45,957 nucleotides of DNA from Bacillota bacterium (lineage in GTDB: Bacteria; Bacillota; Clostridia; Peptostreptococcales; Anaerovoracaceae), in contig JAQXQE010000016.1 in assembly GCA_029101005.1 (NCBI GenBank), positions 1-45,957 of the forward strand, read 5' to 3'. Shown here in pieces: positions 1-45,957 of the stretch. Both the position numbers and the translations under genes were made by a program. The notes beneath the pieces are model-generated. The model saw only the letters and a program-made list of their open reading frames with translations, was not told where the DNA came from and made no database searches. Numbering within the stretch: the first letter of the stretch is position 1; each line of letters begins with the position of its first letter.

Positions 1-2028
1 TCCTGCAAGTGCACTTCCATCTACTGCTACATCTGTCAGTGTCAGGTTGCAGTAGTTCTGGATAAGCATCTTTACTTCTGCTGTATCGCTTGTAATTGTT
101 CCGTTCTTGATTGTGACTGTATTGCCTGCTTCAAGATGGAAGCCCTGTGATACTGTTCCTGTTGATCCAACAGCCTTACCTGTTACTTTGTAGGTATTGC
201 CATTGAGATCAATTGTAATGTTCTTCGCATCTGCAGCTGCTACGAAGATTCCATCACCTTCTGCATCCTTGAGAAGTGTGATTGTTCCGATTGTTGCTGC
301 TTCTACTGCGTCTGCAAGGCTCTCGTACTTTGTATCACCTACCTGTGCTACGTACTGCTTTGCTACGAGCTTCTGCATGTCGCCTTCAGCTACCCACTTG
401 TAGTCTGCTGGTGCTTCGAGCTCTACTCCTGATGCCTTGCTTACTGCTACTCTGTTGCCGCCGTCTGCCATTACGAGTGCTGCCTTGCTGAAGTCGCCGC
501 TCTTAATTACGAGTTCCTCTACAGCCTCGTTCTCTGAACTCAGCTCAACCTTACCCTCGATTACGCTGCTTCCTTCAACTGTTACCTTGTTTGCCTCGTA
601 TGATCCGAATGAGCATACATCGAATGCAATCATGCCTTCCTTAGCAACAATCTTTGTATCCTTGATTACTGTCTGTCCGTTGTTTGTTGACAGTGTATAT
701 GGGTTTGAATCAGCAAGCTGTGATCCATCAAGAACCATGTTCACAAGTGTGAGGTTAGAATAGTTCTGAACCAGCATCTTTGCCTTTGCACTTGTGATTG
801 TTCCGTCCTTGAATACTACTGTGTTGTCCTTAAGCAGCTGGAACGCCTGTGTCTCTGTTCCTGTTGAACCTACTGTTGTTCCATCTACTGTGTAAGTGTT
901 ACCACCGAAGTCGATAGTAATATCCTTGTTGAGCTTGATTCCGTTGCCGGAAGCATTAACGAGGAGTTCTACTGTATCTCCAGCCTGTGCTTCTGCCACT
1001 GCCGCCTCAAGGCTCTCGTACTTTGTCTCACCTACCTGTGCTACGTACTGCTTAGCTACGGCCTTTGGTGTTGAGTATACAAGAGTCTCGTCAACTGTAA
1101 CCTTAATCTCGCCACCGTTCTCTGTTGGAGCGCTGAGCTTATCGTCTACCTGTACGAGTGCGCTGATTACCTCAAGCGCGTCACTCTTACTTGGCGCTGG
1201 GAACTGTCCCTCTGTTGTGCAGTTCTTCATTACTACGTCGTAGAGAAGAGCCTTTGAACCGCATGTCTCCTTAACGTTGACTGCTGCCTCATTGCTTACT
1301 GATGACTTGAATGTGCAGTCCTCGAACAACAGCTTGTTGAGCTCTGTGCCTGCCTCGTTATATGCATTGATGCACTTGCCCTTGAAGTCGAATACGCAAT
1401 TCTTGTATGTCAGGTCGCCACCATATGCCCACATAATGTACTCCTCAGTAGTCTGCTTGAATGTGCAGTCTGTGAAGTTCATATCTCCATATGAGTAGAA
1501 CAATCCGTCGAACTTGCAGTTCTTCATATTGATGGTGCCTACATGCTGGAAGCCATGATATTTTGAATTGCCAAAGATGAAGCTTACATTCTCGAATGTT
1601 GCTCCATTTGGAATGTTAGCAATATTACCAGTTCCTGTGTGACTGAATACTACACCGTCAACTGTTCCCTTGATTGTGATGTTCTTAGGAACGTCTGGAA
1701 GTGTGTATGTGCCGGCTGCATTGATGGTGATTGTATCATCAATTGCTGCCGCTGCCACAGCACTTGCGAGCGTGTCATAGCTCTGTGATCCGATCATTAT
1801 CGGTCCCAGTTCAGCACTTGCCGAACGAGGAGCTGGTGCAGGTTCCGGATCTGTCTCAGGTGTGTTCGCCTGAGTTAAGTCACCGCCTGTCGATCCACTT
1901 TCGATCTCCATCTCTATCTGCGAGTTGGAATCGTCAGTAACTTCGCCATCAGCTGCGAACGCGATTGATGGCATGTATGTGACGAATATACATACTATCA
2001 TTACGCGAGCCAAAAGCTTCTTATACAT
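1..2028 (-). CDS. Secreted surface protein with repeated beta-helix-like modules (partial, 3' end outside window)
   Basis: The frame stays open from an ATG at 2028 to the window edge, giving 676 residues with no stop. The start is preceded by a strong GGGGAGG site. Residues 1-27 form a signal peptide (MYKK then a hydrophobic core, cleavage near AFA-ADG). Residues 28-70 are a low-complexity linker rich in T, P, E and S. Three modules follow, each opening with a related motif: SQSYDTLASAV near residue 77, YVAQVGETKYESLEAAV near 326 and YVAQVGDTKYESLADAV near 557. The last two are about 231 residues apart. Text between them is rich in short N/T/G/V beta-strand repeats (NCTF, DCTFK, KNCKFDG), as in right-handed parallel beta-helix proteins. 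I infer an extracellular adhesin or carbohydrate-binding protein. The anchoring region, if any, lies outside the window. It is the only gene here without its end, and no enzyme active site can be seen. Confidence 0.85.
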   Translation of the reverse strand, partial: MYKKLLARVMIVCIFVTYMPSIAFAADGEVTDDSNSQIEMEIESGSTGGDLTQANTPETDPEPAPAPRSASAELGPIMIGSQSYDTLASAVAAAAIDDTITINAAGTYTLPDVPKNITIKGTVDGVVFSHTGTGNIANIPNGATFENVSFIFGNSKYHGFQHVGTINMKNCKFDGLFYSYGDMNFTDCTFKQTTEEYIMWAYGGDLTYKNCVFDFKGKCINAYNEAGTELNKLLFEDCTFKSSVSNEAAVNVKETCGSKALLYDVVMKNCTTEGQFPAPSKSDALEVISALVQVDDKLSAPTENGGEIKVTVDETLVYSTPKAVAKQYVAQVGETKYESLEAAVAEAQAGDTVELLVNASGNGIKLNKDITIDFGGNTYTVDGTTVGSTGTETQAFQLLKDNTVVFKDGTITSAKAKMLVQNYSNLTLVNMVLDGSQLADSNPYTLSTNNGQTVIKDTKIVAKEGMIAFDVCSFGSYEANKVTVEGSSVIEGKVELSSENEAVEELVIKSGDFSKAALVMADGGNRVAVSKASGVELEAPADYKWVAEGDMQKLVAKQYVAQVGDTKYESLADAVEAATIGTITLLKDAEGDGIFVAAADAKNITIDLNGNTYKVTGKAVGSTGTVSQGFHLEAGNTVTIKNGTITSDTAEVKMLIQNYCNLTLTDVAVDGSALAG

Positions 2029-2190
2029 AAATACCTCCCCTAGTTATAAATAATGAATAAATCTACTTCCGCAAAATATATTAATGCTCAACTTAAACTA
2101 TACACTTATATAACTCTCGTTAAGCATTTGGTCGGTTTATATCGACAAGAGAATTTCTGGCATCAGTTCAAATCTTCACACAAACAACAC

Positions 2191-2215
2191 AAAAGAGGGC
2201 TCATCGCCCTCTTTT
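2191..2215 (-). terminator. Rho-independent terminator of the prdX-macro operon
   Basis: A 10-bp perfect stem (AAAAGAGGGC with GCCCTCTTTT, loop of 5) lies 34 bp past the macro-domain gene stop. A short T run closes the stem on the minus strand. It separates this operon from the surface protein gene downstream. Confidence 0.8.
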
Positions 2216-2249
2216 AAACTACATATGGTATTGCTCACTCATTATTCTA

Positions 2250-3482
2250 CTATGCTATCGAACTTCCAAGGAGCTTCTGATTGTATTTGAAGAGAATATC
2301 GTTCACTACGAAGATATCGTATATCTCATGCTTGATTGCATATGACACAATCAGATCCATTATCGAACTGTCAGAAAGTGCATATCCCGCCTTCATCAGC
2401 AGATAGTCCACAGCCTCCATATCGAGGCGGAGTGCTATTGCGAGTGCGAGTATTGTACTCTTCTTCGGCAGAACCTTATCGCTCACTATCTTCGAGAAAT
2501 GCTGCTTGCTCAGATTAGCGCGGAAGTATATCTCTGCATTCTTTAGACCTGACTCGTTCATCATGCGAATCAATGCATCGTTGAAGCTCTCAACCTTCTC
2601 CTGCTTCTCAATCACATCCTCGATGGATTCCTCTTCAGACTCTAATCTATCCTCCTGCAGTTCCTCACTCGCTGTTGCAACAGGAACTGCAGCTGCAGTG
2701 TTCATCTTATGTCCGAAGAAACTTGAAAACGAGAATCTGGCTTTCGCCGGCTTCTCTTCCAGCTGCTTCGTTTCCGCAGCTTGCATAGCCACCGAAGCTA
2801 CAGGCATTATCTCCAGCTCGGCAGTTTCCTCTACCTTTGTAGTGCCGTAGACGAAGTCAGAATAATCTGGATACTCTGCGAGCAGTTCGCCCTTATCTTC
2901 AACATAATTGTCATCGATATACTGTTTGATCTCACCGTAGAGCTTCTGAGCTGCCTCCGTCGCCTCTTCGTCGTACATCAGAAGATAAACTGACATATCG
3001 GCTGGCTCTGTTGCCATATCAGCGATGAGGTCATGGCCATCGCTCTCGACCTTGGCCTCTCTAATGAAGTCTTCGATTGCTGCAGTTGCGATTCGAATGG
3101 CGTCGTCCTTAGGCCAGCGAAGGCGTCCACTTGACAGGAGCGGGAAGGCAATCGAAGTAAGTCCACTTCGAGACGCTGTCTTCAGAGACTCAAGGTAACA
3201 ACTCCTAAGCTGCGCCTCTGCAGAAGCATCCTCCTTGCTGTACAGTGGAACTGCTGCGTGGATGATGTACTTCGCTGGAAGGTCGAATCCTGAAGTAATT
3301 ACCGCTTGGCCATAATCTATATGTCCGATTCTCTGGCATGCCGCCTCGAGTCGACTTGCTCCAGCCGCCTTGAATACAGCCCTGCTAGTTCCAGGGCCTT
3401 CCTCAAGCCACGGATTAGTAGGCAGTACTACCGCATCCACTTCCATATTCGTAATATCATTTCGTTCAAGAAATAATGGCAT
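2250..3482 (-). CDS. Macro-domain protein with C-terminal HTH-like domain
   Basis: A protein of 410 residues. Residues 1 to about 185 resemble a macro (ADP-ribose-binding) domain: MPLFLERNDIT, then a glycine-containing loop with SRAVFKAAG, then IIHAAVP and IAFPLLSSG. Residues 190-290 are an acidic, low-complexity linker. Residues 300-410 match the helical XRE-like region often fused to macro domains in Firmicutes (ANLSKQHFSKIVSDKVLPKK, then ALALRLD-like text, then AGYALS). Two substrate loops are unusual. The usual NAAN reads LPTN, and the usual GIYG-type loop reads SGRLRW, so ADP-ribose hydrolysis is uncertain. It follows prdX by 14 bp with an AAGGAT ribosome site and probably shares its transcript. 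Its target is unknown. Regulation of, or response to, ADP-ribosylation is inference. Confidence 0.75.
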   Translation of the reverse strand: MPLFLERNDITNMEVDAVVLPTNPWLEEGPGTSRAVFKAAGASRLEAACQRIGHIDYGQAVITSGFDLPAKYIIHAAVPLYSKEDASAEAQLRSCYLESLKTASRSGLTSIAFPLLSSGRLRWPKDDAIRIATAAIEDFIREAKVESDGHDLIADMATEPADMSVYLLMYDEEATEAAQKLYGEIKQYIDDNYVEDKGELLAEYPDYSDFVYGTTKVEETAELEIMPVASVAMQAAETKQLEEKPAKARFSFSSFFGHKMNTAAAVPVATASEELQEDRLESEEESIEDVIEKQEKVESFNDALIRMMNESGLKNAEIYFRANLSKQHFSKIVSDKVLPKKSTILALAIALRLDMEAVDYLLMKAGYALSDSSIMDLIVSYAIKHEIYDIFVVNDILFKYNQKLLGSSIA

Positions 3483-3494
3483 TGTTCTACATCC

Positions 3495-3980
3495 TTATAA
3501 TTCAATAATCTCTATTTCGTTGCCGTGCTCCCTGATGATCTCAAGAAGATTCTCGGTTTCAAGGAAGACTGTCGCATCGTTGAAGTTCGGATGAATTCCG
3601 ATTTTACCTTTAGCGACGAAGTCCTTATCGAGGTAAAATTTGATGTCTCGTTCGTCATTATTCAGCAGTCCGAAAGGTGTTACTGCACCGCGAATGAGTT
3701 GCATCTTGTCCATCAGCAATTCTTCCGATGCGAATGACAGCGGTCTTGTCTCGTGTGCATGTCTGAATTCCTTGAGATCCACGCGCTTGTCCTCAAGCAC
3801 TGTAATCAGATAGAAGTTTCTCTTCTTATCATCACGGATGAAAAGGTTCTTAGCGATTACATCCTCATAAGGAATCTCTGCATCTATCATATCGTCGACT
3901 GTGAATACTGGGCTGTGGTCAACTCTCTCGTAGGCTACGCCTCTTTCGTCAAGAAATGCGAACAGTTCTTCTTTATTCAT
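3495..3980 (-). CDS. prdX: Prolyl-tRNA editing protein, PrdX/ProXp-ala type
   Basis: A protein of 161 residues that matches the free-standing INS/YbaK editing family, in particular the PrdX (ProXp-ala) branch. These hydrolyse Ala-tRNA(Pro) formed in error by prolyl-tRNA synthetase. The expected catalytic lysine is K44 in AKNLFIRD, followed by FYLITVLEDKRVDLK. The conserved stretch GAVTPFGLLNN and the closing GIHPN-type motif are present. Length is normal for the family. The start at 3980 has an AAGGAGGGG site. It is the first gene of a two-gene unit with the macro-HTH gene and is divergent from rqcP2 across 63 bp. The symbol follows the clostridial usage and could also be given as proX. Confidence 0.85.
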   Translation of the reverse strand: MNKEELFAFLDERGVAYERVDHSPVFTVDDMIDAEIPYEDVIAKNLFIRDDKKRNFYLITVLEDKRVDLKEFRHAHETRPLSFASEELLMDKMQLIRGAVTPFGLLNNDERDIKFYLDKDFVAKGKIGIHPNFNDATVFLETENLLEIIREHGNEIEIIEL

Positions 3981-4031
3981 CTAGCGCCCCTCCTTTATCA
4001 ACTTGTCTATAATTATACTACAATCCTCTGC

Positions 4032-4037
4032 TATAAT
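4032..4037 (+). promoter_or_regulatory. -10 box directly before the rqcP2 start codon
   Basis: A perfect TATAAT ends six bases before the ATG at 4044. An in-frame TAG at 4038-4040 blocks any longer start, and no Shine-Dalgarno sequence fits. Transcription starting the usual 6-8 bases after the box would begin at or next to the A of the ATG, giving a leaderless mRNA. A clear -35 box at correct spacing is not visible. Confidence 0.55.
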
Positions 4038-4043
4038 TAGCAT

Positions 4044-4796
4044 ATGAAAAGTGATGATTTTGTGGTATCTAGAATAGAAGACAGAATCGCTCAGTGCGAG
4101 CGCGGCTGGTATGTGACATCGACGGGATTCCTCGATTCGCATGAGCAGGCTATAGCAGCGAAGTGTCTGAAGAGTTCCCCAGATGTCAAAGCAATCCTCT
4201 GGGGCGGATATGATGATGCGGACAGGCGCATCGTTGTTTGTATGCCTAAGGACTATCCGATGGAATACAGCGATCTGCTTAAGGTTCTCCGTGTGGAGAT
4301 TCCACGCGGGTCTAAAGAACTGACTCACAGAGACTATCTCGGCTCTGTTCTCGGCCTCGGATTAGAGCGAAGAGTTATCGGGGATATTCTCGTTAACGAT
4401 AGAGGTGCGGACATAATCTGCACTGCAGAGATTGCAGATTATATGCTCAATGAGTACAGACAGATTGGAAGAGTTGAGATTCTTAAGTCAAGCTTGCACG
4501 ATCTCTCCGAATTAAGACTTCCTGAGCAGAGGGTGCAGAAGATTAACGATACTATATCTTCAGCCAGACTAGACAGCATAGTGTCGTCGGCGTTCGGACT
4601 ATCAAGAAGCAACGCGGTCAAAGCAATCAAGTCTGGTATAGTAGCAGTTGATCATATGGAATGCATCAAGCCAGATCAGCGAATAGAGGAAGGCTCCATC
4701 CTCACAGTTCGTGGCAAAGGCAAAGCCGCACTCACTAAGATAGGCGGCACTTCTCGCAAAGGTCGTATTTGGATAGAAATAAGCAGGTACCTCTAG
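4044..4796 (+). CDS. rqcP2: YlmH/RqcP2 family S4-domain ribosome-associated protein
   Basis: A protein of 250 residues. The N-terminal two domains carry the YlmH landmarks FLDSHEQAI (29-37), ILWGGYDDADRR (51-62) and LTHRDYLGSVLGLGLERRV (93-111). An S4 RNA-binding domain follows at about 173-235 (ARLDSIVSSAFGLSRSNAVKAI, split here only for reading). In Bacillus the family binds 50S subunits that carry peptidyl-tRNA and takes part in the RqcH C-terminal tailing pathway of ribosome rescue. In many Firmicutes it sits in the division cluster, whereas here it stands alone between two convergent or divergent neighbours. It starts with no ribosome site (see the -10 box at 4032). Its stop codon lies in the loop of a terminator hairpin shared with the convergent WYL gene. 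Confidence 0.85.
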   Translation: MKSDDFVVSRIEDRIAQCERGWYVTSTGFLDSHEQAIAAKCLKSSPDVKAILWGGYDDADRRIVVCMPKDYPMEYSDLLKVLRVEIPRGSKELTHRDYLGSVLGLGLERRVIGDILVNDRGADIICTAEIADYMLNEYRQIGRVEILKSSLHDLSELRLPEQRVQKINDTISSARLDSIVSSAFGLSRSNAVKAIKSGIVAVDHMECIKPDQRIEEGSILTVRGKGKAALTKIGGTSRKGRIWIEISRYL

Positions 4797-4804
4797 GTAC
4801 CTGC
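4783..4804. terminator. Bidirectional terminator overlapping the rqcP2 stop codon
   Basis: A 9-bp perfect stem (GCAGGTACC with GGTACCTGC) and a 4-base loop. The TAG stop of rqcP2 occupies 4794-4796, inside the loop and first stem base. CTTATTT follows on the plus strand and TTATTTCT on the minus strand, so it can serve both converging genes. Confidence 0.8.
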
Positions 4805-4809
4805 CTTAT

Positions 4810-5796
4810 TTACTTCTTAACAAAATTGCCTACAGCGGTTCTAAGCTTATCCTCATACTCCGCGACAGTATCCTTAGGTGCTGTGAGCTTAATCTTATCA
4901 GCGTTGACAAATAGCCAACCGAAGAACTCGTCACCAACCGGCACCTTGACCTTGATGCTGAACGCACCATCTTCAAGTGGCGATGTCTTTACATTAATTC
5001 CGAATCTCTGGATGATCTCATCCATCGCGTTTCTGGTGCATACGAGTTCAACATAAGTCAGCTTAGCATTATAACTGCTGAATCTACTGTATAGGCAGTC
5101 TTCAAAGTTCATAGACTTCGGCTGCTTAACTGCGCTCTCTTCGAGAATCTCTGGAACACCTAGTATTCTTGCCAGATTAAATACTCTGAGCTTCTTGCCT
5201 TTATCACAGAAACCAACCATATAGCATACATCTTTGCCAGAGATTACAGTGAACGGACTGATAATGTATCTCTCTCCGCTATTTCGTATAACGACTTCCT
5301 TGTTCTCATCATACATAAAGTACTTGAAGGAAATCTTTCGTCTTTCTCGTATCGCGCGATCAATTACACGCACTCTTTCACGACCTTCTTTGCCTAGGTC
5401 CTTAATTCTCGCCTCAGCTCCGACATTACAGTCCACGCACATCTTGCGCTCTTCCTTGACGAAAGTTCTCACGAGTTTGGAAACAAGTTCCTCTCGCTCA
5501 TCATCCTCAACGAATCTGGATGTCGCCATCACAGAGTTGATCAACCATACATCATTCTCATCTAGAGTCCTGCGCATATAGTACTTGTTAGCGGTAGACT
5601 CAATCTTGTGAATATCAAAGCCAAATGACATCAATATCTCTATGTCATTACTAATAGTAGTGCGTTGCGACTTAATATTGTATTCATTAACCAGATACTC
5701 ATTAATCTTCTGAGAAGAAAGCGGTGCATCCTCAGTTCCGTGCTGTGACAGAATCTCTAATATCGACAGTAGTCGATATTTGCCTTCATTCTGCAT
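4810..5796 (-). CDS. WYL-domain transcriptional regulator
   Basis: From the ATG at 5796 the product has 328 residues. The N-terminal 65 or so residues form a winged HTH (KYRLLSILEILSQHG, then SQKINEYL, then QRTTISNDIEILMSFGFDI). The central to C-terminal part is a WYL domain (ISFKYF, then YIISPFTVISGKDVCYMVGF, then FNLARI), followed by a WCX-like tail. Such proteins are transcription factors whose WYL domain senses a ligand, in some cases a nucleic acid. I prefer the ATG to a TTG at 5823, which would only add nine residues before the family's normal beginning. A run of eight G residues sits 10 bases before the ATG and may act as, or tune, the ribosome site. Targets are not known. It stands alone. 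Confidence 0.85.
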   Translation of the reverse strand: MQNEGKYRLLSILEILSQHGTEDAPLSSQKINEYLVNEYNIKSQRTTISNDIEILMSFGFDIHKIESTANKYYMRRTLDENDVWLINSVMATSRFVEDDEREELVSKLVRTFVKEERKMCVDCNVGAEARIKDLGKEGRERVRVIDRAIRERRKISFKYFMYDENKEVVIRNSGERYIISPFTVISGKDVCYMVGFCDKGKKLRVFNLARILGVPEILEESAVKQPKSMNFEDCLYSRFSSYNAKLTYVELVCTRNAMDEIIQRFGINVKTSPLEDGAFSIKVKVPVGDEFFGWLFVNADKIKLTAPKDTVAEYEDKLRTAVGNFVKK

Positions 5797-6003
5797 CTTT
5801 GTAGTACCCCCCCCACTGCACAAACGAGCCTAGTACAATGTATATTGAGATTCAACGATTATAATTAACTTTCTACTCACATTATATACACACAAGGCCA
5901 TATTTCTGTTGATTTTTTTGCCCAAGTCGGTCTTTCGTCGGAAAATGCTGACATTTGAATTACTTTCGCATATATTAACGAAACTAATATCCTCATACAA
6001 AAG

Positions 6004-6027
6004 AAGACTGCGCCTAAGCGCAGTCTT
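6004..6027 (-). terminator. Terminator of the amino-acid ABC importer operon
   Basis: A 10-bp perfect stem (AAGACTGCGC with GCGCAGTCTT) and a 4-base loop, followed on the minus strand by CTTTTGT. It lies 22 bp after the small membrane protein gene. Confidence 0.85.
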
Positions 6028-6049
6028 GATTTCTTTGTCGTAGCTCGTC

Positions 6050-6280
6050 CTACTCCTGAATATCTGTATCTTCTTCTGCAGGCTTATTCTTATAAGCGCC
6101 TGTGATTGATCTCTTCAGAATGAGAAGCAACATCAGTACTACTACAGCAGCAATCTCAATTGTGAAGAGTGTTGTTGGCCACAGGTGACCTGCCATGTTC
6201 CACGCGAGGTTTCCAACTACTACGAGGAACACGAGTACGAGCATTGTGATAAGGTCCTTCTTAGGGCTTTTCTTAAACAT
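6050..6280 (-). CDS. Small two-TM membrane protein at the end of the importer operon
   Basis: A protein of 76 residues: a basic start (MFKKSPKKD), two hydrophobic segments (about 11-28 and 36-54), then a charged tail rich in K, E and D. It has a good GGAGGTAGG site 5 bases before the ATG and follows the ATPase gene by 16 bp. It is therefore co-transcribed with the importer. I do not recognise a family. A helper or regulatory role for the transporter is only inference from position. Confidence 0.7.
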   Translation of the reverse strand: MFKKSPKKDLITMLVLVFLVVVGNLAWNMAGHLWPTTLFTIEIAAVVVLMLLLILKRSITGAYKNKPAEEDTDIQE

Positions 6281-6296
6281 TTCCTACCTCCATTAT

Positions 6297-7049
6297 TTAC
6301 GCTTTGAGCATTGAGCCAAGGAACTCCTGAAGTCTTGCAGACTTTGGATTCTCGAAGACCTCCTTAGGGCTACCCTGCTCAGCAATTACACCGCCATCGA
6401 TGAAGATTACCTTGTCAGCAACCTCCTTCGCAAATCCCATCTCGTGTGTAACAATTACCATTGTTGTATTCTCGTCCGCGAGCTTCTTTATAACCTTCAG
6501 TACCTCTCCTGTAATCTCAGGATCAAGTGATGAAGTTGGCTCATCGAAACAGAGAATATCCGGACCCATTGCCAGCGCACGAGCGATGGCAACTCTCTGC
6601 TGCTGTCCGCCAGAGAGCTTGCATGGATAGCTGTCCATCTTATCTGTAAGACCTACTCTTGCGATGAGCTCCTTAGCAAGAGAATCAATCTCTGCTTCTG
6701 GATACTTCTGCAGGAGCTTAGGTGCAAGTGTAACATTCTCAAGAACTGTGTACTGCGGGAAGAGGTTGAACTGCTGGAAAACCAGCCCGAAGCAGAGTCG
6801 CTTCTCTCTCAGCTCTGCGTCAGTCATCTTAGGCGCTGAGCCATCGAAGATCATCTTATCTCTTACCGTAATTGTTCCCTCATCTGCAATCTCGAGGAAA
6901 TTGATGCACTTAAGAAGTGTAGTCTTACCACCGCCGGAAGGTCCGATGATTGCAAGAACCTCACCCTCCTCAAGAGAGAAATCTATACCCTTCAGGACAT
7001 GATTTGAGCCGAAGGACTTCTTAATACCTTTAACTTCAAGAATTGACAT
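6297..7049 (-). CDS. Polar amino-acid ABC importer ATPase (GlnQ-like)
   Basis: A protein of 250 residues, typical for the family. It powers uptake of a polar amino acid on the cytoplasmic face. Walker A is GPSGGGKTT at 36-44, the signature is LSGGQQQR at 145-152, Walker B plus the catalytic glutamate is [13 protein letters not shown] at 165-177, and the switch histidine is in IVTHEMGFA. The Walker A has GGGKTT in place of the common GSGKST, which keeps the essential K and T. It lies 11 bp after the permease gene with a TAGGAGGA site. Substrate is not readable; glutamine, cystine or arginine-type importers look alike. Confidence 0.92.
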
Positions 7050-7060
7050 TCCTTATCCTC

Positions 7061-7717
7061 CTACTCAAAGTAATCGAGCTTAGCCTCGATCTTGCCCATA
7101 ACGATTGTAACGATTCCACAGAAGATCAGATAGAATACAGCAGTCATGAAGAGTGGCCAGATAATTCCAGCTGACTTGATGAATGCCTGTCCTGCCCAGA
7201 TAATCTCATATACAGCGATTACTCTTGCGAGGGAGGTGTCCTTAACAAGTGTAATTACCTCATTGCCGAGAGGTGGGAGGATTCTCTTTATAACCTGAAG
7301 GAGCACGATATTGAAGAATATCTGCTTCTTTGTGAGGCCAAGAACCTGTCCAGCCTCATACTGGCCAGATGGAATACTCTCGATTCCTCCTCTGTATATC
7401 TCTGAGAAATAACATGCGTAGTTAATGATGAAAGCTGCCATTACGGCGATGAATCTTCCAGATGAACCCATGCCCCAGAAATTGTAACCGAATACCAGAC
7501 CAGGGCCGTAGTATACGACAATAAGCTGCAGCATAAGAGGTGTTCCTCTTACTACCCATACTATGAATTTAACAAGATACTTAAGTGGCTTGAACTTACT
7601 CATTGATCCGAAGCAGATAATCAGTCCCAGTGGGAGTGCTCCGAGAAGAGTCAGAGCGAATATCTCAAGGCTCTTCAGGAAACCAAAGGTAAGTGAAGTC
7701 ATAACTGTACTGAACAT
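7061..7717 (-). CDS. Polar amino-acid ABC importer permease (GlnP/HisM-like)
   Basis: A protein of 218 residues with about five membrane segments. The family signature is visible: VVRGTPLMLQL near residue 55 and the coupling EAA loop (AGQVLGLTKKQIFFNIVLLQV, in two parts) near residue 145, with ALPPLGNE-like text (LPPLGNEVITLVKDTSL) after it. It works as a homodimer with the ATPase. It is separated from the binding-protein gene by 117 bp that holds a long hairpin and has its own AAGGAGT site. Membrane location. Confidence 0.92.
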   Translation of the reverse strand: MFSTVMTSLTFGFLKSLEIFALTLLGALPLGLIICFGSMSKFKPLKYLVKFIVWVVRGTPLMLQLIVVYYGPGLVFGYNFWGMGSSGRFIAVMAAFIINYACYFSEIYRGGIESIPSGQYEAGQVLGLTKKQIFFNIVLLQVIKRILPPLGNEVITLVKDTSLARVIAVYEIIWAGQAFIKSAGIIWPLFMTAVFYLIFCGIVTIVMGKIEAKLDYFE

Positions 7718-7745
7718 TTATGCTTACTCCTTCTAATCAGCATTT

Positions 7746-7778
7746 AAGCTGCGCCGATTGCCTCAACCGACGCAGCTT
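7746..7778 (-). promoter_or_regulatory. Intercistronic hairpin between binding-protein and permease genes
   Basis: On the minus-strand RNA a 15-bp stem with a 3-base loop forms from end to end. Two of its pairs are G-U and would be mismatches in a plus-strand RNA, so the structure belongs to the importer transcript. No T run follows. It therefore looks like a stabiliser of the upstream binding-protein message or a processing point, not a full terminator. That would give more binding protein than permease. Confidence 0.65.
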
Positions 7779-7834
7779 TATAATTCTATTTGATTCTCCG
7801 TAGAATTTCAATCAATTCTTATGTTTAATACAAC

Positions 7835-8632
7835 TTACTCCTGTGGAATGAGTGAAGCCTGTACTCCGTACTTAGCAGCGATCTCCTGCATTGTTCCGTC
7901 GTCCCACTTGGATACGAAGAAGTCGTTAAGTGCCTGTGCAAGGTTTGAACCCTTTCTGAATCCAGCACCGTACTGCTCTGAGTTGAGCTTAACTGTGTAT
8001 GTGAGGTTAGGGTATGATGTTCCCTCGCCTACCATTGCAGCTGCCATAAGGCTGTCGATGATGCAAGCGTCAGCTGTTCCAGCCTGTACTTCCATTACTG
8101 CGTTAGCCTGTGTCTGAACCTCAACTGCATCGAGCCCATACTCTGCTACCATATCAGCTCCAGCTGATCCTGCCTCTACTGCGAATGTAAGATCCTTGAT
8201 TGAATCAGCGTCCTGATACTTGTCAGCAACGTCCTTGCTTAATACTACAACCTGAGCATTATCGCAGTAAGCATTTGAGCACTCCATTGCTTTCTGTACT
8301 GACTCTGTCAGGGTCATACCGTTCCATACTACATCGATGCTCTTGTTCTCGAGCTCCATCTCCTTCTGATCCCAGTCGATCTCAACGAACTCTACATCTA
8401 CGCCAAGGCTCTCTGCGAACTCTCTAGCCAGATCTGCGTCGAATCCGATCCACTCGCCGTTATCATCCTTGTAATCCATTGGAGCGAAGTCTGTGATTCC
8501 TACTACGAGAACGCCCTTATCCTGAACATAACCCATATCGTTTGAGTTGTCGCTACCGCCACAGGCAGTCATCATGAACATCGAGCATACGAGCATTGCT
8601 CCAACGAGCACCATTGACATTAACTTTTTCAT
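7835..8632 (-). CDS. Amino-acid ABC importer substrate-binding lipoprotein
   Basis: A protein of 265 residues, normal for SBP family 3. Residues 1-23 are a lipoprotein signal with lipobox MTAC and acylated C24, then a GGSDNSN linker. Core motifs are VLVVGITDFAPMDYKDDNG (the usual start of lobe 1), GFDADLAREFAESLGV and IDVVWNGMT. The usual arginine that binds the amino-acid carboxylate is not obvious from the motif WNGMTLTESVQKAM, where related proteins have GMTxTxER, so the ligand may be unusual. It is the first gene of the importer operon and is followed by a stabilising hairpin. It acts at the outer face of the membrane. Confidence 0.9.
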   Translation of the reverse strand: MKKLMSMVLVGAMLVCSMFMMTACGGSDNSNDMGYVQDKGVLVVGITDFAPMDYKDDNGEWIGFDADLAREFAESLGVDVEFVEIDWDQKEMELENKSIDVVWNGMTLTESVQKAMECSNAYCDNAQVVVLSKDVADKYQDADSIKDLTFAVEAGSAGADMVAEYGLDAVEVQTQANAVMEVQAGTADACIIDSLMAAAMVGEGTSYPNLTYTVKLNSEQYGAGFRKGSNLAQALNDFFVSKWDDGTMQEIAAKYGVQASLIPQE

Positions 8633-8673
8633 CTTGAATACCCTCTTTTCCTTTATGTATGTTTCTAGTTAAA

Positions 8674-8716
8674 ATTATAGATTATTCTATCGCTTTAGCA
8701 CTTCATTACGCTAAAG
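8674..8716 (-). promoter_or_regulatory. Candidate promoter and operator of the importer operon
   Basis: On the minus strand a perfect TATAAT (8679-8674) lies 41 bases before the binding-protein ATG. An inverted repeat CTTTAGC/GCTAAAG (8693-8699 and 8710-8716, 10-base gap) covers the place where the -35 box should be. It could be the site of a repressor. The regulator is unknown, and a good -35 box is not seen. Confidence 0.4.
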
Positions 8717-8840
8717 TATTAAACTGCTGAAGTAAATATAACAAATAGGTCTGTTTAAGTCAAGCGAGTTTAGCTGTGTTTTCTATGTTTCTTCTAAAGA
8801 ACAATTCTCTTGTAAGCTGGAAGCGTGACGACTAAAGAAA

Positions 8841-8865
8841 CAGCCTGGTTCGGAGAACCAGGCTG
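8841..8865 (-). terminator. Terminator of the NSS transporter gene
   Basis: A 10-bp perfect stem (CAGCCTGGTT with AACCAGGCTG), loop of 5, followed on the minus strand by TTTCTTT. It lies 25 bp past the transporter stop. Confidence 0.88.
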
Positions 8866-8890
8866 AGTTTTATCAAATATAGATTGTGGT

Positions 8891-10291
8891 TTAGAACCAA
8901 CCGAAGCCGAAGAATGAATCAAGTTGTCCGAGCAGGATGAAGAAGCAGAATACAGGTGCCACGTATCTGAGGCATACTGTGTAGAACTTCTCTGTTGCGA
9001 ATGCTGAGCTTGACTTGATCTCGGCCTGGAGGAAGCCCTTCTTGAACCAACCGAAGTAGATTACTGTGCAGAATGCTGCTACTGGCATGAGTACGCCCTC
9101 TGCGAGGAGGTCGAATCCGTCGAGCCAGCAGAATCTTCCGAACATTGGAGGCAGGTATGTTCCGAGTCCGTCGAATGCTACGATCATTCCCATTACGAAT
9201 GTCATTGCACCTGCAATCCAAGCGATCTTCTTTCTCTGGTTACCCTTGCCGCTCTCGATACCGCTGTCGATGAATGAGCTGATGATAGCCTCAAGTACTG
9301 ACATTGATGATGTGAGAGCTGCGATTGATACGAGCAGATAGAAGAGGAATCCGAAGAATGCTCCAGCTCCGCCCATGCTGTTGAATACGTTCTGAAGTGT
9401 CATGAACAGAAGTCCAGGACCTGCAGCAGGCTCCATACCGAATGCGAATACTGCTGGCATGATTGCGAGACCTGCGAGAAGTGCGATTACTGTATCTGCG
9501 AGTGGGATCATCATACCGCTCTTAGCGATATCATCGGTCTTCTGCATGTATGAACCGTATGTTACGAGGATACCCATTCCAAGTGATACTGAGAAGAACA
9601 TCTGTCCACCAGCAGATGCGAGTACGTGTACCCATCCACCTCCCTGAAATACTGTGAGGTCAGGCTTTAACATAAATGCAACACCTGCGCCAGCTCCTGG
9701 GAGTGTGCAGCTTCTTACTACTACGATGAGGAGCACGATGAAGAGTCCAGGCATAGCTACCTTGTTGAACTTCTCAATTCCCTCGCCAACTCCACGGCTA
9801 ACAATGATGATTGTTGCGAGCATGAATACTGCTGTGTATGCAGCTGACATCCACTGGTTCTCGTAGAGCGCAACGAAGAATGATGTTCCGTCTAATCCGT
9901 TAACACCGAAGCCTGCGTTGAAGATGTCACCGAGGTTAGCAATTGTATACTTAACTGCGTATCCACCGAGATAGCAGTAGAATCCGAGAATGAAGAAAGG
10001 TGCAAGAGCAGAGAGGATTCCGATGAATGTGACCTTACCATCAGATGCAACTCTGTATGCAGGAATGATTGAACGCTGTGTAGCTCTTCCGAGTGAGAGC
10101 TCTGTCATTACGAGGATGTAACCTGCGAATACTACAAGAAGCAGGTACAGTACGAGGAATGCAAATCCTCCATTAGCTCCCATCTTATACGGGAAGCCCC
10201 AAAGATTACCGAGTCCGACTGCTGATCCGATAGCAGCCATCATAAAGCCGAAGTTACTGGACCACGACTCTCTTGATTGTTTCTTTTCCAT
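8891..10291 (-). CDS. Sodium-dependent neurotransmitter-symporter-family (NSS) transporter
   Basis: A protein of 466 residues with about 11-12 membrane segments, as in bacterial LeuT/MhsT relatives. It probably imports an amino acid with Na+. The TM1 signature is AIGSAVGLGNLWGFPY near residue 20. The position that is the gate arginine in LeuT (RFP) is glycine here (GFP), as in a common clostridial subgroup. I chose the ATG at 10291, which has an AAAGGAG site. The open frame runs further upstream to 10747, but that part is antisense to the divergent YbaK-type gene and has no ribosome site. It stands alone with its own terminator. Confidence 0.9.
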   Translation of the reverse strand: MEKKQSRESWSSNFGFMMAAIGSAVGLGNLWGFPYKMGANGGFAFLVLYLLLVVFAGYILVMTELSLGRATQRSIIPAYRVASDGKVTFIGILSALAPFFILGFYCYLGGYAVKYTIANLGDIFNAGFGVNGLDGTSFFVALYENQWMSAAYTAVFMLATIIIVSRGVGEGIEKFNKVAMPGLFIVLLIVVVRSCTLPGAGAGVAFMLKPDLTVFQGGGWVHVLASAGGQMFFSVSLGMGILVTYGSYMQKTDDIAKSGMMIPLADTVIALLAGLAIMPAVFAFGMEPAAGPGLLFMTLQNVFNSMGGAGAFFGFLFYLLVSIAALTSSMSVLEAIISSFIDSGIESGKGNQRKKIAWIAGAMTFVMGMIVAFDGLGTYLPPMFGRFCWLDGFDLLAEGVLMPVAAFCTVIYFGWFKKGFLQAEIKSSSAFATEKFYTVCLRYVAPVFCFFILLGQLDSFFGFGWF

Positions 10292-10367
10292 AATATGCTC
10301 CTTTGTCTTTTTTTGTTTAATTCCTAAAAATTCGCCGCAAGAATTTGTTAAATTAAATGATATTGCA

Positions 10368-10397
10368 AGTATAATATAAATTATAACAAATTTGCAA
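10368..10397 (-). promoter_or_regulatory. Candidate promoter of the NSS transporter gene
   Basis: On the minus strand TTGCAA (10397-10392), 18 bases, then TATACT (10373-10368), about 77 bases before the ATG. The region is very AT-rich, so other boxes are possible. Confidence 0.45.
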
Positions 10398-10431
10398 GCG
10401 AATTTTGGAGTGTATACATAAGAATACAATA

Positions 10432-10440
10432 TGATATAAT
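10432..10440 (+). promoter_or_regulatory. Extended -10 promoter of the YbaK-type gene
   Basis: TGATATAAT is a perfect extended -10 element, 32 bases before the ATG at 10473. A -35 box is weak or absent, which extended -10 promoters tolerate. Confidence 0.6.
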
Positions 10441-10472
10441 GAACAAAGCTAATCACGAAAGGAACAGTAATT

Positions 10473-10949
10473 ATGTCTGTAGAAAGAGTAAGAAAGTTTT
10501 TTGCACAGTACGGTATGGAAGACCGTGTAATGGAGTTCGATGTATCAAGTGCTACAGTTGATCTCGCTGCTGAGGCTGTTGGCGTAGAGGGAGCTCGCAT
10601 CTGCAAGACCATCTCATTCAAGAGAAAAGACGGAGGTTGCAACCTCATCCAGATGGCTGGCGACGCTCGTGTAGATAATAAGAAGTACAAAGCACAGTTC
10701 GGCGAGAAGGGTTCATTCCTCTCACACGAGGAAGCGCTCGAGTACACTGGCTATGCAGTTGGCGGTGTATGTGCCTTCGACATCCAGAACGAGAACGTCA
10801 CAATCTACTGCGACGAGTCAATGAAGCGCTTCGACACAGTTTTCCCTGCTTGCGGTTCATCAAACAGCGCTATCGAGCTCACACTCGATGAGCTCTACAA
10901 GTACTCAAATGCGATTGCGTGGGTAGACGTTACTAAGCTTCCAGAATAG
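10473..10949 (+). CDS. YbaK/EbsC-type aminoacyl-tRNA deacylase
   Basis: A protein of 158 residues with the INS/YbaK fold found in trans-editing enzymes that clear mischarged tRNA(Pro) and related tRNAs. The catalytic lysine is expected at K45 (ICKTISFK). The motifs VGGVCAFDI and PACGSSNSAIELTLDEL match the family's GG-x-PFG and C-terminal blocks, with alanine where proline is usual. It is a different subgroup from the PrdX-type protein at 3495. The two together suggest overlapping editing of Ala, Cys or Ser/Thr charging errors. It has an AAAGGAAC site, an extended -10 promoter and a strong terminator, and is monocistronic. Confidence 0.85.
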   Translation: MSVERVRKFFAQYGMEDRVMEFDVSSATVDLAAEAVGVEGARICKTISFKRKDGGCNLIQMAGDARVDNKKYKAQFGEKGSFLSHEEALEYTGYAVGGVCAFDIQNENVTIYCDESMKRFDTVFPACGSSNSAIELTLDELYKYSNAIAWVDVTKLPE

Positions 10950-10966
10950 TTTATATATATAAGTAT

Positions 10967-10995
10967 AAAACCAGCATCGAATCGATGCTGGTTTT
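10967..10995. terminator. Bidirectional terminator between the YbaK-type gene and recR
   Basis: A stem of about 13 bp (AAAACCAGCATCG with CGATGCTGGTTTT) and a 3-base loop, with A and T runs at both sides. It ends the plus-strand YbaK-type gene and the minus-strand recR operon. Confidence 0.9.
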
Positions 10996-11022
10996 GTTAT
11001 GCGTCATATTCCTTATCTAGAA

Positions 11023-11625
11023 TTAGATCTCTCTTCGTCCTTCGACCGCCTTAAGCAGAGTCACCTCATCTGCGTACTCAAGATCTCCTCCAACCGGAAT
11101 TCCATGTGCAATACGAGTAACCCTGATTCCTGTGTCCTTGAGAAGTCTTGAGATGTACATCGCTGTAGCCTCACCCTCGATATTAGGGTTAGTTGCAATG
11201 ATAAGCTCCTCTACTTCGCTCTCCCCCTGCAGTCTCGTGATAAGAGCCTTCAGATTGATGTCATTAGGGCCAATGCCCTCGACTGGTGAGATTGCACCAT
11301 GCAGCACGTGATAGAGTCCATTGAACTCTCTGATTCTCTCCATAGCAAGAACGTCCTGTGGAGTCTCAACGACACAGATTACAGATCTGTCCCTACTCTC
11401 ATCAGCACATACTGAACAAGGATCACTGTCAGTCAGATTACCGCAGACTGAGCAGTAGTGCAGATTGCTCTTCGCATAAGTAAGAGCCTCCGCCAAGGCA
11501 CTAACCTCTCTATCCGAGAGAGAGAGAATGTGGAACGCGAGTCGCTGTGCTGTCTTGCCACCAATTCCTGGAAGCTTGGACAGTTCATTGATTAACTTGT
11601 TAAGTGGTCTTGGATACTGTCTCAT
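11023..11625 (-). CDS. recR: Recombination protein RecR
   Basis: A protein of 200 residues, full length. It works with RecF and RecO to load RecA at gaps. The N-terminal HhH region has [13 protein letters not shown], the zinc ring is C58, C61, C70 and C73, and the Toprim domain (about 80-175) has [13 protein letters not shown] and [15 protein letters not shown]. It starts only 2 bp after the ybaB stop with no strong ribosome site, so translation is probably coupled to ybaB. It is the last gene of the dnaX-ybaB-recR unit. Confidence 0.97.
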
Positions 11626-11627
11626 TC

Positions 11628-11987
11628 TTAGAAGCCGAGTCCGCCAAATCCGCCGAAGCCACCTGTTACCTTGCTCATCTCTTCCTCAGCATAAGCATTC
11701 ATCTGTCTGATGCTCTCGTTAACAGCAGCCATGATGAGATCCTGAAGCATCTCTACATCATCTGGATCAACAACGTCCTTGTCGATAACCAGCTTTGTAA
11801 GCTGCTGAGCGCCGTTGATTGTAACCTCAACTGCACCACCGCCAGCTGTAGTTGTGAGCTCCTTCTCATTGAGCTGAGCCTGAACTTTCTCCATCTCGTT
11901 CTGCATCTGCATAGCCTGTCTGAGCTGCTTCTGCATATCTGGTGTTTTCTGCTTAGGAAGCTTACCTGCCTTCATTCCTCTACCCAT
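11628..11987 (-). CDS. ybaB: YbaB/EbfC nucleoid-associated protein
   Basis: A protein of 119 residues with the YbaB dimeric DNA-binding fold: a charged helix rich in Q and M ([19 protein letters not shown]), the core [23 protein letters not shown], then [13 protein letters not shown]. The tail [11 protein letters not shown] is glycine-rich. It is found next to recR in most Firmicutes. It starts with a TAAGGAG site. Its role as a nucleoid factor is family knowledge. Confidence 0.93.
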
Positions 11988-12035
11988 AATAGTATTCTCC
12001 TTATCTGATTCTCAATTTGTCTTCTTATATAATAC

Positions 12036-13778
12036 TTATTCGCCGTCTGTGATGCTGATCTCCATGCCAAAGGCCTCTTCGAGATTCTTCATCAGCTCGT
12101 CGAAATTCTCATCTGCTGACATTGCCGCTTCAATCTGATCTTCTGATGGTGCGTCATATCCTGCGTCTGCAAATGCAGGCATCTCGCTCTCAGCTCTTCC
12201 GATTACTGGAGCTGCCGCCGCTCTTCGTGCATCGATATCACCAGGAATAAGAGAAACTCTGGTTCTGCTACCGTACATACTCTTTGCAGTTCTATCGATA
12301 TCTTCTGATGCACTTGCAATAAGTGCGTGCTTGTTCTTCTTGACTACAACTGTCAGCTCGTTTCCACTATAGCTCTGAGCCTGGCTGAATCGTCTAATCA
12401 TGCTGTAGCTGTTCTGAGTTCTCTCAAGTGCTGAGCAGATTCTGCTCCACATCTCCTGTGCATCACCAGAACCTGATGTAGCTCTCGCAAGCTGCATATC
12501 TGCTTCGAGGTCTTCCTGACTCTGCTCAGGCGCTGTGAACATTGTGATAGGCTCTTCTGGTACAGCCTGTGCCAGTTCTGCAGTTCTTGGAGCTGGTTCC
12601 TCACGCTTAGGTGCGGGTGCTGCTACATGTGCTGAAGGCTTAGGTGCTGCCGCTGGTCTTACACTCCTTACAGGAGCCTCAATTACCACATCTGAACCAG
12701 CGAGTCTTACGGCCGCAGTCTCAAGCAGTATTCTTGGTCTATCTGAATATCTTCCTATATTGATATACTCACTGATGAGTCTGATTGCTCTTTCGATCTC
12801 ACTTATCTCGATTGAGTGAGCCTGCTGTCTTAATCTCTCGATATTCTCTTCTGATGCGTTGATAATCTTATCTGCCTTATCAACATACTTCGTAATCATC
12901 AGATTGCGGTAGTGCTCAAGCCAGTCCTTAAGAACAAGCTTTGCATCCTTACCCTGACGAACAATCTCATCGATATCTGTGAGGGCTTGTCCAAGGTCAC
13001 CATTTGCAACAGCATCTGTCAGTCCGAGGTAGAAATCCTCTCCTGCACATCCAAGATACTCAAGTACGAGTTCCTTATCTATGAATTTATCTCCAGCAGC
13101 CATACACTGCTCAAGGATAGTAAGCGCATCTCTTACTGAACCATCCGCCTTCTGTGCAATAGTTCCGAGTGCCTCAGCTGTAATCTCAACTCCGTTCTTG
13201 GAGCAGATTCTATGCATTCCCTCAGCAAGCTCATCCTCTGATACGCGCTTGAAGTTGAGCTGCATACATCTGGATCTGATCGTCGCCTTAACCTTCTGAG
13301 GATCAGTAGTTGCCAGAATAAAGATGATGTATTCTGGTGGTTCCTCGAGAGTCTTGAGAAAAGCATTCTCAGCGCCAGGTGTCAGCATATGAACCTCATC
13401 GATGATTACAACCTTGTATCTTCCGATTGTTGGGGGATACTTTATGAGGTCGATAATCGCTCTGAGGTCATCTACCTTGTTATTTGAGGCTGCGTCAAGC
13501 TCAATTACGTCGACGAATCTTCCCTCTCTGATTGCTTCACAGTTAGCACAGCTTCCACATGGGACCTTATCAGCATCAGTCTCCCCAATGCAGTTGACAG
13601 CCTTAGCGAGGATTCTCGCTGTACTTGTCTTGCCAGTTCCATGAGTTCCTGTGAAGAGGTAAGCCTGACTTACTGTTCCACTCTTTATCTGGTTCTGAAG
13701 AATTCGAACAATCTGCTTCTGCCCGATAATGTCTTCGAAAACCTCTGGTCTCTCAGCTCTGTATAAAGCAAGCTGCAT
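12036..13778 (-). CDS. dnaX: DNA polymerase III subunit tau/gamma
   Basis: A protein of 580 residues. It is the clamp-loader ATPase that links the polymerases at the fork. Walker A is GTHGTGKT at 44-51, the zinc cysteines are C63, C74, C77 and C80, and Walker B is VVIIDEVHML near 122. The SRC motif is in TIRSRCMQL. Residues from about 375 on are Pro/Ala-rich and then form the tau-type tail. I see no A-rich slippery run that would make a short gamma form. It starts after an AAAGGAGGAG site and lies 34 bp after the SRP RNA. Confidence 0.96.
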   Translation of the reverse strand: MQLALYRAERPEVFEDIIGQKQIVRILQNQIKSGTVSQAYLFTGTHGTGKTSTARILAKAVNCIGETDADKVPCGSCANCEAIREGRFVDVIELDAASNNKVDDLRAIIDLIKYPPTIGRYKVVIIDEVHMLTPGAENAFLKTLEEPPEYIIFILATTDPQKVKATIRSRCMQLNFKRVSEDELAEGMHRICSKNGVEITAEALGTIAQKADGSVRDALTILEQCMAAGDKFIDKELVLEYLGCAGEDFYLGLTDAVANGDLGQALTDIDEIVRQGKDAKLVLKDWLEHYRNLMITKYVDKADKIINASEENIERLRQQAHSIEISEIERAIRLISEYINIGRYSDRPRILLETAAVRLAGSDVVIEAPVRSVRPAAAPKPSAHVAAPAPKREEPAPRTAELAQAVPEEPITMFTAPEQSQEDLEADMQLARATSGSGDAQEMWSRICSALERTQNSYSMIRRFSQAQSYSGNELTVVVKKNKHALIASASEDIDRTAKSMYGSRTRVSLIPGDIDARRAAAAPVIGRAESEMPAFADAGYDAPSEDQIEAAMSADENFDELMKNLEEAFGMEISITDGE

Positions 13779-13811
13779 ACCGTTCTCCTCCTTTTTTGCC
13801 TATAATAAAAA

Positions 13812-13951
13812 CCCTTAGGCGGTTTGCAGCACGTAGAGGCTTATCTGCAACACATAGAGTTAACCGCTTATTGCTGCTTCCTCTCGGACCTGACAAGGTT
13901 CACGGCACCCTATTGCGCAGGACCCCTACGTACTGCAAGCCGTCTAAAGGC
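13812..13951 (-). ncRNA. ffs: Signal recognition particle RNA (short, Alu-less type)
   Basis: The minus strand contains the hallmark of SRP RNA domain IV (GTCAGGTCCG, then AGAGGAAGCAGC), which binds Ffh. The 5' end from about 13951 pairs with the 3' end near 13812 over about 25 bp with several G-U pairs, closing one long rod of about 140 nt. A TTTTT run follows the 3' end. No Alu-like 5' domain is present. It lies upstream of dnaX, as in many Firmicutes. Confidence 0.93.
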
Positions 13952-13958
13952 AAGTGCT

Positions 13959-13987
13959 ATTATACCATAAGCTACGCAATGTAGCAA
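13959..13987 (-). promoter_or_regulatory. Promoter of the SRP RNA gene
   Basis: TTGCTA (13987-13982), 17 bases, then a perfect TATAAT (13964-13959) on the minus strand. The start would fall at 13951-13952, exactly where the RNA's closing helix begins. It lies just downstream of the rplQ terminator and may also feed dnaX. Confidence 0.85.
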
Positions 13988-13992
13988 AGAAA

Positions 13993-14020
13993 AAAACAAG
14001 GTGCGAATGCACCTTGTTTT
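13993..14020 (-). terminator. Terminator of the ribosomal superoperon (after rplQ)
   Basis: A 12-bp perfect stem (AAAACAAGGTGC with GCACCTTGTTTT), loop of 4, and a T-rich tail on the minus strand. It lies 16 bp past the rplQ stop. Confidence 0.93.
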
Positions 14021-14035
14021 AACGCTTAATTTGGA

Positions 14036-14380
14036 TTAAACAAGCTCGAGGAATACTACCTCAGCGTTGTCTCCGTGTCTTGGTCCAAGCTTAAGGATTC
14101 TTGTGTAACCACCGTTACGCTCAGCGTACTGTGGAGCAATCTCCTCGAAGAGCTTTGTTACAACATCCTCATCAAAGATGAAAGCAAGAACCTGTCTTCT
14201 TGCGTGGAGGTCTCCTCTCTTAGCAAGCGTAATCATCTTCTCAGCAATGCGGCGAGCTTCCTTAGCTCTGCACTCTGTTGTTGTAATTCTTCCCTCTCTG
14301 AAGAGATCGGTTACCAGGTTTCTAAGCATGGATTTTCTGTGTGCAGTGTTTCTGCCCAGCTTTCTATAACCCTTCATCAA
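14036..14380 (-). CDS. rplQ: 50S ribosomal protein L17
   Basis: A protein of 114 residues, normal for bacterial L17. The opening [18 protein letters not shown] and the closing [19 protein letters not shown] are diagnostic. It sits near the peptide exit tunnel. It is the last gene of the alpha part of the operon, 14 bp after rpoA, followed by a strong terminator. Confidence 0.97.
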
Positions 14381-14394
14381 TCTACTCCTTTCGA

Positions 14395-15342
14395 TTAATT
14401 CTCATCGCCAGCCTTCAGGGAAAGTCCCAGCTCAGCCAGCTTGTTCTTCACCTCAACGAGAGACTTGAGACCGAGGTTTCTAACCTTCATCATCTCATCC
14501 TCTGTGCGCTGTGTGAGTTCTTCTACTGTGTTGATGCCTGCTCTCTTTAAGCAGTTGAATGAACGAACTGAGAGCTCAAGCTCCTCGATTGCCATAACCA
14601 GAGCCTTAGCCTGCTTGTCTTCGTCCTTCTCAATCATGAATTTCATCTCATTTACGTCGGAACCGAGTCCGATGAAGAGATCAAGGTGCTCCTGGATAAT
14701 CTTAGCACCAATTGACATACCCTCTTCTGGAGCGATTGAACCATCAGTCCAGATCTCGAGAACAAGTCTGTCGTAGTCAGTAATCTGACCAACTCTTGTG
14801 TTCTCTACTGTGAAGTTTACCTTCTTAACAGGAGTGAAAATTGAGTCAATTGGAATTGTTGCGATAGGAGTGTTGTCGTCCTTGTTCATATCAGCAGGAC
14901 GGTAACCCTTACCTGTTGCAATGTTCATCTCCATAACCAGTGTCGCATTGTCAGCAAGTGTAGCAATGTGAAGGTCTGGATTGAAGATCTCCGTATCAGC
15001 ATCAATGATTATATCAGCGGCTGTAACTTCCTTAGGACCTACAGCGTTGATAATCGCTCTCTTATCCTCATCGCCGTTAATCTTAACAGCAAGTCTCTTA
15101 AGGTTAAGAATGATCTCAGTAACGTCTTCTGTAACACCAGGGATTGTTGAGAACTCGTGAAGAATTCCATCAATCTTAACTGTTGTAATAGCAGCACCTG
15201 GAAGTGAACTGAGGAGAATTCTTCTCATACAGTTACCAAGAGTTGTACCATAACCTCTCTCAAGAGGCTCGATAACGAACTTTCCATAGTGGCCGCTCTC
15301 GTCGATTTCCTTAGTAATTGTAGGCTTAATAATCTCGATCAT
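14395..15342 (-). CDS. rpoA: RNA polymerase alpha subunit
   Basis: A protein of 315 residues, the usual Firmicute length. The N-terminal assembly domain (about 1-225) carries [20 protein letters not shown] and the loop with [15 protein letters not shown]. The C-terminal domain (about 245-305), which binds UP elements and activators, has [20 protein letters not shown] and [11 protein letters not shown]. It lies between rpsD and rplQ, as in most Firmicutes. The 67-bp gap before it has a good site but no clear promoter. Confidence 0.98.
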
Positions 15343-15409
15343 CTCTTCCTCCTATTCAAACAAACGAACCATTAACAACCAATAACGTATCAGTCGTATC
15401 CTATCGTTA

Positions 15410-15997
15410 TTATCTGGAGTAGAACTCTACGATGTAGTGCTCCTCGATAGGAAGGTCAACGTCTGAACGTACAGGAGTTCTGAGAATCTTGCCCTCGAAC
15501 TTATCCATGTTGATATCGATCCACTCAGGAGTAGTGATAATCATATCCTTAAGCTCTTTGAACTTAGGTGATGACTGTGACTTCTGCTTTACAGTAACAA
15601 CGTCTCCAGCCTTAAGCTCCATTGAAGGGATGTTAGCCTTCTTGCCGTTAACGAGGAAGTGTCCGTGGTTAACGAGCTGTCTAGCCTCTCTTCTTGTAGC
15701 AGCGAAGCCCATTCTGAATACTACGTTGTCAAATCTGCTCTCAAGCATAACGAGCAGATTCTCACCTGCAGAACCAGCTCTCTTTGAAGCCTTCTCATAT
15801 GTGTTTCTGAACTGAGTCTCCTGTAGACCGTAGAGGAACTTAACCTTCTGCTTCTCATTCAGCTGAATTCCATACTCAGACTTCTTCTTGCGGCTCTGTG
15901 CAGGATGTCTGTTTGATTTCTTGTTATATCCCATGTACGCTGGCTCAATGCCGAGAGCTCTAGCTCTCTTCAGTACAGGTTCTCTATTTTTTGCCAT
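15410..15997 (-). CDS. rpsD: 30S ribosomal protein S4
   Basis: A protein of 195 residues. It is a primary 16S rRNA binder with an S4 domain (about 88-150: ESRFDNVVFRMGFAATRREARQL, in two pieces). The N-terminus (MAKNREPVLKRARALGIEP) has none of the four zinc cysteines of classical S4, which marks the cysteine-free type common in Clostridia. Here it is inside the alpha operon between rpsK and rpoA. In E. coli S4 represses this operon, but nothing in the sequence proves that here. Confidence 0.97.
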   Translation of the reverse strand: MAKNREPVLKRARALGIEPAYMGYNKKSNRHPAQSRKKKSEYGIQLNEKQKVKFLYGLQETQFRNTYEKASKRAGSAGENLLVMLESRFDNVVFRMGFAATRREARQLVNHGHFLVNGKKANIPSMELKAGDVVTVKQKSQSSPKFKELKDMIITTPEWIDINMDKFEGKILRTPVRSDVDLPIEEHYIVEFYSR

Positions 15998-16017
15998 GTG
16001 TTATTTCCTCCTTCCGA

Positions 16018-16413
16018 TTAGACTCTTCTCTTCTTAGGTGGTCTGCAACCATTGTGAGGGATTGGTGTAATATCCTTAATCATAGTTACAGTAAGACCTG
16101 CTGTCTGAAGTGCTCTGATAGCAGACTCTCTTCCTGAACCAGGACCCTTTACATATACCTCAACAGTCTTAAGACCGTGCTCCATTGCTGCCTTTGCAGC
16201 AACCTCAGCAGCACTTGCAGCAGCGAATGGTGTGCTCTTTCTTGAGCCTCTGAAACCATTTGATCCTGCGCTTGACCAGCTAAGAGCGTTTCCGTCCATA
16301 TCGGTCAGAGTAATCAGTGTGTTGTTAAAGGTGGATTGGATATGAGCCTGGCCTCTTTCAACGTGCTTACGTTCTTTTCTTTTTCTTCTGACATTTTTCT
16401 TTGCAGCTGCCAT
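16018..16413 (-). CDS. rpsK: 30S ribosomal protein S11
   Basis: A protein of 131 residues. The basic N-terminus ([17 protein letters not shown]), the core THIQ-like [16 protein letters not shown], and the end [15 protein letters not shown] are diagnostic. It forms part of the platform near the mRNA exit. It follows rpsM by 17 bp and has a GGGAGGAGG site. Confidence 0.98.
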
Positions 16414-16430
16414 GTTCTATACCTCCTCCC

Positions 16431-16796
16431 TTACTTTTTCTTTCCAGCTAAACGAGCTGGACCCTTACGGGTTCTTGCGTTGTTCTTAGTGTTCTGTCCT
16501 CTTACAGGCAGACCTCTTCTGTGTCTGATACCTCTGTAGCTTCCAATCTCCATGAGTCTCTTAATGTTAAGAGAAACTTCTCTTCTGAGATCTCCCTCTA
16601 CGATCAGATCACTCTCGATAACTCTTCTGATCTTTCCTGCATCCTCCTCTGTGAGGTCTCTAACTCTGATGTCTGGATCAACGTTAGCCTTAGCGAGGAC
16701 GTCTCTGGATGTCTTGAGACCAATTCCGTAGATATAAGTGAGACCGATCTCGATTCTCTTATCTCTAGGCAGGTCAACTCCGGCAATTCTTGCCAT
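16431..16796 (-). CDS. rpsM: 30S ribosomal protein S13
   Basis: A protein of 121 residues from the ATG at 16796 ([20 protein letters not shown]), the family's normal start, with a GGAAAGGAGG site. The longer frame to 16877 is leader. The end [16 protein letters not shown] is typical. It contacts tRNA and the 50S bridge B1. It is the first gene after an internal promoter and a long leader, so rpsM-rpsK-rpsD-rpoA-rplQ can be made separately. Confidence 0.97.
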
Positions 16797-16938
16797 TTTT
16801 TCCTCCTTTCCCATCTTCCGTCGCCTTTCCGGGGGGCGATATAGACAGGGGTTACAAAATAGATAATCATGCGTCAAATACCCGGTTCAATAAACGCAAC
16901 ATAACGCGGCGAAAGATTAATCGCCGCGCAATCGACTT
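16797..16938 (-). promoter_or_regulatory. Long 5' leader of the rpsM (alpha) operon
   Basis: Between the promoter at 16939-16967 and the rpsM ATG lie about 135 transcribed bases without a gene. A perfect 8-bp hairpin CGCGGCGA/TCGCCGCG (16905-16912 with 16921-16928, loop of 8) is at the very start of the transcript. A leader of this size is common where a ribosomal protein represses its own operon. The protein that would bind is unknown. Confidence 0.5.
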
Positions 16939-16967
16939 ATTATCGCAAATTATTGGTTAAAATGCAA
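16939..16967 (-). promoter_or_regulatory. Internal promoter ahead of rpsM
   Basis: TTGCAT (16967-16962), exactly 17 bases, then GATAAT (16944-16939) on the minus strand, just after the rpmJ stop. It would start the rpsM-rpsK-rpsD-rpoA-rplQ transcript. Confidence 0.75.
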
Positions 16968-16983
16968 GACTTTTTCAAGAAAA

Positions 16984-17097
16984 TTATCCCTGTCTCTGCT
17001 TGTGCTTAGGGTTCTCGCAGATAACCATAACTCTGCCATGTCTCTTGATAACTTTGCACTTATCACAGATTGGCTTAACTGATGCTCTAACCTTCAT
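16984..17097 (-). CDS. rpmJ: 50S ribosomal protein L36
   Basis: A 37-residue protein: [20 protein letters not shown], then [17 protein letters not shown]. The zinc ligands are C11, C14, C27 and H32, so this is the zinc-containing form. It has an AGGAGG site. It lies between infA and rpsM, the standard place. Confidence 0.97.
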
Positions 17098-17160
17098 CTT
17101 GTTTCCTCCTAATTACTTTAACTCTCAGTTGGATTCGGAATCACTCTGGCCTTAAGAAGT

Positions 17161-17379
17161 TTATTTCTCTCTCCATGTGATACGACCCTTTGTGAGATCG
17201 TATGGTGAAAGCTCTACCTTAACCTTATCTCCTGGAAGGATACGAATGTAATTCATTCTGATCTTTCCTGAAATTGTAGCGAGTACTTCGAAGCCGTTAT
17301 CAAGCTTTACCTTGAAATTTGCATTTGGCAGTGCATCAACTACTGTACCTACTACTTCAATGCCTTTCTCTTTAGCCAT
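17161..17379 (-). CDS. infA: Translation initiation factor IF-1
   Basis: A protein of 72 residues, an OB-fold that fills the A site during initiation. The core reads [19 protein letters not shown] and the end reads [13 protein letters not shown]. The first methionine is followed by AKEKGIEV, as usual. It comes 12 bp after map with an AAGGAGC site. Normal length. Confidence 0.97.
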
Positions 17380-17391
17380 ATTTGAAGCTCC

Positions 17392-18138
17392 TTATAAAGT
17401 CAATATCTCAGGTTCGCCATCGGTAATCACTACAGTGTTCTCATAGTGCGCCGAAAGCTTACCGTCAAGTGTTACAACTGTCCAGTCATTTGCCAGCACC
17501 TTGCACTCGTAAGTGCCAAGGGTCAGCATTGGCTCTATGGCCAAAGTCATGCCGGCTTTAAGCTTAGGACCTGTGCCCGGCTCGCCGTAGTTAGGAACCA
17601 TTGGATCCTCGTGCAGGTTTCTTCCTACTCCGTGACCAGTGTAATCTCTGATTACTCCCATGCCATTTGCCTCAGAATACTTCTGAATAGCATGTCCTAT
17701 GTCGCGAACTCTGTTGCCTGCTACAGCGTATTTAATTCCCTGGAAAAAACTTTCCTTTGTTACATCGATGAGTTTCTGTGCTTCCGCACTGATCTCTCCG
17801 ACCGGATAAGTCCTTGCTGCGTCACTAGTATACCCTTTATATGTGGCACCACAGTCGATGCTTACAATATCACCCTCAACGAGGATTCTATTCTTTGAAG
17901 GAATACCGTGGACAACTTCTTCATTAACAGATACACAAGCTCCAGCTGGGAAGCCGCCGTATCCCTTGAAAGTCGGCGTCATTTTGTAATGAGCGATTCT
18001 CTCTTCCACAAAGGCATTAATGTCCTGTGTGGATATTCCCGGCTTGATGAAGCCGTCAAGATCTCTCAGAATCTCTCCCGTAATCTTGCAAGGCTCTCTC
18101 ATCAGGTCGATTTCCCTCTGAGATTTAATAATAATCAT
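17392..18138 (-). CDS. map: Methionine aminopeptidase, type I
   Basis: A protein of 248 residues, the short type Ia form. It removes the N-terminal Met from new proteins. The metal ligands lie in the expected order: D in SIDCGATYKGYTSDAAR (two Asp), H in TGHGVGRNLHEDP, E in TLAIEPMLTLG and E in SAHYENTVVIT. The adk gene ends 2 bp before it. It has the standard place in the spc region of Firmicutes. Confidence 0.97.
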   Translation of the reverse strand: MIIIKSQREIDLMREPCKITGEILRDLDGFIKPGISTQDINAFVEERIAHYKMTPTFKGYGGFPAGACVSVNEEVVHGIPSKNRILVEGDIVSIDCGATYKGYTSDAARTYPVGEISAEAQKLIDVTKESFFQGIKYAVAGNRVRDIGHAIQKYSEANGMGVIRDYTGHGVGRNLHEDPMVPNYGEPGTGPKLKAGMTLAIEPMLTLGTYECKVLANDWTVVTLDGKLSAHYENTVVITDGEPEILTL

Positions 18139-18140
18139 TA

Positions 18141-18791
18141 CTATTCTCCAATTGCCTCTACAATCTTGTCGAAGATTTCATCAAGTGGCAGCTCTCCGTT
18201 GAAATCAGCGAGAGCGCCTGTCTCTTTATAATATCCGATTAATGGTGCTGTCTGCTCGTCGTAAACTTTGATCCTGTTTGCTGCAGTCTCTTCGTTATCG
18301 TCTTTTCTCTGCTCAAGCACTCCGCCGCATCTGTCACAAACACCCTCCTGCTTAGGTGGGATGTTGATGATGTGGTAGCTTGCTCCGCAGCCCTTGCAGA
18401 CTCTTCTTCCTGTAAGTCTAGCCATGAGTGTCTCGTTTCCAACTGTGAAGTTGATTACGATATCCATCTTCTGGCCATTCTCAGCGAGGAACTTGTCAAG
18501 CTGTTCAGCCTGGGCAATAGTTCTTGGGAATCCATCAAGAAGGAAGCCCTTTGTTGCACAGTCCTCCTGTGAGAGTCTGTCAACTACGAGGTCTACTACA
18601 AGCTCATCTGGAACAAGCTGTCCAGCGTTCATGTACTCCTGAGCCTTCTTACCAAGCTCAGTACCCTCTTTGATGTTCTTACGGAAGATATCTCCTGTAG
18701 AGATGTGTGGTACATCATACTTCTCTACAATTCTTACAGCCTGGGTACCCTTACCAGCACCCGGAGGTCCTAACAATACTGCTCTTAACAT
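18141..18791 (-). CDS. adk: Adenylate kinase
   Basis: A protein of 216 residues, the long-lid form. It interconverts ATP+AMP and 2 ADP. The P-loop is GPPGAGKGT at 8-16, the AMP site includes STGDIFR, and DGFPRT follows near 86. The lid has a four-cysteine zinc site (C132, C135, C152 and C155), as in Gram-positive enzymes. Lies between secY and map. Confidence 0.98.
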   Translation of the reverse strand: MLRAVLLGPPGAGKGTQAVRIVEKYDVPHISTGDIFRKNIKEGTELGKKAQEYMNAGQLVPDELVVDLVVDRLSQEDCATKGFLLDGFPRTIAQAEQLDKFLAENGQKMDIVINFTVGNETLMARLTGRRVCKGCGASYHIINIPPKQEGVCDRCGGVLEQRKDDNEETAANRIKVYDEQTAPLIGYYKETGALADFNGELPLDEIFDKIVEAIGE

Positions 18792-18831
18792 TTTGTATTA
18801 TCTCCTTAGTCTGCGCTCTTGAATCTCTCAA

Positions 18832-20112
18832 CTACTTGAGGAAGCCCTCGTAGTTTCTGTTGAGCATCTGATTCTCAAGCTGCTGTACTGTATCAAGCGC
18901 AACACCTACTGCAATCAGAAGGGATGTACCTCCGAATGACAGATTGAATGGTGTGAATACGCCTACCATAGTCGGAATAGTTGCTACTGCTGCGAGGAAG
19001 ATTCCTCCCACGAAGCAGAGTCTTGTCATAATTTTGCTCAGATATTCCACTGTAGCCACACCAGGTCTGATGCCCGGTACGAATCCGCCGCTCTGTCTCA
19101 TGTTATCAGCAATCTCTTCAACCTTGAATGTAATTGCTGTGTAGAAATAGGTAAAGGCAAGTGTAAGAACGATATTCAGAATTGAATATACCCACACACC
19201 TGGGTTACCTGATGGTGACAGATACTTGCTCATAAAATCTGCAAATCCTGAATTAGGGCAGAAATATGTAATTGTAAGTGGGAACTGCAGCAGTGAGATT
19301 GAGAAGATGATAGGAATTACTCCAGCCTGATTGACCTTCATAGGGATGTGTGATGACTGACCGCCATACATCTTTCTTCCTACTACTCTCTTCGCATACT
19401 GTACAGGTACCTTTCTGATACCCTGCTGAACCTCAATGATTGCCATTGTTACCAGTACTACTGCTACGAGCAGTGCAATAACTGCAACGATTGAGAGTGA
19501 ACCGTCCTTAACCTGAACGGCAATTCCTCTTACTGCTGTCGGAATTCTTGCAACGATACCGGCGAAGATGATCAGTGAGATACCGTTACCAACGCCATAC
19601 TCGTTGATTTTCTCGCCAAGCCACATCAGGAAGGCTGTACCAGCTGTCAGTACGAATATGATTGTAATCATATTGAACGCACTCTGGTCTACGATAGCCT
19701 TTCTGAAGAGACCTACAGTCAGACCGATAGCCTGGATAAGACCCAGGCCTACGGTCATATATCTTGTAATCGATGCCATCTTCTTGCGTCCCTCAGATCC
19801 TTCCTTAGAAAGACGCTCGAAGTATGGGAATGCAATTGTAAGCAACTGCACTATGATCGATGCGGTTACATATGGTGTGATGCTCAGAGCAAAGATTGTG
19901 AAATTGCTGAATGCACCACCTGAGAACAGGTCAAACAAATCAAGAAGACCTGTCTCCTCTGAGAACATCTGTGTAAGGTATGTTCTGTCAATCCCTGGAA
20001 CAGGAATATTAGAACCAATTCTGAATACTACCAGCATAAGCAGCGTAAAAATCATCTTCTGACGAATTTCATCTACCTTCCAAGCCTTTGAGATTGTTCT
20101 CAGCAGTTCCAT
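18832..20112 (-). CDS. secY: Protein translocase subunit SecY
   Basis: A protein of 426 residues with ten membrane segments, the channel of the Sec translocon. Landmarks are FRIGSNIPVPGID near 30, the plug region with LFDLFSGGAFSNFTIFALSI, and PGIRPG in the last cytoplasmic loop before the C-terminal tail. It lies 2 bp after rplO, within the same transcript. The SRP RNA that feeds this channel is coded about 5 kb downstream in the same orientation. Confidence 0.98.
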   Translation of the reverse strand: MELLRTISKAWKVDEIRQKMIFTLLMLVVFRIGSNIPVPGIDRTYLTQMFSEETGLLDLFDLFSGGAFSNFTIFALSITPYVTASIIVQLLTIAFPYFERLSKEGSEGRKKMASITRYMTVGLGLIQAIGLTVGLFRKAIVDQSAFNMITIIFVLTAGTAFLMWLGEKINEYGVGNGISLIIFAGIVARIPTAVRGIAVQVKDGSLSIVAVIALLVAVVLVTMAIIEVQQGIRKVPVQYAKRVVGRKMYGGQSSHIPMKVNQAGVIPIIFSISLLQFPLTITYFCPNSGFADFMSKYLSPSGNPGVWVYSILNIVLTLAFTYFYTAITFKVEEIADNMRQSGGFVPGIRPGVATVEYLSKIMTRLCFVGGIFLAAVATIPTMVGVFTPFNLSFGGTSLLIAVGVALDTVQQLENQMLNRNYEGFLK

Positions 20113-20114
20113 AA

Positions 20115-20555
20115 TTAGATAACCTCTGCCTTTCCGCCTGCCTTCTCAATCTTCTCAGCAGCGCTCTTGCTGAACTTTGCAGCCTTAACTGTGAGGCTCT
20201 TCTCGAGCTCACCATTTCCGAGTACCTTTACGCCGTCCTTAACCTGCTTAACAAGTCCTGCCTCGAGCAGAGCCTGTACATCTACAACAGCTCCGTTCTC
20301 GAACTTGTTGAGGTCCTTAACGTTAACCTCGCTATACTCCTTAGCAAAACGGTTTGTGAATCCTCTCTTTGGAATTCTTCTGTAGAGTGGCATCTGTCCA
20401 CCCTCGAAACCGAGTCTTACTCCACCGCCTGATCTTGAGTTCTGACCGTTCATACCTCTGCCGGCAGTTGTACCCTGGCCAGTACCCTGACCACGACCGA
20501 TTCTCTTTGGAGCCTTTGTTGCACCTGCAGGTGCCTTAAGTTCATGAAGTCTCAT
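20115..20555 (-). CDS. rplO: 50S ribosomal protein L15
   Basis: A protein of 146 residues. Its basic, glycine-rich N-terminal arm ([20 protein letters not shown], then [20 protein letters not shown]) threads into 23S rRNA. The C-terminal part is the compact L15/L18e domain. It directly follows rpmD with no gap and has a AGGAGGTGC site inside that gene's end. Confidence 0.97.
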
Positions 20556-20741
20556 TTACTGCACCTCCTCTACCTTAAGAAGATGTGAAACCTTATTGAT
20601 TGCACCGCGTGTTGCAGGGCTATCAGCAAGCTCAACTGAGTGATGTAACTTTCTCAGTCCAAGTGCTTCAACAGTTCTTCTCTGCTTAGGCTGGCAAGCA
20701 ATTGGGCTCTTTACTAAAGTAATCTTTAATGTCTTTGCCAT
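20556..20741 (-). CDS. rpmD: 50S ribosomal protein L30
   Basis: A 61-residue protein from the ATG at 20741 ([20 protein letters not shown]), the family's usual start, with a GGAGGCAG site. The motif [17 protein letters not shown] is diagnostic. The upstream extension of the frame to 20795 overlaps rpsE and is not used. Confidence 0.97.
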
Positions 20742-20751
20742 TGTCTGCCTC

Positions 20752-21255
20752 CTATCCAATGATCTCTTCTGGTGTCTTACCACGTCTCTTAGCAACTTCC
20801 TCTACAGTTGTGAGGTTCTTAAGACCCTCCATAGTTGCTCTAGCCATGTTACCAGTGTTGCTTGTTCCAAGGTTCTTGGCTCTTACGTCCTTGATACCAG
20901 CAGCCTCAAGTACTGTTCTTACTGATGAACCAGCGATAACTCCAGTACCCTTTGCTGAAGGCATGATGAGAACCTTACCTGCTCCGAAAACTCCCACTGT
21001 CTCGTGAGGAACTGTTGTTCCAACAGTAGGAACATAGATTAACTTCTTCTTAGCATCCTCTGTAGCCTTTCTTACAGCCTCAGGAATCTCGATAGACTTA
21101 CCAAGTCCCATTCCTACGTGACCCTCGCCGTCTCCAACTACTACAGTTACGGAGAATCTCATGTTTCTTCCGCCCTTTACAGTCTTTGATACACGTCTGA
21201 TGTCAACGATTGTCTCTGTAAGCTCAAGCTTGGATGCATCAATTCTTGTACGCAT
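20752..21255 (-). CDS. rpsE: 30S ribosomal protein S5
   Basis: A protein of 167 residues that guards decoding fidelity near h34 and h1. The dsRBD-like N-terminal half has [19 protein letters not shown] and [18 protein letters not shown] chose the ATG at 21255 because GGGAGG lies 7 bases before it. Another in-frame ATG at 21270 overlaps the rplR stop (TAATG) but has no site, and would only add five residues (MGGNG). Confidence 0.96.
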
Positions 21256-21269
21256 TCCGTTTCCTCCCA

Positions 21270-21632
21270 TTAGAATTCAAGTCCAGCTTCACGTGCAGCA
21301 TCTGCGAGTTCCTTAACTCTTCCGTGATACAGATATCCTCCTCTGTCGAAGGCTACTGTCTTGATGCCCTTAGCGATAGCTCTCTCTCCAATTGCCTGTC
21401 CAACCTGCTTAGCAGCTTCCTTGTTGCCGCCGTTTGCAATCTGAGCCTTAAGCTCCTTATCGAGTGATGAAGCTGAGCACAGTGTGTGACCAGTTACGTC
21501 GTCGATGATCTGAACTGAGATGTTCTTGTTGGATCTGTAAACGCACATTCTTGGCTTCTCAGGAGTTCCGAAAAGGTTCTTTCTGACTCTTGCATGTCTC
21601 TTGAGTCTTCTTTCATTTCTGCTTGTTGCCAT
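21270..21632 (-). CDS. rplR: 50S ribosomal protein L18
   Basis: A protein of 120 residues, a 5S rRNA binder. Landmarks are [20 protein letters not shown], then [15 protein letters not shown] and [19 protein letters not shown]. It follows rplF by 11 bp. Normal length and order. Confidence 0.97.
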
Positions 21633-21643
21633 TTCTATCCTCC

Positions 21644-22186
21644 TTACTTAGCGCCGCTCTTTCCTTCCTTCTTGCGAACAACTTCTCCATCGTAGAGAAC
21701 GCCCTTGCCCTTATATGGCTCTGGTGCTCTCCAAGCTCTGATATTAGCTGCGTAGTTTCCTACGAGAGCCTTATCAACGCCCTTTACGATTACTGTTGTA
21801 GCATCAGGAACTTCAGTAGTGATACCTTCTGGGTCAACTAAGTTGATTGGATGTGAGAATCCCAGCTTGAGAGTAAGTGTGTTACCCTGCTTAGCAGCTG
21901 AGTATCCTACGCCGTTGATAACAAGCTTGATTGAATATCCGTTTGTTACACCCTCGATCATGTTGTTGATGAGAGTTCTTGCAAGGCCGTGCTGTGCCTT
22001 GTTCTGTCTAGCATCGTCAGGTCTCTCAACTGTGAGAACGCCGTCCTCCATCTTTACAGAAAGGTTCTGGAAGATTGGAGTTGAGAGCTCGCCCTTAGGG
22101 CCCTTGACCTTAACGATGTTTCCATCCTCTACCTTTACTTCTACGCCGGCAGGGATAGCGATTGGTCTAACACCTATTCTTGACAT
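21644..22186 (-). CDS. rplF: 50S ribosomal protein L6
   Basis: A protein of 180 residues from the ATG at 22186 ([17 protein letters not shown]), the family's normal start, with a GGAGG site 9 bases away. The upstream frame extension to 22231 overlaps rpsH and is ignored. The end [21 protein letters not shown] is diagnostic. It sits near the GTPase-associated region. Confidence 0.97.
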
Positions 22187-22199
22187 CGTTTTATACCTC

Positions 22200-22598
22200 C
22201 TACCATACGTAACAAATAACTTCGCCGCCAACGTTGAGCTTTCTAGCTTCCTTGTCTGTGATGATTCCCTTTGATGTTGAGAGAATTGCGATACCGAGAC
22301 CGCCGAGTACCTTAGGTACTGAATCAGCCTTTGCGTATACTCTCAGACCTGGCTTTGAAATCTTCTTAATTCCGTAGATCGTCTTCTCCTTATTTGGACC
22401 GTACTTAAGATCTACCTTGATTGTACCCTGTGCATTATCAGAAACTACCTCGTAACCTGCGATGAATCCCTCGTTGAGAAGAATCTCAGCGATAGCCTTC
22501 TTCATCTTTGAAGCAGGAATCTCTACGCTAGCGTGACCAGCAGTGTTGGCATTTCTGATTCTTGTAAGCATATCTGCTATTGGATCTGTCATTGCCAT
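22200..22598 (-). CDS. rpsH: 30S ribosomal protein S8
   Basis: A protein of 132 residues ([20 protein letters not shown]). The end [19 protein letters not shown] and GGEVICYVW is typical. In E. coli S8 binds its own spc mRNA near rplE, which cannot be judged here. The first ATG is favoured by the GGAG position over the one two codons later. Confidence 0.97.
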
Positions 22599-22675
22599 AA
22601 CAGTATTGTCTCCTTTCTTAACGTGGTTCCCGCGCTGTCAATGCAGCGACGGGCCTGCGAAAAAATAACGATTGT

Positions 22676-22861
22676 TTACCAGCTTGCCTTTCTTACGCCA
22701 GGAATCTCTCCCTTGTAAGCAAGCTCTCTGAAGCAGATACGGCAGATGCCGTACTTCTTCAGAACTGAATGTGGTCTACCACATACCTTGCATCTAGTGT
22801 AAGCCCTTGTTGAGTACTTAGGCTTTCTAGCCTGCTTAACTTTCATTGAAGTCTTTGCCAT
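22676..22861 (-). CDS. rpsN: 30S ribosomal protein S14, zinc-binding (type Z)
   Basis: A 61-residue short S14 from the ATG at 22861 ([20 protein letters not shown]) with a GGAGGGGA site. The zinc ligands are C24, C27, C40 and C43. The end is [11 protein letters not shown]. The frame upstream of the ATG is inside rplE. The 77-bp gap after it before rpsH is slightly long but I see no element in it. Confidence 0.97.
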
Positions 22862-22874
22862 GTTCCCCTCCTGA

Positions 22875-23417
22875 TTACTTCTCGAAAGGCATTCCGAGCA
22901 GCTCGAGAAGTGCAAGAGCTTCCTCGTCAGTCTTTGCTGTAGTTGTAAATACGATATTCATTCCCTTAACTGTCTCAACGTTATCGTATACGATCTCAGG
23001 GAAAATGAGCTGCTCCTTAAGTCCCATGGAGTAGTTTCCTCTACCGTCGAAGGAGTTTCTGCTGAGTCCCTTGAAGTCTCTTACTCTTGGAAGTGAGAGG
23101 TTGAAGAGCTTGTCAGCAAATGTATACATGTTGTCTCCTCTGAGTGTTACCTTAGCTCCTACAGGCATGCCCTCTCTAACCTTGAAGTTAGCGATTGACT
23201 TTCTAGCCTTTGTGATTACAGGTCTCTGACCTGAAATCAGAGCGATTTCCTTTACAGCGCTCTCGAGGATCTTTGAATTGTCCTTAGCCTCTCCAAGACC
23301 CATGTTGATTGTGATCTTTGTGAGCTTTGGAACCTCCATAGGATTGGAGTAATTGAACTTATCCTGCATAGCCTGGAATACTTCAGTCTTATACTTTTCT
23401 TTCAGTCTGATGTCCAC
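22875..23417 (-). CDS. rplE: 50S ribosomal protein L5
   Basis: A protein of 180 residues that binds 5S rRNA and contacts the P-site tRNA. Landmarks are [20 protein letters not shown], then [20 protein letters not shown] and [20 protein letters not shown]. It follows rplX by 18 bp in the standard order. Confidence 0.98.
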
Positions 23418-23435
23418 TGTCTCTTATCTCCTTTC

Positions 23436-23741
23436 CTAGTCTACAACGGCGCCGGTCTTCTTTGAAACTCTAACCTTCTTGCCGTCCTTAATCTCTACAC
23501 CAAGTCTTGTTCCTGTCTTTGCCTGCTTGTCATAGAACATAACGTTTGAAGCATCAATAGGACCCTCGATGTGCTTGATCTCTGAAGCTGATGTTCTTGT
23601 AGCCTTAGCGTGCTTTGTCTGCATGTTAACGCCCTCAACAACAACCTTATTCTCCTTAGGGATTGTTCTCAGAACAGTTCCAGTCTTACCCTTGTCCTTT
23701 CCTGAGATAACCACTACTGTATCATTTTTCTTAATCTGCAT
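23436..23741 (-). CDS. rplX: 50S ribosomal protein L24
   Basis: A protein of 101 residues with the KOW motif near its start ([20 protein letters not shown]). It is an assembly initiator near the tunnel exit. Further text [13 protein letters not shown] and [12 protein letters not shown] is typical. It has an AAGGAGGCC site. Confidence 0.97.
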
Positions 23742-23752
23742 TTGTGGCCTCC

Positions 23753-24127
23753 TTATAATACTTCCGGTGCCAGTGATACGATCTTCATGAAGCCGTTATC
23801 TCTAAGCTCTCTAGCAACAGGTCCAAAGATACGTGTACCTACTGGATTCTTGTCTGTCTTGTCCTTGATGATAACTGCAGCGTTCTGATCGAACTTCACG
23901 TAGCTTCCGTCAGCTCTTCTTGTGCCGCGCTTGCTTCTTACTACTACTGCCTTTACAACGTCACCCTTCTTTACAGCGCCGCCAGGTGTAGCATCCTTAA
24001 CTGAGCATACGATGATGTCTCCGATGTTAGCATACTTTCTACCTGTACCGCCGAGGATTCTGATGCAAAGCAGCTCCTTAGCGCCTGAATTGTCGGCAAC
24101 TCTTAGTCTTGTTTCTGTCTGAATCAT
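23753..24127 (-). CDS. rplN: 50S ribosomal protein L14
   Basis: A protein of 124 residues ([20 protein letters not shown]), a nearly universal sequence. It has [20 protein letters not shown] and the closing [12 protein letters not shown]. It forms an intersubunit bridge. A GGAGGCAAC site precedes it. Confidence 0.98.
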
Positions 24128-24142
24128 TCTATGTTGCCTCCT

Positions 24143-24397
24143 TTACTTAGCCTTCTCAACAATCTCAACCATTCTCCATCTCTTATCCTTTGAGATTGGC
24201 TTGGTCTCCATAATCAGAATCTTATCGCCGATTCCGCACTCGTTATTCTCATCGTGAACCTTGAACTTCTTAGTTCTCTTAACACCCTTGCTGTAGAGAG
24301 CATGTCTAACGATTTCTTCAGTAGCAACAACAACAGTCTTATCCATCTTATCGCTTACAACGATTCCAACTCTTGTCTTTCTTCTATTTCTTTCCAT
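24143..24397 (-). CDS. rpsQ: 30S ribosomal protein S17
   Basis: A protein of 84 residues, an OB-fold primary binder of 16S rRNA. Landmarks are [20 protein letters not shown], then [20 protein letters not shown] and MVEIVEKAK. It follows rpmC by 21 bp. Confidence 0.97.
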
Positions 24398-24418
24398 TGT
24401 TATTCATCCTCCTTTCTA

Positions 24419-24622
24419 CTATGCCTCAGGCTGGTTAAGCTCGTTCTCTCTGATAACTGTCTTAACTCTAGCGATATCTCTCTTTACTTCGCGCATCTTT
24501 ACCGGGTTATCGAGCTGGCCGGTAACATGCTGAAATCTCAGGTTGAAGAGTTCCTGCTTCATTCTTGCGAGCTCAGCTTCTCTCTCCTGATCTGTCATCT
24601 TTCTAATGTTATTCAGATCCAT
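24419..24622 (-). CDS. rpmC: 50S ribosomal protein L29
   Basis: A protein of 67 residues, two helices at the tunnel exit where SRP and trigger factor dock. The motif [20 protein letters not shown] is diagnostic. Its ATG overlaps the rplP stop by one base (TAATG), so translation is coupled. Confidence 0.97.
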
Positions 24623-25047
24623 TACTTGTTAACCCCTTCCTGTCCTTTAACGACAAACTTGCACTTGATTGGGAGCTTGTGTGAAGCAAGTCTCATAGCT
24701 TCCTTAGCTGCTTCCTCTGATACTCCCTCGATCTCGAACATTACTCTGCCCGGCTTAACAACTGCTACCCAGTACTCTGGTGCACCCTTTCCGGATCCCA
24801 TACGTACGCCGATAGGCTTCTTTGAAACCGGCTTGTGTGGGAAAATCTTGATATATACTTTTCCGCCTCTCTTGATTGATCTTGTCATTGCGACTCTGGC
24901 TGCCTCGATCTGCTTTGAATCGATCCAACCACGATCATCTGCTACGAGACCGTATGTACCATATGCTACAGTATTGCCCTTTGTTGCAATACCCTTCATT
25001 CTGCCTCTGTGCTGTCTTCTGTGTTTAACACGCTTTGGCATTAACAT
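24622..25047 (-). CDS. rplP: 50S ribosomal protein L16
   Basis: A protein of 141 residues. It supports the A-site tRNA elbow. Landmarks are [20 protein letters not shown], then [20 protein letters not shown] and [19 protein letters not shown]. The ATG at 25047 is 9 bases from GGAG. The ATG at 25041 (MPKR, the family's commonest start) is also possible and is overlapped by a three-codon minigene. Confidence 0.97.
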
Positions 25048-25074
25048 GGCATGTATCTCCTTTCTCTACTAATC

Positions 25075-25941
25075 TTATGCTTCTGTGTTCTCCTGAACCT
25101 CTACTGCCTCAGGAGCAGCAGGAGCCTCAACTACCTTAGGTGCCTTTCTAACTCTTGTTGTAGCTGGCTTTACCTCAGGCTTTGCCTCACGAACGTCTCT
25201 TCCTCTTCTGTTGCCGTCGAAAGATCTCTTTCTGTCCTTCTTGTCATTTCTTCTGGACTTCTTATCTCTCTTCTCAGCCTTAGCTTCTGGAACTGCGCTC
25301 TTGAGACCCTTGTCGAGAATCTCTCCGTGGTTGATCCATACCTTAACGCCGATCTTACCGTATGTTGTATCCGCCTCAGCGAATCCGTAATCGATGTCAG
25401 CTCTCAGAGTGTGGAGAGGAACGTTACCCTCGCTGTACTTCTCGCTTCTAGCGATCTCAGCACCAGCAAGTCTTCCTGAGCAGAGAACCTTGATTCCCTT
25501 AGCGCCTGACTTCATTGTTCTGCCGATAGCCTGCTTCATTGCTCTTCTGAATGCAACTCTTCTCTCGAGTGCCTGTGCAATGCTCTCAGCTGTGAGCTGT
25601 GCGTCAAGCTCTGCTCTTCTAACCTCCTCGATAGAAACGATTACCTTCTTGCCTGTCATCTTAGCGATAGCAGCCTTGAACTCCTCGATTCCCTCTCCGG
25701 ATCTTCCGATTACCATTCCAGGTCTAGCAGCAAGTACGATAACCTTTACTGTGTCAGCTGCTGGTCTCTCAATTACAACCTTAGCAACACCTGCTGCATA
25801 GAGCTTCTTCTTTACATAATTTCTAATCTGATTGTCCTCTACAAGGAAGTCTGCAAAGTTTGACTTATCTGCATACCACTTTGAGCTCCAGTCCTTGTTA
25901 ACTCCGACTCTCAGTCCATGTGGATTAACTTTCTGACCCAT
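25075..25941 (-). CDS. rpsC: 30S ribosomal protein S3 with long charged C-terminal extension
   Basis: A protein of 288 residues. Residues 1 to about 220 are normal S3: [20 protein letters not shown], the KH domain with [20 protein letters not shown], and the C-domain with [20 protein letters not shown]. The last 65-70 residues are an extra tail: first Lys/Arg/Asp-rich ([18 protein letters not shown]), then Pro/Ala/Val/Glu-rich ([19 protein letters not shown]). S3 lines the mRNA entry and has helicase activity, so an RNA-binding tail is plausible. Confidence 0.97.
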
Positions 25942-25944
25942 CTG

Positions 25945-26319
25945 CTAAACCTCCTTATCAACAGCAACCTGTGCAGTTGCCTTCTCTCTGAGAACTACGC
26001 TGATGTGGCTTGTTCTCTTAAGAATCATTCCGGCTCTACCCTGAGCGCCAGCTCTCCAACGCTTCATTGTAGGTCCCTGGTTTGCATATACCTCTGCAAC
26101 GAAGAGGTTGTCAGGGTTCATTCCGTGATTGTTCTCAGCGTTTGCTGCTGCTGACTGAACAACCTTCTCAACAAGCTCAGCGCCCTTACCAGGCATGAAC
26201 TTGAGGATTGTGAGTGCCTCGTTCAGGTCCTTACCTCTTACAAGATCAGTAACAGGCTTGAGCTTACTTGAAGACATTCTTACGTACTTAGCAATTGCTT
26301 TTGCTTCCATAATTGTCAA
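25945..26319 (-). CDS. rplV: 50S ribosomal protein L22
   Basis: A protein of 124 residues whose beta hairpin lines the exit tunnel. Landmarks are AKYVRMSSSKLKPVTDLVRG, then AELVEKVVQSAAANAENNHG, and the hairpin GPTMKRWRAGAQGRAGMILK. rpsC starts 3 bp after its stop. Confidence 0.97.
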   Translation of the reverse strand: MTIMEAKAIAKYVRMSSSKLKPVTDLVRGKDLNEALTILKFMPGKGAELVEKVVQSAAANAENNHGMNPDNLFVAEVYANQGPTMKRWRAGAQGRAGMILKRTSHISVVLREKATAQVAVDKEV

Positions 26320-26334
26320 TACTCCTTTCTGTTA

Positions 26335-26607
26335 CTACTTTCTCTTACCGTCAGCAACGTGACCCTTGTAAGTTCTTGTTGGAGCAAACTCACCGAGTCT
26401 GTGTCCAACCATATCCTCTGTGATATATACAGGCACATGCTTGCGTCCGTCATGAACAGCGATTGTGTGTCCGATCATCTGAGGGAAAATTGTTGATGGT
26501 CTGGACCATGTCTTAATTACGTTCTTCTCGTTAGCCGCATTCATCTCTTCGATTCTCTTGATGAGCTTCTTATCAACGAAAGGGCCTTTCTTAAGCGATC
26601 TTCCCAT
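26335..26607 (-). CDS. rpsS: 30S ribosomal protein S19
   Basis: A protein of 90 residues in the 30S head ([20 protein letters not shown]). It has [20 protein letters not shown], then [20 protein letters not shown] and [10 protein letters not shown], almost invariant in bacteria. Normal length; 14 bp after rplB. Confidence 0.98.
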
Positions 26608-26621
26608 TATTTGCTCCTTCC

Positions 26622-27455
26622 CTACTTGCTATTTCTTCTTCTAACGATGTACTTGTTAGAATCCTTATTCTTCTTACGTGTCTTGTATCCAAGAGCAGGC
26701 TTACCCCATGGAGTAACAGGTCCCTTACGACCGATTGGAGCTCTACCCTCTCCACCACCGTGTGGGTGATCGTTAGGGTTCATTACAGAACCTCTTACTG
26801 TAGGTCTCCATCCCATGTGTCTCTTTCTACCAGCCTTACCGATGCTGATGTTGCCGTGGTCCGCATTTCCTACCTCGCCGATTGTGGCTCTGCAGTTCAT
26901 TCTAACCATTCTTACCTCGCCGGATGGGAGTCTTACCTGAGCGTAATCTCCTTCCTTAGCCATCAGCTGAGCGCCGTTACCTGCTGATCTTACGAGCTGA
27001 GCACCCTTACCAGGCTTGAGCTCGATGTTGTGGATAATTGTTCCCAGAGGAATGTTAGCAATTGGAAGTGCGTTTCCTGGCTTGATATCTGCTGCTGCAC
27101 CTGACTCTACAACGTCGCCAACCTTAAGGTTCTTAGGAGCGATGATGTATCTCTTCTCACCATCTGCATAAGCGAGGAGTGCGATGTTAGCAGTTCTGTT
27201 TGGATCGTACTCGATTGTCTTAACTGTAGCTGGAATACCGTCCTTGTTTCTCTTGAAGTCGATGATTCTGTACTTAGGTCTGTATCCGCCACCTCTGTGT
27301 CTTACTGTGATCTTACCTCTTACGTTTCTTCCTGAGTGCTTCTTGAGAGTAACTGTAAGAGACTTCTCCGGTGTCTTAGTAGTGATTTCCTCAAATGTGG
27401 AAACAGTCATACCTCTGAGGCCCGGTGTTATTGGTTTATATTTCTTAATTCCCAT
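26622..27455 (-). CDS. rplB: 50S ribosomal protein L2
   Basis: A protein of 277 residues, essential for subunit joining and the peptidyl transferase region. Landmarks are [20 protein letters not shown], the RNA-binding core [20 protein letters not shown], and the C-terminal [20 protein letters not shown] with the conserved histidine (H229 equivalent in E. coli). Confidence 0.98.
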
Positions 27456-27473
27456 TGTCTTGCCTCCTTATAA

Positions 27474-27764
27474 TTACATGCTCTCGAAGAGCTCGATTTC
27501 CTTGCTGTCAGGAGTGAGTGTAACTACAGCCTTCTTGTATGAAGGAGTTGTTCCGAACTTCAGTCCTACTCTCTTCTTCTTACCGCTTACGTTTGAAACG
27601 TTAACCTTAGCTACCTCTACGCCGAAGATCTCCTCAACAGCCTTTCTAACCTCTGTCTTGTTAGCGTCCTTCGCAACCTTGAACACATACTTCTTGCTCT
27701 CAGCAAGCTCCATACTGTTCTCAGTAATGATAGGTCTGATAATTACGTCGTAACCAGTCTTCAT
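27474..27764 (-). CDS. rplW: 50S ribosomal protein L23
   Basis: A protein of 96 residues at the tunnel exit, the trigger factor and SRP docking site. Landmarks are [20 protein letters not shown] and [20 protein letters not shown], then [14 protein letters not shown]. Its ATG overlaps the rplD stop by one base. Confidence 0.97.
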
Positions 27765-28393
27765 TATGCGTATACCTCCTCAATTCTCTCAGCTGCTGCC
27801 TTAGTGAGAACCAGGCTGTAATGATTTACGATCTCATATACGTTCATGGTGCTTACCAGTGCAGTTCTTACGCCAGGGATGTTTGAAGCAGACTTAACAA
27901 CGTTAGCGTCCTTCTCATCCATAACGATAAGAGCCTTCTTCTGAGCATTGATGTTAGCGAGAACCTTAACCATTTCCTTTGTCTTTGGCTCCTCGAACTT
28001 AAGCTCATCTACAACGATCAGCTCATTGTCTGCAACCTTAGCTGAAAGTACAGACTTGAGAGCGAGTCTCTTCAGCTTCTTGTTGAGGCTGTATCTGTAG
28101 CTTCTTGGCTTTGGTGCGAATACAACTCCTCCACCGATCTGTGATGGGTCTGTTGTGCTTCCCTGTCTGTGGCGACCTGTTCCCTTCTGTCTGAAAGGCT
28201 TACGGCCTCCTCCTCTTACTTCGCCTCTATCCTTAGCGGACTGAGTTCCTTGTCTCTGGTTTGCTAAGTAGTTCTTAACTACGGCCTGAACAGCATACTC
28301 ACTTGGCTCGATACCGAAGATTGCATCATTCAGTGTGATCTCGCCAACTGCCTCGCCGGCCATGTTCAGTACTTTTACCTGTGCCATTTCCAA
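27764..28393 (-). CDS. rplD: 50S ribosomal protein L4
   Basis: A protein of 209 residues; its loop reaches the exit tunnel constriction. The loop shows [20 protein letters not shown], then [20 protein letters not shown] and [12 protein letters not shown]. In E. coli L4 also controls the S10 operon. The long rpsJ leader here would allow something similar but does not prove it. Confidence 0.97.
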
Positions 28394-28407
28394 ATCCTCC
28401 TTTCCGC

Positions 28408-29040
28408 TTACTTCTGACCCTTAACAGCTGCTGTGATCTTTACGAGGCCACCCTTCTTACCGGGAATAGCACCCTTGATCATCATCAGGTTGCGGTCAGC
28501 GATTACTTTAACGAGTACTACGTTCTGAACTGTAACAGTGTCTCTGCCCATTCTTCCAGGAGCCTTGTTTCCCTTGAAGACTCTTGAAGGATATGTTCCG
28601 GCAGCAAGAGCTCCAGCCAGTCTCTTATGCTTTGAACCGTGTGTCATAGGTCCTCTGTGGTGGCCGTGTCTCTTGATGTTACCCTGGGTACCCTTACCCT
28701 TTGAAGTTCCAACAACGTCGAGCTTCATGCCTTCCTCGAAATCAGCTACTGTGATCTCCTGGCCGAGCTCATAAGCCTCTCCCTCTTCTACTCTGAACTC
28801 AGCAACGTACTTCTTAGGTGTTACGCCTGCCTTCTCAAAGTGTCCAGTCATTGGCTTGTTGACTCTCTGTGGCTTCTGGTCCTCGAAACCAACCTGAACA
28901 GCATTGTAGCCGTCAGTCTCAACTGTCTTCACCTGAAGAACAGTCTCAGGACCTGCCTCAACGACGGTTACAGGTACTACTGTTCCGTCCTCTGCGAAAA
29001 TCTGAGTCATTCCGATTTTCTTTCCGAGCAGTGTTTTCAT
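28408..29040 (-). CDS. rplC: 50S ribosomal protein L3
   Basis: A protein of 210 residues, an early assembly protein next to the peptidyl transferase centre. Landmarks are LLGKKIGMTQIFAEDGTVVP, VVGTSKGKGTQGNIKRHGHH, then RGPMTHGSKHKRLAGALAAG and the site of the modified Gln region KNPGR-like RMGRDTVTVQNVVLVKVIAD. It has a TAGGAGGAA site and follows rpsJ by 85 bp. Confidence 0.98.
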   Translation of the reverse strand: MKTLLGKKIGMTQIFAEDGTVVPVTVVEAGPETVLQVKTVETDGYNAVQVGFEDQKPQRVNKPMTGHFEKAGVTPKKYVAEFRVEEGEAYELGQEITVADFEEGMKLDVVGTSKGKGTQGNIKRHGHHRGPMTHGSKHKRLAGALAAGTYPSRVFKGNKAPGRMGRDTVTVQNVVLVKVIADRNLMMIKGAIPGKKGGLVKITAAVKGQK

Positions 29041-29125
29041 ATTTTTCCTCCTACTTCATTACAGCGGATCACTCTGGTTTGGAGCTGCTTGAATCTCCCT
29101 CTCATGTGATCTTCCTAAATCTAGC

Positions 29126-29437
29126 TTAGAGCTTGATCTCGATGTCTACTCCAGCAGGCAGATCGAGCTTTGTGAGAGCCTCAGCTGTCTTGCTTGTTGC
29201 ATTTGTGACATCGATGAGTCTCTTGTGTGTTCTCTGCTCAAACTGCTCTCTTGAGTCCTTGTACTTATGTACAGCTCTGATGATTGTAACAACTTCCTTC
29301 TCAGTTGGAAGAGGAATTGGTCCAGAAACATCAGCGCCTGTCTTCTTAACAGTCTCAACGATCTTCGCTGCTGACTTGTCGAGAAGAGCGTGATCATAAG
29401 CCTTCATTCTGATTCTAATCTTCTGTAATTCGCTCAT
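29126..29437 (-). CDS. rpsJ: 30S ribosomal protein S10 (NusE)
   Basis: A protein of 103 residues, in the 30S head, and also the antitermination factor NusE that links transcription and translation through NusB and NusG. Landmarks are [20 protein letters not shown] and [20 protein letters not shown], then [15 protein letters not shown]. It is the first gene of the superoperon, after a leader of about 225 bases, with an AAGGAGG site. Confidence 0.98.
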
Positions 29438-29662
29438 TAGTTTAGATCCTCCTTGTTTTTTGTACTAATTGTCGCTATTGCTTGTACAGGACTTCGCTTT
29501 CCTTGAAATTACGCGATTTCGCCTTTCACACTCTTTCGTGCGTTTCCTATGCGAATGCGCACACGAAAAAAGCGAACCCTTCGCCCCCATCTAGTGAGGA
29601 CAATTCTCAGCAGGAGTTATCCGATAGCGCGGTAACCTTCTGCCTCATCGCATTAAACAAGC
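29438..29662 (-). promoter_or_regulatory. Long 5' leader of the S10 operon
   Basis: About 225 bases lie between the predicted transcription start and the rpsJ ATG. A branched hairpin spans 29518-29576: outer TTCGC/GCGAA, and inner 8 bp (29535-29542 with 29560-29567, one G-U on the minus strand). No T run follows. It is a plausible place for autogenous control or antitermination assembly; which ligand is unknown. Confidence 0.5.
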
Positions 29663-29668
29663 TGTTAT

Positions 29669-29697
29669 ATTATATGCAATGGCAAGGGATTATGCAA
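29669..29697 (-). promoter_or_regulatory. Main promoter of the S10-spc-alpha superoperon
   Basis: TTGCAT (29697-29692), exactly 17 bases, then a perfect TATAAT (29674-29669) on the minus strand. The start would be near 29662. Confidence 0.88.
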
Positions 29698-29936
29698 GGG
29701 GGTTTGCGAAAATTTTTTCAATGAATTTTCGAGGGTTTTGAAAGCAAAAATCCAGTGTTTTCAAGGGTTTGCGAGCCCTACCCCTTTACACCGTTATTGG
29801 CGTTTCCTCAATTTCGATGTTTCGCATAAATATTGTGGTTTTTCCTTGTTTTGCACGACAATATATAGGATTATGATGGGTAATTTATTGCGCTAAAGCG
29901 TTGCTGTACGGCAGGTTGCGGGCGTTGCGACACAAG
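29698..29936. other. Non-coding region upstream of the S10 promoter
   Basis: About 240 bp with no credible gene. It is rich in T and A tracts. The phrase GGGTTTGCGA occurs twice (near 29700 and 29773), and an inverted pair ATATTGT/ACAATAT is at 29830-29836 and 29858-29864. AT tracts near the promoter could act as an UP element. I see no other feature. Confidence 0.5.
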
Positions 29937-29964
29937 AAAAGACAGAGCTTGCGCTCTGTCTTTT
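29937..29964 (-). terminator. Terminator of the mtaB-hinT operon
   Basis: A 12-bp perfect stem (AAAAGACAGAGC with GCTCTGTCTTTT), loop of 4, followed by CTTGT on the minus strand. It lies 20 bp past the hinT stop and insulates the S10 promoter. Confidence 0.9.
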
Positions 29965-29984
29965 ACCTCATATTAATATCGAAA

Positions 29985-30326
29985 TTAGCCCGGTGGCCAC
30001 AGAAGTGATCTCTTGCCGAGAATGTGAATGTGCAGGTGTGGCACGGTCTGTCCGCCGTCCTCGCCTGTGTTGATTACGCATCTGTAACCATTATCCAGAC
30101 CCTCTGATGCAGCAATCTCCTTAATCTTGAGCATCATGTGAGCGATAAGCTCAGCATCTCCGCACTCAAGCTCGTTGAGGCTTCCAATATGCTTCTTAGG
30201 TACGAGGAGCATGTGAACTGGTGCCTGTGGCGACGCATCGCGGAAGCATGCGCAGAGCTCATCCTCATATACCATGTCTGTAGGAATCTGTCCGTTAGCT
30301 AGCATGCAGAAAATACAATCTTCCAT
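29985..30326 (-). CDS. hinT: HIT-family nucleotide-binding protein (HinT-like)
   Basis: A protein of 113 residues, usual for Hint hydrolases, which cleave purine nucleoside phosphoramidates and aminoacyl-adenylates. The histidine triad is HLHIHIL with H97, H99 and H101. The N-terminus has the C4/C7 pair of zinc-type HIT proteins (DCIFCMLANG). It ends with LLWPPG, as usual. It begins 1 bp after the mtaB stop, so the two are co-translated. Confidence 0.93.
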   Translation of the reverse strand: MEDCIFCMLANGQIPTDMVYEDELCACFRDASPQAPVHMLLVPKKHIGSLNELECGDAELIAHMMLKIKEIAASEGLDNGYRCVINTGEDGGQTVPHLHIHILGKRSLLWPPG

Positions 30327-30327
30327 C

Positions 30328-31704
30328 TTATTCTCCTTTCTCGCTTACCCTTCCCAGGCAACCGTCTTCATAGGCGTCCATTAGCTGCACGGTGACGAAC
30401 TCGCCAATTGGGAGTTCCTCCGCCACATCTTCAATGTATACCTTAATGTAGTTATCAGTATAACCCGTAACCAGTCCGCCGTCACGCTCTTCTGTCAGTA
30501 CCTTGTGCGAAACTTTGCGATTGGCCTCGATAAAAGCCGCTGCGCTCGCTTCTCCCGCCGCAATAAGGCGGTCGATGCGCTCAGCTTTAACTTCTCCGCG
30601 CACAGGGTCTTTCATACTTGCGCCGACTGTTCCCCTTCTAGGCGAATAGCGGAAGGCGTGGACTCTACCGAACATGCTGTGCTCGACAAGCTTAAGCGAG
30701 TCCTCGAAATCCTCCTCTGTCTCACCAGGGAATCCGACAATAATATCTGTAGTAATACCGTACAGAGGATCGAAGCGTCTAATAGCATCGACGATGTCCA
30801 TATACTCCTCTGCAGTGTAATGTCTGTTCATAGCAGCAATTACGGAAGTGCTGCCACTCTGAGCCGAAAGATGAAGGTGATGACACAACTTACGGAAACG
30901 TATGATGCGCTCCACGTGTTCCTTATCTACTACAGTTGGCTCAAGCGAACTGAGCCTTATGCGAAAGTCCATATCTATGTCATCAAGTCTCGAGAGAACA
31001 GCCTCCATAGGAGTCATATCCTCCTCGCCTTCGAGTCTGTCGAAACTATAGCCCTCCTCTGTTCCGTACAGAGCAGTATTGATGCCAGTAAGAATCAGTT
31101 CCTTGAAGCCTTTATCGAGAAGAAGCTTTGCTTCCTCTATGATAGCCTCGAGCGGTCTGCTTCTAACCGGTCCTCTTGCGTATGGAATCAGGCAGTACGA
31201 ACAGAAGCGGTCGCAACCCTCCTGAATCTTGATATAGGCTCGCGAGGTTCCGAGTTCGCTCGATACGACATTGCCCATATCCTCGAAGTAGTTGAGTTCT
31301 GACCTTCCAAGAACCTTAACCTCAGATCCGTCTGCTTCTGCCTCTGCAGTTCCATTGATTCTGCGCTCATACTCGGCGAAGACCTTGTCGCAAATCTCTG
31401 ACTTCAATCCGTTGCCGATTACCATATCGACTTCATCCATAGCGATGATCTCATCCGCCGCAACCTGAGCATAGCAACCCGTAACAAGCACAAAGGCGTT
31501 CGGATTAGCGGATTTCATCCTTCTTATATACTGTCTTGATTTGCGGTCAGCGATATTTGTAACTGTGCACGTATTGACGATATATACATCTGCTGCTTCG
31601 TTCTCCGAGACACTCTCTGCGCCTCTAGCCTCGAAAGCCTCACGCATAGCCTCTGTCTCATACTGATTAACCTTGCAGCCAAGTGTATGGAAAGCAACTC
31701 TCAT
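30328..31704 (-). CDS. mtaB: tRNA threonylcarbamoyladenosine methylthiotransferase MtaB
   Basis: A protein of 458 residues. It converts t6A37 to ms2t6A37 in tRNAs reading ANN codons. The UPF0004 domain binds one 4Fe-4S cluster with C10, C46 and C77 (TLGCKVNQYE, NTCTVTN, TGCYAQ). The radical SAM site is CDRFCSYC (C164, C168, C171). A TRAM RNA-binding domain ends the protein (from about 395). The sequence after the triad, LIPYARGPVRSR, is the MtaB type and not the MiaB type. It lies between an acidic-tailed membrane protein and hinT. Confidence 0.95.
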   Translation of the reverse strand: MRVAFHTLGCKVNQYETEAMREAFEARGAESVSENEAADVYIVNTCTVTNIADRKSRQYIRRMKSANPNAFVLVTGCYAQVAADEIIAMDEVDMVIGNGLKSEICDKVFAEYERRINGTAEAEADGSEVKVLGRSELNYFEDMGNVVSSELGTSRAYIKIQEGCDRFCSYCLIPYARGPVRSRPLEAIIEEAKLLLDKGFKELILTGINTALYGTEEGYSFDRLEGEEDMTPMEAVLSRLDDIDMDFRIRLSSLEPTVVDKEHVERIIRFRKLCHHLHLSAQSGSTSVIAAMNRHYTAEEYMDIVDAIRRFDPLYGITTDIIVGFPGETEEDFEDSLKLVEHSMFGRVHAFRYSPRRGTVGASMKDPVRGEVKAERIDRLIAAGEASAAAFIEANRKVSHKVLTEERDGGLVTGYTDNYIKVYIEDVAEELPIGEFVTVQLMDAYEDGCLGRVSEKGE

Positions 31705-31707
31705 TGC

Positions 31708-32448
31708 TTACTCCTCAACCTCAATCTCAATGATGTCTGACTCAGGCTCGCCAAGTGGCACCTCGAACTCGAGTTCGCCGCCATCCATATCTGGCTCGCA
31801 CACGAACTCAACCTCAGTCTCCTCTACTGGTTCAGCAACAACCTCAACAACAGGCTGCTCCTCTGCTGCCATCTCTGCCGCTACTGCAGCTGCAGCTGCT
31901 TCAGCGAATGCTGAGCTTGGCTCTGGCTTGCTAGCCTCATCTGCTGGGTGTACTTCGAAATCAACTACTGTAACTCTTGGCTCCTTATTAGCCGTTCTTC
32001 CAGCAAAGTCAGGCTCAACAAAACCGTTCTCTCTCATCTTTGTTGCTACGATTGAATATCCAATACCGCTAAGACAAAATATTGATGAGATAACCATTGA
32101 TGCAGTTGTGCCGTATTTCTGTGCCATAACACAGCAGAGTACTACAGCGTATACATATCCTGCGAAGCTCGCGAATCCGCCTACCGCAGGGATTGATGAT
32201 GCGATCGGATAAAGTGCAAGGATCCACTTTGTGTATTCAGGGATAACCAGCTGGTTTCCCTTGAGTTCTTCCTCGAGAATCTCTCCGAGGCAGTACATAT
32301 TAAGGAAAGGAACCCAAGCCTTGAACGTCTGCTCATATCCCTTTACCTGCATAAGCTTCATGATACCGTATGCATTGACAATGTAGAAAACTCCTACGAA
32401 GAGGAAAATAACTGCCAATGAGAAAAGTGCTGCGAGAAGTGTAAACAT
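31708..32448 (-). CDS. Membrane protein with acidic cytoplasmic tail, unknown function
   Basis: A protein of 246 residues. Hydrophobic segments lie at about 3-27, 73-105 (one or two passes) and 112-133. A soluble loop holds FKAWVPFLNMYCLGEILEEE, in the style of DUF5684-like small membrane proteins. From about 150 the chain is a low-complexity tail rich in A, E and V that ends in ESDIIEIEVEE. The tail contains GGELEFEVPLGEPESD, close to text in the tail of the PC4-like protein at 34318. It has its own good promoter and is followed 3 bp later by mtaB. I do not know what it does. Confidence 0.75.
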   Translation of the reverse strand: MFTLLAALFSLAVIFLFVGVFYIVNAYGIMKLMQVKGYEQTFKAWVPFLNMYCLGEILEEELKGNQLVIPEYTKWILALYPIASSIPAVGGFASFAGYVYAVVLCCVMAQKYGTTASMVISSIFCLSGIGYSIVATKMRENGFVEPDFAGRTANKEPRVTVVDFEVHPADEASKPEPSSAFAEAAAAAVAAEMAAEEQPVVEVVAEPVEETEVEFVCEPDMDGGELEFEVPLGEPESDIIEIEVEE

Positions 32449-32537
32449 CTATACCTCCAAATGTGTCTATTCTAAGGCCATATCGAGCCACCCCAATGGG
32501 CAAACCCAGCCTTTAACATCTATTATTACAATAAAAA

Positions 32538-32566
32538 ATTCTATCACAGCCACATAGGGTATTCAA
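32538..32566 (-). promoter_or_regulatory. Promoter of the membrane protein-mtaB-hinT operon
   Basis: TTGAAT (32566-32561), exactly 17 bases, then TAGAAT (32543-32538) on the minus strand, immediately after the adhesin gene stop at 32569. The leader to the ATG at 32448 is about 83 bases. No terminator is visible between the adhesin gene and this promoter. Confidence 0.75.
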
Positions 32567-32568
32567 GA

Positions 32569-34317
32569 TTATCGCTCTCTGCAACGCTTGATCAGAATAA
32601 GATCCGCAGCTGTAATGCACACTGCCAGAATCACTGTCAGCATCAGCAACATCTTGAGATTTGTCTCATCTCCTGTATCCGGCACGTCTACTACCGGCTT
32701 CTCCGGATAGTTGACGCTCGTATAGGTGTATCTGAGTTCCGCCTTGTCCTCTGCTGGCACGAGCGTCAGTTCGTGCACTTCGCCATCGAGTATATACCCG
32801 TCAGGCGCCTCAATCTCCTGCACTGTATATTTGCCTGGCGGCATCGCTTCAGTCTCAGCGCGTCCGTCCACGTCTGTGGTTAGTTCAATTACCTCCTCTC
32901 CCGCTCTGTAGAGCACCTCGTCGCTGCCCCAGTCTCTGATATCCTCTGCAGCTTTAATCGAGAAAACCGCTCCTTCGAGCGCATATTCTTTGCCGTCTTT
33001 CTCTCCTTTCTTATCCAATATTATATATACGCGCTGCTTACTGTTCGCGAACTCGATCTCTGTATCCCCTTCCACGAAGTCAATTATTCCTACTTCGTCG
33101 CTCAAGCTATAGCCATTCGGAGCCTTGGTTTCGACTACACAGTAGAAATGTCCTGGCAGCAGTCTGTCTGCAACCTGCACTTTGCCGCTAAGGCCTGTTG
33201 TGTATGTTGGTTCGTCGGTTAGGGCGGCGCGAAGCTCTGCCGCGCTGTTAAGCGGTGGCTGTGCTTCGCCGTTGTCGTCGCCGCCGGTGTTGCTTTCGCT
33301 TTCGTCATCGGCGGACAGTGCCATCGGCTCTGGCGCGGGCATTTCGATTAGCGCAAAGGTGGCACCGGACAGTTTGCGACCTGTGTCAGCATCGATTTTG
33401 GTGATTATCAGCTCGGGTCTTCCTTGCCAATTGATGGTAAGCCTTGTGCTCTCGGCTGCATCCTGCACGTAGTCAAGCCTTGTCAGATCCTGCATTCCAG
33501 TGCTCGCAGTCACATACACGAGTGGCTGCAGTGTGTATCCGCGTCCTTTGACCTCGCTTGTCTCCACTTCACTGAATTGGCCTTCGCTTCTTATATAAAA
33601 GCTATCGCCGGCTTCCAGCGTAACTTCTCCGGTCAGTCCGACATCGCTATCGTCGCGCACGAGCAGGCAGCCCTCGGGCACGGTCACAGTCAGGCTTCCA
33701 CCCGTGCCCGTCACATCGATGCTCTCGCTTCTCTCAGCATCGATGGCGCCGTCGTAGTACGAGCTCACCACCGTTCTGCTGAACTTGAGCTCGACCGACG
33801 GCGCGGGCTGCCCGTTCACGAATTTTCTGAATTCCACAAGCCCCGGCACAAAATTATAAGTACCAACTGGCTGCGCTTTCGAATACACCTCCGACAGCAG
33901 AAGCGAAGTGAGCGTGATACCCTGCTTCATACCACTGAAACCCTTCCACTGGCCGGGTCCTTCCCAACCATAATAGAGAATTTTGCGAACCCCAGTGTTG
34001 CGATAAACCTTCTCACTAAGCGATGTGCCCGTCGGCGGACTCTCCTTCGAATGCTCCATGCAGAACGCTGTCTTGCCATTCACCGTAAAATGCCCAACGC
34101 GCACTTTGCCTTCCGATGTATCCGTCCACAGCGGTCCCAGATAGTTGACCGTGGCCGCCGCATGTGCCTGCACCGTACTTCCGATGCATACGCCAACGCA
34201 AATCACCAGCGCAACCACCACCCGCGCCAACGCCAAGCGCCAACCCGCGCATTGCGCAGCGACGCATTGCGAGCCGCTCACACGCAGCCCCGCACACTGC
34301 CTACTGCTCACCCGCAT
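32569..34317 (-). CDS. Sortase-anchored surface adhesin with Cna_B isopeptide domains
   Basis: A protein of 582 residues. A long N-terminal extension (1-27, rich in C, R and Q) precedes a hydrophobic signal core (28-50) and a site near QAHA-AA. Residues 65-155 (TAFCMEHSKESPPTG, then KILYYGWEGPGQW, then GITLTSLLLSEVY) resemble N-terminal domains of Cys-containing surface proteins. C86 could form a thioester, but no clear TQxA partner is seen. Two Cna_B domains follow, with likely isopeptide K307/E396 and K436 or K437/E501 (ETKAPNGYSL, QEIEAPDGYIL). The first has an acidic insert (335-365). The end is VVDVPDTGDE, a membrane segment and KRCRER: a class D/B-like sorting signal with valine in place of leucine. 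The start follows the PC4-like gene's stop directly, so translation is coupled. No sortase is in the window. Confidence 0.88.
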   Translation of the reverse strand: MRVSSRQCAGLRVSGSQCVAAQCAGWRLALARVVVALVICVGVCIGSTVQAHAAATVNYLGPLWTDTSEGKVRVGHFTVNGKTAFCMEHSKESPPTGTSLSEKVYRNTGVRKILYYGWEGPGQWKGFSGMKQGITLTSLLLSEVYSKAQPVGTYNFVPGLVEFRKFVNGQPAPSVELKFSRTVVSSYYDGAIDAERSESIDVTGTGGSLTVTVPEGCLLVRDDSDVGLTGEVTLEAGDSFYIRSEGQFSEVETSEVKGRGYTLQPLVYVTASTGMQDLTRLDYVQDAAESTRLTINWQGRPELIITKIDADTGRKLSGATFALIEMPAPEPMALSADDESESNTGGDDNGEAQPPLNSAAELRAALTDEPTYTTGLSGKVQVADRLLPGHFYCVVETKAPNGYSLSDEVGIIDFVEGDTEIEFANSKQRVYIILDKKGEKDGKEYALEGAVFSIKAAEDIRDWGSDEVLYRAGEEVIELTTDVDGRAETEAMPPGKYTVQEIEAPDGYILDGEVHELTLVPAEDKAELRYTYTSVNYPEKPVVDVPDTGDETNLKMLLMLTVILAVCITAADLILIKRCRER

Positions 34318-34911
34318 CTATTCCATCACCTCCCCCGTCTCCTCATCAATCAGCAGAGTCGGCTCCACGTTCTCCATTTCCTCGCTGTCCACAGCTTCGC
34401 ACTCTACTACTTCGGTCTCTGCCACTCTGGTCTCTGCTACTTCGGTATCTGCCACCTCAGAAATTGGCACCTCTGACTCAAACTCCAGTCCACCTGATGC
34501 ATTCTCATAGTTCAATCCAAGCTGGCTGTACTCAGTATCCGCATTGCCCATCACCTCGTCTGCATCGACCATAGCTTCTTCCATTGTCTGCGCCTTCTTC
34601 TCGGCCATCGCTCTCTGGCGTTCCTCTTCTCTCGCAGCAAGCTTATTCATTCTTCCCTGGAGCCAATCAGCAATCATCTCCGCCGCGCAGCGCGCCTCGT
34701 CCTCGTGAAGAGTAATTCCACGCGACATATGCTCATGCTCAGGATCCCAATCTCTTATATCGAACTTCGGCGCGCCCTCATTCCATGCAACAATATTTAC
34801 TTCCTTCCTCCACCCTGTCTGATATTCAGTGATTACACCGATATGCGATGTGATAGAGAAAGCGATTTCTCCGTTTCCATTGTTTCTACCTTTTCTATAA
34901 CCACCACTCAT
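34318..34911 (-). CDS. PC4/YdbC-like ssDNA-binding protein with acidic repeat tail
   Basis: A protein of 197 residues from the ATG at 34911, with an AAGGAGGT site. Residues 15-85 match the bacterial YdbC/PC4 fold (IAFSITSHIGVITEYQTGWR, then KEVNIVAWNEGAPKFDIRDW and HMSRGITLHEDEA). These are dimeric single-stranded nucleic-acid-binding proteins. Residues 86-115 are a charged helix (REEERQRAMAEKKA). Residues 120-197 are acidic, with a small repeat VADTEV, VAETRV, VAETEV. The frame continues upstream to 35034, but this has no better ribosome site. The adhesin gene begins at the next base. Why a ssDNA-binding protein is coupled to an adhesin is unknown. Confidence 0.82.
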   Translation of the reverse strand: MSGGYRKGRNNGNGEIAFSITSHIGVITEYQTGWRKEVNIVAWNEGAPKFDIRDWDPEHEHMSRGITLHEDEARCAAEMIADWLQGRMNKLAAREEERQRAMAEKKAQTMEEAMVDADEVMGNADTEYSQLGLNYENASGGLEFESEVPISEVADTEVAETRVAETEVVECEAVDSEEMENVEPTLLIDEETGEVME

Positions 34912-35152
34912 AATGATCTTTACCTCCTTGTCAGCCTTTCGGCGTATTTCTTCTATATTCAGGAAGCGCAGCACCATTGCCGGCACTCTGTTTCTCTTTT
35001 GTTGAAGATTCGTGCTGCACTTCTCACATTGCAATCTTACTGTTGGCTTCTTTCGCCCTCAAACAACAGAGTCACCCATTCCGACATTCCAGTCACTTTG
35101 CAATTCGTATTGATTTGCTTCGTTTCGTCTGCCTTTCAGAGGCCGAACTAGT

Positions 35153-35512
35153 GCCGTATCACGAAATTGTGTATGAAATCGCTGAACACCTTGATGTTTG
35201 AGCATTTTGGACACAATCCAAAAAACGTGTATCAGCCGTTTTGGACCAGAAGGGCTCTTCCTGAACGGTCCGAAGCTCGAAAAATGTCGATATTTGGCGA
35301 TAGTCGTCGGCGGAATCCGACGAGAGGAGGTTGCGCCAATCAACCAAGTGCAAATCCAGTGCGAATCAGCGGAGTTATGGAAGAATCATTGTGTACACGG
35401 CTTTCAATTTCCAACGGTTTGCGGGAATTTATACACAATTTCGTGATACGGCTTTTTTGCATTGTGTACACGCGGTCGAAATATCAAGGGGTTGCGCGAA
35501 TTTGGACACAAT
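35153..35512. repeat. Intergenic palindromic element, copy 1 (upstream of pyrC)
   Basis: A non-coding element of about 360 bp. Reading left to right: a 13-bp tail and a 52-bp imperfect palindrome in minus orientation (35166-35217, ATTGTGT...ACACAAT); a 170-bp centre that opens with CGTGTATCAGCCG and holds AATGTCGA at offset 65; a 52-bp palindrome in plus orientation (35388-35439); a 21-bp linker (35440-35460: TTCGTGATACGGC, six T, GC); and another 52-bp palindrome (35461-35512). The second copy is at 44246-44592 with the same spacing. Frames in the two copies do not stay in register across the centre, so it is not coding. Confidence 0.8.
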
Positions 35513-35688
35513 CAGCGCGCGAAGGCTCTCATTCGATACGTGGCGTAACACAATCAGCGCGCGAAGACTCCCAATCGATACGTGGCGTAGCACAATCAGC
35601 GCGCGGAGACTCGCAATCGATACGTGGCGTAGCACAATCAGCGCGCGAAGACTCTCAATCGATACGTGGCGTAGCACAATCAGCGCGC
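35507..35688. repeat. 42-bp tandem repeat array (4.3 units)
   Basis: Four full units start at 35507, 35549, 35591 and 35633, and a partial one starts at 35675. Each begins CACAATCAGCGCGCG and ends TCGATACGTGGCGTAG, with only 1-5 differences between units. The array begins inside the last six bases of the palindromic element. It is GC-rich and free of stops in several frames, since 42 is a multiple of three. This gives false open frames on both strands. Confidence 0.92.
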
Positions 35689-35818
35689 ACCAGTGCGCGC
35701 GACGTAGCTGGTGCGCGAGTCGCCGCGCGCCGCAATCCGAATCGTCCGCGCAACGCACCCCAACCCTGCGCGCGCCACAACCCCCCAACAAAAACAATTA
35801 ATTAACAATCCAAAGTTC
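35683..35818. other. GC-rich competing hairpins and C-rich flank before the pyrC promoter
   Basis: GCGCGCAC/GTGCGCGC (35683-35690 with 35693-35700) can pair. Alternatively CGCGCACCAG (35684-35693) can pair with CTGGTGCGCG (35708-35717), and the two exclude each other. The rest to 35800 is rich in GCG and then in C and A on the plus strand. The pyrC promoter lies downstream, so this is not part of the pyrC message. I see no gene. Confidence 0.55.
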
Positions 35819-35847
35819 TTGTATCGCCAAAATTTGTATGCTATAAT
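35819..35847 (+). promoter_or_regulatory. Promoter of the pyrimidine operon
   Basis: TTGTAT (35819-35824), exactly 17 bases, then TGCTATAAT with a perfect extended -10 (35842-35847). The start would be near 35854, only about 25 bases before the pyrC ATG. That leaves no room for a PyrR-type leader attenuator. Confidence 0.85.
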
Positions 35848-35878
35848 CCGTAAGGTTAAGCAGAGAGGAGGATTTATT

Positions 35879-37081
35879 ATGACAAAGATGGATATTCGAA
35901 CCCTAAATAAGGCCGAAATTATCGCGGATTTCTGTCCTCAGATTTCCCCTTCCCTTTCTGACGCTATCAGTGCCGAATATGTTATTTTTCCCGGTTTTTG
36001 CGACGTGCATGTGCACTTCAGAGAACCGGGCTTTTCTTATAAGGAGACCATAGAGTCTGGCACTAAGGCGGCTGCACATGGAGGTTACACAGCGGTATGC
36101 ACAATGCCTAATCTGGATCCGGTTCCGGACAGTGCTGAGAACCTGAAGGTACAGCAGGACATTATTGATAAGGATGCAGTGATTCACGTGTATCCTTACG
36201 GATCCATTACTGTTGCACAGCTTGGCGAGGAGCTCGCTGATATGGATGCAATGGCAGATGGAGTAATCGCGTTCTCGGATGACGGACGCGGTGTACAAAA
36301 AGAAGATATGATGCGAGAGGCTATGCTAAAGGCACGTTCTCTTGGTAAAATCATAGTGGCGCACTGCGAGGTTAATGACCTTCTCCACGGTGGTTATATC
36401 CACGACGGAGAGTATGCTCGCGAGCACGGACATCGCGGCATCTGCAGTGAGAGTGAGTGGAAGCAGATTGAGAGAGATATCAAGCTGAGTGCTGAGACTG
36501 GCTGTCCATATCATGTGTGCCACATCTCGACTAAGGAGAGTGTGGAGCTGATTAGACAGGCAAAGGCGGATGGCGTGGATATCACTTGTGAGACTGCACC
36601 TCACTACCTGATTCTCGACGACAGCGACCTGATTGAGGAGGGACGCTTCAAGATGAATCCGCCTCTCAGAAGCAGAGAGGATAAGCTCGCACTGATTGAG
36701 GGCATCAAGGATGGCACAATCGATATGATTGCGACTGACCATGCGCCGCACAGTGCTGAGGAGAAGGCTAAGGGCCTTGAGAAGAGCGCGTTCGGAATCG
36801 TAGGAATCGAGAATGCATTCCAGCTGCTCTACACTGAGCTTGTTAAGCCGGGCATCATCGATCTCGGCAAGCTGATTGACCTGCTGGTGGTAAACGCGAG
36901 AACTAGATTCAACATTCCGCTTGGCAACGATTACACAGTCTGGGACCTCGACGCAGTCGAAACAATCAGCCCGGAGGGCTTCCTCTCTAAAGGAAGAGCG
37001 ACACCGTTCGAGGGAAAGCAGGTCTACGGCAAATGCATGCTGACGGTGGTAGACGGCGAAGTCGCTTACAGCGCGCTTTAG
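35879..37081 (+). CDS. pyrC: Dihydroorotase, class I
   Basis: A protein of 400 residues from the ATG at 35879 (GAGAGGAGG site). It closes carbamoyl-aspartate to dihydroorotate, step three of pyrimidine synthesis. Metal and substrate residues: H44 and H46 in DVHVHFREPG, the arginine in HFRE, IIVAHCEV, YHVCHIST, and ATDHAPH with the catalytic Asp. The part before HVH is about 43 residues, roughly 10-15 shorter than in most class I enzymes, so the N-terminal beta domain is abbreviated. It is the first gene of the operon. The 109 bp to carB hold overlapping hairpins. Confidence 0.95.
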   Translation: MTKMDIRTLNKAEIIADFCPQISPSLSDAISAEYVIFPGFCDVHVHFREPGFSYKETIESGTKAAAHGGYTAVCTMPNLDPVPDSAENLKVQQDIIDKDAVIHVYPYGSITVAQLGEELADMDAMADGVIAFSDDGRGVQKEDMMREAMLKARSLGKIIVAHCEVNDLLHGGYIHDGEYAREHGHRGICSESEWKQIERDIKLSAETGCPYHVCHISTKESVELIRQAKADGVDITCETAPHYLILDDSDLIEEGRFKMNPPLRSREDKLALIEGIKDGTIDMIATDHAPHSAEEKAKGLEKSAFGIVGIENAFQLLYTELVKPGIIDLGKLIDLLVVNARTRFNIPLGNDYTVWDLDAVETISPEGFLSKGRATPFEGKQVYGKCMLTVVDGEVAYSAL

Positions 37082-37095
37082 GACAGAGCGTCTCG

Positions 37096-37137
37096 GAGCT
37101 GGGCGAGTGTGACAGACGCCAGCTCGAAAGAGCTTTT
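37096..37137 (+). promoter_or_regulatory. Overlapping hairpins between pyrC and carB
   Basis: GAGCTGGGCG (37096-37105) can pair with CGCCAGCTC (37117-37125) with one bulged G. The same AGCTC (37121-37125) can instead pair with GAGCT (37130-37134) around a GAAA tetraloop, followed by TTTT. The second stem has only 5 bp. The arrangement is like a weak terminator with a competing upstream stem, and could reduce reading into carB. Confidence 0.35.
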
Positions 37138-37190
37138 ATGCACGAAAGAGTTGATAAATTATATTGTAGATAGATGAAACGGAGGAAAGT

Positions 37191-40100
37191 ATGGCAAAGA
37201 GAACTGACGTAAAGAAAGTACTTATCATCGGATCCGGCCCTATCGTTATCGGTCAGGCTGCGGAGTTCGACTATGCGGGCACACAGGCGTGTCTTGCACT
37301 GAAGGAGGAGGGATATGAGGTTATCCTCTGCAATTCAAACCCTGCAACAATCATGACAGACACACAGATTGCGGATAAGGTGTACATGGAGCCACTTACT
37401 CTGGAGTATATCGCTAAGATTCTGAGATATGAGAGACCTGACTGCATCGTTCCTGGTATCGGTGGACAGACTGGTCTTAACCTCGCTATGCAGCTTGAGA
37501 AGAAGGGAATTCTGAAGGAGACAGGATGTAAGCTTTTTGGTACTAGCAGCGAGAGTATCGAGAGAGCTGAGGACAGAGAGCTTTTCAAAGAGATGTGCGA
37601 GTCAATTGGTGAGCCTGTAATTCCTTCACAGATCACATACGACCTTGAGGAGGCTAAGAAGGCTGCAGCTGAGATTGGATATCCGGTTGTACTGAGACCT
37701 GCTTTTACCCTCGGTGGTACTGGCGGTGGATTTGCTTACAACGAGGAGGAGCTCGTAGACATCGGTATCAAGGCATTCAACCTCTCACCTGTTCATCAGG
37801 TACTCATCGAGAAGTCTGTTAAGGGCTACAAGGAGATCGAGTTCGAGGTAATGCGTGACTCAGCAGATAATGCTATTACAATCTGTACAATGGAGAACGT
37901 TGACCCTGTAGGAGTTCACACAGGAGACTCTGTAGTAGTTGCTCCTATCCTCTCACTCACACCAGAGGATACAAAGATGCTCAACGATTCTGCTATCAAA
38001 ATCATCAGAGAGCTCAAGATTGAGGGAGGCTGCAACGTTCAGTACGCTCTCAACCCTGAGACAAGTGAATACTACCTCATCGAGGTTAACCCAAGAGTTT
38101 CAAGATCATCAGCTCTTGCTTCAAAGGCGTCAGGTTACCCTATTGCTAGAGTTACTGCAAAAATCGCTATGGGTATGCTCCTCGAGGAGATTCCTGTTGC
38201 TGGCGGTACTGCTGCTATCGAGCCAAGCCTCGACTACATCGTAGCTAAGTACCCAAGATTCCCATTCGATAAGTTCGCAGACGCTTCAAACAAGCTCGGA
38301 ACACAGATGAAGGCTACTGGAGAGGTTATGGGCATCGGTGCTAACCTCGAGGAGTGCACGCTGAAGTCAGTTCGCTCACTTGAGATCGGCGTTGACCACC
38401 TCTGGATGGCTAAGTTCGACGATATGTCAGAGGCTGAGCTTTTCGAGTACATCAAGGAGTTCAGAGACGACAATATGTTCGCAATCACAGAGCTTCTCAG
38501 AAGAGGCGCAAGCATCGAGGAGATTCACAAGGTGACAATGATTACAGAGCTTTTCCTCGAGTCATTCAAGAAGATTGTTGACATGGAGAAGAAGCTTGCA
38601 GCTAATACATTCTGCCTCGAGACTCTTACAGAGGCTAAGAAGATGGGCTTCTCAGATGCCTTCGTTGCTAAGCTCTGGAACACAGACGAGATCAAGGTAT
38701 ACGAGTTCCGTAAGGAGAACAAGCTCACACCTATCTTCAAGATGGTAGACACACTCCACACAGGAGAGTACATCGCATACCTCTACTCATCATACACAGG
38801 TGAGAATGAGTCAAGACTGACAGACAAGAAGAAGATCATCGTACTCGGTGCAGGTCCTATCAGAATCGGCCAGGGAGTTGAGTTCGACTACTCAACAGTA
38901 CATGCAGTACAGACAATCAAGAGAGCCGGATACGAGGCTATCATCATCAATAACAACCCTGAGACAGTTTCAACTGACTACACAACATCAGACAAGCTCT
39001 ACTTCGAGCCACTCACACCAGAAGATGTAATGGCAATCATCGACTTCGAGCAGCCTGATGGAGTGATCGCTACACTCGGTGGACAGACAGCGATCAACCT
39101 CGCTCAGCCACTCGTAGACAGAGGCGTTAAAATCATCGGAACTGACTGCGAGGCTATCGAGAGAGCCGAGAACAGAGACAGCTTCGAGAAGCTCCTCCTC
39201 GACCTCAACATTCCACAGCCTAAGGGTCATGCAGTAACAAAGATTGAGGACGGTATCCAGGCAGCTGCTGAGATCGGCTACCCAGTACTTGTAAGACCTT
39301 CATTCGTACTCGGAGGTCGTGCTATGCAGATCGTATCTGACGAGGAGCAGCTCAGACACTACCTCAAGACTGCCGTAGAGATCGACGAGGACAAGCCAGT
39401 ACTCGTTGACAAGTACATCATGGGTAAGGAGCTCGAGGTAGATGCTATCTGCGATGGAGTAGACGTATTCATCCCAGGTATTATGGAGCTCGTAGAGAGA
39501 ACAGGAGTACACTCAGGCGACTCAATCAGCGTATATCCTACATTCTCAGTTTCAGATAAGGTAAAAGGAACTATCCTTTCATACGCAAAGAAGCTCGGTG
39601 TCGGCATCGGTATCGTAGGTCTCTACAATATCCAGTTCATCGTCGACGACAACGAGGATGTATACATCATCGAGGTTAACCCACGTTCATCAAGAACAGT
39701 ACCGTTCCTCTCAAAGGCTACAGGTTACTCACTTGCTGATATCGCAACAGAGGTTATCCTCGGCAAGAGCCTCAAGGAGCAGGGAATCTTCGGACTCTAC
39801 CCAGACGAGAAGTCAAGATTCTACGTTAAGGTTCCAGTATTCTCATACAACAAGCTCCGCGGACTCGACGCTTACCTCTCACCTGAGATGAAGTCAACAG
39901 GAGAGGCAATCGGATACGATAAGAAGCTCAACAGAGCTCTCTTCAAGGCTCTTCAGGCATCAGGAATGAAGCTCAAGAACTACGGAACAGTTTTCGCTAC
40001 TCTCGCAGGAGATGACAAGAAGGAAGCTCTTCCATTGATCAGAAGATTCTACAACCTCGGATTCAACATCGAGGCAACAAGAGGTACTGCAAGATTCCTC

Positions 40101-40367
40101 AAGGAGAACGGAATCCGCACAAGATCCTTCGACAAGCTCAGCGAGGGAAGCACAGAGATTCTTGACGCTATCAGAGATGGACACATCTCATACCTCATCA
40201 ACACAAGAAACATCGGTGACACAGCTCAGGAGAGCGATGGAGCTCAGATCAGACTCTGCGCAACAGAGAATAACTGCTCACTCTTCACTTCACTCGACAC
40301 TGTAAATGTCCTCCTCGATGTTCTTGAAGAGACAACTCAGACAATTTCGACTATCGACGCAATCTAG
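37191..40367 (+). CDS. carB: Carbamoyl-phosphate synthase large subunit
   Basis: A protein of 1058 residues, full length. It makes carbamoyl phosphate from bicarbonate, ATP and ammonia supplied by CarA. The first half starts KKVLIIGSGPIVIGQAAEFD and has the ATP-grasp region with PAFTLGGTGGGF. The second half starts near 550 (KKIIVLGAGPIRIGQGVEFD) with PSFVLGGRAMQIV. The last 120 residues or so are the MGS-like allosteric domain. It has a GGAGG site. The partner subunit gene carA is not in the window, although carA usually precedes carB. Confidence 0.97.
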   Translation: MAKRTDVKKVLIIGSGPIVIGQAAEFDYAGTQACLALKEEGYEVILCNSNPATIMTDTQIADKVYMEPLTLEYIAKILRYERPDCIVPGIGGQTGLNLAMQLEKKGILKETGCKLFGTSSESIERAEDRELFKEMCESIGEPVIPSQITYDLEEAKKAAAEIGYPVVLRPAFTLGGTGGGFAYNEEELVDIGIKAFNLSPVHQVLIEKSVKGYKEIEFEVMRDSADNAITICTMENVDPVGVHTGDSVVVAPILSLTPEDTKMLNDSAIKIIRELKIEGGCNVQYALNPETSEYYLIEVNPRVSRSSALASKASGYPIARVTAKIAMGMLLEEIPVAGGTAAIEPSLDYIVAKYPRFPFDKFADASNKLGTQMKATGEVMGIGANLEECTLKSVRSLEIGVDHLWMAKFDDMSEAELFEYIKEFRDDNMFAITELLRRGASIEEIHKVTMITELFLESFKKIVDMEKKLAANTFCLETLTEAKKMGFSDAFVAKLWNTDEIKVYEFRKENKLTPIFKMVDTLHTGEYIAYLYSSYTGENESRLTDKKKIIVLGAGPIRIGQGVEFDYSTVHAVQTIKRAGYEAIIINNNPETVSTDYTTSDKLYFEPLTPEDVMAIIDFEQPDGVIATLGGQTAINLAQPLVDRGVKIIGTDCEAIERAENRDSFEKLLLDLNIPQPKGHAVTKIEDGIQAAAEIGYPVLVRPSFVLGGRAMQIVSDEEQLRHYLKTAVEIDEDKPVLVDKYIMGKELEVDAICDGVDVFIPGIMELVERTGVHSGDSISVYPTFSVSDKVKGTILSYAKKLGVGIGIVGLYNIQFIVDDNEDVYIIEVNPRSSRTVPFLSKATGYSLADIATEVILGKSLKEQGIFGLYPDEKSRFYVKVPVFSYNKLRGLDAYLSPEMKSTGEAIGYDKKLNRALFKALQASGMKLKNYGTVFATLAGDDKKEALPLIRRFYNLGFNIEATRGTARFLKENGIRTRSFDKLSEGSTEILDAIRDGHISYLINTRNIGDTAQESDGAQIRLCATENNCSLFTSLDTVNVLLDVLEETTQTISTIDAI

Positions 40368-40380
40368 GAGATAATCTGCA

Positions 40381-41136
40381 ATGAAACAGACAATCCTGAC
40401 AGTCAAAGAGAATAAATGCATCGCCAAAGACGTGTACCTCATGGTTCTCGCCGGCGATGTGAGCGCAATCACAGCAGCGGGACAGTTCGTCAACATCAAG
40501 CTTGACGGACTCTTCCTCCGCCGCCCAATCTCAGTCTGCGACGTAGACGATGAGACAGTCACAATCATCTACAAGGCAGTCGGCAAGGGCACAAAACAGA
40601 TGACATCCCTCCAGCCAGGCGCCGAGCTTGACGTGCTCACAGGCCTCGGCAACGGCTACGACCTCGACCTTATGGAGTCAGAGATCGCAGCAGACAAGAA
40701 GGACGAGCCAGTACTTCTTATCGGCGGAGGCGTAGGAGTTCCTCCTATGTATAATCTCGCAAAAAGACTTCTTGCCTCCGGCAAAAAGGTCAGCGTAGTG
40801 CTCGGCTTCAACAGCAAGGCGGACGTCTTCTTCGAGGACGAGTTCCGCGCGCTCACTGAAGATGTGACAATCGCAACTGCAGACGGAAGCTACGGCGCTA
40901 AGGGCTTCGTAACTGATGTCCTTCCTGAGTCATACTCATACTTCTGCACTTGCGGACCAACACCAATGCTCAAGGCGGTTTTCGCTACTACTTCAACTCC
41001 TGGCCAGATGAGCTTCGAGGAGAGAATGGGCTGCGGATTCGGAGCATGCATGGGATGCTCATGCAAGACAATCACAGGCTACAAGAGAATCTGTAAGGAA
41101 GGCCCTGTGATGAGAAAGGAGGAGATCTTATGGTAG
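40381..41136 (+). CDS. pyrK: Dihydroorotate dehydrogenase electron-transfer subunit
   Basis: A protein of 251 residues. It binds FAD and a 2Fe-2S cluster and passes electrons from PyrD to NAD+. The FAD site includes RRPISVCDV near 50. The NAD-binding part has IGGGVGVPPMYNLAKRL. The cluster cysteines are C218, C223, C226 and C238 (CGFGACMGCSC, then RIC), with one extra cysteine at 228. It follows carB by 13 bp and its end overlaps the pyrD start by 7 bases. Confidence 0.96.
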   Translation: MKQTILTVKENKCIAKDVYLMVLAGDVSAITAAGQFVNIKLDGLFLRRPISVCDVDDETVTIIYKAVGKGTKQMTSLQPGAELDVLTGLGNGYDLDLMESEIAADKKDEPVLLIGGGVGVPPMYNLAKRLLASGKKVSVVLGFNSKADVFFEDEFRALTEDVTIATADGSYGAKGFVTDVLPESYSYFCTCGPTPMLKAVFATTSTPGQMSFEERMGCGFGACMGCSCKTITGYKRICKEGPVMRKEEILW

Positions 41137-42050
41137 ATAACAGACTCAAGGTCAATCTCTGCGGAATCGACATCGATAACCCTGTAATTCCAGCCTCTGG
41201 AACATTCGGCTTCGGTTACGAGTTCGCTGAGATCTACGATATCAACTGCCTCGGAACTTTCTCCTTCAAAGGAACAACTAAGGACCCACGCTTCGGCAAT
41301 CCTACACCAAGAATTGCAGAGTGCTCATCAGGTCTCCTGAACGCTGTAGGACTCCAGAATCCTGGCGTAGAGAAGGTTATCTCAGAGGAGCTCCCAAAGC
41401 TCCGCGAGTGCTTCCACAAGCCTGTAGTGGCTAATATAAGCGGTTTTGCGGTAGATGAGTATGTGTACACCTGCCAGAAGATCGACAAGGAAGATCAGGT
41501 CGGCTGGCTCGAGGTAAATATCAGCTGCCCTAACGTTCACGGTGGCGGAATGAGCTTCGGTACAGATCCTGAGGCTGCTGCTTCAGTAGTTCGCGCAGTT
41601 AAGGCTGTTACAACTAAGCCTGTAATCATCAAGCTCACACCTAATGTTACAGACATTGTTGCTATCGCCAAGGCATGTGAGGAGGCTGGTGCTGATGCAA
41701 TCAGTCTTATCAACACAATGCTCGGCATGAGAATCGACCTCGCAAAGAAGGCACCTCTCATCGCCAACACAACAGGCGGCTTCTCAGGCCCGGCTGTTTT
41801 CCCAGTAGCAGTAAGAATGGTCTACCAGGTTTCACAGGCTGTTAACATCCCTGTAATCGGTATCGGTGGCGTTTCTACTGCTGAGGACGTAATCGAGATG
41901 ATGATGGCTGGTGCTACTGCTGTTGAGGTAGGTGCTGCCAACCTCGTCAACCCATTCGCTTGCAAGGAGATCATCGACAATCTCCCTGCTGTAATGGACA
42001 AGTACGGTATTGAGAAACTCAGCGATATCGTTGGTATCGCTCACAAATAA
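41130..42050 (+). CDS. pyrD: Dihydroorotate dehydrogenase, type 1B catalytic subunit
   Basis: A protein of 306 residues, FMN-dependent. It oxidises dihydroorotate to orotate together with PyrK. The catalytic base is C133 in VNISCPNVHGGG, which marks class 1 enzymes. FMN phosphate is held by GIGGVSTAEDV and VGAANL-type text near the C-terminus. Presence of PyrK defines type 1B. It starts inside pyrK with a GAAAGGAGG site. Confidence 0.97.
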   Translation: MVDNRLKVNLCGIDIDNPVIPASGTFGFGYEFAEIYDINCLGTFSFKGTTKDPRFGNPTPRIAECSSGLLNAVGLQNPGVEKVISEELPKLRECFHKPVVANISGFAVDEYVYTCQKIDKEDQVGWLEVNISCPNVHGGGMSFGTDPEAAASVVRAVKAVTTKPVIIKLTPNVTDIVAIAKACEEAGADAISLINTMLGMRIDLAKKAPLIANTTGGFSGPAVFPVAVRMVYQVSQAVNIPVIGIGGVSTAEDVIEMMMAGATAVEVGAANLVNPFACKEIIDNLPAVMDKYGIEKLSDIVGIAHK

Positions 42051-42059
42051 GGAGATACT

Positions 42060-42767
42060 ATGGGTAAGGATGTAATTGTTGCTTGCGATTTTGCAACAGC
42101 CGAGGCTACATATCAGTTCCTCGACCAGTTCACTGGACGCAAGCCTTTCGTCAAGATTGGAATGGAGCTTTTCTACTCAGAGGGCCCATCAATCGTTAAG
42201 GAAATCAAGGAGCGCGGTCACAAGGTTTTCCTCGATCTCAAGCTCCACGATATTCCAAATACAGTTAAGAAATCCATGACAGTTCTCGCTAACCACGGTG
42301 CTGACATCGTAAATGTTCACGCTGGCGGAACTATCAGAATGATGGAGGCAGCTCTCGAGGGACTTGAGGCTGGTACTCCAAAGGGCGCTGAGAGACCTCT
42401 TCTCATCGCTGTTACACAGCTCACTTCAACTGATCAGGAGGCGCTCGAGGAGGATCTTCTCATCGAGAAGCCAATCGACCAGGTTGTTATGCACTACGCT
42501 CTCAACGCCAAGAAGGCTAACCTCGACGGTGTTGTTTGCTCCGCCCAGGAAGCTGAGAAGGTGCACAACATGTGCGGCCGTGACTTCCTGACAATCACTC
42601 CTGGTATCCGCTTCGCTGACGGCGACAAGGGCGACCAGAAGAGAGTTATGACACCTGCTGCAGCTAAGGAGATCGGCTCAGACTACATCGTAGTAGGCCG
42701 CCCTATCACACAGGCAGCAGATCCAGTAGCAGCATATGAGCGTTGCTGCGCTGATTTCAACGGATAA
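42060..42767 (+). CDS. pyrF: Orotidine 5'-phosphate decarboxylase
   Basis: A protein of 235 residues. It makes UMP from OMP, the last step. The catalytic charged set is in [13 protein letters not shown] (D59, K61, D64). The phosphate site near the C-terminus has [20 protein letters not shown] and YIVVGRPI. It follows pyrD by 9 bp with an AAGGAG site. pyrE, which makes its substrate, is not in this operon. Confidence 0.97.
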
Positions 42768-42795
42768 GACGCACAAGCAAGTAACGGAGGATAAT

Positions 42796-43716
42796 ATGAC
42801 TAATAATCTAATCGACATCTTGCAGCTTTCGACAGAGGAGATTGATGCTCTGATTGCTACCGCACTCGACATCATCGACAAGCCAGGCAAATATGCTGAG
42901 GCCTGCCGCGGCAAGAAGCTCGCGACACTCTTCTTCGAGCCATCGACAAGAACTCGCCTGAGCTTCGAGGCTGCAATGTACGAGCTCGGCGGCAATGTGC
43001 TCGGCTTCTCTGACTCAAAGAGCAGCTCATCATCAAAGGGCGAGAGCGTATCCGACACAGTCCGCGCAGTATCATGCTACGCTGACATCATCGCTATGAG
43101 ACACCCTAAGGAGGGCGCTCCTCTCGTTGCAACAAGAAAATCTTCTGTCCCAGTTATCAACGCTGGCGACGGTGGTCACAACCATCCAACACAGACACTC
43201 GCTGACCTCCTCACAATCTATCGTGAGAAAGGCAGCTTCGAGAACCTCACAATCGGTCTCTGCGGTGACCTCAAGTTCGGCAGAACCGTACACTCCCTCA
43301 TCAGCGCTATGTCGCGCTACAAAGGGGTGCGATTTGTTCTCATCTCCCCTGAGGAGCTTACTGTTCCTCGTTACATCATCACCGATGTGCTCGAGGCGCG
43401 CGAGATCGAGTACAAAGAGGTGCGAAGCCTCGAGGATTCAATTCCAGAACTCGACATCCTCTATATGACAAGAGTTCAGCGCGAGCGTTTCTTCAACGAG
43501 GCTGACTACTTAAGACTCAAGGACACATATATCCTTACACCAGACAAGCTTAATTCAGCTAAGTCAGATCTTACAATTATGCATCCACTGCCACGTGTTA
43601 ACGAGATTTCAGTTGCAGTTGACGACGATCCAAGAGCTTGCTACTTCAAGCAGGTTCTCAACGGCAAGTACATGCGTATGGCTCTGATTCTCAAGCTTCT
43701 GGAGGTGGAATTATGA
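42796..43716 (+). CDS. pyrB: Aspartate carbamoyltransferase catalytic subunit
   Basis: A protein of 306 residues from the ATG at 42796 with a GGAGG site. It joins carbamoyl phosphate and aspartate. The carbamoyl phosphate loop is STRTR at 50-54 in [16 protein letters not shown]. Further landmarks are [20 protein letters not shown] and [10 protein letters not shown]. Followed by pyrI, so it forms the E. coli-like regulated holoenzyme and not the isolated trimer of Bacillus. Overlaps pyrI by the ATGA quartet. Confidence 0.97.
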
Positions 43717-44138
43717 TTATAGGACAGATTAAAGACGGTATCGTTCTCGATCACATCACTGCTGACAAGGGCATCGAAATCTACAAGACTCTCGGCCTCG
43801 ACAAGCTTGGCTGTATGGTAGCTCTGATTCAGAACGCTCCAAGCCAGAAAATGGGCAAGAAGGACATCATCAAGATCGACAAGCTCATTGACCTCGACCT
43901 CGATGTCCTCGGCTATATCGACCCTAACATCACAGTCAACATCATCGAGGACGGCGAGCGTGTTAAACGTTCACACCTCACTCTCCCAGAGACACTGACT
44001 GACATTATCAAGTGCAAGAACCCTCGTTGCATCACATCAGTTGAGCAGGAGCTCCGACACGAGTTCCGCCTCACAAATCGCATCAACAAGGTCTATAGAT
44101 GCGTATACTGCGATGCTGAGGCCCCAAAGGAGCTCTAA
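43713..44138 (+). CDS. pyrI: Aspartate carbamoyltransferase regulatory subunit
   Basis: A protein of 141 residues from the ATG at 43713, with a GGAGG site inside pyrB. It binds CTP/ATP in its N-terminal domain ([20 protein letters not shown]) and PyrB through a zinc domain with C101, C106, C130 and C133 (CKNPRC and CVYC). It is a little shorter than E. coli PyrI. It gives nucleotide feedback control at the protein level, which fits the lack of an RNA attenuator before pyrC. Confidence 0.97.
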
Positions 44139-44150
44139 TATCGATATATG

Positions 44151-44176
44151 AAGGCACTGGCTAAGGCCAGTGCCTT
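44151..44176 (+). terminator. Terminator of the pyrimidine operon
   Basis: An 11-bp perfect stem (AAGGCACTGGC with GCCAGTGCCTT), loop of 4, then CTTTCTTT. It lies 12 bp past the pyrI stop. Confidence 0.93.
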
Positions 44177-44197
44177 CTTTCTTTGCAAGATTGTGAG

Positions 44198-44221
44198 GAC
44201 ACTGGCCGGCAGGCCAGTGTC
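44198..44221. repeat. Second hairpin after the pyrI terminator
   Basis: A 10-bp perfect stem (GACACTGGCC with GGCCAGTGTC), loop of 4. It shares the core CACTGGC/GCCAGTG with the terminator 20 bp upstream and has no T run. It may be a duplicated terminator stem that lost its tail. Confidence 0.7.
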
Positions 44222-44245
44222 TACCTCGCTGCCTATCCAACACTA

Positions 44246-44592
44246 GCTGTTTTGCGATTTTGTGGTTAGAATTGCTGTACCCCTTGATCTTTATAAATTT
44301 GACCACGCACTCAAAAAAGTGTATCAGACTTTTTCGGCTTTCAAGAGGCAATTTAGCTACCAATCTGCACTTCCTAATGTCGAAATTTGTCGTATTTTTG
44401 CGATATTTGTAAGTTCCCAAGCCTATACAAGCTCTTTATCAGCCAATTTCGCCTTCTCTCGCCCAATCCCAACAAATTCTCTGTGGTCAAATTTCTTATT
44501 ATCAATGCTTTGCTGGATTCTATCCACAATTTCGTGATACAGCTTTTTTGCGTTGTGGTCAGCACCACTAATTCAGCCTCACTGACCACAAT
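44246..44592. repeat. Intergenic palindromic element, copy 2 (downstream of pyrI)
   Basis: The homologue of 35153-35512 with the same order and spacing: a 13-bp tail and a 52-bp palindrome in minus orientation (44259-44310), a 168-bp centre with GTGTATCAG at its start and AATGTCGA at offset 65, a 52-bp palindrome in plus orientation (44479-44530), a 21-bp linker (44531-44551) differing from copy 1 at one base, and a 41-bp palindrome (44552-44592). The outer stems here read TGTGG/CCACA where copy 1 has TGTGT/ACACA. A C-rich, G-poor flank continues to about 44700, as in copy 1. Confidence 0.8.
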
Positions 44593-44700
44593 CACCGTCA
44601 CCTCAGCGCAAACTCTACCCCAAACACTCCCAACCTACGCGCAACGGACAATCCGCTCAAACTCCGCCTCAAACCATCCCCAACCAAATCTCACACAAAA

Positions 44701-44722
44701 AGAGCAGCCGCATGGCTGCTCT
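44701..44722 (-). terminator. Terminator of tuf
   Basis: A 9-bp perfect stem (AGAGCAGCC with GGCTGCTCT), loop of 4, then TTTTTGTGT on the minus strand. It lies 25 bp past the tuf stop. Confidence 0.92.
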
Positions 44723-44747
44723 TCTCTATAACATATTTCTATCGATA

Positions 44748-45941
44748 TTACTCGATGATCTCTGTTACTACGCCTGAACCTACTGTTCTTCCGCCCTCTC
44801 TGATAGCGAATCTCAGTCCTTCCTCGATAGCGATTGGTGTGATCAGTGAGATCTCCATTACTACGTTATCTCCAGGCATGCACATCTCTGTTCCTGCTGG
44901 AAGCTGGAGATCACCTGTTACGTCTGTTGTTCTGAAGTAGAACTGTGGTCTGTATCCGTTGAAGAATGGTGTGTGTCTTCCACCCTCCTCCTTCTTCAGT
45001 ACGTATACCTGACCCTTGAACTTTGTGTGTGGGTTGATTGTGCCAGGCTTGCAGAGAACCTGTCCTCTCTCGATCTCTGTTCTCTGTACTCCTCTGAGAA
45101 GTGCTCCGATGTTGTCTCCTGTCTCTGCCTCGTCAAGAGTCTTCTTGAACATCTCAACTCCTGTGCAGACAACCTTTCTCTTCTCCTCTGTAAGTCCTAC
45201 GATTTCTACCTCGTCACCTACCTTGAGCATTCCTCTCTCTACTCTTCCTGTAGCTACTGTTCCTCTTCCTGTGATTGAGAATACGTCCTCTACTGGCATG
45301 AGGAATGGCTGGTCGTTTGCTCTCTCTGGCTCTGGGATGTATGCATCTACTGCCTCCATGAGCTCTACTACCTTCTCAGCCCACTCGCCGTTTGGATCCT
45401 CGAGTGCCTTCAGTGCTGATCCTCTTACGATTGGTGTGTCATCGCCAGGGAACTCGTACTCGTCAAGAAGCTCTCTTACTTCCATCTCTACGAGATCGAG
45501 AAGCTCCTCGTCGTCTACCATGTCGCACTTGTTAAGGAATACGATGATGTATGGTACGCCTACCTGTCTTGAAAGCAGGATGTGCTCTCTTGTCTGTGGC
45601 ATTGGTCCATCTGTTGCTGCACATACGAGGATAGCTCCGTCCATCTGTGCTGCTCCTGTGATCATGTTCTTTACATAGTCAGCGTGACCTGGGCAGTCTA
45701 CGTGTGCGTAGTGTCTGTTTGGTGTCTCGTACTCAACGTGTGCTGTTGAGATCGTGATTCCTCTTGCCTTCTCTTCTGGCGCCTTGTCAATCTGATCGAA
45801 TGCTACGTTTCCACCAAGACCGTACTTTGCGTGAAGTACGCTTGTGATTGCAGCTGTCAGAGTTGTCTTACCATGGTCAACGTGTCCGATTGTACCAATG
45901 TTAATATGTGGCTTGGTTCTCTCATACTTCTGCTTAGCCAT
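44748..45941 (-). CDS. tuf: Elongation factor Tu
   Basis: A protein of 397 residues that brings aminoacyl-tRNA to the ribosome. G1 is GHVDHGKT at 19-26, G3 is DCPGH near 81, and G4 is NKCD near 136. Domains 2 and 3 follow in normal order and the end is [14 protein letters not shown]. It has an AGGAGGAAAC site. fusA and rpsG, its usual upstream neighbours, would lie beyond the window end. Its promoter is not in view. Confidence 0.98.
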
Positions 45942-45957
45942 TTGTTTCCTCCTAAAT

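Follow-up and report, generated by a model that had tools for sequence, protein, structure and literature searches.

The window analysed here is a stretch of 45,957 nt on contig C16 of the source genome (G000; 1.6 Mb in 27 contigs). Inspection of the sequence together with repeat search located two copies of a compound element in it, C16a and C16b. A copy runs from a reversed module (M') through a variable centre to a module M1, a 21-bp linker and a module M2. The features are listed below, with bit scores from a covariance model of the module, R1.

35151..35515, plus strand: whole element, copy 1 (C16a; from sequence and genome search)
35167..35215, minus strand: module M' of C16a, a reversed 49-bp palindrome with core (51.8 bits)
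35220..35235, plus strand: inner A-tract and CTGTATCAG-like box beside M' of C16a
35238..35387, no strand assigned: variable centre of C16a, whose length varies between copies by about whole helical turns
35390..35438, plus strand: module M1 of C16a (45.2 bits)
35440..35460, plus strand: 21-bp linker of C16a (TTCGTGATACGGC-T6-GC; from sequence)
35463..35511, plus strand: module M2 of C16a (45.8 bits)
35507..35688, no strand assigned: 42-bp tandem array of 4.3 copies, beginning within the end of C16a M2
44244..44595, plus strand: whole element, copy 2 (C16b), past the 3' end of tuf (44748–45941, minus strand)
44260..44307, minus strand: module M' of C16b (56.4 bits)
44482..44529, plus strand: module M1 of C16b (52.4 bits)
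44554..44591, plus strand: third module of C16b, with its arms kept and a shorter inner part (20.2 bits on both strands)

An earlier reading of the sequence alone had described the palindromic modules, the linker, and the second locus with its short third module, and all of these were recovered; the inverted arms of C16a are at 35153–35217 and 35388–35452, with 170 nt between them. The five full modules of the window score 45.2–56.4 bits under R1 (E 1.6e-11 to 4.7e-15), values that speak for consistency and are not independent proof, since all five are among the 36 sequences on which R1 was trained. Beside M', five A-tract columns and five box columns are invariant across 12 aligned copies from the source genome, and this segment is lost from one copy, C7a. 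A gene for a PC4-domain protein (34318–35034, minus strand) adjoins C16a, and its relative in Candidatus Crickella caballi, a second carrier described below, also stands beside an element. Elsewhere in the window, Rfam places a bacterial large SRP RNA gene at 13794–13989 (minus strand).

A dispersed family in three genomes

The element had been taken to be present twice, a count that proved too low: DNA and pattern searches demonstrated a family of 15 dispersed elements in the source genome, two of them within the window, that share an architecture of one reversed and usually two forward palindromic modules of ~49 bp. R1 was built from 36 of the 44 modules of this genome, after removal of two short variants and of the six modules carried by a pair of near-duplicate copies. 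At E≤0.05 it returned 47 matches, five of which are the opposite strand of sites already counted, and all 42 distinct sites lie inside the 15 elements; the scan scored 150 of the 584 first-look candidates, so that an isolated and very weak module may have escaped it. Three third modules are not among the 42: those of C16b and C25, which are shortened, and that of C7a, which is unrecognisable. The anchor noted in the centre of both window copies is not general, as AATGTCGA is exact in 4 of the 15 centres (C16a, C16b and the near-duplicates C23d and C25) and the motif ATGTCGA is present in 7. The alternation between GTGT/ACAC and GTGG/CCAC arms is real, with 6 and 28 of the 36 modules respectively, and is a mark of sub-lineages; the covariation that it had been thought to signal is mostly whole-arm replacement.

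Plain DNA similarity revealed no relative among 59 other genomes. Applied to the 47 genomes of the genus, R1 gave 10 matches in one rich carrier, G060, and one or two weak ones each in G023 and G010. The rich carrier is C. caballi (Anaerovoracaceae), a sister species of the source, in which DNA search and terminal-repeat mapping located 22 loci. Of these, E20, E22 and E21 (the last at the end of a contig) are partial, and E13 has two modules. A combined model, R2, was made from 50 modules (24 from the source genome and 26 from C. caballi). It matches 4 of the 47 genus genomes at E≤0.05, the source included, with one weak match each in G063 and G016. At stricter cut-offs it matches 3 of 393 genomes of the order and 3 of 349 of the family, the source again included in both; these overlapping genome sets were scanned under strict filters, with 15–17 candidates scored per genome in the order and family scans, so that absence elsewhere is provisional. 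The third carrier, G341, belongs to another genus of the same family and has eight measurable two-module elements, a locus cut by a contig end (C54) and one 24-base match found by DNA search with its own element. The proposed search of the genome and its relatives thus yielded 15 elements in the source, 22 loci in C. caballi and at least 8 in G341.

Certain copies look degraded, namely E20 and E22 in C. caballi and C7a in the source genome. At the third-module position of C7a (C7:44915–45190) lie additional palindromes of divergent sequence (GTGTACA..TGTACGC as well as GTGTAC..GTACAC), which may represent a composite or a decayed second element. Two of the weakly matching genomes hold something else: G010 has a different array of four short GTGGACAAA..TTTGTCCAC-like hairpins downstream of a gene (L091, ~1380–1600), and G063 a single core motif, TTTCAAGGGTTTGAGCGATTT, without clear paired arms (L172, ~1470–1545). 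DNA searches of phages and plasmids with two elements gave no match. A pattern scan of viral sequences gave none for the window linker; with a 17-mer taken from the end of the C. caballi element it hit five stretches, in which no module scored at E≤1. Among the papers listed by our literature searches, none was recognised as describing such an element, which is no proof that none is in print.

The neighbouring genes that we annotated, a part of the total, are ordinary (pyrC, pyrB, tuf, purC, dapB). Of the C. caballi elements with both neighbours called, 14 of 18 are placed between convergent genes, a position held by 10 of 54 control gaps (p = 1e-5); the counts in the source genome are 4 of 13 and 6 of 45 (p = 0.21, not significant); these are simple open-reading-frame picks, with element neighbours taken from 70–75 aa up and control genes from 110 aa up. 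In G341, 2 of the 7 elements with both neighbours are so placed. Tandem repeats stand beside 6 of 15 elements in the source genome against 2 of 45 control gaps (p = 0.002), and beside 7 of 22 elements in C. caballi, where 11 of 54 control gaps have them (p = 0.37). One position is convincingly orthologous between the two species, and it is the sole one: C16a and E21 share related PC4-domain genes (45% identity over 134 aa) and a syntenic block including ribosomal L3, L4 and S10, with M' facing the PC4-domain gene in both. By our estimate about one coincident position would be expected by chance, and the shared position hints at vertical inheritance. For E04/C7a, E06/C20a and E09/C14 the common gene is merely nearby or of weak identity.

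Conservation, spacing and the module core

Modules and spacers have diverged to very different extents in C. caballi. Across 10 of its 22 elements, aligned modules are 87–93% identical and the two spacers 50% and 42%; between nearest neighbours the values are 93–95% for modules and 64% and 56% for spacers. Decay of a known insertion sequence, which the sequence-only reading had named as one outcome that would overturn it, does not fit this pattern. In the source genome (12 of 15 elements aligned) the left module block is 71%, the right 63% and the centre 36% identical, the modules being less conserved than in C. caballi.

Distances between modules are fixed to a degree that spacer sequence is not. 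Spacer 2 of C. caballi is exactly 54 bp in all 10 aligned elements. In its three-module elements M1 and M2 start 106 bp apart in 17 of 18 cases, and M' and M1 104–107 bp apart in 17 of 18, the exception being 95 bp in each; these counts leave aside two extra overlapping pattern matches (E06, E17). In the source genome the M1–M2 spacing is 72–74 bp in 13 elements, and the M'–M1 distance falls into steps: 200, 212, 212, 221, 221, 221, 222, 223, 223, 232, 232, 232 and 234 bp (13 of 15 elements, two near-duplicates dropped). These distances are periodic at 10.6–10.7 bp with R = 0.88, which none of 100,000 uniform draws reached; one draw did so at 10.5 bp and four at 10.0 bp. The peak is broad (R ≥ 0.85 from 10.2 to 11.1 bp, 0.82 at 10.0 bp), and with one value per length class, classes that share descent, p is 0.013. 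Nearest centres often differ by 9–11 or 21–22 bp in length, the number of independent length steps being uncertain because identities between the closest centres are barely above the shuffled 66%. Element lengths in G341 (217, 218, 218, 218, 248, 248, 249 and 260 bp) are likewise periodic, with p = 0.00014 for the eight values and 0.08 for their three classes; several spacers there contain, by eye, hairpin-plus-T-run stretches that look like local terminators. The claim of a fixed geometry under selection is supported, and spacing is near whole helical turns in three genomes. Because spacings stay near integer turns while spacer sequence is free, what is selected seems to be an assembly of protein on double-stranded DNA, in line with paired protein sites, one of the options raised earlier.

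The modules of the three genomes differ in their arms and have a core, TCAA-N4-TT, in common. Those of C. caballi read TTGGAAT...ATTCCAA across 49 bp (50 in one), those of the source genome are TTGTGGTTA...TAACCACAA-like across 49–50 bp, and those of G341 are TTTTTTTCTTA...TAAGAAAAAAA-like. C24 and A25 occur in every one of 50 modules aligned, A26 and T31 in 49, T23 in 47 and G28 in 46. This core fits most of the IHF consensus WATCAANNNNTTR, as it is given in extracts of PMC7177045, although the final R fits just 19 of the 50 modules and the conserved G28 falls outside the consensus.

At least eight of the nine consensus positions (R allowed at position 6) agree in 11 of 36 modules of the source genome and 30 of 56 of C. 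caballi, against 8.5% and 13.5% for shuffled sequence. The best match lies on the module's own strand in every case (36/36 and 56/56), at a single place in 53 of the 56 C. caballi modules and at two adjacent places in 27 of the 36 from the source; in G341, five of eight right-hand modules have it at the core. The resemblance to an IHF-type bend consensus means that a DNABII protein could fold the module, and we treat the IHF/HU reading of the core as a lead drawn from consensus fit. IHF itself is rare outside the proteobacteria. An HU gene lies at L127 9002–9271 (minus strand), ~1.4 kb from element C23a.

Transposition, single-stranded DNA and RNA as alternatives

The best explanation for the family, which we hold to be probable if well short of certain, is that its members are dispersed, non-coding elements on which proteins dock to form an assembly with double-stranded DNA. 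The alternative that survives best is a family of miniature inverted-repeat transposable elements (MITEs), whose terminal and internal modules would be transposase sites phased for a synaptic complex and moved in trans by a transposase encoded elsewhere; we judge it unlikely. Of the 19 two-ended elements of C. caballi, 17 have terminal inverted repeats that pair across 21 bp with one mismatch or none, and in 8 the pairing is perfect, which suggests a MITE-like origin. Copies are intergenic, dispersed and patchily distributed, the arms are specific to each family of elements, and one recent pair of copies, from two loci of the source genome, agrees in 375 of 382 bases. Elements of G341 have terminal inverted repeats too; in the family of the window, the outer box of the left end is missing from the right end.

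Other observations count against this reading. No target duplication was found in C. caballi: direct repeats of at least 3 bp are absent from the ends of all 19 elements, and 2-bp end matches occur in 4 of 19, as for shuffled partners (mean 4.2). Recent duplicates extend beyond the element, on both sides for C16a/C23d, by ~40 bp on the left for E13/E15, and on both sides up to the contig end for C16b/C25. No longer, gene-bearing copy and no autonomous parent was seen; an exact 20-mer of the terminal repeat found 17 stretches in the genome contig collection, all from C. caballi and at most partly read for genes. Modules also stay intact while spacers drift. E13 (L139 12530–12706) resembles E15 (L142 7756–8038) minus one module period of 106 bp; their flanks differ further left of the common ~40 bp, and both contigs stop 18 bases past the element. 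In E15 and E16 the middle module is reversed if end modules are typed by sequence, and modules may recombine or slip.

Far less probable is a REPIN or REP-type element whose hairpin ends a RAYT (Y1 transposase) would process in single-stranded form. Conserved inverted ends at fixed spacing around a spacer recall REPINs, as they are described in extracts of PMC3116915, and in C. caballi an open frame of 252 aa matches Y1 weakly (51 bits), which we take as RAYT-like. The sole Y1 match of the source genome, however, is strong (138 bits) and reads as IS200-type; G341 has two strong ones. The proposed link to a RAYT gene failed when tested: a pattern scan of these four Y1 loci with flanks of up to 1.5 kb, which covered the arms of the source and C. 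caballi types and not those of G341, found no module or core of either type. Many modules are able to fold as hairpins, yet the stems show no wobble preference, with 30 cells of A:C-type mismatch against 21 of G:T type in the source genome, and helical phasing is unexpected for single-stranded substrates.

Least probable of all, and rejected as the main constraint, is a folded non-coding RNA that would contain conserved hairpins and a terminator, even though C16a (35153–35459) folds far better than its shuffles (z −7.4) and stem covariation exceeds the shuffled value both in the 36 modules of the source genome (0.218 against 0.151) and in the two species together (0.421 against 0.185), with none of 500 shuffles as high in either test. 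The opposite strand folds as well (z −5.8), as expected of any inverted repeat, and the two-species signal is mainly one whole-arm replacement between species. The covariance model that had been proposed as a check does find modules, but the C. caballi elements show no covarying helix beyond a column-shuffle null. The RNAalifold covariation term is +0.1 there and merely −1.1 on 12 copies from the source genome, despite double changes somewhere in 12 of 38 pairs in those copies. A:C mismatches are tolerated in the stems, and the A/T run of the linker lies on one strand or the other depending on the copy of the source genome, so that it makes no terminator tail. Rfam gave nothing at the window element above its gathering score, and at E≤1 on four loci it gave one sub-threshold match, at a G341 locus (27.4 against a 100-bit cut-off, E 0.003). 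The absence of a match to any named family has stood, in that we could assign the elements to none of those tested.

A proposed docking element and its nearest relatives

Under the docking explanation, each ~49-bp module would consist of two inverted half-sites, the arms, held about four helical turns apart around the asymmetric core. A DNABII (HU/IHF-like) protein at the IHF-like core would fold the module into a U-turn, joining the half-sites for a sequence-specific dimer. Two or three such modules, an approximately integer number of turns apart and on one face of the helix, could then be gathered into a single looped or wrapped complex, with spacers that merely set distance and phase. The family, its architecture, the contrast in conservation within C. 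caballi and the fixed, helically periodic spacing are what we observed; binding to the double strand, the bend and the joint complex are what we infer. As a guess at its role, each copy may be maintained as a functional cis site at the ends of genes that insulates its neighbours topologically or transcriptionally; as a guess at its origin, the lineage may have started as a MITE- or REPIN-like repeat, the specificity of a putative cognate protein having changed between species. Some observations run against docking: the presence in 3 of 349 family genomes is oddly patchy for a host function, the bias towards convergent genes falls short of significance in the source genome and is not seen in G341, the modules of the source genome are the less conserved, and certain copies look degraded. 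More speculative, and in our view doubtful, is the proposal that the family represents a new class of chromosomal site, in which helically phased bent palindromes would serve as gene boundaries or insulators and the specificity of the cognate protein would have changed in step with all copies of a genome, giving three arm types in a single bacterial family.

Small intergenic repeats are usually taken for decaying mobile DNA or RNA hairpins, and the present family illustrates that covariation of palindrome arms by itself can mislead towards RNA. Turn-quantised spacing that is independent of spacer sequence, in three genomes with three arm types, looks like the genomic signature of a protein complex on dispersed sites, and the family offers a testable route to a putative DNA-organising or recombining protein.

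Several known systems share parts of this design. Phage Mu, Tn7 and lambda attP combine multiple recombinase sites with bending sites in a fixed geometry; the multi-site geometry is alike, and in the present family no copy seen has a recombinase gene or cargo. BIME, RIB and RIP mosaics consist of palindromes alternating in orientation, with IHF sites, at gene ends; they resemble the present elements, with their IHF-like cores, in these respects and differ in taxon and module design, and no linked RAYT was found here. REPINs and REP-RAYT systems, according to extracts of PMC3116915, are short and intergenic, with inverted, conserved, lineage-specific ends at a fixed distance, whereas the elements described here have degeneracy of a double-stranded DNA type, two or three internally palindromic ~49-bp modules and helical quantisation, again with no linked RAYT found. 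Correia (NEMIS) elements of Neisseria, as portrayed in extracts of PMC2229807, have terminal inverted repeats, and their 155-bp form has an IHF site and is almost exclusively intergenic. The terminal repeats of C. caballi elements and the IHF-like core resemble these features; the Neisseria elements are short, with one IHF site and target duplications, while in the present family no duplication was found and each of two or three phased modules has its own IHF-like core. Judged by these descriptions, the interspersed mosaic elements of this family come closest to REPINs and Correia elements, and they are best read as a REPIN/MITE-like mosaic that would serve as a docking platform with several phased sites, in which every module may have an IHF/HU-type bend.
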